Source: a virus
IMG/VR virus record: IMGVR_UViG_3300008107_000423
Location: 1 to 36,941 of that record
Strand: one strand, 5' to 3'
DNA length: 36,941 nt
Part shown: positions 1-36,941 of the stretch, in pieces
Position numbering within the stretch: position 1 is the stretch's first letter
Layout: every line of letters starts with the position of its first letter
Program-made: the position numbers and the translations under genes
Notes under the pieces: generated by a model
Seen by the model: only the letters and a program-made list of their open reading frames with translations
Databases searched by the model: none
What the model was told of the DNA's origin: nothing

Positions 1-96
1 TTTTGCTCTCGATGCAGCGGCACTGGCCTGCGTGCGTCAACGCTGTCGACGACCGACGAGCTGGCCGAACTCAACACCACCACCAACACGCTATGA
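1..96 (+). CDS. C-terminal end of a small zinc-binding-like protein (partial)
   Basis: An open frame enters from the left edge and ends with TGA at 94-96, giving 31 residues. It contains CSRCSGTG, a CxxCxGxG pattern like one half of a DnaJ-type zinc site. The next gene begins with ATG inside the ATGA overlap, as in the rest of this plus-strand string, which supports the frame. Function is unknown because only the tail is present. Confidence 0.5.
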   Translation, partial: FCSRCSGTGLRASTLSTTDELAELNTTTNTL

Positions 97-704
97 CCTA
101 CCCCGACTATTACGGCCGCCCCACCATCACCCCCCAGCCGGCCAACGGCAAAACGCCCACAGCAAACGAACTGCAAGTAATGGCCACGATGTTCGGCCTT
201 GAGGTGAACGACTGGGCCGCGCTGACCTGGCTGGTGGGTGCCTGCATCACTGCCTACGGGGACGGCGCCACTCCCACGCCTCCAGACGACGGCGAGCTGC
301 CCGAGGAGGTGGCGGCGCTGATCCCGTGGCTACTGGAGGAGGCCGCGCAGGCTGCCAACGCTGGCCGCTCCACTGCAGCGGGCCTCCTCACCCTCGCCGC
401 GCAACTGCTGGGTGAGTTGCCGAGGGAAGGGGATTTCGATGGTAAAACCCTGCTGCAGGTCAACTGTGGCAACTCAGGCGAGCTGGAGATCGCCCTTAAT
501 CCTCGCCGTTGGACTCGGGCTCACCACGACGCTTGGCACAGGCATATCCCCGACGTGCACAAGGCTTTTGCCGCGCTCCTTGATGTTGCCAAGCAGCGCA
601 CAGATCCCTCCGCCACCCACTGCCTCCCCCCCCCACGCCCTGCCCCTGCCGGCTGCGCCGGGGGGGGGGGAATGAGCGACACCATGGAGCAGGACGATGG
701 TTGA
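93..704 (+). CDS. Hypothetical early-region protein
   Basis: A 203-residue protein starting MTYPDYYGRPTI. I chose ATG at 93 because it overlaps the stop of the preceding frame (ATGA) and because the open sequence before it looks low-complexity. The centre is helical, acidic and alanine-rich (about residues 40-115), followed by a basic HH/W segment. The last 30 residues are translated from a C9...G11 homopolymer region and look less protein-like, so the true C-terminus could differ if either tract is miscounted. No family is recognised. It is translationally coupled to the next gene. Confidence 0.55.
   Translation: MTYPDYYGRPTITPQPANGKTPTANELQVMATMFGLEVNDWAALTWLVGACITAYGDGATPTPPDDGELPEEVAALIPWLLEEAAQAANAGRSTAAGLLTLAAQLLGELPREGDFDGKTLLQVNCGNSGELEIALNPRRWTRAHHDAWHRHIPDVHKAFAALLDVAKQRTDPSATHCLPPPRPAPAGCAGGGGMSDTMEQDDG
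626..670. repeat. C9 / G11 inverted homopolymer pair
   Basis: Nine C (626-634) and eleven G (660-670) can pair into a hairpin with a 25-base GC-rich loop, inside the 3' end of the 93-704 frame. Such tracts are prone to slippage and to sequencing length errors. Confidence 0.7.
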
Positions 705-888
705 GGACAGCTGGAAGGAAGGCGACGACGGCGTGATGCGGCCGGTGATCAACACCACCATGCCGCCAAAGGCTGTCGCATCGGCCGCGCTGCGCTCTGC
801 TGCCCACACCATCAACCCCGGCTGGACTGCTGCCGACTGCATCGCCCACCTGATCTTGCTGGCAACAGAGATCGAGGGCACGCGGTGA
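697..888 (+). CDS. Small hypothetical protein
   Basis: A 63-residue protein (MVEDSWKEGDDGVMRPV...). Its ATG lies within the last codons of the upstream gene and its own end overlaps the GTG start of the zinc-ribbon gene, so it sits in a coupled series. It has a short acidic/aromatic N-terminus and a helical C-terminal half with two Ala-rich turns. I recognise no family. The tight overlaps at both ends are the main support. Confidence 0.55.
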   Translation: MVEDSWKEGDDGVMRPVINTTMPPKAVASAALRSAAHTINPGWTAADCIAHLILLATEIEGTR

Positions 889-1382
889 GACAACAGTGTG
901 AGAATTGTGGTCGCAATGGCCACTGCAAGGAAGCCTGCCGTACCGGCTACGGCAGGCGGAGACGTTATTGGTGCTCCTGTGGCAACAGGTGGACGGTTCA
1001 CTTCTCGCACGAAGAAGAAGCTGCCTACATGGAGTCTTCACAGCGCTTGGCGCATCAAGAAAGGAAGCTTAATGAAGACAGCGTGCGCAAGATCCTCACA
1101 TCAGATGAGAATGATGGTACACTAGCGAAAGCGTATGGTGTAACCCGTTCGCTTGTTGGTCGCATCAGGACAGGGAAAGTTTACGCTGATGTTGCGCCAG
1201 AACTCCAGCGACGGCAGCCCCAAGTCCACGTCATACCAACCTGCATGAACTGCGCTCTGTTCACCGGCAACGAACCCAAGCCCTGCAGCTTATGTCTTCC
1301 TGAAGCCACCAGCACCGCTGCAGCAAGGTGGTGCGGCAGCTTCTATCCTGCTGAGGGTGAACCTGAACTGGAGGCCAGTTGA
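885..1382 (+). CDS. Zinc-ribbon plus HTH DNA-binding protein (putative regulator)
   Basis: 165 residues from a GTG that overlaps the preceding TGA (GTGA). The N-terminus has a Cys-rich finger: CENC (residues 5-8), then Cys14, Cys18 and CSC (30-32), followed by GNRW. The RRRRYWCSCGNRW layout recalls zinc ribbons in NrdR and transposase-type proteins. Around residues 62-96 is a short HTH-like stretch (LAKAYGVTRSLVGRIRTGK) typical of sequence-specific DNA binding. A second Cys cluster (CMNC...CSLC...WCGSFYP) lies at the C-terminus and could bind another zinc. The combination suggests a DNA-binding regulator in the phage early region; the target is unknown. Confidence 0.65.
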   Translation: MRQQCENCGRNGHCKEACRTGYGRRRRYWCSCGNRWTVHFSHEEEAAYMESSQRLAHQERKLNEDSVRKILTSDENDGTLAKAYGVTRSLVGRIRTGKVYADVAPELQRRQPQVHVIPTCMNCALFTGNEPKPCSLCLPEATSTAAARWCGSFYPAEGEPELEAS

Positions 1383-1386
1383 AGTC

Positions 1387-1590
1387 ATGGCTACCCTTCA
1401 CGATTGTTACGTCGATGGCGAAAACGACTGCCGCCTCTACAGCGCCTGTGGGCCCGCTGTTACTGTATGCCTTGAACGTGAAGACGGCTCGCTATGGGCT
1501 GGCAACATGGAGTACACGTCGAGAGTGAACTTCTGCCCGTTCTGCGGCTTCAGGGCGCGGAATCAGATCGTGTTTGGAGAGCAACCATGA
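1387..1590 (+). CDS. Small CxxC zinc-finger-like protein
   Basis: 67 residues from ATG 1387, five bases after the previous stop. An upstream frame exists, but this ATG gives the spacing seen elsewhere in the string. The protein holds several cysteines and ends with CPFCGFRARNQIVFG, a CPxCG knuckle seen in small phage zinc-finger proteins (Lar-like or DUF types). Its other Cys residues could complete the site. It is coupled to the next gene by an ATGA overlap. The function is not known. Confidence 0.6.
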   Translation: MATLHDCYVDGENDCRLYSACGPAVTVCLEREDGSLWAGNMEYTSRVNFCPFCGFRARNQIVFGEQP

Positions 1591-1754
1591 CCCCCACAGA
1601 CTGGGAGAACGTCGCCAGCTGCGCACGGTTTCGGCACTACAGCGCCTTATGGGAGGACCACATTGACGACTGCGAAGATGACAGCCGGCGGGCTCGTGAC
1701 GAGTGGGAATCCTGGCAAGCCGCCCAAGCGCTCAGCGGCCGGACGCCGTTCTAA
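1587..1754 (+). CDS. Small acidic hypothetical protein
   Basis: 55 residues (MTPTDWENVASC...) starting in the ATGA overlap with the zinc-finger gene. It is rich in Asp, Glu, Arg and Trp and probably helical. It is the last plus-strand gene of this group and ends tail-to-tail with the endolysin, overlapping it by 4 bases. No family is recognised; the coupled start is the main evidence. Confidence 0.55.
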   Translation: MTPTDWENVASCARFRHYSALWEDHIDDCEDDSRRARDEWESWQAAQALSGRTPF

Positions 1755-2512
1755 CTGAACAACCATGTCCACTGCTCGCCGCCTGCATCCCACCGCGGAT
1801 TGAAGTTTTTGAAGCTGTACCGCTGATCACGCCCTGCACCACCCTCCTGCCGGGCCCAGCCGCCGTTCACCAGGTCAAGCTCACCGTAGGGGTCGTGGAC
1901 ATGCCACGCCGGCCGGGGGCCACCGTCGAACCCGTGCAGGGTCACATAATGCCCGCCGCCTGATGGTGCAGACACCGGGCCATGATGCAGCACGCCGCAG
2001 ACCACCGGCAGCCCGGCCTTGATCTCGGCTTGCGCCTGCGCCACGGTGCACCGCTTGGTGAACCGTGCCCGCACCCCCAGCTTTGCCAGCGCCTTCCGGT
2101 GCGTCTCCTGCACGGTGGTATCGCCGAACTGCCGCACGATCCGCAGGTAGTCCGTATCGTCCTTGATGCCTGGCACACGCAGGAACCGCAGCGCCATAGC
2201 AATAGAGCTCGTCTGGCACTGCCGCCACCCCTCGGGGCCATCCGTGGGATCAACCTGGGAAAAGAAAGGAAAGCTCTCCAACCGCCACCCGCCGCCGATG
2301 GTCGGCACTAGACGCCCCGATGCGACTGGCGGAAGCGGCGCTGCGGGGCTGCCAACACTGCGCCACAGATCCGTGACCTCCTGCCGCTCGCCTTTCGTCA
2401 GCCGCTGCACGATCAGTTCATCGAGCCGTGTCAGCGACGCGAGCTGATGGGGCGTCAGCCGACCCTGCCGCGCTGCCTGCTCTGCAACTGCTCTGGCGCT
2501 GACAAACGTCAC
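1751..2512 (-). CDS. Endolysin candidate with C39-like peptidase domain
   Basis: 253 residues from a GTG start at 2512, with a GGGAACACTG motif copy 28 bases upstream. Residues about 1-60 form a helical N-terminal part. Residues 80-253 resemble the papain-like C39/C39_2 peptidase fold: catalytic Cys99 in QCQTSSIAMALRF, His188 in GGGHYVTLHGFDG and Asp207 in VHDPYGE, in the order expected for a Cys-His-Asp triad. Phages use such domains to cut peptide cross-links in peptidoglycan. It is the last gene of the late region, next to membrane proteins, which fits a lysis role. A virion maturation protease is the alternative. There is no signal peptide, so release would need a holin. Confidence 0.7.
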   Translation of the reverse strand: MTFVSARAVAEQAARQGRLTPHQLASLTRLDELIVQRLTKGERQEVTDLWRSVGSPAAPLPPVASGRLVPTIGGGWRLESFPFFSQVDPTDGPEGWRQCQTSSIAMALRFLRVPGIKDDTDYLRIVRQFGDTTVQETHRKALAKLGVRARFTKRCTVAQAQAEIKAGLPVVCGVLHHGPVSAPSGGGHYVTLHGFDGGPRPAWHVHDPYGELDLVNGGWARQEGGAGRDQRYSFKNFNPRWDAGGEQWTWLFS

Positions 2513-2540
2513 AGCTTCTGTATCCTGATCACCACTGCCT

Positions 2541-2550
2541 CAGTGTTCCC
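2541..2550 (-). repeat. GGGAACNCTG boundary motif, copy 1
   Basis: GGGAACACTG followed by AGGC, 28 bases before the endolysin GTG. It faces a partial copy on the opposite strand at 2559-2566. Confidence 0.85.
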
Positions 2551-2558
2551 AGTCGCCA

Positions 2559-2566
2559 GGGGAACC
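2559..2566 (+). repeat. Partial boundary motif facing copy 1
   Basis: GGGGAACC on the plus strand, running straight into an ATG that opens an 8-codon frame, and 22 bases before the ATG of the plus-strand membrane protein at 2589. Confidence 0.45.
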
Positions 2567-2588
2567 ATGCGGCAGCTGCTGCTGGGCC

Positions 2589-2894
2589 ATGTATAAACCG
2601 CAGGATGAACCGCTGAGTGTGTCGCCGACTTTCTACGGGCTGACCCCCATCGGCTGGATGATCGTCGGTGCGGCGGCCCTGTTGTTCGCTGGTGGCCTGA
2701 CCCGTGCCGGGTTGTGTGAGTATCGGGCGAAGGAGCCAGACCAGTGCGCTGAGGCATGGTCGAGCTTCCACTCAGACCTCCGCACCTCTGGCTTGGGCAT
2801 CGGCGGGCTGCTTGCCCAGTCGCCGCTCTCGGCCCTGATGAACTTGGCCAACAAGCGACAGGTGACCCGCCGTCGTTGGCTCAAGATTCTGTAA
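2589..2894 (+). CDS. Small membrane protein, holin-like candidate
   Basis: 101 residues. Residues 20-43 (GLTPIGWMIVGAAALLFAGGLT) form a clear transmembrane segment. A polar middle with two Cys and a second, weaker Gly/Leu-rich segment (SGLGIGGLLAQSPLSALM) follow, and the C-terminus is basic (RRRWLKIL). It runs against the surrounding minus-strand lysis genes. The minus-strand frames here look like shadows: Arg/Ser-rich, with no membrane segment. Its place between the endolysin and other membrane proteins suggests a holin or another lysis accessory, but this is inferred from topology only. Its 3' end overlaps the next minus-strand gene by 14 bases. Confidence 0.55.
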   Translation: MYKPQDEPLSVSPTFYGLTPIGWMIVGAAALLFAGGLTRAGLCEYRAKEPDQCAEAWSSFHSDLRTSGLGIGGLLAQSPLSALMNLANKRQVTRRRWLKIL

Positions 2895-3237
2895 CGATCA
2901 GCCCAAGAACAATCATGTGCTCTCGGTATGAGGCACGAATCTCCTGAATGTACGGATCTAGCTGCAGCGCTGCCGTGCCGCTGATGGCTTTGACCCCTGG
3001 TTCATCGTCGCCAGTGGCCCCCGGCCAGCCATCAGGTGTCCCATCGGTGGCGAAGCCGCAGAAGCCATGAAGCCGATCCTGGGCGTGAAAACCGGAAGCG
3101 CCGAGGATGATCTCGAACTCGAAGCCCCACCACGGAACCGGATCGGCGTGAAAATCGACCATCTCGGCCTCGCCCCACGCGATCAGGATCGGAAGCGCCA
3201 TGGCGGTAAAGACGGTTATCTCATTGTTGCCGGTCAC
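2881..3237 (-). CDS. Hypothetical protein in lysis region
   Basis: 118 residues if started at GTG 3237, which overlaps the upstream stop as GTGA. ATG 3201 is an internal alternative (MALPILIAWGEAEM). The sequence is acidic and aromatic (VPWWGFEFEIILG) and ends LIVTES. No motif identifies a function. Its place between the coiled-coil membrane protein and the endolysin suggests a lysis-cassette or tail accessory role; this is inference only. Confidence 0.5.
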   Translation of the reverse strand: MTGNNEITVFTAMALPILIAWGEAEMVDFHADPVPWWGFEFEIILGASGFHAQDRLHGFCGFATDGTPDGWPGATGDDEPGVKAISGTAALQLDPYIQEIRASYREHMIVLGLIVTES

Positions 3238-3629
3238 GGTCGGGTTCTGACTGCTGGCGGCGGCTGGTTCTGATCGATCGCTTGGCGATTGAGTCCCACG
3301 CCGGCCAAGGCGAGGAGTGCGATGATCACTGCAGCCCACTGGCCTAGGGTTGTAAAGGTGAATTGACTTGCAGCCCTGCGACCTTTCGCTTCGTTCTCAT
3401 CATTTGAAAGTCTGTCAACCTTTTCCGAGAGTATGCGAAAGTCATCTTTTGTAGCAACGTTACCTTCAAGGGCTAGCTGTCGTTCCTCTAATCGCTCCAC
3501 TCGGGCCAGGAATTGGGCAGTCTGCTGGTTTTGTGCGTTAATGGAACTCTGAAAAACAATAAACATCCCCTCAAGCTTGGCCAGCCGGCCGTAAGCGCTG
3601 TTGTCCTCGTCGCGAGTGAAGATGCCCAT
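3234..3629 (-). CDS. Coiled-coil protein with C-terminal membrane anchor (XhlA/holin-accessory-like)
   Basis: 131 residues. About residues 15-90 are heptad-rich (AKLEGMFIVFQ...ARVERLEERQLALEG...LSEKVDRLS) and predict a coiled coil. Residues 96-116 (LGQWAAVIIALLALAGVGL) form one transmembrane helix near the C-terminus, followed by a short Pro/Arg tail. A coiled coil followed by a single membrane helix is the layout of XhlA-type haemolysin/holin accessory proteins and of some spanins, and the neighbours fit a lysis cassette. There is no lipobox or N-terminal signal. Confidence 0.6.
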   Translation of the reverse strand: MGIFTRDEDNSAYGRLAKLEGMFIVFQSSINAQNQQTAQFLARVERLEERQLALEGNVATKDDFRILSEKVDRLSNDENEAKGRRAASQFTFTTLGQWAAVIIALLALAGVGLNRQAIDQNQPPPAVRTRP

Positions 3630-3634
3630 GTTCG

Positions 3635-3811
3635 CTAAATCATCGGAGGAGAGGACTTGAGCGAATGGACTGCCGGGAGGACGCTCTCTGTGCCGAGCGC
3701 CGCAGCGCCGAACAAAAGGCCGATGACGTTGGTGGCGACAGCACCCCAGTTCACAAGGTTGTGATCTTCGTTGGTCACATCAGCCACCGTTAGCTGTCGG
3801 TTCTGCAGCAT
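3635..3811 (-). CDS. Small hydrophobic protein, possible holin
   Basis: 58 residues starting MLQNRQLTVADVTNEDH. Residues 21-46 (NWGAVATNVIGLLFGAAALGTES) are hydrophobic enough for one membrane helix. The ATG follows directly after GGGGAACC, a partial form of the boundary motif. It ends five bases before the coiled-coil membrane protein. Size and context allow a small holin, but no family signature is visible. Confidence 0.5.
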   Translation of the reverse strand: MLQNRQLTVADVTNEDHNLVNWGAVATNVIGLLFGAAALGTESVLPAVHSLKSSPPMI

Positions 3812-3819
3812 GGTTCCCC
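3812..3819 (-). repeat. Partial boundary motif (GGGGAACC before ATG)
   Basis: GGGGAACC abuts the ATG at 3811. Only the first half of the consensus is present. The 120-base gap 3812-3931 otherwise shows a 14-codon ATGA-coupled frame and nothing else I can name. Confidence 0.4.
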
Positions 3820-3931
3820 ACGTTTCTTTACGATTGCAGCGTCGTGGACTTGGTGCTATGGCTGTGGTGGTGTGAGCGTGTAAGGGAAATTTATGCGCAG
3901 CCTGGCTTATTGTCGGAACTGCTGCCGCGTG

Positions 3932-4114
3932 TCATGGGTCCGACAGTACCCACGCAGACCCGTTCCAAGTTTTCAAAGGCTTCTCAACCCAGGCGCTGCC
4001 GTTCCACACCTTCACCGGCTTCGCCACCCACGCGTCGCCGAGCCATACCTTTATTTTTCCGCCGGTCGGCGCCCCCTGCGGGGCGAGAATTGGTAGACGA
4101 ATCCGTAGCGACAT
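3932..4114 (-). CDS. Short tail-fiber accessory protein with WNGSAW repeats
   Basis: 60 residues, start overlapping the upstream stop (TGATG). It consists almost entirely of three units of the type KVWxGxAWVxKP (KIKVWLGDAWVAKP, KVWNGSAWVEKP, KTWNGSAWVL). Such W-x-G-x-W repeats are common in phage fiber and appendage proteins. The 1003-residue fiber of this window carries related units. It is probably part of the distal fiber cassette 3.9-7 kb. Confidence 0.65.
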   Translation of the reverse strand: MSLRIRLPILAPQGAPTGGKIKVWLGDAWVAKPVKVWNGSAWVEKPLKTWNGSAWVLSDP

Positions 4115-4938
4115 CAGCCAGGCCCCCTCAAGACAGGGCGGAATTGGTATGGATGGCCCAACACCAGGCTGTGCGCCATGTTGCCTTCAATCTTCTGTTG
4201 CAGCCATGGTGGATGAGCGGCGTGATAGATAGCACCAGCGGCAAAAGCGTATGGACCTGTGTTCGCGGAGCCTGAATCGCCAAGAATGGCGAAGAGTGTC
4301 GGGTTAGTGGCGCTAAAGTTTCCTGCGCTACCAGAACGTGTACCGGTTGCAGTATTCACGCCGTTCTCGCTGATGGTTGCGTTATTGGTTGTACTCAACG
4401 CATCAAAGCGAATAGCAACAGTTCTAAATTCCGAGAAGCCAGACGTCAGACCAGACGCAAGAATTAAGCTTGTGTCCGCGTCAAGCCTACGAATAAGCGA
4501 CGAGTACCCTGTACCTGTGGATTGAGTGCTGGAAAGAGTTAGCCGTGCTGGACCTGTGCCACCAGTTATGAAAACCAACGACCTGTTTGCAGAAATGGTG
4601 TCTGCCGTGGCGCGTGCGATGACGTACATTGTGACGCCTGGCGCGTTGTTGAGAAGCCCTGTGGTAGCGGCAGTTGTCAGCCTCATACCGCTGCCGTTGC
4701 CCGTGGCGACCGGCTTGCCGTTCAGTGCGTTCGTCGTGTACGTGGGGCGGTTGGCACTGGTGCTCTGAGTCACAATGTAGCGGCCAGTGGTGTCGGCGAA
4801 CGAACTCACCGCACCAGAGACGACCGTGACGGTTTCGGGACGCGCCATGTCAAGTACGGCCTGGGGCTGCGCATCAAGCAGGTCCCATAGGCGCCGCTCG
4901 ATGTTGGCCTGGTCCGTGAGCGTCGTGCCCCGTGGCAT
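4114..4938 (-). CDS. Tail fiber/appendage protein with ConA/LamG-like domain
   Basis: 274 residues. A short helical N-terminus is followed by a beta-rich Ser/Thr/Gly body (VSSFADTTGRYIVTQ...TYTTNALNGKPVATGNGSGMRL) of the kind seen in concanavalin-like/laminin-G jelly-roll domains. The C-terminus, QQKIEGNMAHSLVLGHPYQF, matches the IEGYLAHKWGL..LP..HPYK pattern that often closes such domains, but in a worn form missing the KWGL core. It probably binds carbohydrate at a fiber tip. Its start and end are coupled to neighbours by TGATG overlaps. Confidence 0.7.
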   Translation of the reverse strand: MPRGTTLTDQANIERRLWDLLDAQPQAVLDMARPETVTVVSGAVSSFADTTGRYIVTQSTSANRPTYTTNALNGKPVATGNGSGMRLTTAATTGLLNNAPGVTMYVIARATADTISANRSLVFITGGTGPARLTLSSTQSTGTGYSSLIRRLDADTSLILASGLTSGFSEFRTVAIRFDALSTTNNATISENGVNTATGTRSGSAGNFSATNPTLFAILGDSGSANTGPYAFAAGAIYHAAHPPWLQQKIEGNMAHSLVLGHPYQFRPVLRGPG

Positions 4939-5348
4939 CAGGCGATGTCCTCGCCGTATGGAATAACGGTCACTGTGTTGCCGCTGGCGTTGAGGGCAGC
5001 GCCAGAGTTGTTGACCAGCACAAAACCATCCGCGAAAGGATATAGCCTGGCCATCTCGACGATGACCTTTTTAGTGCTGGTGGTTGTCGTCAGCGCCATG
5101 GTGTAGCTTTCAAGGGAAAGGGTGACATCTTCGGCCCCAGAGTCATGCCCCACGTAACGCAGTGTGATGCTGCCGCCAGTCGTTGGGGAGATGCTCCCCA
5201 ACGAAATCACAACCCGCGCATAGAGATTGCGGGCCGTGCTGTTGTCAAACGTCATCACCGCCGATGTGGCGTTGTTGGCGAGGCTGTTCAGTGCGGTCCC
5301 GGCGATTGATGTGCCGGCAGCTGGTGTTGACCACTTAGCGATAGCCAT
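4938..5348 (-). CDS. Virion/fiber-associated beta-rich protein
   Basis: 136 residues from ATG 5348 (MAIAKWSTPAAGTSIAG), chosen because it lies one base after the previous stop. The sequence is Ser/Thr/Ala-rich with alternating hydrophobic strands (ARVVISLGSISPT, VTLSLESYTMAL) and looks like a small beta-sandwich. It sits in the second fiber cassette and is probably structural. I cannot name a family. Confidence 0.6.
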   Translation of the reverse strand: MAIAKWSTPAAGTSIAGTALNSLANNATSAVMTFDNSTARNLYARVVISLGSISPTTGGSITLRYVGHDSGAEDVTLSLESYTMALTTTTSTKKVIVEMARLYPFADGFVLVNNSGAALNASGNTVTVIPYGEDIA

Positions 5349-5349
5349 A

Positions 5350-5856
5350 TCAGTTACCTGCCCGGATTTGTGCAATCGTGTCAGGTGTTACCGGGATGCC
5401 AGTGTGCTGTTCCCAAGACTGCGGTCGAGCCGACTGAGCCATAATCAGCGGCACTACGGCTGGATTTATCAGCCCAGCGGCTTCCAGCGCATTAACAACC
5501 TGATTGAACAGACTCGCCACGGCTGGATCCGCGAAGTCAATATCAGAATCACTGGCCTCACTCAGTACGCCAAGTGCAGTCATTGCTAAGGCTCTCAGGT
5601 CCTGGTTCGGGTTGCTGGGCTCAGCGGCTATGAGTAATCGTGCCCAGTCTAAGGTCGGTTGTGCAAGCAGAGTGTTCCGAATGAATCGCGCCGGCACTGG
5701 CGTGAGACGCGGGGGGAGGGTGGCGTCGTCGGTCGTCAAAATCTCAAGGATTTTCCAGTCGGGAACGTTGGCAGGATCGCCCCCAAACTCCGGAGTAAGA
5801 GCAAGGTTTTGAGCCAGTTCGGTAATCTTGTCAATCAGTTGGGTGGGGTAAGTCAT
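5350..5856 (-). CDS. Helical protein of the fiber cassette (possible chaperone)
   Basis: 168 residues, mostly helical and rich in Leu and Ala (LIDKITELAQNLAL, VVNALEAAGLINPAVVPLIMAQ), with a C-terminus ending IAQIRAGN. Its character differs from the beta-rich neighbours, so it may be a fiber assembly chaperone rather than a fiber part; this is inference from composition and place. The start is preceded by GGGAAG-like purines 38 bases after the upstream stop. Confidence 0.55.
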   Translation of the reverse strand: MTYPTQLIDKITELAQNLALTPEFGGDPANVPDWKILEILTTDDATLPPRLTPVPARFIRNTLLAQPTLDWARLLIAAEPSNPNQDLRALAMTALGVLSEASDSDIDFADPAVASLFNQVVNALEAAGLINPAVVPLIMAQSARPQSWEQHTGIPVTPDTIAQIRAGN

Positions 5857-5894
5857 GGGAAGAAATTAAGGGAATAGGATCGTCGGGCTAGGCC

Positions 5895-6194
5895 TCAGGT
5901 CGTATCGACCCACAGATCCCCAACAGCAGGAGTACTGGGCGCAGTGGCGCCCACGTTGATTTCGCGTAAGGCACCAGATTTCAAACCAAGGTTTGCTCGC
6001 GCCGTGACCGGGTTGTCGAGGTTGGCGAGGTTGTCTGTTGCGTTGAGCAGCAGACGCTCAGTCGCTGTCGAGTCCCGATACCGCAGACTGTTGTCGATCC
6101 GGTAGATGTGGCCAGCTGCAGGCGTTGATGGCGCGGCACCAGGCAGTATTAGCGAGGCGTCGACCGCTAGTTCAGTCAGGAACTTTCGCGCCAT
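5895..6194 (-). CDS. Short tail fiber protein
   Basis: 99 residues, start overlapping the upstream stop. It has the pattern of phage fiber proteins: APSTPAAGHIYRIDNSLRYRDSTATERLLLNATDNLANLDNPVTARANLGL, where NLANLDNPVTARANLGL is a widespread fiber repeat, and a C-terminal GDLWVDTT as in trimeric fiber modules. It probably extends or tips the fiber encoded just upstream. Confidence 0.75.
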   Translation of the reverse strand: MARKFLTELAVDASLILPGAAPSTPAAGHIYRIDNSLRYRDSTATERLLLNATDNLANLDNPVTARANLGLKSGALREINVGATAPSTPAVGDLWVDTT

Positions 6195-6985
6195 CAGCCG
6201 AGCAGCACCACGCGATAGGCATTAGATGCTGGCGCCGTTGCAAACACCACCGTCACGGCATTAACGCTGGTGCGCTGCACGTCAACCTCCACGTCATCAT
6301 AGGTGCCCGAATTAGGAAACACGCGCACGATCACATCGCGGGTGCCGTAGTTGTGAGTGAGCGTGTAGCTGGTTGCGCTGCCGTCGCCTACATTCGCGAC
6401 GCTTTTGCGGATTCGCCCCGACCAGTTTGCCAGCGTCTGAGGCGAAACCGCCAGATCGACTGCAGTACCGGCGTCTACCTCGGGTTGCGTCGCCAAGCGC
6501 ATGATGCCTGACTGCGTAGTGCTAGCGGCGGGTGCACTGGTGCCCATCACGGTCCAGGTCACCGCAGTGGTGCCTAGCGTCCCGTTCACCGCCGTCTGCC
6601 GGTACGTCACGCCAGCGCTGGTACCCTCCTCCACTGTGCTGGTGGCTTGCTCCAGCTCTGGGAAGGTGCTGGCATCAAGTGCCCGGGTCATCGCTGTCGA
6701 TGCGCCGTTCCACACGTAGATGCCGTTTTCGGCGCCTGCCGTCTGCGCACGCGCCAGCACCCGATCGCCGCTGGCCATCGTGATGCCATCGATCGTCGCG
6801 CCAGGGCTCGACAGGCTCAGGTTCGACTGCGTCGCAACGCGACAGGAATCTTTCCAGGCCAGTCCTTCAACGGCTGAATCGACGTAGGCCTTGTTGGCTG
6901 CGTCGCCCGCGCTGGCAGGCGCCGGAATGTTGGTGGGCCGAGAGACCCCCTGAAAGTCGAAGTCGGTGAAAATTGAACGGGGCAT
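6194..6985 (-). CDS. Tail fiber protein
   Basis: 263 residues. The N-terminus (IPAPASAGDAANKAYVDSAVEGLAW) is the classic fiber motif PxxxxDAANKxYVD. It is followed by KDSCRVATQSNLSLSSPGATIDG and by QSGIMRLATQPEVDAGTAVDLAVSPQTLANW, a T4 gp12/gp37-type segment. The C-terminal 70 residues (SYTLTHNYGTRDVIVRVFPNSG) form a beta sheet similar to the following gene's NHNLGRYPSVELF. It is probably a receptor-binding fiber or its shaft. The start is seven bases after the upstream stop. Confidence 0.8.
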   Translation of the reverse strand: MPRSIFTDFDFQGVSRPTNIPAPASAGDAANKAYVDSAVEGLAWKDSCRVATQSNLSLSSPGATIDGITMASGDRVLARAQTAGAENGIYVWNGASTAMTRALDASTFPELEQATSTVEEGTSAGVTYRQTAVNGTLGTTAVTWTVMGTSAPAASTTQSGIMRLATQPEVDAGTAVDLAVSPQTLANWSGRIRKSVANVGDGSATSYTLTHNYGTRDVIVRVFPNSGTYDDVEVDVQRTSVNAVTVVFATAPASNAYRVVLLG

Positions 6986-6992
6986 GGTGTCC

Positions 6993-7340
6993 TCAGATAA
7001 GGCGAGCTAGACCAGCGGTAGCTGGGTTCAGTGTGACGACGGTTTGATTGATGCTTGGATGCGCAATCTCTGCATCAATCTCCTGCATTCCAGTGTTAAA
7101 CAGTTCAACACTGGGGTACCTCCCCAGGTTGTGGTTGATTGTCCAAGTTGTTTCTGGCGTAGGTTGTGAATAGACATAGGCAACAAGCCCCCCACTTACT
7201 ACATCAGGTGTTACCAGGTCGTATACATATGGCTCAGCGCCAAGCTTCCGCAAGAACTTGCCAGCATCATCCGCCCCGGCCGGCAACCCAACACCAGGAG
7301 GCCCCGGCGTGACAATTTTGATGACCTGCGGGCAGCTCAT
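6993..7340 (-). CDS. Fiber-associated protein with short N-terminal collar
   Basis: 115 residues coupled to the preceding gene by ATGA. The N-terminus has a GPPGVGLPAG turn. Residues about 60-115 read TTWTINHNLGRYPSVELFNTGMQEIDAEI, a known fiber beta-domain pattern (NHNLG..P.V.....G) also present in the downstream fiber. It is probably a structural part of the same appendage. Confidence 0.65.
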   Translation of the reverse strand: MSCPQVIKIVTPGPPGVGLPAGADDAGKFLRKLGAEPYVYDLVTPDVVSGGLVAYVYSQPTPETTWTINHNLGRYPSVELFNTGMQEIDAEIAHPSINQTVVTLNPATAGLARLI

Positions 7341-7699
7341 TCCTCGTCCCTCCGTGATGTCCGCAGCGCCACCGTCACAGGGCCAGCGGCTAACACGTGG
7401 TCATCAGCGACAGCAGCACCTGGGGCAACCATCAAGCAGTCGTAGCGATAGGTACGGCCGACCTTAAGAGCGTTGACCGATGCCTCCGGGAACACGAGCC
7501 GCACCACGCCAGCCTCAGCGTCAGCGTTAACCGTCACCGGCCACACTGTGCGGCCTTTCACGTCACTGACGGTCGCGTTTACGTCCCAGCCAGGGAAAAT
7601 CCACGGCTCCGTCGCGGCTGTATCTTCATACAGCTCCAGAGTGAGCAGGGCATCAATGCCCTGCTCCATCTCCCAGGTGTGGTCAGTGACCCATGCCAT
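7337..7699 (-). CDS. Virion protein, possible fiber/baseplate Ig-like unit
   Basis: 120 residues starting MAWVTDHTWEMEQGIDALLTLEL. Alternating strands (WDVNATVSDVKGRTVWPVTVNAD, GVVRLVFPEASVNALKVGRTYRYDCLM) look like a beta-sandwich. The ATG lies four bases after a complete GGGAACCCTGAGG motif, which also supplies the stop of the upstream gene. It leads the fiber cassette translationally. Function is inferred from position only. Confidence 0.6.
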   Translation of the reverse strand: MAWVTDHTWEMEQGIDALLTLELYEDTAATEPWIFPGWDVNATVSDVKGRTVWPVTVNADAEAGVVRLVFPEASVNALKVGRTYRYDCLMVAPGAAVADDHVLAAGPVTVALRTSRRDEE

Positions 7700-7702
7700 G
7701 CC

Positions 7703-7915
7703 TCAGGGTTCCCCGCCCTCCCACGCTTCGTCCACGCCGGGCGTGGTGGGATCGTCTGCAACGAACTGGCCATCACCGTCTCGTGCACGCACTCTCCGCC
7801 GCCTTTTGTCAGTGGGCTCTAGCGGCTCAACATTCGCTGCGGGGACAGTTTCCAGGGGCGCCACAAGCGGCACCGGCTCGCCTGGGAACAGCGGCATAAA
7901 AGGTTCTAGGTTCAT
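7703..7915 (-). CDS. Small acidic/proline-rich hypothetical protein
   Basis: 70 residues (MNLEPFMPLFPGEPVPLVAPLETV...). It is Pro/Glu-rich with a basic KRRRRVRARDGD patch at about residues 36-47 and an end WEGGEP. The last codons and TGA are read from the boundary motif (GGG GAA CCC TGA). A hairpin followed by T4 lies upstream at 7931-7955, so it may start a new transcript or be read through. No family is recognised. Confidence 0.5.
   Translation of the reverse strand: MNLEPFMPLFPGEPVPLVAPLETVPAANVEPLEPTDKRRRRVRARDGDGQFVADDPTTPGVDEAWEGGEP
7704..7713 (-). repeat. GGGAACNCTG boundary motif, copy 2
   Basis: GGGAACCCTG then AGGC. The TGA inside is the stop of the upstream small gene, and the next ATG follows after four bases. 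Confidence 0.9.
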
Positions 7916-7930
7916 GTTTGAACTTCAATG

Positions 7931-7955
7931 GAAAAGGGGCCGCCGTAGCGACCCC
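7931..7955 (-). terminator. Hairpin-plus-T terminator candidate
   Basis: On the minus strand an eight-pair stem (GGGGTCGC with GCGGCCCC, one G-U pair, short TACG-type loop) is followed by TTTTCC. It lies just after the gene ending at 7980 and would end capsid-cassette transcription. Confidence 0.5.
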
Positions 7956-7979
7956 ATGAACGTGACGTGTCGCCCTGAC

Positions 7980-8672
7980 TCAGAGATGAGGATGGATCTG
8001 GATCACATTCCCGGCGCCGGCAGGTACTGCGACGCCATTGGTGACGGTACCAGTGGCAGAAGCCGAAGTGACGTTGGCATTCGTTCGGGCAAAGTCAAAC
8101 GTGGTGCCAGTCACCGCAGTAATGGTGTAGGTGCCTGAGAAGACGCTGTTCGAGCAGTTGATCGTAACGCTCTCACCAATTTGGAGGGTATGGGCGCCAA
8201 CCGTGACCGTGGCCACGTTGGATGTGAGAGCAACGTTGGTGATCGACAGGTTGCCGCTGCCTGGGAATAGCCTTACACCCTTCACCCGCACATCGCCGGT
8301 GATGGTGGGGCTAGTGGCGGCCTTTACCAGCCGCTCAACCTCGGGACCGGTACGGCCGAACTCGACGGGACCTTGGCCATTGAAGACGATGGACCCGAGA
8401 GTAACCCAGTTGGGTGCGGTGACATCACCGACCACGCCACCACGGGCGATGTGCGCGGCCTTCACCAGATACCCGCCAGCGGCGGAACTGGTGGCGCCGT
8501 GACCGACGACCTTGAAAAACGGCACCCGGTTAAGCCTGAAAGACATCTCCCGAGCCGATCCGGTGCGAGTTTCAGCAGCGCGATCATCCCACGGCCCGAC
8601 ATAGCCGAGGAGGATTGTTTCAGCATCCGTCTTGTAGGCGGTTTGGACAGCAAGTCCGATAGCACGAGTCAT
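7980..8672 (-). CDS. Virion protein after capsid gene, carries inserted beta domain
   Basis: 230 residues. Residues 1-140 are a mixed alpha/beta core (MTRAIGLAVQTAYKTDAETILLGYV). Residues 142-211 form a beta-rich module (ITNVALTSNVATVTV...HTLQIGESVTI...GTYTITAVTGTTFDFA...ATGTV) also found in the tail tube candidate and in the 12120-12764 protein. The position straight after the major capsid gene suggests a head decoration or head-completion protein, but this order is unusual and the assignment is weak. It starts 36 bases after the capsid stop. Confidence 0.6.
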   Translation of the reverse strand: MTRAIGLAVQTAYKTDAETILLGYVGPWDDRAAETRTGSAREMSFRLNRVPFFKVVGHGATSSAAGGYLVKAAHIARGGVVGDVTAPNWVTLGSIVFNGQGPVEFGRTGPEVERLVKAATSPTITGDVRVKGVRLFPGSGNLSITNVALTSNVATVTVGAHTLQIGESVTINCSNSVFSGTYTITAVTGTTFDFARTNANVTSASATGTVTNGVAVPAGAGNVIQIHPHL

Positions 8673-8708
8673 GGCAAAAAGGAAGCGATAGAATTAAAGT
8701 TGTGGGGC

Positions 8709-9656
8709 TCAGAGCACCGCTTCGGCGTTGGTGATGTTCTTGATCTGCACCACTGAACGGCTGTGCTTGAGCGCGAGGCCCAGACGCCAGCGGATGCGGG
8801 TCATCACGAACGGGCCGGCCGAGCCTTCGGCGAGGTCGTAGATGCTGATGCCGTATTGACCACGGACCTGACCTTGCAATCCCGTGAGGTAGTTATCACC
8901 AAAGGCCACCAGGTAGATGCTGGTGGTGTTGTTGGGTTCGTCGAATCCCTGGATTAGCTGTCGTCGGCTGTCGACATCTGTTGGGATGATGATGGAGGTG
9001 CCGTAGGTGTCGCGCTGGATCCCGTACTGATCCATCATCCGATCAACGTTGCTGATCGAGGTGTTGGCTTCAGACCGGGTGATGATCCGGCGCATCGCCT
9101 TGCTGCAGATGATGTAGGACTGAACGCCGGGGGGCAGTTCGTCCTGTGCTTCCTGCAGGGCCTTGATGCTCAGCGGGCCGGCGGTGGCGTGATTGAGAAT
9201 GACCTGACCGGAATCCTTAACCAGGTTTTCAAGACCGTTGAAGGTACGACCGCCATTGGCAGATTCCGATCCCTTGATGAACGTCCGCTCGTAGTCGATT
9301 CGCATCGACTGAGTTTTCATGTTCACCTGGTTGGCATGTTCGCTCATGCCGTACTGCTCGATAAGTCCGACGTCGGTTTTGACGGAACCGCCGAACTCTT
9401 TCATCGCAGCGGACTGGGGATCAACGTCTCCGAGGGAGCCGTCGAAATCCTCGTTCAGTGCGCGGAAACCGCCATCGCCGAGGTCCCCTTGGCGGTTAAA
9501 GAAGATGCCACCACCGTTAGTCTCCGCCTGCGGCACGAGGCCAAACAGGGGGGAATTGGTGAGTTCGGTGATGACGTCGAGAGCCTGGGCGTTCTCGGGT
9601 GTAGCTTCAGCAGATTCAAGGAACTGCTTTGTCTGCAGCAGATTGGTGGATGCCAT
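8709..9656 (-). CDS. Major capsid protein (HK97-fold type)
   Basis: 315 residues from ATG 9656 (MASTNLLQTKQFLESAEATPENAQ). The longer frame to 9719 covers a low-complexity leader and is less likely. Features typical of a family of phage capsid proteins: an acidic, Gly-rich loop (NRQGDLGDGGFRALNEDFDG), the segment MKTQSMRIDYERTFIKGSESANGGRTFNGLENLV, a spine-helix-like SIKALQEAQDELPPGVQSYIICSKAMRRII, and a C-terminal GPFVMTRIRWRLGLALKHSRSVVQI matching the P/A-domain end. It follows the scaffold gene. Unusually, it lies over 21 kb from the portal gene. A GGGAACGCAC variant of the boundary motif precedes the start by 20 bases. Confidence 0.85.
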   Translation of the reverse strand: MASTNLLQTKQFLESAEATPENAQALDVITELTNSPLFGLVPQAETNGGGIFFNRQGDLGDGGFRALNEDFDGSLGDVDPQSAAMKEFGGSVKTDVGLIEQYGMSEHANQVNMKTQSMRIDYERTFIKGSESANGGRTFNGLENLVKDSGQVILNHATAGPLSIKALQEAQDELPPGVQSYIICSKAMRRIITRSEANTSISNVDRMMDQYGIQRDTYGTSIIIPTDVDSRRQLIQGFDEPNNTTSIYLVAFGDNYLTGLQGQVRGQYGISIYDLAEGSAGPFVMTRIRWRLGLALKHSRSVVQIKNITNAEAVL

Positions 9657-9676
9657 TGGAATAGGCAGGAAAGGGT

Positions 9677-9686
9677 GTGCGTTCCC
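9677..9686 (-). repeat. Variant boundary motif before capsid gene
   Basis: GGGAACGCAC, matching the first six bases of the consensus, 20 bases before the capsid ATG. Confidence 0.45.
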
Positions 9687-9812
9687 TTCGGCCTCGCGCC
9701 TTACGGGTTGTGGCGACATCCGTGGGCATCACGCCGTGGGCTGTTCACCGGACCCGCAAGCTGCAGCTCGATGGCATCGCGCCGTTTGAGCTGCAGCCCT
9801 GCGGTGTCCCGG

Positions 9813-9822
9813 CAGTGTTCCC
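9813..9822 (-). repeat. GGGAACNCTG boundary motif, copy 3
   Basis: GGGAACACTG, six bases after the scaffold stop. The 172-base gap to the capsid ATG holds this copy and the variant at 9677; I see no convincing gene between them. Confidence 0.85.
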
Positions 9823-9828
9823 TGTGGC

Positions 9829-10602
9829 TCAGCTGGGGCTGTTCCAGGCGAGGTCGCGGCGCTGCCCTGGAGTGAGATCCTTGAGGGCAGGGAGGTTGCG
9901 ACCGCTGGGGCCACGGCTGCTGGGCATGCCGGACCCTGAGCCCATGGCGGGCTCAAAGAAGGTGCCGATGACGGCGGATTTATTGGCTAGCTGCTTCATC
10001 CAGGCGTCGGGAGCGATGCGGCCCTTGCCATCGGGGGACTGGATGGGATCGTTCTGGGCGTCAACGACATAGAGGTCGCCGTTGTCGTCAATGCGGAGGT
10101 GCTTTTCGCCTACCAGGGCCATGAAACCATCGAGGAAGGAGCGGCCGTCATCGTCTGCGCCGCTGCGGCCTTTGGCGAGGGTGAAGGCATTTTGGGCGAG
10201 GGTGCGGGTTTGGAGGCGTATGCGTGCTTGCCGTTCACGTTCGGCTTCCTGCTTGGCTTCGGAGACCTGATCATTGGCCTTCTTCTCCAGCCGCATGCGT
10301 TCAGTGGCGGTGAGAGCCTCGCGTTCGCGGAGTTCGCGTTCTAGCTGCTCGGCCTTATCGGTAGCCTGCTTGAAGACTTTGGGATCAATTCCTTCAACCT
10401 GCTTGAGGCGTCGTTCGGCGGCCTTCAGTTGATCCCGGAGCTTGGTGAGGGTTTTCTTGCCGCCTTCACCGAGGGCTTCGTCGTCGTCACTGTCGTTGTC
10501 ACCAGCAGGAGAACCGCCGCCACCATCGCCTTCGCCGTCACCGTCCTGAGTGATGGTCGGATAGATGGAGCGGAGCATTTGCTCCAGAAGTTCGCGTCCC
10601 AT
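9829..10602 (-). CDS. Capsid scaffold protein
   Basis: 257 residues with the layout of GP20-type phage scaffolds. There is an acidic, Gly-rich N-terminus (about residues 18-50), a long charged coiled coil of about 100 residues (LRDQLKAAERRLKQVEG...LERELREREALTATERMRLEKKANDQVSEAKQEAERERQARIRL), and a C-terminal region that ends GRNLPALKDLTPGQRRDLAW. It lies directly before the major capsid gene, the usual order. It would guide prohead assembly and leave the head. The start ATG is 34 bases after a boundary motif. Confidence 0.82.
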   Translation of the reverse strand: MGRELLEQMLRSIYPTITQDGDGEGDGGGGSPAGDNDSDDDEALGEGGKKTLTKLRDQLKAAERRLKQVEGIDPKVFKQATDKAEQLERELREREALTATERMRLEKKANDQVSEAKQEAERERQARIRLQTRTLAQNAFTLAKGRSGADDDGRSFLDGFMALVGEKHLRIDDNGDLYVVDAQNDPIQSPDGKGRIAPDAWMKQLANKSAVIGTFFEPAMGSGSGMPSSRGPSGRNLPALKDLTPGQRRDLAWNSPS

Positions 10603-10624
10603 GAGCCGCCGGCATCGCGCCGGG

Positions 10625-10771
10625 TTAAAGGCTCTTCAGTGTTCCCCTCTGCCCTTGGTGGCCCTTTTGCCGGCGGATCAACGCCATTCGGTTGGAGGCC
10701 ACGCGGAGCGCGAGGGCTTCAAGCAGGGCATCCTCCTTGTCTTCGGTGTCTGGGGGTGCTGGCTGGTTCAT
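10625..10771 (-). CDS. Small hypothetical protein before scaffold
   Basis: 48 residues, MNQPAPPDTEDKEDALLEALALRV..., start coupled to the previous gene by ATGA and stop TAA at 10625. The N-terminal half is acidic and helical, the C-terminal half basic. The boundary motif GGGAACACTG lies inside its last codons and is read there as part of RGTLK. It may be a head accessory, or a short ORF made only by coupling. Confidence 0.5.
   Translation of the reverse strand: MNQPAPPDTEDKEDALLEALALRVASNRMALIRRQKGHQGQRGTLKSL
10637..10646 (-). repeat. GGGAACNCTG boundary motif, copy 4
   Basis: GGGAACACTG then A, inside the last codons of the 48-aa frame and 34 bases before the scaffold ATG. It is the only strict copy read as internal codons. 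Confidence 0.85.
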
Positions 10772-12123
10772 GGTGTCAGGTCGGCATTGCTGAAGCCAAG
10801 TGCTAGGAGCTGCTGGCGGCAGTATGCGGGTTCGCCCCAGTCCCAGGCGTAAGCCGCTTTTTGATAACTGAAGTCAACGTCTGCTAAGTCTATGCGACGA
10901 GTTGCCCGCCTAAAATCAGATGGGTCTAATTGTGTAGTGCTTGTGGTTGGGATGTTCATAGTGCTATCAAAGGTGATGAAGGACTGTCCGGTTGAAGCCC
11001 TTTCCTGAAAACCGTTTGTCGGGCAGCTTCCGGGAAGCACGCAGGGCGCCAAGAGTTTGCGCGCCGTTGGCGCACTTGCTAGATATTCGGATTTTATAGT
11101 AGCATAATTATTGCTACTTGAAGGCGGGTTGCCTCTATATGAGGACAGAAACGAGTAGACGCCTGGAGTAAAAAAGCCTGTTCCATCGCCTCGGTTATAG
11201 TCTGGATATAAGCCAAAAGATCTGGACATGCCGTAGGAATATAGCAACGGGATTTCAACAAGTGCGTCTCGGATTCCACCCCCAACAAAGGGGCGATTGA
11301 CAAATTCTGGTTTGATGGGGTCATAAGGTATTCGGCTTGGCTGGGTGCCTCGCTGTGTGAATGCCTCCCTAAGCGACCCTAAAGAAGCCCTTAATGCCCC
11401 AGGGGCAGCGATCTCTCGCACAGCATTGTCGGAAACAAAAAAGCATTTTAGTATTGTCACCTCTGGAGCTGAAGTGGTTCCTTTTTGCATCACCTCGCTT
11501 GCTAAAACCTCACCGCCCTCTCCCCAGGTATAGTTTATTTGTAACTTATAGTGGTAGCGACTTTCATTAGAGCGGTTGCTATAAACAAAAATGCAAGCTT
11601 TCTTGCTTACAGGCAAAACAAGATAAACTTTGTCGGTTTGTTTGCCAAAGGTGCCGATGATCTGAAGCCTCTCTGTTCCATTTTGCCCAATGTTGTTAGG
11701 GTCAAATGTATTGTCCGCGTACACTTTCACGTTACCGCCGCCAGCTGTGCCGGTGAGTTGTATATCAGTCCATATTGGCCCCAAATCGGGTTCTGGATAA
11801 TTAAAGTCAAATGTCAGTGACGCTGTTTTGCTTGCATTCCGCACAGTGGTTCGTTCCGTGACAAGTCCTGCTGGCGACAAGATGAACTCTTCCCCCCACA
11901 CCACCGGCACTACGTTGAGATCCCCCAGCGGAATTGCCGCCGGCTCCGGTCGCCGATCAGGCGCCACCGGGCTGTAGTACCGGCGCCGCGCTGGCTGCTG
12001 AACCTTCAATGCAGTAGCTGCCGATTTTCTCTCCTTGTTCCGCTTCCGGTTCGCCAGGATCCTGGCCTTTACCATCTCCAGGATGGCATTCGGAACGCCT
12101 TGTACGTCAACAAACAGTGTCAA
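10768..12123 (-). CDS. Large hypothetical virion protein
   Basis: 451 residues from TTG 12123, which overlaps the upstream TGA (TTGA). The N-terminus is helical and basic (VKARILANRKRNKERKSAATALKV) and could be an anchor. The rest is beta-rich (TTVRNASKTASLTFDFNYPEPDLG, TERLQIIGTFGKQTDKVYLVLPV) and Tyr/Ser/Pro-rich to the C-terminus. Much of the gene, about 11.08-11.73 kb, is clearly richer in A+T than its neighbours, suggesting recent exchange. It lies between fiber and capsid genes and is probably a virion or appendage protein. I recognise no family. Confidence 0.6.
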   Translation of the reverse strand: MTLFVDVQGVPNAILEMVKARILANRKRNKERKSAATALKVQQPARRRYYSPVAPDRRPEPAAIPLGDLNVVPVVWGEEFILSPAGLVTERTTVRNASKTASLTFDFNYPEPDLGPIWTDIQLTGTAGGGNVKVYADNTFDPNNIGQNGTERLQIIGTFGKQTDKVYLVLPVSKKACIFVYSNRSNESRYHYKLQINYTWGEGGEVLASEVMQKGTTSAPEVTILKCFFVSDNAVREIAAPGALRASLGSLREAFTQRGTQPSRIPYDPIKPEFVNRPFVGGGIRDALVEIPLLYSYGMSRSFGLYPDYNRGDGTGFFTPGVYSFLSSYRGNPPSSSNNYATIKSEYLASAPTARKLLAPCVLPGSCPTNGFQERASTGQSFITFDSTMNIPTTSTTQLDPSDFRRATRRIDLADVDFSYQKAAYAWDWGEPAYCRQQLLALGFSNADLTP

Positions 12124-12764
12124 GCGAGAATCCCCTGCCCGAGCTTGGTTGTGCCGCCCCTGGACTGCCCAGCTGCCAGCGCCTGTACACCAGAGGAAGC
12201 CTCAATCGCCGTAAGCTTTGGCAATCTCGTGGTTTTCACAACTGTTCCAGTTTGTGCTGTTGTTGACAAGTTACTAGCAGTTAAAGCGAATGTGAAGCTA
12301 TCCCATTCAGGCACTGAAACCACGGTGCGTGTGCCATCAAAGACGTTCTGCGTTGCGGCGTCAATCACCACGGAATCACCCACTTGGAAGCCATGCGGCG
12401 TGGTTGTGACCACCGTGGCCACGTTGCTGGTGACCGCTACTGACTCAATCGCCAAGGTGCTGATAGTGCTGAGCAGCAGGCAGCGATGCGTGTAACTGAA
12501 TCCGGCGCCGGTTGCCTCAAAGCTCCAGGTGATCGTTGATTGTTCCCACCGCCCGTTGTTGGTGTTCAGCGCTCCACCACTGAGCACGCCAGTAACAGGA
12601 GCGTACCCACCACCGCTCACTTCAGCCGCTATCCACGCCGTGGCCAGCGATGCAGCAGTCAGCAGACCGCTGGTGTCATTCGCCAGGAACATGCGATAGC
12701 CCAAGCCATTGAATGTCGTAGCAGCCTGTCGTTCCAGCTCAGCAGTCGTGTATTGAAGTGGCAT
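12120..12764 (-). CDS. Virion protein with inserted beta domain
   Basis: 214 residues. The N-terminal 100 residues (TTAELERQAATTFNGLGYRMFLANDTSGLL...WEQSTITWSFEATGAGFSYTHRCLL) form the base domain. Residues 104-177 hold the shared module (SVAVTSNVATVVTTTPHGFQVGDSVVI...GTRTVVSV...FTFALTASN...TGTV). The base domain then resumes (LPKLTAIEASSGVQALAAGQS), so the module looks like an insertion into a loop. It is probably an accessory fiber or tail tip protein. A full boundary motif lies 25 bases upstream. Confidence 0.6.
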   Translation of the reverse strand: MPLQYTTAELERQAATTFNGLGYRMFLANDTSGLLTAASLATAWIAAEVSGGGYAPVTGVLSGGALNTNNGRWEQSTITWSFEATGAGFSYTHRCLLLSTISTLAIESVAVTSNVATVVTTTPHGFQVGDSVVIDAATQNVFDGTRTVVSVPEWDSFTFALTASNLSTTAQTGTVVKTTRLPKLTAIEASSGVQALAAGQSRGGTTKLGQGILA

Positions 12765-12789
12765 GCCATGTCTAGCCGTTGATCACAGT

Positions 12790-12799
12790 CAGTGTTCCC
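12790..12799 (-). repeat. GGGAACNCTG boundary motif, copy 5
   Basis: GGGAACACTG then A, six bases after the stop of the 1003-aa fiber gene and 25 bases before the next ATG. Confidence 0.88.
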
Positions 12800-12805
12800 T
12801 TGGAC

Positions 12806-15800
12806 TTAAGGCGGAGCGTTTTTGTACGGGTGATCAGAGGGTAGGACGGATTGGATTGCCCAGCGGTGGGCTATATCGCCTTCAAGATTGCGTACTTCGG
12901 ATTCACTGGTTGCGGCCTTCTTGAATCGGATTTCCGCCAGATCCATCTCTAAGTATAGTTGGTAAACCGCGTCACCTGCTATAAAGATTTTGTCGCCGGT
13001 ATAAGAGGGCGCAATGTATGGGTTATTTCCGCAGGAAACACTAGAGCTTGCGCCACCATTAACGTAAGCTGTAAGCGTATTTGATCCATGCACAAGCGTA
13101 GCAATGACCCAGCGACTACTTGAGCTTATTGGTTTTGTAATTGTACTGTAAGAGCCATTTCCGCTAATTTCGCCATACTTGATAAACGTTAACTGTTCAC
13201 TACCGGGCCCCGTTGGCGCGTCGAGGAATACTGTTAGATTATCATCGTAGCTGTAAATAACGTTTCTACCGCCTGCCGGGATAACAGCGGGATAACGAAA
13301 TGCCATCACCATCGTACCGGCTGACCCCGTAAAGAGATCGCTAAGCACTGTTTCGTCATCGCTTATCATGTAGTCAGGAATGCCACCAGCGCCATCAAAT
13401 TGCATTAAATTCAGTGAGTTCTGTGTAGCCACGCCATAGGACATATCTCCAGCATTAAGGAATGCTAAGTTAGAGCCGACCCTGCTGTTCCATCTGTTTA
13501 TGTTGCTTGAGTTGTTGTACAACACAACGCTACTGGGTGTTCCCGCGTCAAACCATCCATCCGGCACCCATGTAAGATTAGCTTCGGTAAGCGTAAGCAT
13601 AAAGAACAAATCCTCGCGAGCATAATCGTCAAGCGATATAACAATAGCTAACTCCTCGACTTCTATGTCTTCTATTGTTATTGCCACAACCACATCCTCG
13701 TTTCCATCGTCAATCGGCAGCAGGCTATAAGCCGTCTCGACCTCGCTGATCGTGATCAACAGTGTCGCTTGATCGGCTTCAACAGGAGTGAACGGCCTGA
13801 ACAGGTACGCGGGATCCCGGAACTCCTCAAACGCATCGGTCCCGTTTGTCGGCAACAATGCCCAGATCCCACGAGGCCGCGCTGCGTTGAATCCGGCCGG
13901 CGTGGCGATCGTGTTCGCCGGAACTGGGCCGCTGCTCACGGTCGGGGCCCCCACCGCAGGCAGCCCCGCCAGGTCCACCATCGCCGGCACCCACGGCACA
14001 ACCCGTTCGGTCGGCACCCGCCCAGTGGCGCCGCAGAGGATCCCGTCACAGGACACCACCAGTTGATCCGCATCCCACTGCCAAGACGCACCATCCGCCA
14101 GAAATTGCGTCTCGAGGCCGCCGGCACGCACATAGAACGGCTTCAGTGGCTCAGTGGGTAGCTGCCACGCCTCCACCACCACGTTCGACCCGTAGGCGGT
14201 GCCGTACCGCAGAGCGTTCTCAAGTTCGGCCAGCGACTGGGCCTGTTCCCGCACGCCGCCAGGCACCAGCCACCGCCGAACCACGCCACCAGGCCCCACG
14301 TCAACCGCCACCGTGTCGTCATTGGGGAACGGCAGATCAAGCTCGGTGCTGCGGATGCTGTCCGCTGCCGTGGGCTGCACATTGGACAGGATCGTGCTGC
14401 CGAACACCTCACCGGTCTCCACCCATGCGGTGCCGGTCCAGGCGTACTCGATGCCAGTGTTCGGATTGATGTACGTAGGCCAAGTGGTGCCAGTGTTCGA
14501 CCAGCTGGTGCCGCTCCAGATTCGCTCCACCCCGGTGGCCGCCACCACGTATCGATCCCCTGGATCCGGCGATGTGGGATCGGCATCGAGATAAGGGAGC
14601 CAGGCGGTGCCGCTCCAGATGTAGAGGATGCCTGTGTGGCCATTGCGGTAGACGGCCCCCGCTGCCTCCACCGGATAACCGCCTGGCGTAGGGGTGTAGG
14701 GCTGCCAATAAGCGCCATCCCACATGGTGGCCTGGCCAGTGCCTGAGTTGATCCATGTGTCACCGACATCTGGATCCTCCGGTGGGTCTGGCGTGAACGG
14801 CGTCCACACATCACCGTCCCAGACGTAGGGGGTATCATTGCCGGCATCGATCCAGGGATCACCAGGCTGCGGATCAAGAGGCGGATCCACAGTTGGCAGG
14901 CCCCAATCCTCGTAAAAGCTGCCGACACCACCATCACCACCACCATCACCACCACCGTCACCACCGATGGGAATGAATCCTTCAAGCGGCTCAAAGCCAT
15001 CGGGCTTTACACCAACATTGAACAGTGACCGTGCTTCTGGCGGATCAAAGGCCAAAACAGGATACCCGGCTCCTCGAACAAGTCGATCTCTTGCTTCGTC
15101 CTGCTCACTTGGTCTGAGTTGAACACCAAAATCACGGCCTTGCGTGTTCTGAATCCTGGTGCCGTCGCAGATAAAAACACTCATATCAGCAATTAAGGCA
15201 ATAATGTCGCTGACTGATTCGGCCTGCGAGGCCAACGCACGAGCTAGCTGACTGCCTTCATGAGTTTGCGACCAGGCTATGTATCGAGTAGCCAGAGTCT
15301 TGGTGCCACCCATTGCTTCGTTTACTTGGTATTCTGTGACAACTCGACTAACATGCACTAGATCATTAGAAAGCTCTACGGGTACGCCATTGATCACGTA
15401 CTGCTCAATACCCATGCCGCCCACAAACATAAACTCTGATACATACTCATCTACAATTTCTTGCTGAGCCCTTGGTCCATCGGGGCCAATGGTGTAAGTG
15501 ATTTGAGTTTTGGTGACTGTCCATGCCTCAATGCCCAAGGCAGGAGAAATCCCGTTTTCTAAGTAAGATTTGCACAGTGTTGGATTTGCCGCCGCAAGAA
15601 TAGAGATAGTTACTCCCTCTCGACTGCTGACTACATCGGCCTGTCGCTGTTCGCCTGACTGGCTATCTGTATAATTGAGTGTAATGTACTTTGTTATAGT
15701 GCGAGAATATGGTATGTAGCCGGCAATCTTCTCTTTTTTCGTGCCGTCATTGTACTCGATTCTTGCCCTTGACGGCGGCGAGATTGTCTCATCGATCTCG

Positions 15801-15817
15801 AAATCGCGTCTTGCCAT
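12806..15817 (-). CDS. Tail fiber / host-specificity protein, 1003 aa
   Basis: Residues 1-280 form an N-terminal baseplate-type domain that attaches to the tail tip. Residues 285-298 are a Gly/Asp linker (GGDGGGDGGGDGG) encoded by 12-base tandem repeats. Residues about 318-466 hold five related units ending in Y/I-x-W-D/S/T-G-x-x-W (YVWDGDVW, TMWDGAYW, YIWSGTAW, RIWSGTSW, YAWTGTAW), usually preceded by GDxW-like turns. A beta-rich middle follows. Residues from about 755 form a LamG/ConA-like jelly roll ending AHRWAIQSVLPSDHPYKNAPP, the usual end of that domain, likely glycan-binding. Part of the C-terminal region is A+T-rich. The start overlaps the hub-like gene by TGATG. Confidence 0.8.
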   Translation of the reverse strand: MARRDFEIDETISPPSRARIEYNDGTKKEKIAGYIPYSRTITKYITLNYTDSQSGEQRQADVVSSREGVTISILAAANPTLCKSYLENGISPALGIEAWTVTKTQITYTIGPDGPRAQQEIVDEYVSEFMFVGGMGIEQYVINGVPVELSNDLVHVSRVVTEYQVNEAMGGTKTLATRYIAWSQTHEGSQLARALASQAESVSDIIALIADMSVFICDGTRIQNTQGRDFGVQLRPSEQDEARDRLVRGAGYPVLAFDPPEARSLFNVGVKPDGFEPLEGFIPIGGDGGGDGGGDGGVGSFYEDWGLPTVDPPLDPQPGDPWIDAGNDTPYVWDGDVWTPFTPDPPEDPDVGDTWINSGTGQATMWDGAYWQPYTPTPGGYPVEAAGAVYRNGHTGILYIWSGTAWLPYLDADPTSPDPGDRYVVAATGVERIWSGTSWSNTGTTWPTYINPNTGIEYAWTGTAWVETGEVFGSTILSNVQPTAADSIRSTELDLPFPNDDTVAVDVGPGGVVRRWLVPGGVREQAQSLAELENALRYGTAYGSNVVVEAWQLPTEPLKPFYVRAGGLETQFLADGASWQWDADQLVVSCDGILCGATGRVPTERVVPWVPAMVDLAGLPAVGAPTVSSGPVPANTIATPAGFNAARPRGIWALLPTNGTDAFEEFRDPAYLFRPFTPVEADQATLLITISEVETAYSLLPIDDGNEDVVVAITIEDIEVEELAIVISLDDYAREDLFFMLTLTEANLTWVPDGWFDAGTPSSVVLYNNSSNINRWNSRVGSNLAFLNAGDMSYGVATQNSLNLMQFDGAGGIPDYMISDDETVLSDLFTGSAGTMVMAFRYPAVIPAGGRNVIYSYDDNLTVFLDAPTGPGSEQLTFIKYGEISGNGSYSTITKPISSSSRWVIATLVHGSNTLTAYVNGGASSSVSCGNNPYIAPSYTGDKIFIAGDAVYQLYLEMDLAEIRFKKAATSESEVRNLEGDIAHRWAIQSVLPSDHPYKNAPP
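14926..14965 (-). repeat. 12-base tandem repeat coding Gly/Asp linker
   Basis: About three units of GGTGGTGGTGAT on the minus strand, translated as repeated GGGD. Unit number can vary by slippage and would alter linker length in the fiber. Confidence 0.75.
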
Positions 15818-16632
15818 CAGAACGTGCTCCCTTCAGGCAGCAGTCGCGGTGCGCCGACGCTCACCGCCAGCACATCACTGCTCGGTGTCACTCCAGCAGG
15901 CGCTGGGTCGCCCATGGTCTCTGGCACCAAGGTGGCGGTGTAGCGCACGGTGACGCTCTCGCCCATGCCTTCGTTGTTGCCGATCGGCGACACCTCCACC
16001 AAGAACCGCCGGTCGTAAATCGGCCCTACCCCCGGCTCCATCAATACCTTCCGCACCACCAGGCGATCAGCAGGATCCGGGAAACCGATGCACTCGTGGC
16101 TGTGCAGCAGATCCTCCAGGATCGCCGTGTAGGTGTCGCCGCTGACCTCCGGTCTCAGGTAGTTTCCCTGCAGAACATAAGAACCAGGGGCGATCACCAT
16201 GCCCAGCCCCGCGGCGCACCATTCCAGCAGCCTCTGCGCGGTGACCGGTGGCGTGGCATCAAGCTGCTGCTGAGCGCTGAGGGCCTCGTACCAGGCCGGC
16301 GGATACTCGGCCGGTCGGAACGGCGCCCGCGGCTTTCGGTTGCCGAGCAGCGTCAGCCGGCAGCCGATCTTCACAGTCGTCGTCCGGCCATAGGGCGTGG
16401 TGGATGCTCCCAGCACGTAATGGCGCACCGGGAACCGCGTCAGGCCGCCATGCCACTGGTAGGCCAGTTCCACCCTGGTCCCACGCGGCGGAGAGATCAC
16501 ACCCGCTATCTCAATGTCGCCCTGGTGCCGCAGCAGCCAGGTATCGATCACGTGTTCGCGGCTGGTGCCACCGTTGAGCATCACTCCCAGGTTGCAGACC
16601 ATGCGGGCCTGCAGGCTGATCACGCGGCTCAT
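15817..16632 (-). CDS. Tail hub / baseplate-like protein
   Basis: 271 residues coupled to both neighbours (ATGA upstream, TGATG downstream). It is Trp/Arg/Pro-rich with beta strands (IEIAGVISPPRGTRVELAYQWHGGLTRFPVRHYVLG). Its place is distal tail, then this protein, then fiber, as for gp27-like hub proteins in siphophages. I see no catalytic motif, and the hub call rests on gene order and size. Confidence 0.55.
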   Translation of the reverse strand: MSRVISLQARMVCNLGVMLNGGTSREHVIDTWLLRHQGDIEIAGVISPPRGTRVELAYQWHGGLTRFPVRHYVLGASTTPYGRTTTVKIGCRLTLLGNRKPRAPFRPAEYPPAWYEALSAQQQLDATPPVTAQRLLEWCAAGLGMVIAPGSYVLQGNYLRPEVSGDTYTAILEDLLHSHECIGFPDPADRLVVRKVLMEPGVGPIYDRRFLVEVSPIGNNEGMGESVTVRYTATLVPETMGDPAPAGVTPSSDVLAVSVGAPRLLPEGSTF

Positions 16633-17366
16633 GCCAGCTTCCTCAGGTCCACATCAATCAGGTAGCGGGTCACCACCGCACCTCCGGCTGCCCGCCGCTC
16701 CTGCCTCATGGCCGGAGCTGATGTGGGGTACCAAGTGCCGCCCGCTGCCAACGTGCTGACCTTGTTGCGGTACCAGGTTTTGATTGCCGGCCACCCTTGC
16801 GCGTCTGTGGTGTATCCGCGGATCTGCAACGTGTCCCTGGCCAAAAGGGGGCCACGGATCACGTCGGTGCCGCCTGCACTGGGTTCGACGCCAGGGCCAT
16901 CGGAGAAGCCTTCTGGCTGCTCCAGGAGGGTGAGCTCCACTCCAGCCAATGTGAAGGTTCCATAGTCCAGTTCCTCATCAGCGGTACGCTCCAGCAGCGC
17001 CAGCTCAGCGGCCACCGCCTGCGCCGCATCCACCAGACGGAATGAACAGCGGTATTTGGCGCCGATCCGCGGGGTGACCGGCGCCGCAGAGAACCAGCAG
17101 GCCACGTTCGTCCAGGACTCGCCCGCCGCAGCGCCCGTGAACGCCACAGTGGTGCCGGTGGTGCCGGTTGATGGCCCAGGCTCGCCAGCCCGTGCAGCCG
17201 CCCATCCTGCAAACAGTTCTTGCAACGACGCGCAGTCATCAGCCAGCAGGATCCCGTCGAATTCCCATTCGCGGGCGACGATGCCGTTACGAACATCAAC
17301 CTCGTCCCAGGTGGGGGGGAGGACGACGATCCGATCAAGCGTCAGTTCATCCAGAGTGACCGCCAT
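16629..17366 (-). CDS. Distal tail protein candidate
   Basis: 245 residues directly after the tape measure, the usual place of the distal tail protein. The sequence is beta-rich (LDELTLDRIVVLPPTWDEVDVRNGIVAREWEFDGILLADD) with a central Gly/Thr stretch. The end has a WYPTSAPAMRQERR...VTRYLIDVDLRKL strand pair. No diagnostic motif is visible, so the call is from position. Its ATG is four bases after a variant boundary motif, GGGAAACCTGAGGC. Confidence 0.6.
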   Translation of the reverse strand: MAVTLDELTLDRIVVLPPTWDEVDVRNGIVAREWEFDGILLADDCASLQELFAGWAAARAGEPGPSTGTTGTTVAFTGAAAGESWTNVACWFSAAPVTPRIGAKYRCSFRLVDAAQAVAAELALLERTADEELDYGTFTLAGVELTLLEQPEGFSDGPGVEPSAGGTDVIRGPLLARDTLQIRGYTTDAQGWPAIKTWYRNKVSTLAAGGTWYPTSAPAMRQERRAAGGAVVTRYLIDVDLRKLA

Positions 17367-17370
17367 GCCT

Positions 17371-17380
17371 CAGGTTTCCC
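17371..17380 (-). repeat. Variant boundary motif (GGGAAACCTG)
   Basis: One base from the consensus, continued by AGGC. It follows the tape measure stop by one base and precedes the next ATG by four bases, the same spacing as copy 2. Confidence 0.7.
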
Positions 17381-17381
17381 T

Positions 17382-20300
17382 TTAGCTCAGTCTGGTGATC
17401 ATGTGCAGCAGCTTCCTGCGGTGCCCACCACTGGTATCGGGCACCCGCACGGACCAGTCCTTCCCGGCAAGGTAGGTCACCGCAGCGGTGAGGGTGGTGA
17501 TGGCAGCCTCCAGCCGCGAGTGCGACGCATCGGGCCTGCCTCCTGGCGCCACCGCCCGGGCCCCCCGCCGGCTGCCACCGCCTCCAGGCAAGATGCCCTG
17601 GGCCTGCAGCTTCGCCGTTGTCGCGGCAGGAATCACGACACCATCACTCGGCGCCGTCCAGAGCGAGTTCGCGGGCCTGTTGATCAGCGACAGTTGGCCC
17701 GATCTGGACAAGAACGACTCGATGCCCAGCGACCTCATGCCCGGGCCATCATTGATCCGGTACTTGCCGCCTGCCTCCACCCCGCCACCAGCCCACCGGG
17801 CACCAGGTAGGCCTGACGCCGCCTCCAGCGCGTCGTAGAACGCCCGGGCACCGTTGACCGCGTTGTTCATATTCTGGTTGAGCACCGCGGCGCCCCTGGC
17901 GGCTGCAGTCGTCGCGTCATCAATGCCCGACCCCGCGAACGCTTCTGCGCTGGTGCCCGCCTGATCCAGCGAGCTGCCGATCCCGGCGTAACTGTTGACC
18001 GAGCCACGGCCATAGAGCCCCAGCTGCTTAGCGCTCTGCGCCGCAATGCTGCTGCCCTGCGACACCGTGAGCATCCGGCGGCTCAGCTCGCCGAGGATGC
18101 CGTTTGACGACGACAACCCCTTGACCAGCTCTTGGGTGCCGACCCCCAGTTCTGAGAACTTCACAGCGGTACGGCCGGCGGTGTTTGCGAGCTCGCCACC
18201 TGGCTTCACCGCTTCGGCCAGGTTCGCCTTGAATTGAGCTGTGAATGCTGCAGCCGTCGCCTCGTTCCGTGCTTTCTCGCGCCCAGCCTCAGCGATGGCC
18301 TTCTCGATCGGTTGGATCTGCTGGATCAGCCCCAGGCTCTGCTCGCGGATCCCCAGGTTGCCGGCCGCCAGGTCTCGCTCCGCCGCCGCCGCATCAATCG
18401 CGTTCTGGTTGCCGCTGGTAATCGCGTTCTGCAGATCCAGCTCCTTCCGCCGCAGCTCCACCCGGGCCTGGTTGATCGCCAGGTTGGCCTCAAGCACCTG
18501 ACGGCGCTGCGTGAGGTCCAGGATCTGATCCTCCAGGCCCTGCGCCCGTACCAGCCCCTCCAGCCGCGCCCGGGCAGCCTGGGCTTCGACCTGCGCCTGT
18601 TGTGCCTTGATCTGGCCCAGTGTCCGCTCCGATGCGCCTCGTTGCTGCGCCTCCTCCAGCTGGGCTGCCAGGACCGATGACGCCAGCGAGTACCGGCTGC
18701 TCTCCAGGTCGCTGAGCGCCCTGCTCAGGTTGAGCAGGGCATTGCCGACCTGCAGCTGTGCTTCGAGGGCCCGCACCGGAGCCTCGGCGATCACCTTGTT
18801 CAGCTCTCGTTCGGCCGCGATCCGCTGCTCAACAGCCTGGGCCTCGATCTGGTACAGCTGCACCGCCTTCTGGGCGCGTTGCTGCTTCAGCTGCGCATAC
18901 TTCTCGCTGAGCTGATCCGCCGCCGATGCCTTGACCAGGGCTGCATCGATCAACGCAATCTCGTTGGTGAGCGCAGTCACCGTGGCGGCGTTCTTCTGCA
19001 CCGTAGCCTGTGCTGCAGTCAGGTTGCCGGCGGCGACCTTCTCCAGCGCGACGGCTTCCGCTTCCAGGACGGTTGTCTGATTGAAGGTCTCCCGTTCCTT
19101 CAGAGCCTCGATCACCGCATCGAGGGACAGCTTCTCCTCCCTGGCTGCCCCGGCCGCCGCCCGCCGTGATGCCGTCACCCTGGTCAGGGAGTTGGACTGC
19201 ACATTGATCAGACCGATTTCAATATCGGTGGCCTTTGCCCGCCGGGTGAGTTCGTCGGCATACTCTTTATCGCCAGCCGATCTGGCAGCACTGGCCCCGT
19301 CCAGCAAAGCCTTGCGGTAGGCTGTCATGGCCTCTTTGTTGAGCCGGAGCTGCTCCTCAATCTTGGTCAGTGTTGCAATCTGCCCTTTGTCAAGCTGTTG
19401 GCCGGAGGGCATTGCCTTTGCTTTGGCGATATAGTCAGCGGCTGCATTTGTAGCGCTAGCGGCATTAGCAGAGAGCTTATTAAAGGCGTTCTGGGCTTCA
19501 ACCAGTCCTTGGTTTTTTCGGGCTTCGTCGTAAGCTTTTTTCAGGGCTCCGCCCAGCTTGACCGCACCTTCGATTGCAATGCCGAACGGCGTAGCCCGCA
19601 GGGCCTGGCCCACGAAGTCAAGTGCCCCTTTGAGGGCAGCGGCCAGCCCTGGGATAGGAATGATCGATTGCACAAAATTGGCAAGGCCACCACTCGCGTC
19701 TTGCATGAAGCGGTTGAACGGCCCTCCAAGCGCCGTAGTATCCGCTAGCGGTACTCCGAGTTTCGTTAGACCCTTTTCCAGTTCATCAATCGGTCCCTTT
19801 GCCAGCTCGGTCTCTTTCCACGCCTTGCCCATGATCAACGCATAGCCACCAGCCGCTACTGCCACACCAGCCAATGCGGCACCTATCGCCAAAATCCCTG
19901 CGCCCACTGTTCCTGCGGCCAGTCCCTTAAGCACGCCGGACAGACTCAGCAGTGCTTTGCTTGCGCCACCTGCACCTCCGGCAAGTCCGTTCTGCAGGAT
20001 CGCCGAAAGGCCCTTGGCGTTAGTGCCGGTAGTGGTGGCCACCAGTGATGTGGTCTTCAACCTAACGGCCAGATCCCCGACACCACTTGCCGCACTGATC
20101 AGACCTTCAGCCGCGAGCGCCTTGGCGGCAGTCGCCAGTCCACGCATTGAAGTGACCGCCGCCCCAATGTTTGCAGTGTTGATGGAGGTGACAAACCGCC
20201 GGGCGGCATCTGCGCCCTTCCCTAGGTCTGCCACCAGATCGGTGCGGATGCTGCGAGCTAGCCCCAGAATCTCGGTTTTCGCTGCTACCACCGCTTCGAC

Positions 20301-22100
20301 CTTCAGTGCTGCCGAGAACGCGGCACTGCCGACCTTCGCTGCGATGTAGGCCGCGGTCAGCACCAGCAGCGCGGCAGCGGCGGCCTTGACCGGCCCGGGC
20401 AGCGCCGCAATCGGACCCAGTGCTGCATTCGCCGCTGCGATGAACGGCTGCAGGGCCACGGCGATCACCTGGCCAACGGAATTGCCGAGCGAATCAACGG
20501 TGCCCTGCAACTGCTTGACGCTCAGCCCGAACGACTGCATCGCGTCCCGCGCCTTGTCCGTGGCGCCGGCAGAGTTGCGGATGGTGGCGAACATCTTGCC
20601 GATCTCGGCTTCCGTTTGGTTCAGCACCGCCAAGAACTTGCTGCCTGCCTCATCGCCAAACAAGGCTGAGCTGAGTTGCACCTTCTCGGCAGTGCCCAGC
20701 TCCGCGAATCGCTGCTTCAGCCGGATCAGCACCTGATCCAGGGGCAGCAGTTCACCGTTGGTCTTCGTGATCTCGGCGCCAAGGACTCGCATTGCCTTGC
20801 CGAGCTGCTCCTGCCCACGGCCGAGGCCCAGCGTTTCGCCCGACGCCCCGGCCGCAGCTTTCTGGAGCCGCTCCAGGCCGGTGCGCAGGCCGGTGCCCGC
20901 CACCGACGCATCGATGCCGGCATTGGCCATCAGGCCACTGGTGGCCGCCAGATCCTCAAGGCTGACGTTCAGCGCCTTCGCCACCGGAGCTGCGTACTGC
21001 ATCGTGAAGCCCAGGCCCTCGATGCTCGCGTTGCTGCTGTTGGCGGTGTTCACCAGCACGTCCACAACCCGACTGGTCTCGCCCACGTCCAGGGCGAAGC
21101 CTCGAAGGGTGCTGCCGACGATCGATCCCATCGAGTCGAACGACGTGCCGGTGGCCTCCGCGCCACGGACGATCCCCGGCATCGCCTCCGCCACCTGGTC
21201 GACGGTGAAGCCGGCGCGGACCAGCGCGGTGGCCAGCTGCGCGACCTCCTTGGTGGTGCCTGACGCCTCGATGCCAACCTTGTTCACGGACTCCGCCAGC
21301 CGGTCGTAGCCGCCCGCCTCACCGGCAGCCGCCGCCGCCAGGCGCAGCTCCGAATCGAGTTCCGAGTAGCCCTGCACCAGGCGGATCACCGTCTGCAGCG
21401 CCCCGGATGCGGCGTTGCCGAGAGCATTGGTGAGCGCGAACGCCAGTCCGCCGACGGCTCCTTCCACCAACGACGAACTGGAGGCCAGGTCGCGGAAGCT
21501 GCGGCCCACCTCCTGCAACTTCGGGCCGATGCCACCAATCCCCGCCTTCGCACGCTCAAGCGCCGACACGAACTGCCCCGTCGCCGTCCTGGCGCGGCCC
21601 TGTTCGTCCACCCAATACTTCAGGCCGTTACCGGCAGTCAGCAGCTGCTTGCCGGTACGGGTGTATTCCTGCTCCAGCGTGCGGGCGGTCTCGGTGCCCT
21701 GTTGCGCCAGTGGGCGGAACACATTTGTCTGGCCTAAGCCCGCCTGCGTGCCAGCCGTCACCCCACCCGCCAGCGCCTTGCCCGCTGCGGTCCCGACCGC
21801 CGGTGCACCAGTAAAGCCACGGGTGAGCGCCGATGGCATCAGCTGTTCCAGGCTCGTGCGCACACCACCCGCCAGGCCGGCGCCGATCTGTTGCCCGCCG
21901 TTCTGCGCCGGACCTGCAGCGCTCGACAGGCTTGCGGCGATGCTGGAGTTGAGCAGCTTCGACAGCGGCGCCTGCGCACCGGTGCCGATCGCGGTACCCA
22001 ACTGCTGGCCCGCGCCACTCGCCTTCGACGTCGCAGATGCAAGCGCCGCGGCGATCACTGACGGGATCCTGTCAGCGCCGCCCTGGACGCCCTTCGCCAC
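17382..22100 (-). CDS. Tape measure protein
   Basis: 1572 residues from GTG 22100, the longest gene here. Residues about 235-415 match the TP901-type tape measure core (LAESVNKVGIEASGTTKEVAQLATALVRAGFT...AEAMPGIVRGAEATGTSFDSMGSIVGSTLRGF). Hydrophobic stretches follow (AAAAALLVLTAAYIAAKVG; AGILAIGAALAGVAVAAGGYALIMG), then long charged coiled coils. It sets tail length and serves in DNA ejection; at roughly 0.15 nm per residue the tail would be about 0.23-0.25 micrometre. The frame continues upstream, without a shift, into the 90-aa ORF ending at 22107: only TGA, ACG and CTG separate that ORF from this GTG. Confidence 0.9.
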   Translation of the reverse strand: MAKGVQGGADRIPSVIAAALASATSKASGAGQQLGTAIGTGAQAPLSKLLNSSIAASLSSAAGPAQNGGQQIGAGLAGGVRTSLEQLMPSALTRGFTGAPAVGTAAGKALAGGVTAGTQAGLGQTNVFRPLAQQGTETARTLEQEYTRTGKQLLTAGNGLKYWVDEQGRARTATGQFVSALERAKAGIGGIGPKLQEVGRSFRDLASSSSLVEGAVGGLAFALTNALGNAASGALQTVIRLVQGYSELDSELRLAAAAAGEAGGYDRLAESVNKVGIEASGTTKEVAQLATALVRAGFTVDQVAEAMPGIVRGAEATGTSFDSMGSIVGSTLRGFALDVGETSRVVDVLVNTANSSNASIEGLGFTMQYAAPVAKALNVSLEDLAATSGLMANAGIDASVAGTGLRTGLERLQKAAAGASGETLGLGRGQEQLGKAMRVLGAEITKTNGELLPLDQVLIRLKQRFAELGTAEKVQLSSALFGDEAGSKFLAVLNQTEAEIGKMFATIRNSAGATDKARDAMQSFGLSVKQLQGTVDSLGNSVGQVIAVALQPFIAAANAALGPIAALPGPVKAAAAALLVLTAAYIAAKVGSAAFSAALKVEAVVAAKTEILGLARSIRTDLVADLGKGADAARRFVTSINTANIGAAVTSMRGLATAAKALAAEGLISAASGVGDLAVRLKTTSLVATTTGTNAKGLSAILQNGLAGGAGGASKALLSLSGVLKGLAAGTVGAGILAIGAALAGVAVAAGGYALIMGKAWKETELAKGPIDELEKGLTKLGVPLADTTALGGPFNRFMQDASGGLANFVQSIIPIPGLAAALKGALDFVGQALRATPFGIAIEGAVKLGGALKKAYDEARKNQGLVEAQNAFNKLSANAASATNAAADYIAKAKAMPSGQQLDKGQIATLTKIEEQLRLNKEAMTAYRKALLDGASAARSAGDKEYADELTRRAKATDIEIGLINVQSNSLTRVTASRRAAAGAAREEKLSLDAVIEALKERETFNQTTVLEAEAVALEKVAAGNLTAAQATVQKNAATVTALTNEIALIDAALVKASAADQLSEKYAQLKQQRAQKAVQLYQIEAQAVEQRIAAERELNKVIAEAPVRALEAQLQVGNALLNLSRALSDLESSRYSLASSVLAAQLEEAQQRGASERTLGQIKAQQAQVEAQAARARLEGLVRAQGLEDQILDLTQRRQVLEANLAINQARVELRRKELDLQNAITSGNQNAIDAAAAERDLAAGNLGIREQSLGLIQQIQPIEKAIAEAGREKARNEATAAAFTAQFKANLAEAVKPGGELANTAGRTAVKFSELGVGTQELVKGLSSSNGILGELSRRMLTVSQGSSIAAQSAKQLGLYGRGSVNSYAGIGSSLDQAGTSAEAFAGSGIDDATTAAARGAAVLNQNMNNAVNGARAFYDALEAASGLPGARWAGGGVEAGGKYRINDGPGMRSLGIESFLSRSGQLSLINRPANSLWTAPSDGVVIPAATTAKLQAQGILPGGGGSRRGARAVAPGGRPDASHSRLEAAITTLTAAVTYLAGKDWSVRVPDTSGGHRRKLLHMITRLS

Positions 22101-22106
22101 CAGCGT

Positions 22107-22376
22107 TCAAAGCTGGGTGGCTGGCGTGCTGGCCGACGATGCCGCACGGGTCAGCTGCGAGCTGATCGCGTTCGGGAACCGCGCTGCGGATGCCTCGATT
22201 TCGCGAAGCATGTCGCGGCCGATGCTGGTGCGCTTCGCCGCATCGCTCAGCCCCTTGTCGAGAGCCTTCCCGGCGTCGGCGCCGGCCTTGCCCGCCTGGG
22301 CAACCACGCCTTTAAAGGTCTCGATGATTGCGCGATCATCGATGGCACCTGTGATGACGAAATCCTGCTCAGCCAT
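22107..22376 (-). CDS. Tape-measure N-terminal segment or separate small tail gene
   Basis: 89 residues from ATG 22376 (MAEQDFVITGAIDDRAIIETFKGVVAQAGKAGADAGKALDKG...). The sequence reads like the start of a tape measure protein: a short beta element, then Ala/Gly-rich amphipathic helix. It ends in a TGA that lies in the same frame as the long tape measure ORF. It could be the true N-terminus separated by a nonsense change, a readthrough site, or an independent gene. A full boundary motif lies 20 bases upstream. Confidence 0.65.
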   Translation of the reverse strand: MAEQDFVITGAIDDRAIIETFKGVVAQAGKAGADAGKALDKGLSDAAKRTSIGRDMLREIEASAARFPNAISSQLTRAASSASTPATQL

Positions 22377-22396
22377 CACCGCCTACCGCATACCCG

Positions 22397-22406
22397 CAGG
22401 GTTCCC
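22397..22406 (-). repeat. GGGAACNCTG boundary motif, copy 6
   Basis: GGGAACCCTG, one base after the stop of the tail terminator candidate and 20 bases before ATG 22376. Confidence 0.88.
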
Positions 22407-22407
22407 G

Positions 22408-22848
22408 TCAGTCCTCCCAGCGCGTCGCGATCTCAGGGTTGAGCCACTGGATCGCCACCTGGCCCAGGCCGCCGAGGCCATCCGGCAGGCTGTTGTCCGA
22501 CCAGGTAGCCCCCGGCAGTAGTTGGCAGACGCGCCGCACCACTGCATCGAGGTTGAATCCCACCGTGGGCAGGACCGTCCACTGGGTCACATAGAGCCGG
22601 AACAGGGCGCTGGTCTCCTCGCCGCCGGTGCTGAACGGCTTGGTGTCACCGCTCGATGTCCTGGCGATAGTGACCTCCGTTCCTTCCATCGTGGTGCCGT
22701 CCTCGCCATCCTCGTTAGCCCACATCACCGACAGGGCAGGGATGGGCTCCGGGGCATCCTTGAGCAGACAGGTGCCGAGCATCGCCATCAGCGCCTCATC
22801 GGATTCCAGCAGGTCGTAGATCTCCTGGGCCGTGGTGGGGAGGGTCAT
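22408..22848 (-). CDS. Tail terminator / tail completion candidate
   Basis: 146 residues (MTLPTTAQEIYDLLESDEALMAMLGTCLL...). It shows a helical start with hydrophobic strands later (ALFRLYVTQWTVLPTVGFNLDAVVRRVCQLLPGATW), the profile of small tail-terminator or tail-completion proteins (compare lambda gpU). It lies between the tail tube and the tape measure, and its ATG overlaps the previous stop (TGATG). Call from size and order; no motif is decisive. Confidence 0.5.
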   Translation of the reverse strand: MTLPTTAQEIYDLLESDEALMAMLGTCLLKDAPEPIPALSVMWANEDGEDGTTMEGTEVTIARTSSGDTKPFSTGGEETSALFRLYVTQWTVLPTVGFNLDAVVRRVCQLLPGATWSDNSLPDGLGGLGQVAIQWLNPEIATRWED

Positions 22849-22997
22849 CAGAGGATCTCAGCTTCGACGTGCGGCAGGCGACGCCAGGCGAAGCCACCCC
22901 ACATCTGCACGCGTACGCGTGGAACCTGCGTGAACATCAGGGTGCTGTTGATCCAGGTGAACGGGCCGATGCGCCCGGCGCCGCTGGCGATCCGCAT
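22848..22997 (-). CDS. Small hypothetical tail-region protein
   Basis: 49 residues from ATG 22997 (MRIASGAGRIGPFTWINSTLMFTQVPRVRV...). Arg/Trp/Phe-rich. It is the first minus-strand gene after the divergent junction with the plus-strand gene at 23074, and its stop overlaps the next ATG. A boundary motif lies 21 bases upstream. A longer frame exists to 23060, but it would run through the motif and has no better start. Confidence 0.5.
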   Translation of the reverse strand: MRIASGAGRIGPFTWINSTLMFTQVPRVRVQMWGGFAWRRLPHVEAEIL

Positions 22998-23018
22998 GAA
23001 CTGATGGGTTAGGCACCA

Positions 23019-23028
23019 CAGAGTTCCC
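23019..23028 (-). repeat. GGGAACNCTG boundary motif, copy 7 (minus arm of a divergent pair)
   Basis: GGGAACTCTG pointing to the 22997 gene; it faces copy 8 across eight bases. Confidence 0.88.
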
Positions 23029-23036
23029 CCCGCCAG

Positions 23037-23046
23037 GGGAACCCTG
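23037..23046 (+). repeat. GGGAACNCTG boundary motif, copy 8 (plus arm)
   Basis: GGGAACCCTG on the plus strand, 27 bases before ATG 23074 of the plus-strand gene. Confidence 0.88.
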
Positions 23047-23073
23047 TCCCATCCACCCACGACGGCCTCCCAG

Positions 23074-23367
23074 ATGGATCCGATCCAACTCTCGATGGGT
23101 CAGCAGTTCGACCAGGAGCGCATGAGCCGCCTGCTCGATGCGACCGATGATCCGCGGGCGTTGCGGGCCATGGCCAAGCAACTGCTGGTGGCATTCTTCA
23201 CGGCCAGGGCTGCGACCGACTGGGTGATCAGCCAGCAGAAGGCACCTGGTCGCGATCACGAGGAGATGGCGAAGGAGGTGGTTGCGAAGCTCGCGCTCGG
23301 TGCCCTGCAGAACCCGCCGGCCGGCGCAGCGGACATGGTGCCTGAGTGGGATGATCCGCTGATCTGA
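23074..23367 (+). CDS. Isolated plus-strand small protein (moron-like)
   Basis: 97 residues. An internal ATG at 23095 (MGQQFDQERMSRLLDATDDP) is an alternative start. The body FDQERMSRLLDATDDPRALRAMAKQLLVAFFTARAATDWVI resembles, from memory, short conserved cyanobacterial proteins of unknown function. It is coded against the late operon, has its own boundary motif upstream and a terminator-like hairpin after it, as expected for a self-contained inserted gene. Function is unknown. Confidence 0.65.
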   Translation: MDPIQLSMGQQFDQERMSRLLDATDDPRALRAMAKQLLVAFFTARAATDWVISQQKAPGRDHEEMAKEVVAKLALGALQNPPAGAADMVPEWDDPLI

Positions 23368-23380
23368 GGGCCTACAGAAC

Positions 23381-23408
23381 AAAGCCCCCGGCGTGAACCG
23401 AGGGCTTT
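23381..23408. terminator. Two-way terminator-like hairpin between convergent genes
   Basis: Arms AAAGCCCCCGG and CCGAGGGCTTT pair at 10 of 11 positions with a six-base loop. It lies between the plus gene ending at 23367 and the minus tail tube gene ending at 23475 and can serve both. The T tracts are short (CTTTG), so efficiency is uncertain. Confidence 0.55.
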
Positions 23409-23474
23409 GCCGTCCCTTGCATCCCCAGGATCAAGCCTGATGCCGAAGCAGCGCAGTGACCCGACTAGGATATA

Positions 23475-24326
23475 TCATACATTGTGAAGATTTAAGCCAA
23501 ACGCTCCGTAAAACTTGAGCTCGCTAGTGAACTTCGCCGTGGCGCCAGCAGAGTTGTCTGGGGTGAAGTTGTTGAACCGGCCGAATCCGAAGTGAACCTC
23601 GTTGAAGCCGCGAGGACCGATCAGCGCGATCTTCGCCATCAACCCCTGACTTACGTTCCCCTTCTCGCAAAGGCGAAGCAGCTTGTAGCTGGTGGCGTTG
23701 AAGTCAATCTTGCCGGCGATCTCCATGCTTGCGGACTTAGACACCGCCTCTGGCTGCTCAAAGCCCTGTGCGATGTCATCCCAGTAGGCCTCGCTTTCCT
23801 CCGAGGTTTCGGAGGTCGGAGGGCCGGACTGGATGCCCAGCAGCCGCACCGGGTTGTCGGTGCCATCAAGCTTGAGGTCCCCCCCACCGGTGGCAGTGCC
23901 GGCACTCACGGTGGCGGCTGTGATGTTGGTGCCAGCAAGGGCGAAGCTCACGGTGGTCGAGGTGATCGCGGTGACGATTCTGGTGCCGTTCAGCGAGGTG
24001 AACGGGCTCAGCAAGCCAGCGACTACCAGCCGGCTGCCCACGGCGAAGGGATGGCCAGTCGGCACAGTCAGCGTGGCGATATTGGTAGCCAGGGCTGCAT
24101 TGCTGATGGCCAGGGTTTTCTGGTTCAGGGTGATACCGAAGGTCTCGCCAAGTCCGGTGCCGTACTGGGTCACCGCAGCGTTTGCGGCCATCAGGGTGGT
24201 GCGATCGATGAAGCCGCCAACCCCCAAACCGGTGCCCGCCGCCTCATGCGTGGAGATCAGGGACAGGTCCACGTACGTGTCAAGGATCGGGACCATGTAG
24301 AGGGCGTAGCCGAAATTCCGGGCCAT
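23475..24326 (-). CDS. Major tail tube protein candidate
   Basis: 283 residues. The outer parts look like a tail tube subunit: an N-terminal MARNFGYALYMVPILDTYVDLSLIS and a C-terminal domain (EAVSKSASMEIAGKIDFNATSYKLLRLCEKGNVSQGLMAKIALIGPRGFNEVHFGFGRFNN). Residues 71-147 hold the beta module shared with two other proteins here and may project from the tube surface as an Ig-like decoration. It precedes the tape measure by three small genes. Unusually, the G/GT chaperone genes come before it. Its ATG is 25 bases after a boundary motif. Confidence 0.7.
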   Translation of the reverse strand: MARNFGYALYMVPILDTYVDLSLISTHEAAGTGLGVGGFIDRTTLMAANAAVTQYGTGLGETFGITLNQKTLAISNAALATNIATLTVPTGHPFAVGSRLVVAGLLSPFTSLNGTRIVTAITSTTVSFALAGTNITAATVSAGTATGGGDLKLDGTDNPVRLLGIQSGPPTSETSEESEAYWDDIAQGFEQPEAVSKSASMEIAGKIDFNATSYKLLRLCEKGNVSQGLMAKIALIGPRGFNEVHFGFGRFNNFTPDNSAGATAKFTSELKFYGAFGLNLHNV

Positions 24327-24351
24327 GAAGCGGTGCCTGTGGATCTGCTCG

Positions 24352-24361
24352 CAGCGTTCCC
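24352..24361 (-). repeat. GGGAACNCTG boundary motif, copy 9 (minus arm)
   Basis: GGGAACGCTG, 25 bases before the tail tube ATG. With copy 10 it forms an inverted repeat with identical arms. Confidence 0.88.
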
Positions 24362-24378
24362 GTTGCCGTAACCCACGC

Positions 24379-24388
24379 GGGAACGCTG
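24379..24388 (+). repeat. GGGAACNCTG boundary motif, copy 10 (plus arm)
   Basis: GGGAACGCTG on the plus strand, identical to copy 9 and facing it across 17 bases. The next plus-strand ATG candidates are at 24486 and 24513. Confidence 0.85.
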
Positions 24389-24512
24389 GAACAACCGCCG
24401 CCGCCCCGTGCCTTCGTCAGGTGCCCTGCCACATGGCGTGGCCTACCGGCCTCACACCAGGCGGTGGCCATTCCAGGCCCGGGTGATGGTGCCTGGCAGT
24501 GGCCGCTTCTCA

Positions 24513-24677
24513 ATGGGCTACTTTGCCTCGATCCTTGAAGCGGTGAGGGTGGTGCAGGACGCTGAAAAGCTCATCCAGCAAGCGGCAGAGTCGCCTGAGG
24601 TAGACAGCAGAGAACTCCTTCAACGACTTCGAGATCTGGCAGCCGCAGCCCGATCTGCTCGCCGTCAACCGAACTGA
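24513..24677 (+). CDS. Possible small plus-strand helical protein
   Basis: 54 residues from ATG 24513 (MGYFASILEAVRVVQDAEKLIQQAAE...), a strongly amphipathic helix with a basic end (AARSARRQPN). It overlaps the 3' end of the GT frame on the other strand by about 107 bases, which weakens it. The upstream plus-strand motif at 24379 supports a gene in this direction. ATG 24486 is an alternative start. Confidence 0.4.
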   Translation: MGYFASILEAVRVVQDAEKLIQQAAESPEVDSRELLQRLRDLAAAARSARRQPN

Positions 24678-25838
24678 AGGTGAGCTCCTGGCCGGAGACC
24701 TCCGGTTCAGCCAGCAGGAAGCCGCGCCACTGGCCCTTGTCCGCCCATGGCGCCAGCAGCAGGGCCTGGTCGTGCAGTAGGGCCAGCATCGTGGGCACCG
24801 GCTGACCCTTGCCTGCACGCTCTAGTTGTGGATCGGCTGCGCAGGCAAACGACGGCAACAGACCCCGGCGCTCCAGCACCAGCAGGGCGGCACCAGCAGG
24901 CCCCCAGTCCCGCGGCGGCGCGTCGCTGGCCGCCTGTTGTCGCTCGGTGCCTGGTGGCTTGTGGAGCAGGAAATCGTCAGGTTCGTAGGGCCGCTTACAA
25001 CGCTGCGAGCTGCGGTTTGTCTCGGCGTACCAGTAGTTGAGCTGCGCCAATCCCAGCCCCTCGTTGTATAGCCTTAGCTGCTCGCGCTCCTCCGCTTGTT
25101 CGAGGGCTTCCGCGACGTACTCAAGGCTGTTGTCCCCGAATTGTTCCTGGCTGAACTCTGGTGCTCCTGGGTATGCGGCTCGTGATCGCCAGTAGAGGGT
25201 GGCGTAATCGGGTTGGGCGGGAGGCTTCCAACAGCCTCGCGCAACTTTCCCAGGGCATCCTCCAGTTCCTGCAACTGCTGGGCCGGATCCACTACCTCGG
25301 TGGTGCCCCCCATCCCCTCGCGATTCCACAGGGCAGCGATTTCGGCGATCAGCTTCTCACTGTCCAGCTCGCGGGTGTCGTCATCCGTCCAATCGCTACA
25401 ACCATTCAGTCGCGTGCGTATCAGCGTGGTTGCCTGCCTAATGATCAACCGCTCATTGTTCACCGTAGTCCGGTCGCTCAGCGCTTGCACATCTTCGGTA
25501 AATTTTACGGCAATGAATGCCTCCATTCCCTCCAGTGGCGGGAACTGTTGCTGCTGCATCTTGAATATCAGCTCACGCACCGCCATGTAGATCACCCCTG
25601 ATGAAGGCGGCTCGGTGCAGGGGCCTGGATCCTGTTCAATCTTCTGCACCAGGGCCGCCATCTCCAGGAAAATGGCATCGTGATCGTCCACCTCCTGCAC
25701 CGCCAGGCGTTCATTTATTGACAAAGTGCCCTTAACGCGGAACTTCAGCAGGCCGCGACCCGAGTCTGCATCGCCGATCTCGTGATACCTGACGGTCGGT
25801 GCAACCTCGAACGGTAGCTGGCGGGGCATGGAGGGCAT
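24571..25838 (-). CDS. Tail assembly chaperone long form (GT-type, -1 frameshift product)
   Basis: The G frame from 25838 can shift -1 at GGGAAAG (25245-25251) into the overlapping frame that runs to 24571, giving about 422 residues. The junction reads ...DALGK|VARGCWK. The T part continues with ATLYWRSRAAYPGAPEFSQEQFG and a helical, acidic body, and has no good start of its own, only in-frame shadow codons. In lambda the same heptamer makes gpGT, which binds the tape measure during tail assembly. The 3' end overlaps a weak plus-strand ORF. Confidence 0.75.
25074..25838 (-). CDS. Tail assembly chaperone (G-type)
   Basis: 254 residues in the zero frame (MPSMPRQLPFEVAPTVRYHEIGDADSGRGLLKFRVKG...). 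It has a beta N-terminus (FRVKGTLSINERLAVQEVDDHD), a long helical middle and a Ser/Thr/Asn-rich low-complexity tail (HEPHTQEHQSSARNNSGTT). The tail overlaps the T frame and looks like a frame-filler past the slip site. That pattern, with GGGAAAG at codon 197-198, marks a lambda-type G/GT pair. ATG 25829 is an alternative start. The boundary motif is 14 bases upstream. Confidence 0.75.
   Translation of the reverse strand: MPSMPRQLPFEVAPTVRYHEIGDADSGRGLLKFRVKGTLSINERLAVQEVDDHDAIFLEMAALVQKIEQDPGPCTEPPSSGVIYMAVRELIFKMQQQQFPPLEGMEAFIAVKFTEDVQALSDRTTVNNERLIIRQATTLIRTRLNGCSDWTDDDTRELDSEKLIAEIAALWNREGMGGTTEVVDPAQQLQELEDALGKLREAVGSLPPNPITPPSTGDHEPHTQEHQSSARNNSGTTALSTSRKPSNKRRSASS
25245..25251 (-). promoter_or_regulatory. 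-1 ribosomal frameshift slip site GGGAAAG
   Basis: In the G frame it is read xxG-GGA-AAG, the exact phase needed for simultaneous slippage, and it is the heptamer used in the lambda G-T overlap. The T frame is the -1 frame downstream and stays open for 224 codons. Confidence 0.8.
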
Positions 25839-25852
25839 CAGCTGATATACCC

Positions 25853-25862
25853 CAGCGTTCCC
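25853..25862 (-). repeat. GGGAACNCTG boundary motif, copy 11
   Basis: GGGAACGCTG then GG, nine bases after the upstream stop and 14 bases before ATG 25838. Confidence 0.88.
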
Positions 25863-25871
25863 CGCCGTGGG

Positions 25872-26354
25872 TTAGGACTTCTTGAAGTAGACCAGCCATA
25901 CCTCGCTGAACCGCTTGCCCTTCTCATACGGCTCGATGCCGCTCACCTTCACGGTACCCAGCACGGCGGAAGTCCATGGCCTGGCTGGCAGTAACACCTT
26001 CTTAGCCTTCTTGTTTCCCCACGGATAGATCATTGCTCCGTTATGTACTGCTCTGGCGTAACGCGCTGTCCAGCGGTACTCAACCTTCAGGCCGCTGATC
26101 TTTGGGCCGGAGTTAGAGCCCTTCAGCACCCCAAAGTCGACGATGTTACGAGGGGATCCTACCGGTTTACCTTTGCTGCGGCTGCCATTACGGCGATAGG
26201 TTCTCCCGCGTATAGTCACGCGCGGCCACTGCCAAACCTTGGCGCTCATCGCATCCTGGAAGCGGCCGTTGATCTCCGCAAAGATCGCCTTTGCCGCGTT
26301 CTCCGATGCCTTCCGCGCTCTTGCCTCTAGGTTGGTGTTGAAGGTAACTTTCAT
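25872..26354 (-). CDS. Head-tail joining / tail completion protein (HK97 gp10-like)
   Basis: 160 residues, basic. The N-terminal helix (ARARKASENAAKAIFAEINGRFQDAMS) is followed by a Lys/Arg-rich middle and ARYARAVHNGAMIYPWG, a pattern (A..vh.G) common in HK97 gp10/minor tail proteins, and RPWTSAVL. It starts three bases after the previous gene. The call is by motif resemblance and position before the tail chaperones. Confidence 0.6.
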   Translation of the reverse strand: MKVTFNTNLEARARKASENAAKAIFAEINGRFQDAMSAKVWQWPRVTIRGRTYRRNGSRSKGKPVGSPRNIVDFGVLKGSNSGPKISGLKVEYRWTARYARAVHNGAMIYPWGNKKAKKVLLPARPWTSAVLGTVKVSGIEPYEKGKRFSEVWLVYFKKS

Positions 26355-26357
26355 TAT

Positions 26358-26870
26358 TCAACGTGCGCGGAACGTACCCATCAGGTATTCACCTGCGGCC
26401 TCATTGATCAAAGCACCGACGCCACCGGGGCCATAGAACGACCCGATCTGGTCAAGCGTCATGGTGCCCATCTCTGCTCGATCGATCGCCGGCAACTGGG
26501 GGATATTGACCAGTGCTGCCTTGATCTCCACATCCCTTGCTGTTAGGCCAGTAGGTCGCAAGCCGCTGTCGTTCCATGTCCATCCGGTACCAGGGTCCAG
26601 CCAGTCGGCAGCATCTGGCAACACTGCCCAGCGGGTGATGTATCCGGAGATGGTGCGCGATCTTGATGACTGAACCGTGGTTGCGTTCCAGTCTTCGCTA
26701 CTGGCCCGTGGCGTAGTGCTGCCTTCGCCAGCGCCCGGCTCAAAAAAGAAGTCGATCACCACGGTTTCGGTCGCAGCATGGCGGAAGCCATCGCGAAGAT
26801 TGGTGAGGACCTCGGTTGGTCGTTGCCAGGCGAGGCGACCGTTTGCCAGATCAGCGAAGGGTGATGCCAT
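26358..26870 (-). CDS. Head completion / connector candidate
   Basis: 170 residues (MASPFADLANGRLAWQRPTEVLTNLRDGFRHAATETVVIDFFFEPGAGEG...). It is beta-rich with Trp-rich turns and a C-terminal helix (LINEAAGEYLMG). It starts three bases after the upstream stop. Size and location between head and tail genes suit a head-closure or stopper protein; no diagnostic motif is visible. Confidence 0.55.
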   Translation of the reverse strand: MASPFADLANGRLAWQRPTEVLTNLRDGFRHAATETVVIDFFFEPGAGEGSTTPRASSEDWNATTVQSSRSRTISGYITRWAVLPDAADWLDPGTGWTWNDSGLRPTGLTARDVEIKAALVNIPQLPAIDRAEMGTMTLDQIGSFYGPGGVGALINEAAGEYLMGTFRAR

Positions 26871-26873
26871 TGA

Positions 26874-27371
26874 TTAAGACCTTTCAATCGTGAAAGCACC
26901 AAACTGCGGCGCACCGGCATGTAAACCAATAGCGGTGAGTATGCGAGTTTTAAGATCAGCTATCCGTAGGTTCGTCTGCCCTGAGGCAGTGCTGCCCGGG
27001 CCATTGCCAGATTCGATACGAACCTTGTAGAGCGAGCCTGTATCCCACTTCACCGGACCGGCTTCAGACCGCATGTCATCGCGTGATGGTGTGGCGCCAG
27101 GCCTGAGGCCTTCGTACACCTTCACCTCGCCGAGGTGAGCGGTGCGATCAGCGATGAGATCAGCCTGATCGGTTTCGAGGATGATGATTTCATCAATCCA
27201 GGCCTGCACCCTCGGCACGGTGGAGGGACTGACGGTTGCGAGACCGTTCATGAGATCTGTAACCTTCGCCATGGCGGTATGGCTGACGGTGATACCGGCA
27301 TACTCGCGAATCAGATCACGGTCGTCAGGGTTGGTGGCCCGCCAAAGGGGATCAAGAGCGGCGAGGGCCAT
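26874..27371 (-). CDS. Head-tail adaptor candidate
   Basis: 165 residues from ATG 27371 (MALAALDPLWRATNPDDRDLIREYAGITVSHTAMAKVTDLMNGL); a TTG at 27380 is possible. The first 75 residues are helical, the rest beta with a polar SGNGPGSTASGQTN loop. Helical N-terminus, size and place resemble adaptor proteins that bind the portal, but the family is not recognised. A boundary motif lies 19 bases upstream. Confidence 0.5.
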   Translation of the reverse strand: MALAALDPLWRATNPDDRDLIREYAGITVSHTAMAKVTDLMNGLATVSPSTVPRVQAWIDEIIILETDQADLIADRTAHLGEVKVYEGLRPGATPSRDDMRSEAGPVKWDTGSLYKVRIESGNGPGSTASGQTNLRIADLKTRILTAIGLHAGAPQFGAFTIERS

Positions 27372-27390
27372 GGGTAGCAAGCTGATGGTT

Positions 27391-27400
27391 CAGGGTTCCC
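27391..27400 (-). repeat. GGGAACNCTG boundary motif, copy 12
   Basis: GGGAACCCTG then A, four bases after the stop of the zincin-like gene and 19 bases before ATG 27371. Confidence 0.9.
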
Positions 27401-27404
27401 GAGA

Positions 27405-28064
27405 TCATGCCTTGGGTTTGCGGCGCACCCGGCTCCGGCGCCTGGCCGGCGGGCGATCGGAGCGGCCCGTAGCGGCGCGGTAGGTAGCCATCACCTCACG
27501 GTCATACTTCCGGCCGGTCTTGAGGCCAGCGGCCACTTCAGCGACGAACTCATGCGGGTTGGTCTTGGCGTACTGGCTGACACGGCCGGCGATCTTGCGG
27601 CCGGCTGTGGTCATGCCGAGCGGCCACAAGGATGGGCCCACGTGGCGATTCTTGGCGTGCGCGACTTCATGGGCCACCAGGCCACGGGGATCAGAAGTCG
27701 AAAGCCAACCCTTGCGCCGTAGCTCGCGTTGCTGACGAACGGGATCCGCGAACCACTTGTTGCGGCTGTTGACCGATAACCGGCCGCCCTTGCTGGTGAC
27801 GTGCACCTCAGCGATGGCGCCACGGCTTGCGGTACGAAGTGACCGGGTATCGCGGAACTGACCGGATTTGAGCGCATCAGCGATGAACCGATCGACGTTC
27901 TGCTTCCGGTTGGTGCCGAAGCTTGACGACTGCGGCCTGAAGCGGCCGACGGTGCCGACGGGCCTGGCGTTGGCGTTCATCAGCTCCCCGGGGCGGAACT
28001 TGCTGGTGGCCTTACCGCTGCTGGCGAAGCGTCCCCGCGCGTCGCGGCGATAGCGGCGGGGCAT
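27405..28064 (-). CDS. Zincin-like metallopeptidase protein of the head region
   Basis: 219 residues, very basic. The N-terminus MPRRYRRDARGRFASSG is nearly the same as that of the gene at 29533-29895. Residues 130-141 read VAHEVAHAKNRH, an HExxH zinc-peptidase signature with a further His, and HEFVAEVAAG at 171-180 offers a Glu as third ligand, as in gluzincins. The C-terminus is Arg-rich (ARRRSRVRRKPKA). It may process virion proteins or be packaged and delivered with DNA; neither is shown here. It begins after an intrinsic terminator and a boundary motif. Confidence 0.65.
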   Translation of the reverse strand: MPRRYRRDARGRFASSGKATSKFRPGELMNANARPVGTVGRFRPQSSSFGTNRKQNVDRFIADALKSGQFRDTRSLRTASRGAIAEVHVTSKGGRLSVNSRNKWFADPVRQQRELRRKGWLSTSDPRGLVAHEVAHAKNRHVGPSLWPLGMTTAGRKIAGRVSQYAKTNPHEFVAEVAAGLKTGRKYDREVMATYRAATGRSDRPPARRRSRVRRKPKA

Positions 28065-28086
28065 GGACCCCCTTCTGATCTCCTGT

Positions 28087-28096
28087 CAGGGTTCCC
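28087..28096 (-). repeat. GGGAACNCTG boundary motif, copy 13
   Basis: GGGAACCCTG then ACAGGAG. It lies between the terminator at 28118-28144 and the ATG at 28064, 22 bases before the start. Confidence 0.9.
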
Positions 28097-28117
28097 GCTG
28101 CCCCCGCCACCCCAGCC

Positions 28118-28144
28118 CAATAAGAAAGGGCCCCGAAGGGCCCC
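28118..28144 (-). terminator. Rho-independent terminator
   Basis: On the minus strand, a GGGCCC stem with a TTCG tetraloop (UUCG in RNA) is followed by TTTCTTATT. It ends the small-gene string at 28.4-30 kb and would separate it from the zincin-like gene. Confidence 0.75.
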
Positions 28145-28404
28145 CCCTAACTTCCCAGAGTCCGCCTGGTTGGCGCCGCGTCGGGCTCTGGATCGTGTCA
28201 CCCACCCGGAATTTGAGTGAGCTTCCATCCGATGATAGCGGCCCTTCCCACAGTTGGTGCACCTATCGGGGGCGCGTGGGTCCAAACCACAAGCCCCCCC
28301 ACTCCTGGCAAAGAGTGAGGGGCCCAAAGCGTGGCGGTTCTACCGGAACCAATGACGTGAGTGTAACCCCCTTAGGACCGGGCTGTCATGGCTGCAGTTT
28401 CAAG
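28145..28404. other. Intergenic region, no convincing gene
   Basis: A second hairpin (arms 28295-28304 and 28313-28322, nine of ten pairs) lies here. A minus-strand frame with CTNCGKG runs through but has no neighbour coupling, so I do not call it. No clear promoter is seen. Confidence 0.5.
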
Positions 28405-28686
28405 TTAGTTATGGTTAATCATGGGCCAGCATTGGCGAGACTCTGCGCCCCAGATGTCTAGGTTCACCGCAAAGCAAAGCCATATCAGCCGGAGTACTCG
28501 CGGGTTGTGATCGTCCGGTGCCTGAACATGAATCCGTGGCCGCCAGAACCACCACATAAAGCTAAAGCGGCTCCGGTAAACATCAAACGGCTCCTCCCAT
28601 CCTCTAGGAGCAATAAAAGCACGGGGTCGAACAAGTCGAGCTTTTGCCATTGGGATCTTCCTGTTGACTTTGACTAGGTGAATCAT
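28405..28686 (-). CDS. Small hypothetical protein, aromatic-rich
   Basis: 93 residues starting in an ATGA overlap with the previous gene. The N-terminal third is basic, followed by WEEPFDVYRSRFSFMWWFWRPRIHVQ and LRLIWLCFAVNLDIW. The hydrophobic, Trp-rich stretches could be buried strands or a weak membrane segment. It is the last gene before the terminator region. Function is unknown. Confidence 0.5.
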   Translation of the reverse strand: MIHLVKVNRKIPMAKARLVRPRAFIAPRGWEEPFDVYRSRFSFMWWFWRPRIHVQAPDDHNPRVLRLIWLCFAVNLDIWGAESRQCWPMINHN

Positions 28687-28925
28687 AGCCTTACTACCTG
28701 CTCGCCGCCCAGCCTCCCCCTGAGCACCGCGACCGCAGCATCGACCTGATCCGCTTCGCAGAACAGGTGCCGCGTGTGATCGTCGTCGATCTCGATCGAC
28801 AAGCCCACCATCGGTTCATAGAAGCTGTGCACCTCATCGGCGCAGCATTGCCAGACGCCTAGATCACTGGCGATGTCCGGGCCGCTGCGATTGGCGGGGA
28901 GCTTGATGCGGTGGAGCACGCTCAT
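28683..28925 (-). CDS. Small hypothetical protein
   Basis: 80 residues (MSVLHRIKLPANRSGPDIASDLGVWQCCADEVHSFYEPMVGLSIEIDDDHTRHLF...), coupled by ATGA at both ends. A mixed alpha/beta globular composition with an acidic strand and a C-terminal helix (EADQVDAAVAVLRGRL). No family is recognised; coupling on both sides and coding character support it. Confidence 0.6.
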   Translation of the reverse strand: MSVLHRIKLPANRSGPDIASDLGVWQCCADEVHSFYEPMVGLSIEIDDDHTRHLFCEADQVDAAVAVLRGRLGGEQVVRL

Positions 28926-29002
28926 GGCTTAATTCCAGCAAGAGCTTCACAGGTTTCAGAGAGCACGATGCCCTTGTCGGTTCTCCATTCAAGACTGCTC
29001 AT
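28922..29002 (-). CDS. Mini-protein of 26 residues
   Basis: MSSLEWRTDKGIVLSETCEALAGIKP. Its ATG comes two bases after the preceding stop and its TGA overlaps the next ATG (ATGA). It is too short to classify, but the overlap chain suggests it is translated as part of the string. Confidence 0.45.
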   Translation of the reverse strand: MSSLEWRTDKGIVLSETCEALAGIKP

Positions 29003-29004
29003 AG

Positions 29005-29184
29005 CTAAACCTCCGGCTTATCGCGGAAATCTGGTCCTGGCGCAAGCACGCCATCATCGACCAGTGTGGTGGCGTTGATCTCGGCTGCTAAGCGTGCAAG
29101 TACGCCGAGAGTTTCGTAGCCAGTCAATTCGTGCTGATAGACGCAGTCGCGAAGTTCCTCGTACAATCGATCAGCGGGGGTCAT
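29005..29184 (-). CDS. Small helical hypothetical protein
   Basis: 59 residues, MTPADRLYEELRDCVYQHELTG..., coupled by ATGA to the preceding gene. It resembles short phage/bacterial helical proteins with a DRLYEELRDCVY segment and ends PDFRDKPEV. No known function. Confidence 0.55.
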   Translation of the reverse strand: MTPADRLYEELRDCVYQHELTGYETLGVLARLAAEINATTLVDDGVLAPGPDFRDKPEV

Positions 29185-29339
29185 AGCTGCACCTCCGGCA
29201 CAGCCGGCAGATCCCTTTTCACCATCGTCGTCACCTTCCCCTCGGCATCAACCCGGATCCTGTGGTAACGCCTCGGCTCACCGTTCTTCGGCTGCAGCAA
29301 TCGCCCGACGGCGGTCACCACCGTGCGATCACTCGGCAT
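29181..29339 (-). CDS. Small basic hypothetical protein
   Basis: 52 residues from ATG 29339 (MPSDRTVVTAVGRLLQPKNGEPRRYHRIRVDAEGKVTT...). This start overlaps the end of the previous gene; longer frames upstream are possible but would overlap it fully. The order of beta strands suggests a small barrel. Function unknown. Confidence 0.5.
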   Translation of the reverse strand: MPSDRTVVTAVGRLLQPKNGEPRRYHRIRVDAEGKVTTMVKRDLPAVPEVQL

Positions 29340-29499
29340 CTGCCTCACCCTCTTCGCCCTCTTCGGCATTGCTGCTCGCCGAAGCAATCAAATCGGCCTT
29401 AACCAATTCCAAAGCGCCGATCGCCTCGAACACGCCCATCCCGCGTTCGCCATACTCCTCAACCGCCGCAGCGATCACCTCGTAGAACTCCTGAGCCAT
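29329..29499 (-). CDS. Small acidic helical protein
   Basis: 56 residues from ATG 29499 (MAQEFYEVIAAAVEEYGERGMGVFEAIGALELVKADLI...). Strongly acidic, Ala/Glu-rich, almost certainly helical, with a Glu-rich tail (NAEEGEEGEADAE). It starts 19 bases after a boundary motif and leads a run of six coupled small genes down to 28405. Confidence 0.6.
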   Translation of the reverse strand: MAQEFYEVIAAAVEEYGERGMGVFEAIGALELVKADLIASASSNAEEGEEGEADAE

Positions 29500-29518
29500 T
29501 CATCGGATGCGACTGCCT

Positions 29519-29528
29519 CAGGGTTCCC
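29519..29528 (-). repeat. GGGAACNCTG boundary motif, copy 14
   Basis: GGGAACCCTG then AGGC, four bases after the upstream TAG and 19 bases before ATG 29499. Confidence 0.9.
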
Positions 29529-29532
29529 CGGC

Positions 29533-29895
29533 CTAACCCTTCCGCTTCCTACCGATGGTGCCCTTCACTCCGCCTTTCATGAACTGCGGCCCCTGCTTGG
29601 TGCCGGCAGCAAACTTCTGGTTGTGTTCAGCATTTGCCCAGAGCTGCGCACGGCCTTTCCGAGTCTTCTCCTTGCCGGCATAGAGGCTTTCATTCCTGCC
29701 CTTCAGCCTGCTGCCGATGCCGGTGAGGCCCTTCTCCTGCAGACGCTTGGTGGTGGCATTATTGGCAGCCGTAACCTTGCCGCCTGTGCTGGAGCCACGC
29801 TTCCCCCCACCACTCTTCCCTTTGGCAAGGGCGGCACCACCACCACCGCCGCCGGCAAACCGGCCGTTGGAATCTCGTTTGTAGCTTCGGGCCAT
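29533..29895 (-). CDS. Basic Gly-rich protein with RDSNGRFA N-terminus
   Basis: 120 residues from ATG 29895 (MARSYKRDSNGRFAGG). An extended Gly stretch follows, then Lys/Gly/Ser-rich sequence and a C-terminal GQ/GGVKGTIGRKRKG. The Y[KR]RD-x-x-GRFA start is shared with the zincin-like protein and is common among phage basic proteins. The high positive charge suggests contact with DNA or packaging in the head; this is inference. Confidence 0.6.
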   Translation of the reverse strand: MARSYKRDSNGRFAGGGGGGAALAKGKSGGGKRGSSTGGKVTAANNATTKRLQEKGLTGIGSRLKGRNESLYAGKEKTRKGRAQLWANAEHNQKFAAGTKQGPQFMKGGVKGTIGRKRKG

Positions 29896-29918
29896 TGTTG
29901 GCGGAGGGGCAGCTTGCC

Positions 29919-30164
29919 TCAGTGTTCCCCCCAAGCCACCTCGACATCAGGCTGCCTGGCACGCTCGCCCAGCAGGTTCGCCAGCCAATAGCGGCCCTTC
30001 GGATCCAGCGTGCGGGTGAGCTGCTGCGTGAGCCGCAGCCCTTCCTCATCCGGCAGCAGGGTTGCCACACGCCGCAGGCCCATGCGTGCCGCATCCCGAT
30101 CCCTGATCTGGATGCAGACCTGCAAGAGCAGAAACAACCGAAGCGAATCGCTGGGGGGGATCAT
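29919..30164 (-). CDS. Small helical head-region protein
   Basis: 81 residues from ATG 30164 with a GAGG-type ribosome site just upstream; a TTG at 30206 overlapping the previous stop is an alternative. Helical throughout (SLRLFLLLQVCIQIRDRDAARMGLRRVATLLPDEEGLRLTQQL). It ends VAWGEH with its TGA read from the boundary motif. Unknown function. Confidence 0.55.
   Translation of the reverse strand: MIPPSDSLRLFLLLQVCIQIRDRDAARMGLRRVATLLPDEEGLRLTQQLTRTLDPKGRYWLANLLGERARQPDVEVAWGEH
29920..29929 (-). repeat. GGGAACNCTG boundary motif, copy 15
   Basis: GGGAACACTG then AGGC; it contains the TGA stop of the upstream gene (GGG GAA CAC TGA) and lies 24 bases before ATG 29895. Confidence 0.9.
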
Positions 30165-30202
30165 GCCCTCTATCGTCGCACTCAGGACTACGACTGGCCA
30201 GA

Positions 30203-31252
30203 TCAAAACCTGACTGCCGGGGCTACCGTCTTCGTCCGCTTCGGATCCTTGTACCGCTCCGATGGCGTGATGGCGTTGAGGGCCTTCTTGAGTTCGGCCG
30301 CCAACCGGGCATCGTCCCAGCCCTTCGCCTCCTGCAGTTCCTTCTGCGCCTGGGCCTGTGATCTCCGCCAGTAGTCGGCATCAAGCAGGATCTCCCGATC
30401 GGCCTTGTTTTTCTCCTCCACCGCTTCGTCCATCACCGGGCTGAGGCTGCAGCGACACCTCGGGTGGGCGTTGCCGGTGATCTCCCCGATCTTGTAGATG
30501 TTGCCGTGACGGCTCACGCACAGCGGGCAGGTTCGTTCGTCCTTGGTGGCGATCCACTGGACGTAGTTGAAGCCCGACTCCTTGGATGTCCGCAGCTGGG
30601 CATCGACATAGGCGTTGGCGAGCTCGCTCCTGGCAATGAGCTCGGCGCGTTGCTTCAGCCCCAGGCGAGCGGTGATGCCATCCGGATCAGTCGACCCCCG
30701 CAGGGCATCCTCAATCCCGCGCTGCATCCGCTTGAACCCGTGGCCCTGGGCCGTGGCGTCGATCACCAGTTGAGTTACCTGGTTCCTGAAACGCAGCGTC
30801 TCCGATTGGATGTACCCCGTGGTGATTTCGCTGGCCGACCACATCGCGACGGTGTTAGGCGCCCCGAACTGCTCCGTGATCGCATCGGTGATCGTCCGCT
30901 GCAGGTCGATCGCCAGGTCGCCGCCGAGAGTCATGGCCGCGCCGAGGTCGTCCTGCAACTGCTGCTGCAGCCGCCTCAGCTCCTCATCCGGCAAAAATCC
31001 TTGCGCTGCATCCACCAGAGCCCGGAGCCTTGAGGAGGTGTCGGCGATGGAGTAGGCCAGGGGCCGGCCACCACTGGCGCTGGTCTGCCCTGGATCGAGG
31101 AACAGCCGATACCAGCGTCGCAGGTCGGCCAGCATCGACTCCAGCGACCGCTCCATCGCCTCGTTCAGGTTCGCGGCGGCCTGGTTGCCGATCAGCTCCA
31201 GCCGGTCGGCGTAGGAGTCAACCAGGCGCTGCTGCTCGGGGCCACTGCTCAT
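30203..31252 (-). CDS. Head morphogenesis protein (MuF / SPP1 gp7 type)
   Basis: 349 residues coupled to the portal gene by ATGA. Helical N-terminal 190 residues; the C-terminal part has the MuF signature: RAELIARSELANAYVDAQ, then DERTCPLCVSRHG (Cys242, Cys245) and NAHPRCRCSLSPV (His263, Cys266, Cys268), a likely zinc site. Such proteins attach to the portal inside the prohead and can enter the cell with DNA. The protein ends soon after, with no toxin-like extension. Confidence 0.85.
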   Translation of the reverse strand: MSSGPEQQRLVDSYADRLELIGNQAAANLNEAMERSLESMLADLRRWYRLFLDPGQTSASGGRPLAYSIADTSSRLRALVDAAQGFLPDEELRRLQQQLQDDLGAAMTLGGDLAIDLQRTITDAITEQFGAPNTVAMWSASEITTGYIQSETLRFRNQVTQLVIDATAQGHGFKRMQRGIEDALRGSTDPDGITARLGLKQRAELIARSELANAYVDAQLRTSKESGFNYVQWIATKDERTCPLCVSRHGNIYKIGEITGNAHPRCRCSLSPVMDEAVEEKNKADREILLDADYWRRSQAQAQKELQEAKGWDDARLAAELKKALNAITPSERYKDPKRTKTVAPAVRF

Positions 31253-32778
31253 TGGACACCGGCAAGGGCGGACTCAGCCGGCACTGTTCCGTCCATGCCC
31301 ATCAGGCCAGGGATCTGATCCAGCCCAGGTGTCTTGGGCCGGTTGGCCTCCCGCTTCCGATCCTCCTCCTCCAGCAGCTTGAGTTCGTCGTCTGCTGTCT
31401 GGTCCGGCGGGAGCATGCCCGCACGTGCCACCAGCTCAACCACCGATTTTCGGGTGAGCAGGCTGGAGTCGTAGAGGTCCTGAGCCGTGTCCAGCTGTTC
31501 CTTGGTGACCGGCTGATCAAACACTCCGCTATCAAGATCAATGCCAGCGCCGGGGACGATGGGTTCGCCGGTGAACTGGCACCAGATCCGGAACAGGCTT
31601 TCCATGGCCGAGCTCTTGCCTTCGGCCATCGATGTGAGGCTGGCCTGCAGCTGTGCGCTCTCCAGCAGGCTCTGGGTGGCCGTCTTCTCGGTGGAACCCG
31701 ACAGCAGGAAGTTCATCGTCTGCCTATCGATTAGGTTCTCGATGTGTTTCAGGTGCTCAACATGCTGCGCCAGGCTGCTGCCGGCTACTTCTTCGAACGC
31801 GAAGCTGCCATCCACCGGCAAGTCCAAGCCGCTGTTCGGGCCGAGGATCATCGTCGGCGTGCTGCCATTAGGGCCCGTATTGAGCATGCCCTTCCGCACC
31901 GGCACCGGCATGGCGGTCTTGTGCAGCAGTTCTTTCAGGTCGCTGTACTCGCGGAACCAGTCCAGGGTGAGGTTTGCAAGCGAAAGCAGAGGCAGCTGAC
32001 CACGCCCAAAACCAGCCCGGCTGCCGCTGTACCAGACAACCGGTGGATTGTTCATTGGATTATTCCTTGAGTCCAAGAACTGGCCCTTGAGTTCTTCCCC
32101 GTTATCGTCAAGGACGGCTTCAACACGCAGTCCAGTCATTCCCTCCACCAGCTTCACGACTCTCCATTCGCCGCGGAACATGACGCGATAGCGGGGCTCA
32201 ATCTCAACCCCATAATCTCCCTTTTCTACCTCACTCCATTCAAGAATGGAAACTGCTACTGGTAGATCGATGCCTTGTACCTTTTCGGTTCGCCAGTTGA
32301 CGACGTTTTGCCGCAAAGCATAGGCAAGATAGGGACGTCTTCCGGTGCTTATCTCGTTGGTTCGATCACCGGCCTGCCCTCTTGGCATGTCAACCGTGAG
32401 CAGCACGCCGCCATCGCGCAGCGACATGGCATCTGCCATCATCCAGTAGGCCTTGAGGCTGTTACCGTCTGAATCGATGTTTGACTGGTTGGCGCGGAGC
32501 AGATCCGGGGCATCCCGCAGCTCGAAGCGACTCAGCGCACCGGCGTAGGCAACGATTGCATCACGGTAAAACGATGGATAGCTGCTACGAAGTAGTCGGT
32601 TCTTATATGCTTGCGGCGGCTCTTTTGGTTCCTTCGGCAGGTACGCTTCCTTGCCATTGCGCAGCAGCTCCCAGCAATCGTCGGCAAGTTGTAGTTCTTT
32701 GGTTACATCAGCAAGCGCCGGATGCACGAACGACGGCAGGCTGTGATCCTTGGTCGGATGCGAGATCGTCTGCAGCAC
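31249..32778 (-). CDS. Portal protein (possibly DUF4055-type)
   Basis: 509 residues from GTG 32778. The N-terminus (SLPSFVHPALADVTKELQLADDCWELLRNGKEAYLPKEPKEPPQAYKNRLLRSSYPSFYRDAIVAYAG) matches from memory a phage portal family known as DUF4055. It continues with a beta-rich middle (PPVVWYSGSRAGFGRGQLPLLSLANLTLDWFREYSDLKELLHKTAMPV) and a C-terminal helical crown. It forms the ring through which DNA is packed. The order terminase, sigma-like, portal, MuF is otherwise normal. A GGGAAC overlaps the start codon. Confidence 0.8.
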   Translation of the reverse strand: MLQTISHPTKDHSLPSFVHPALADVTKELQLADDCWELLRNGKEAYLPKEPKEPPQAYKNRLLRSSYPSFYRDAIVAYAGALSRFELRDAPDLLRANQSNIDSDGNSLKAYWMMADAMSLRDGGVLLTVDMPRGQAGDRTNEISTGRRPYLAYALRQNVVNWRTEKVQGIDLPVAVSILEWSEVEKGDYGVEIEPRYRVMFRGEWRVVKLVEGMTGLRVEAVLDDNGEELKGQFLDSRNNPMNNPPVVWYSGSRAGFGRGQLPLLSLANLTLDWFREYSDLKELLHKTAMPVPVRKGMLNTGPNGSTPTMILGPNSGLDLPVDGSFAFEEVAGSSLAQHVEHLKHIENLIDRQTMNFLLSGSTEKTATQSLLESAQLQASLTSMAEGKSSAMESLFRIWCQFTGEPIVPGAGIDLDSGVFDQPVTKEQLDTAQDLYDSSLLTRKSVVELVARAGMLPPDQTADDELKLLEEEDRKREANRPKTPGLDQIPGLMGMDGTVPAESALAGVQ

Positions 32779-32784
32779 GTTCCC
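32773..32784 (-). repeat. Variant boundary motif at portal start
   Basis: GGGAACGTGCTG; the GTG start codon lies inside it. It matches the consensus if two bases are added after GGGAAC. Confidence 0.4.
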
Positions 32785-32805
32785 TGATGCCGTCTAGTAC
32801 CTGGC

Positions 32806-33801
32806 TCAGGGTTCCCCATTTGTTTCGTCCGGTTCGATCATCATGGTGAATAGATCGGCCTGCACGGCATCTGCCATCAATTCGGATGCGCTGCGACGTG
32901 TGGCGCGGTTCATGCGTCGCGGCTTACTGCTGTTTGAAGCCAGCACCTCAAACCCCAGAGGCATCAGCTCCATCCCGCCGGTGGCCCTGTTTCCCACCAG
33001 CGCTCGCACCTTGCTCCTGAACTGCTGCAGCGGCCCGTGTGGGATCGGTATGCGGCGAGGGTTGCCCCAGAACTCTTCGATCGCTTTCCGGTCGGCCTTG
33101 CAGATCGCGCCATAGGCCTGCTCCAGTACCGCCCACGCCATCCGCTCCCGCTCTGTCGCCTGTTCGTCCTCCTCGGCGATCACAAGCTGGTCATCTAGTC
33201 GGTCGCTGGCAGGTTCGTGTTTGTGCTCCAGCTCGACTGTGCCCTTGTGGCAGCCAAGGATCTCCTGCACATCGGAGACCGTGATCCGCTGCCCGTCCGC
33301 CACCATCCGATCGCAGACTTGCTGCGGCCTCAGGCCCTGCTGGGTGAGGCGCCGCACCGCGGGCCCAAGTTCCCGCCAGTAATGGGGAAACTTGATGGCG
33401 AAGGTTTTGTCGCGGATGAATTGCTTCATGGCGCCCTTAATGAACGGCACTGCGAAGCTGCTGAGGGCATAGGCCCTGCCGGTGATCGGGTTGATCCGCT
33501 CCGGGTCGTAGAGCCGGCATGCCTTCAGCAGCCCCACCCATGCCGGCGTCTCCAGCTCGGCCACCGCCATCCCGATCGAGCGTGCGAAGCGGTTGGCGCA
33601 GTCCATCGCCAGGAGCTGGTTCTTAACGGCAAGCTGCTCGCTGTGCTCGGTGGGTGGTGGGAACTGGCCGAGTTTCGACAGGTCCGGCTGTTGGCCGCTG
33701 GAGGTGGCTGCGGCCGCCGGCTTCCGCTTGGTGGTGCTGGGCGCCCGTGCCGGCGGCCGGATGCTGTTGGTGGGCTTGCTGGTGCGTGACTGGGTTGCCA
33801 T
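32806..33801 (-). CDS. Sigma-70-like protein inside the packaging operon
   Basis: 331 residues from ATG 33801, seven bases after the terminase stop. Residues 1-50 are Pro/Ser/Thr-rich. Residues about 56-145 resemble sigma region 2: NRFARSIGMAVAELETPAWVGLLKACRLYDP, then YALSSFAVPFIKGAMKQFIRDK and IKFPHYWREL, like the region 2.3/2.4 blocks that contact the -10 element. A region 3-like segment follows (VRRLTQQGLRPQQVCDR...VQEILGCHKGTVELE). The last third may hold a reduced region 4 (LEQAYGAICKADRKAIEEFWGN). It may direct host RNA polymerase to phage promoters. It ends NGEP with its stop in the boundary motif. Confidence 0.7.
   Translation of the reverse strand: MATQSRTSKPTNSIRPPARAPSTTKRKPAAAATSSGQQPDLSKLGQFPPPTEHSEQLAVKNQLLAMDCANRFARSIGMAVAELETPAWVGLLKACRLYDPERINPITGRAYALSSFAVPFIKGAMKQFIRDKTFAIKFPHYWRELGPAVRRLTQQGLRPQQVCDRMVADGQRITVSDVQEILGCHKGTVELEHKHEPASDRLDDQLVIAEEDEQATERERMAWAVLEQAYGAICKADRKAIEEFWGNPRRIPIPHGPLQQFRSKVRALVGNRATGGMELMPLGFEVLASNSSKPRRMNRATRRSASELMADAVQADLFTMMIEPDETNGEP
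32807..32816 (-). repeat. GGGAACNCTG boundary motif, copy 16
   Basis: GGGAACCCTG then A, overlapping the TGA of the sigma-like gene (GGG GAA CCC TGA) and 28 bases before the portal GTG. Confidence 0.9.
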
Positions 33802-33808
33802 GGGGAGA

Positions 33809-35362
33809 TCAGGAGTAGATGTTTTCGTCATCGTCATCAGCGACGGCATAGTCGCCAGCGCTGTAGCCATAGCTGACGGTGGTGAAGCGCATAGGGCCGG
33901 TGCCGGCGGCGAAGTTCAGCACCTGCGACGTCTCGTCCACCAGGTCGTCAAACGTGCCCGATGGGAACTCCAGCAACTGGCCCACGTACTCTGCCCGCCA
34001 TGGCGCATGGCGATGTATGAACACACGGCGCTGCTTGAACTGCACCGCAGCAGCTTCCGCTCGGGCGACCTTGCCGCCCATCGGATCCACCTCGATCACG
34101 GAATAGCCCCGAGCCTCCCGCTTCAGCGTGTCGATAATCGCCGAGCCGTTCGCCTTGTCTTCTACCAGCAGCGTGTCGAACTTCCACGCGGGCTGTAGCG
34201 CTCGCAGGGTGTCAAGGGTGTCGTTAAAGCCCATCCGGCGATTGATCTGATCCAGCCGGTACATCGCCTCCTGTGTCTGCAGCCACATGCCGATGCCCAC
34301 CATGTCGGTGCCGGCGGAATCCTTGAATGTTGCGTCAAGGCTGGCAATACGCCGAATCCCTACATCCGTCAGCACTACATCATTAGGCAATCCAGTCTCA
34401 CCGGGCAAGATGAAGTAGCCAATGTGGTCGGTTTTGAATATCGTCCCCTGCGCATCCGTCGGATCTTGCTGATAGATCGCATCCCAGTCACGGGCTGGGG
34501 TGTTGGCTTTCTTCCTGCGGATCCACCGCTCGTCGTAGCGGGTCGGGTCCAGCGCTTCACCAGGCTGCCGGTGGTCACGTTCCCTTGTGACCGTCTTGGG
34601 CAGCAACTTGATGTTGTTCGCCGGCTTCGCCTCAATCGGCAAGCTGACCACGTGCCATGGCTCGCACTCTTCATCCAGTCCTTCCTTCTCTAGTTCCTCG
34701 TTCTTCTTGAGCAGGTAGCCGATAAGGTCGAGCTTGTGCCAGCGCGTATGAATGATGACCTTTGCATCATTCGGTTCTTCCCTGGTGTTCAGTACTGAAT
34801 CCCACCAGTTATGAACCTGCCGGCGGACCGCGGCAGAGTCCGCTTCTTCCCGGCCCTTGATCGGGTCGTCGACGATCAGCAGATCAGCCGGCATCCCCGT
34901 TCCCTTGCCGATGCCAGCGACCCACACTCCTCCGCCCTCGTGCGTCTTCCATCGCTCTTTGCCGGCAGCGCTCGGGTCAAGGGTGCCGCCTGATGCCACG
35001 AAGTAGTCGCGGCACGCCTGGCCAAACTCCGTCGCCAGGGTGTTGCTATGGGCGCCGATGCCAACGGTGCGCGATGGGTAGCGGCGGACGAAGTAAGCCG
35101 GAAGGAAGCGGCTGAAGATGGTGGACTTGAAGTGCCGCGGGGGAAGTTCAACCATCGCTCGCGGCAGCTTGCCATCAGCGATCTGCTGGCCAATGGCGAT
35201 TAGACGTTCGGTGTGCTTAGAAAACCCAAAGACAGGGAAAACGTCGGCAATGAACTCGCGGAATGATTTTGTATATGATTCGGATTTTGTCTTAGGAGCG
35301 ACTTTTTTTTTGCTCAGCTCCAGCCTGGCAATCGCCGCGCCAATCGGATCAGCCGTCAGCAT
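33809..35362 (-). CDS. terL: Terminase large subunit
   Basis: 517 residues from ATG 35362, inside the end of the small subunit gene. ATPase: Walker A-like PPRHFKST (residues 74-81, Phe replacing the usual Gly), Walker B LLIVDDP (161-167) and TRWH coupling motif (206-209). Nuclease: Asp343 in SLDATFK, Glu401/Asp402 in LVEDKANG, and Asp473 near FDDLVDE. These are the expected acidic residues for an RNase H-fold. It packages DNA into the prohead. A run of nine A codes SKKK near residue 18, a possible slippage spot. The protein ends with an acidic tail. Confidence 0.93.
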   Translation of the reverse strand: MLTADPIGAAIARLELSKKKVAPKTKSESYTKSFREFIADVFPVFGFSKHTERLIAIGQQIADGKLPRAMVELPPRHFKSTIFSRFLPAYFVRRYPSRTVGIGAHSNTLATEFGQACRDYFVASGGTLDPSAAGKERWKTHEGGGVWVAGIGKGTGMPADLLIVDDPIKGREEADSAAVRRQVHNWWDSVLNTREEPNDAKVIIHTRWHKLDLIGYLLKKNEELEKEGLDEECEPWHVVSLPIEAKPANNIKLLPKTVTRERDHRQPGEALDPTRYDERWIRRKKANTPARDWDAIYQQDPTDAQGTIFKTDHIGYFILPGETGLPNDVVLTDVGIRRIASLDATFKDSAGTDMVGIGMWLQTQEAMYRLDQINRRMGFNDTLDTLRALQPAWKFDTLLVEDKANGSAIIDTLKREARGYSVIEVDPMGGKVARAEAAAVQFKQRRVFIHRHAPWRAEYVGQLLEFPSGTFDDLVDETSQVLNFAAGTGPMRFTTVSYGYSAGDYAVADDDDENIYS

Positions 35363-35849
35363 CGGTTTCTTGCTGCGGCAGCACGTCACCCAGACCGCGG
35401 GCCTGAAGCTGCAGCAACACTTCGTGCTTCTGTTCGACGGTCAGGGATTGCGTGGCTTCAATCGCAGAAACGACGCCATCCATTTGCCGCTGCACCGCAC
35501 GTTTTGCGGCGGCATTGTCGGACCAATTATGGCGCCAGTGGACAGAATGAGTGAGAAGCCACTGCGAGTCTTTGGAATCTCCGCCGTGGATCTTTTGGAG
35601 GTGGGATAGTTCGCCCTCTGCGCGGCCCTCTTGAACTGCCGCCAAAAACGCCATTTCAAGCTCATCGCCAGTTCCCGCCTTTGCACGGCTGACCCACAGC
35701 CGCCATGCCTGCTCTGAAATGCCACAGGCCGCGGCGATCGTCTTGTTCGGTGCGCCCGAAGGGACCAGCTTGCGCACCTTCTCAATCAGCTCAGGGGTGA
35801 GCTTGCGCTTTCGGCCGGCTTCGGAGGTGGTGGCGAGTGAGGATGTCAC
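35349..35849 (-). CDS. terS: Terminase small subunit candidate
   Basis: 166 residues from GTG 35849; an upstream TTG at 35876 is possible but would place the start in the predicted promoter. The N-terminal half has an HTH: LTPELIEKVRKLVPSGAPNKTIAAACGISEQAWRLWVSRAK, typical of DNA-binding small terminase subunits. A helical oligomerisation part and an acidic tail (LPQQETDADG) follow. It overlaps and precedes terL, the usual pair. Confidence 0.8.
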   Translation of the reverse strand: MTSSLATTSEAGRKRKLTPELIEKVRKLVPSGAPNKTIAAACGISEQAWRLWVSRAKAGTGDELEMAFLAAVQEGRAEGELSHLQKIHGGDSKDSQWLLTHSVHWRHNWSDNAAAKRAVQRQMDGVVSAIEATQSLTVEQKHEVLLQLQARGLGDVLPQQETDADG

Positions 35850-35875
35850 CCGGCAGGGAGCAAAACCGCGGCCCA

Positions 35876-35905
35876 ATCCTAGTCGTTATCACGACAATAC
35901 CGCAA
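35876..35905 (-). promoter_or_regulatory. Predicted terminase promoter with palindromic operator in the spacer
   Basis: Minus-strand TTGCGG (35905-35900) and TAGGAT (35881-35876) are separated by 18 bases. The spacer holds GTCGT-TATC-ACGAC, a perfect 5+5 palindrome at 35882-35895. A repressor bound there would block RNA polymerase. The start codon follows about 27 bases after the -10. No experimental support. Confidence 0.4.
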
Positions 35906-36023
35906 GGGGTTAAGAGGTCTGAACCAATGTGAAGCCGGCCCTGCAGCCAGCGGTTTCCTATTAGGGTTCCATCCAGTGGTCTCGGTCCCGATCGCGACCC
36001 CCTCATCCTGTTCCCCTAGGACC

Positions 36024-36221
36024 ATGCTCACCCCACGGTCTGCCAGCCGCTGGCAGCTCAGGCCGATCTCTGCCAGGGCCGGCACCCAGCCCGATCGGTC
36101 GCTGGTGTGCCGCGAAACGCAAGCCCGTATTGCCGCACGCCGTCTGGCCCGAACTGCTGGTGCGCCGGTGTTCGCCTACCAGAACCACGCCCAGACCTGC
36201 TCGTTCGTCGCCTGGCCATGA
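36024..36221 (+). CDS. Small basic hypothetical protein (start of right plus operon)
   Basis: 65 residues from ATG 36024 (MLTPRSASRWQLRPISARAGTQPDRSLVCRETQARIAARRLARTAG...), Arg/Ala-rich and helical. Its end overlaps the next ATG (ATGA), which supports the frame. It diverges from the terminase promoter region. Function unknown. Confidence 0.5.
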   Translation: MLTPRSASRWQLRPISARAGTQPDRSLVCRETQARIAARRLARTAGAPVFAYQNHAQTCSFVAWP

Positions 36222-36559
36222 CCCTCACCCCTTCCCTCACATCCCTGCTGCCGGAGGACGAACTGACCGAGGCTCGTGCTGCCGATGGCACCCTCACACC
36301 CGCCGGCCAGGCGCAGGTGTCGCGGTTGTGTTTCCGGATCCTGGAGCTGCAGCACATGGCGGCCCAGATCAAGCTGCGGGAAGCCGCCGCTACAGCCTCG
36401 CTGGTGGCGGCAATGGGGCTGGGTGTAGATCGCGTCATCGCGCCGATGCCCGATGGCGACCAATCCACTGCCCTGCTCGTGGAAGCAGATCCGAACGCCG
36501 GCTGGTTGCGGCCGAAGTTCACCGAAATCCCGCTCCTTCTCCCTGGTGATCACCCATGA
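36218..36559 (+). CDS. Hypothetical protein of right plus operon
   Basis: 113 residues from ATG 36218 (MTLTPSLTSLLPEDELTEARAADGTLTPAGQAQVSRLCFRILELQHMAAQIKLREAAATASLVAAMGLG...). A helical N-terminal two-thirds and an aromatic C-terminal end. It overlaps both neighbours by ATGA, so the operon is compact. No family recognised. Confidence 0.6.
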   Translation: MTLTPSLTSLLPEDELTEARAADGTLTPAGQAQVSRLCFRILELQHMAAQIKLREAAATASLVAAMGLGVDRVIAPMPDGDQSTALLVEADPNAGWLRPKFTEIPLLLPGDHP

Positions 36560-36941
36560 ACATCTTTCAAGGGCTGTGGTCGTGGGTGATCCGCAGCAAC
36601 GCCGGCCACCGCCCCCGTCGCGATCCATCGGCCATCAGCGACCTGGGCCGCATCCTGCTGATGGCGCAGGTGAAGGCCACCGTCATGCGTCACCCGATCG
36701 CAGTCGGGACACCGCTCAAAGGCGGCATGATCGAGGCCCGGATCGATGGCCACCGGCTGCGCGATCCGCAGTGGGTGCCGTGGATCCGTGAGCAGCCTGA
36801 GTTCCTGCATCCGATGGCCATCCGCCAGGACGACGCCACCACCCCATGGGAGGTGTGGATCGAGTTCGGCGGTGATCGCACCAAGCTGGCGGAGATCTAC
36901 GGCGGGTTGCAGACCGAAGCGCTGTTCCTCGCCCAGCAGGC
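36556..36941 (+). CDS. Hypothetical protein, cut by the window end
   Basis: At least 128 residues from ATG 36556 (MNIFQGLWSWVIRSNAGHRPRRDPSAISDLGRILLMAQVKATVMRHPIAVG...). Mixed alpha/beta with a Trp-rich centre (VPWIREQPEFLHPMAIRQDD). It overlaps the upstream gene by ATGA and is still open at the right edge. Function unknown. Confidence 0.6.
   Translation, partial: MNIFQGLWSWVIRSNAGHRPRRDPSAISDLGRILLMAQVKATVMRHPIAVGTPLKGGMIEARIDGHRLRDPQWVPWIREQPEFLHPMAIRQDDATTPWEVWIEFGGDRTKLAEIYGGLQTEALFLAQQ

Follow-up and report, generated by a model that had tools for sequence, protein, structure and literature searches.

gp55, the late sigma factor of phage T4, consists of sigma domain 2 only, uses no -35 element, and ends in a C-terminal clamp epitope carried on a variable linker (PMC2988020, PMC7892883). 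Clamp-activated transcription has been established for T4-type late genes, and other natural cases are expected on the basis of a structural study (PMC7892883). Bacterial SigB promoters harbor GGG[A/T]A[A/T] at -10 (PMC8346170), and a cyanobacterial SigF promoter harbors GGTAA at -12 (PMC2758279). A phage sigma factor gene is already known by name from S-CBS2, S-CRES1, S-CRES3, and P-SS2, in all of which it lies immediately after the terminase large subunit gene (terL). The P-SS2 protein has been called a group 3 sigma factor that probably serves one specific regulon (PMC2784084). In the literature searched, no sliding-clamp or late-promoter account of these phages was found.

The window (the whole 36,941-nt stretch of viral DNA analyzed here, for which the relatives point to a cyanobacterial host) encodes a member of this family. 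On the preferred reading, to which a probability of about 0.66 is assigned, the protein is a gp55-like, clamp-tethered late sigma factor that acts on extended -10-only promoters and couples late transcription to replication, probably through the host clamp. New here are the reading of a family-wide motif as a putative -10 element, the apparent absence of a normal region 4, and a predicted clamp-binding tail.

The Sigma Factor Locus and Its Distribution

The sigma gene of the window sits between terL and the portal gene, and all three are encoded on the minus strand. The features of the locus are as follows.

33809..35389, minus strand: terminase large subunit, terL (PHROG_38, E 1.4e-75)
32806..33801, minus strand: sigma-70-family protein gene, 331 aa, ATG at 33801 (PHROG 36098, SigF profile match, sigma fold)
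33244..33657, minus strand: sigma regions 2 and 3, ~residues 49-186 (pLDDT and VIA-align)
32863..33222, minus strand: C-terminal half at the place of region 4 (second AlphaFold model: three helices, then a low-confidence linker)
32848..32862, minus strand: predicted clamp-binding motif QADLF, residues 314-318 (matches the published beta-clamp motif)
31249..32778, minus strand: portal protein (PHROG_145, E 3e-71)

The start codon at 33801 lies ~10 nt past the terL stop. An alternative in-frame ATG at 33870 would yield a 354-residue version, which is less likely because it overlaps terL out of frame. In a relative contig that is 99.6% identical to the window (L002), a 2-base insertion at ~10193-10195, early in the sigma gene, shifts the frame and is either an assembly error or the mark of a broken copy.

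Two scans of viral contigs revealed more than 100 further loci in uncultured relatives. Within one lineage of cyanosiphophages it is a standard gene, a point overlooked by the first-pass annotation of this DNA, and portal-family contigs without it also end before terL. In the freshwater-like group, the sigma protein has ~280-370 aa and the portal gene is next or nearby, while in the marine group the protein has ~206-270 aa and the portal gene is several kb further on; these labels are taken from isolates and apply only loosely to uncultured contigs. Among bacterial genomes, a scan for the sigma family returned one metagenome-assembled contig only, and larger family alignments gave no usable pattern.

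A second, RpoD-like sigma is encoded in the relatives L004, L145, L150, G003, G007, and G009, and in marine phages it lies beside ssb in the early region. No second sigma is present within the window, which is a fragment. Marine relatives also harbor, upstream of terL, a gene annotated as SPT5 transcription elongation factor (S-CRES1, L004:4373-4636; S-CRES3, gp12).

Sigma Identity and Fold

The gene encodes a real sigma-70-family protein with a match above chance, as had been proposed from its translation. The window protein matches PHROG 36098 (“RNA polymerase sigma factor”) with E 1.1e-17, and this family is matched by 34 of 34 aligned relatives (best 6e-119). Pfam Sigma70_r2 is matched by 29 of the 34 (best 2e-12), the window protein taken singly falling under its cut-off. 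When the family profile is compared with solved sigma factors, SigF (1l0o) is found first (E 6e-18), and SigF and SigB are the closest by sequence profile.

Structure prediction against the sigma regions, a check that the first-pass annotation had suggested, finds a sigma fold over regions 2-3. The AlphaFold model of the window protein has high pLDDT across sigma2-sigma3 (residues ~49-186), and its best Foldseek structural neighbors are sigma factors (1.8e-5). VIA-align superimposes the model on sigma domain 2 with Z 10-12.5 and 1.6-2.1 A over 71-77 residues, and its range with sigmaA/sigma70 is 49-186. Region 3 is covered by this structural alignment as well as by the family profile, which aligns through region 3 of SigF/SigA; the Pfam region 3 model scores weakly in the family. 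The protein is best read as a SigB/SigF-type (group 3) late sigma, in a comparison with solved sigma factors and with PHROG families, of which those matched by the relatives carry only the name sigma factor.

Region 4 and the C-Terminal Tail

The models suggest that region 4 has been lost or has degenerated, in agreement with the earlier view that it is reduced or replaced. No significant Pfam region 4 match is found among 34 members, the sole weak one having E 0.018, and Foldseek with the C-terminal half modeled alone gives no match below E 2. VIA-align of this half against a sigma4 domain is weak (Z 6.6 over 60 residues) and leaves part of the domain unaligned. In the model of the half alone, a short loop stands in for the further helix that a helix-turn-helix requires, and no complete helix-turn-helix is recognizable.

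The protein ends in a feature that the first-pass annotation had overlooked. In 60 of 70 non-redundant family members, the final 70 residues contain QxxL[F/L], a predicted beta-clamp-binding motif by the bacterial definition (PMC11139829), against 5% of shuffled tails. Freshwater members often carry it as QLDLF or QLGLF, and marine members often as QGSLF directly before the stop codon. In S-CBS2 (L149/L150, record ~57400-57570), the 206-aa gene model of the sigma stops short and misses the tail, while ...GRLQGSLF-stop follows in a different reading frame; this points to a frame change, either in the record or in the gene itself. No phage-encoded beta clamp was found in nine contigs.

The tail could also belong to a late sigma that reads the -10 motif described below while QxxLF provides no working clamp tether, serving another partner or persisting as a weak ancestral feature. 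P-SS2 and its close relatives keep the sigma gene and have no QxxL[F/L] tail, and position 2 of the marine tails is often G, A, or P, which is weaker than QLxLF. The latter point is not decisive, as the clamp motif of Pol III alpha itself, QADMF, is weak yet working (PMC11139829). Against a tail without tethering function, Q and L[F/L] are kept in the 60 divergent tails despite the variable linker that precedes them, the marine members place the motif exactly at the C-terminus, and none of six RpoD-like sigmas of cyanosiphophages has it. This alternative is possible but unlikely, and the motif is read here as a putative clamp-binding tail.

A Motif Shared by the Sigma-Encoding Phages

The repeated motif that had been noticed in the operon of the sigma gene is real, with 16 exact GGGAACNCTG copies in the window versus 0.46 expected. 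The motif is numbered with its invariant T at -7 (T-7), which assumes a transcription start 6-7 nt after this T, and the distances to start codons below are counted from T-7.

32807..32816, minus strand: GGGAACCCTG, overlapping the stop codon of sigma, ahead of portal; GTG at 29 nt
29920..29929, minus strand: GGGAACACTG, ATG at 25 nt
29519..29528, minus strand: GGGAACCCTG, ATG at 20 nt
28087..28096, minus strand: GGGAACCCTG, ATG at 23 nt
27391..27400, minus strand: GGGAACCCTG, ATG at 20 nt
25853..25862, minus strand: GGGAACGCTG, ATG at 15 or 24 nt
24352..24361, minus strand: GGGAACGCTG, before a tail protein; ATG at 26 nt
23019..23028, minus strand: GGGAACTCTG, ATG at 22 nt (short ORF)
22397..22406, minus strand: GGGAACCCTG, ATG at 21 nt; a small gene follows, and then the tape-measure gene
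12790..12799, minus strand: GGGAACACTG, ATG at 26 nt
10637..10646, minus strand: GGGAACACTG, ahead of the head scaffolding gene; ATG at 35 nt
9813..9822, minus strand: GGGAACACTG, no start codon of an ORF of at least 40 aa within 65 nt
7704..7713, minus strand: GGGAACCCTG, ATG at 5 nt
2541..2550, minus strand: GGGAACACTG, before an endolysin-like gene; GTG at 29 nt
23037..23046, plus strand: GGGAACCCTG, inverted against the 23019 copy
24379..24388, plus strand: GGGAACGCTG, inverted against the 24352 copy

The genes headed by these copies include those for the portal, a tail protein, and the scaffolding protein, as well as an endolysin-like gene. A start codon follows T-7 by 5-35 nt for 13 of the 14 minus-strand copies, and by 15-29 nt for most; read as a -10 element, the copy at 7704 would possibly give a leaderless message. 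Upstream of the sigma gene, the motif is absent from the 3.1 kb of the window and from the L002 sequence that overlaps this stretch and extends beyond it.

Inverted-repeat motif pairs, 8-19 nt apart, are found at 23019-23046 and 24352-24388 of the window and at 9312-9350 of L077; they could be hairpins or divergent starts. The two plus-strand copies of the window count against the promoter reading developed below. A search of viral contigs for the inverted-repeat form returned seven stretches, one of which, L144, belongs to the same contig as L077. Several copies also have another short word, TAACCC, beside them (near 10637, 23019, 24379, and 25853 in the window; also in L077).

Across the family, the motif is GGNANNCTR, represented by GGGAACNCTG in the window, GGGAAAACT in freshwater relatives, and GGNATACTA in marine relatives, and the diverged forms align without gaps. 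The exact 10-mer is clearly over background only in relatives whose sigma is at least 49% identical. Restriction of the motif to the clade of the window was considered and rejected, since a word scan of gene gaps showed diverged forms, with GGGAAAACT present in other freshwater clades on the sigma strand. In the late gaps of three annotated marine genomes, GGAATACTA, GGCATACTAG, GGGAAAACTA, and GGGAACACTAG were seen by inspection.

Unsupervised EM without a seed on 80 late-gene gaps of S-CRES1, S-CRES3, and S-CBS2 recovers GGnAtaCTAg (LLR 253 vs 34-43 shuffled), and the motif is also recovered from each of these genomes singly. The same core emerges from the window and several freshwater clades; EM gave no convincing motif in the L078, L093, L013, L065, and L069 clades, where usable gaps are few. 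GGNANNCTR occurs on the coding strand in 55/80 marine late gaps and on the other strand in 3/80, and the strand counts of GGNANNCTA are 30/5, 32/5, and 38/5. In nine freshwater contigs, GGGAAAACT occurs 68 times in the 15 kb downstream of sigma and once in the 15 kb upstream (p 8e-18), the first copy usually being at the 3′ end of the sigma gene. GGTAGACTG precedes many marine sigma genes.

Three control cyanosiphophages that have an RpoD-like sigma only (KBS-S-2A, S-LBS1, and S-CBS3), and that belong to another siphophage lineage with the same host genus, show GGNANNCTR in 3/41 gaps on the coding strand and in 1/41 on the other, and EM on their gaps finds no such motif. The co-occurrence of gene and motif holds in that both are present in relatives with enough late gaps, while these three phages without the terL-linked sigma have no motif; it is partly a matter of shared ancestry. 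The association that the first-pass annotation had imagined between sigma and motif withstands the co-occurrence test which that annotation had proposed as refuting, and recognition of the motif by the sigma with host core polymerase is suggested. The motif is provisionally assigned to the terL-linked sigma rather than to another factor.

It is improbable that the motif is instead a promoter or operator for host SigA or SigF or for another phage regulator, with the terL-linked sigma serving other genes. Some relatives do encode the second, RpoD-like sigma, and correlation cannot single out the recognizer. However, the control phages with only an RpoD-like sigma have no motif, and C-8 and the GG at -14/-13 are unlike the host -10 element and like the SigB/SigF class. 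Recognition by the terL-linked sigma is preferred.

Register of the Putative Promoter

In the information profile of the motif, only about -16 to -6 carries information; nothing is conserved near -35, and the invariant A and T of the motif fit the -11 and -7 register. A-11 and T-7 are the bases captured by sigma region 2 in other -10 elements. In marine gaps, start codons are mostly 20-26 nt after T-7 (mode 21). At nine marine gaps the motif sits just after intrinsic terminators, so that a new transcription start is needed there. GGNANNCTR thus reads as a putative SigB/SigF-type -10 element and not as a -35 element, on account of the A/T register and the likeness to the -10 elements of SigB/SigF, the class nearest to the protein.

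Part of this pattern would also suit a signal at the RNA level, in which the motif is a leader or start-associated element of translation or mRNA processing and the sigma reads other sites. The spacing to the start codon is tight, with its mode at 21 nt, the motif often overlaps or adjoins the upstream stop codon, and it is strictly co-oriented with the genes in relatives. Yet 20-26 nt is too far upstream for a Shine-Dalgarno-type ribosome contact, and placement directly after intrinsic terminators, confinement of the freshwater motif to genes downstream of sigma, the invariance of A-11 and T-7 as in -10 elements, and absence from cyanosiphophages of the same host genus all argue against such a signal. 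An RNA-level role is rated as distinctly improbable relative to the -10 reading.

The version put forward by the first-pass annotation, in which the GGAAC core is the -35 element of an ECF-like sigma, is barely credible despite the likeness of GGAAC to ECF -35 elements, since the motif aligns as a -10 element with nothing near -35, no conserved partner element lies 16-20 nt downstream in the window, the start codons of 13/14 minus-strand copies are too near, and the protein has region 3, which ECF sigmas do not, and no normal region 4. On the same grounds, the protein does not fit the ECF class, whose members have regions 2 and 4 only and a GGAAC -35 element. The objection that the spacing argues against a plain -35 role is resolved by the -10 reading.

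Proposed Mechanism

It is hypothesized that sigma regions 2-3 place the host core RNA polymerase on late promoters that consist of the extended -10 element GGNANNCTR alone, one ahead of many virion genes. In the window promoter, GGGAACNCTG, the bases would be G-15 to G-13, A-12, A-11, variable -10/-9, C-8, T-7, and G-6, with transcription starting 6-7 nt after T-7. No -35 element would be used because region 4 is apparently gone or degenerate. The C-terminal motif may bind DnaN, the replication clamp of the host, and so tether the polymerase to it; late transcription would thereby be coupled to DNA replication, as achieved by T4 gp55 with gp45.

A broader evolutionary reading is given somewhat better than even odds. 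The family would represent an independently evolved, replication-coupled late switch outside the T4-like phages, in which a SigB/SigF-derived sigma has had its -35 domain replaced by a host-clamp tether and acts on -10-only promoters throughout a large lineage of cyanobacterial siphophages. If true, this would be a second natural case of clamp-activated transcription, one that relies on a sigma factor of group 3 and, probably, on the clamp of the host itself. A gene that has so far only been named gains a proposed function, and the putative late-promoter consensus could be used to mark late genes in many uncultured phages from freshwater.

Comparison with Known Systems

Start-associated repeats of cluster K mycobacteriophages are short, asymmetric sequences located upstream of many phage genes, a few bases from their start codons. 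The motif described here is likewise short and asymmetric and precedes many genes; however, it lies ~20 nt from the start codon, is associated with late genes, and fits a -10 register.

The “type III rpoS” of P-SS2 and the “SigF” of S-CBS2 and the S-CRES phages are the same gene, located immediately after terL. The P-SS2 paper and the S-CBS2/S-CRES records give the gene name only and describe no promoter motif or clamp tail. The likeness to bacterial SigB/SigF of group 3 extends from the sequence profile to the GGG[A/T]A[A/T] or GGTAA class of -10 elements. In contrast, bacterial SigB/SigF keep region 4 and a -35/-32 element, whereas the phage family shows neither.

Several features set the family apart from T4 gp55. 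The family retains region 3, and its closest relatives are SigF and SigB. The putative promoter is GGNANNCTR, in contrast to the AT-rich promoter of T4. The tail carries a bacterial beta-clamp motif, without a phage clamp in the nine contigs, and a scan for other C-terminal clamp motifs gave no convincing gp33-like partner. The phages are siphophages rather than T4-like. The protein is proposed to work like gp55 but is not filed as its homologue because, in the comparisons made, its nearest relatives are SigF/SigB. The shared features are nonetheless those of the T4 late system, in which gp55 acts with the clamp gp45 and the coactivator gp33 (PMC2988020, PMC7892883): a late sigma-70-family factor with an abnormal or absent region 4, -10-like promoters without a -35 element, as judged here by sequence alone, and a C-terminal clamp-binding tail on a variable linker, as predicted here from the protein sequences.
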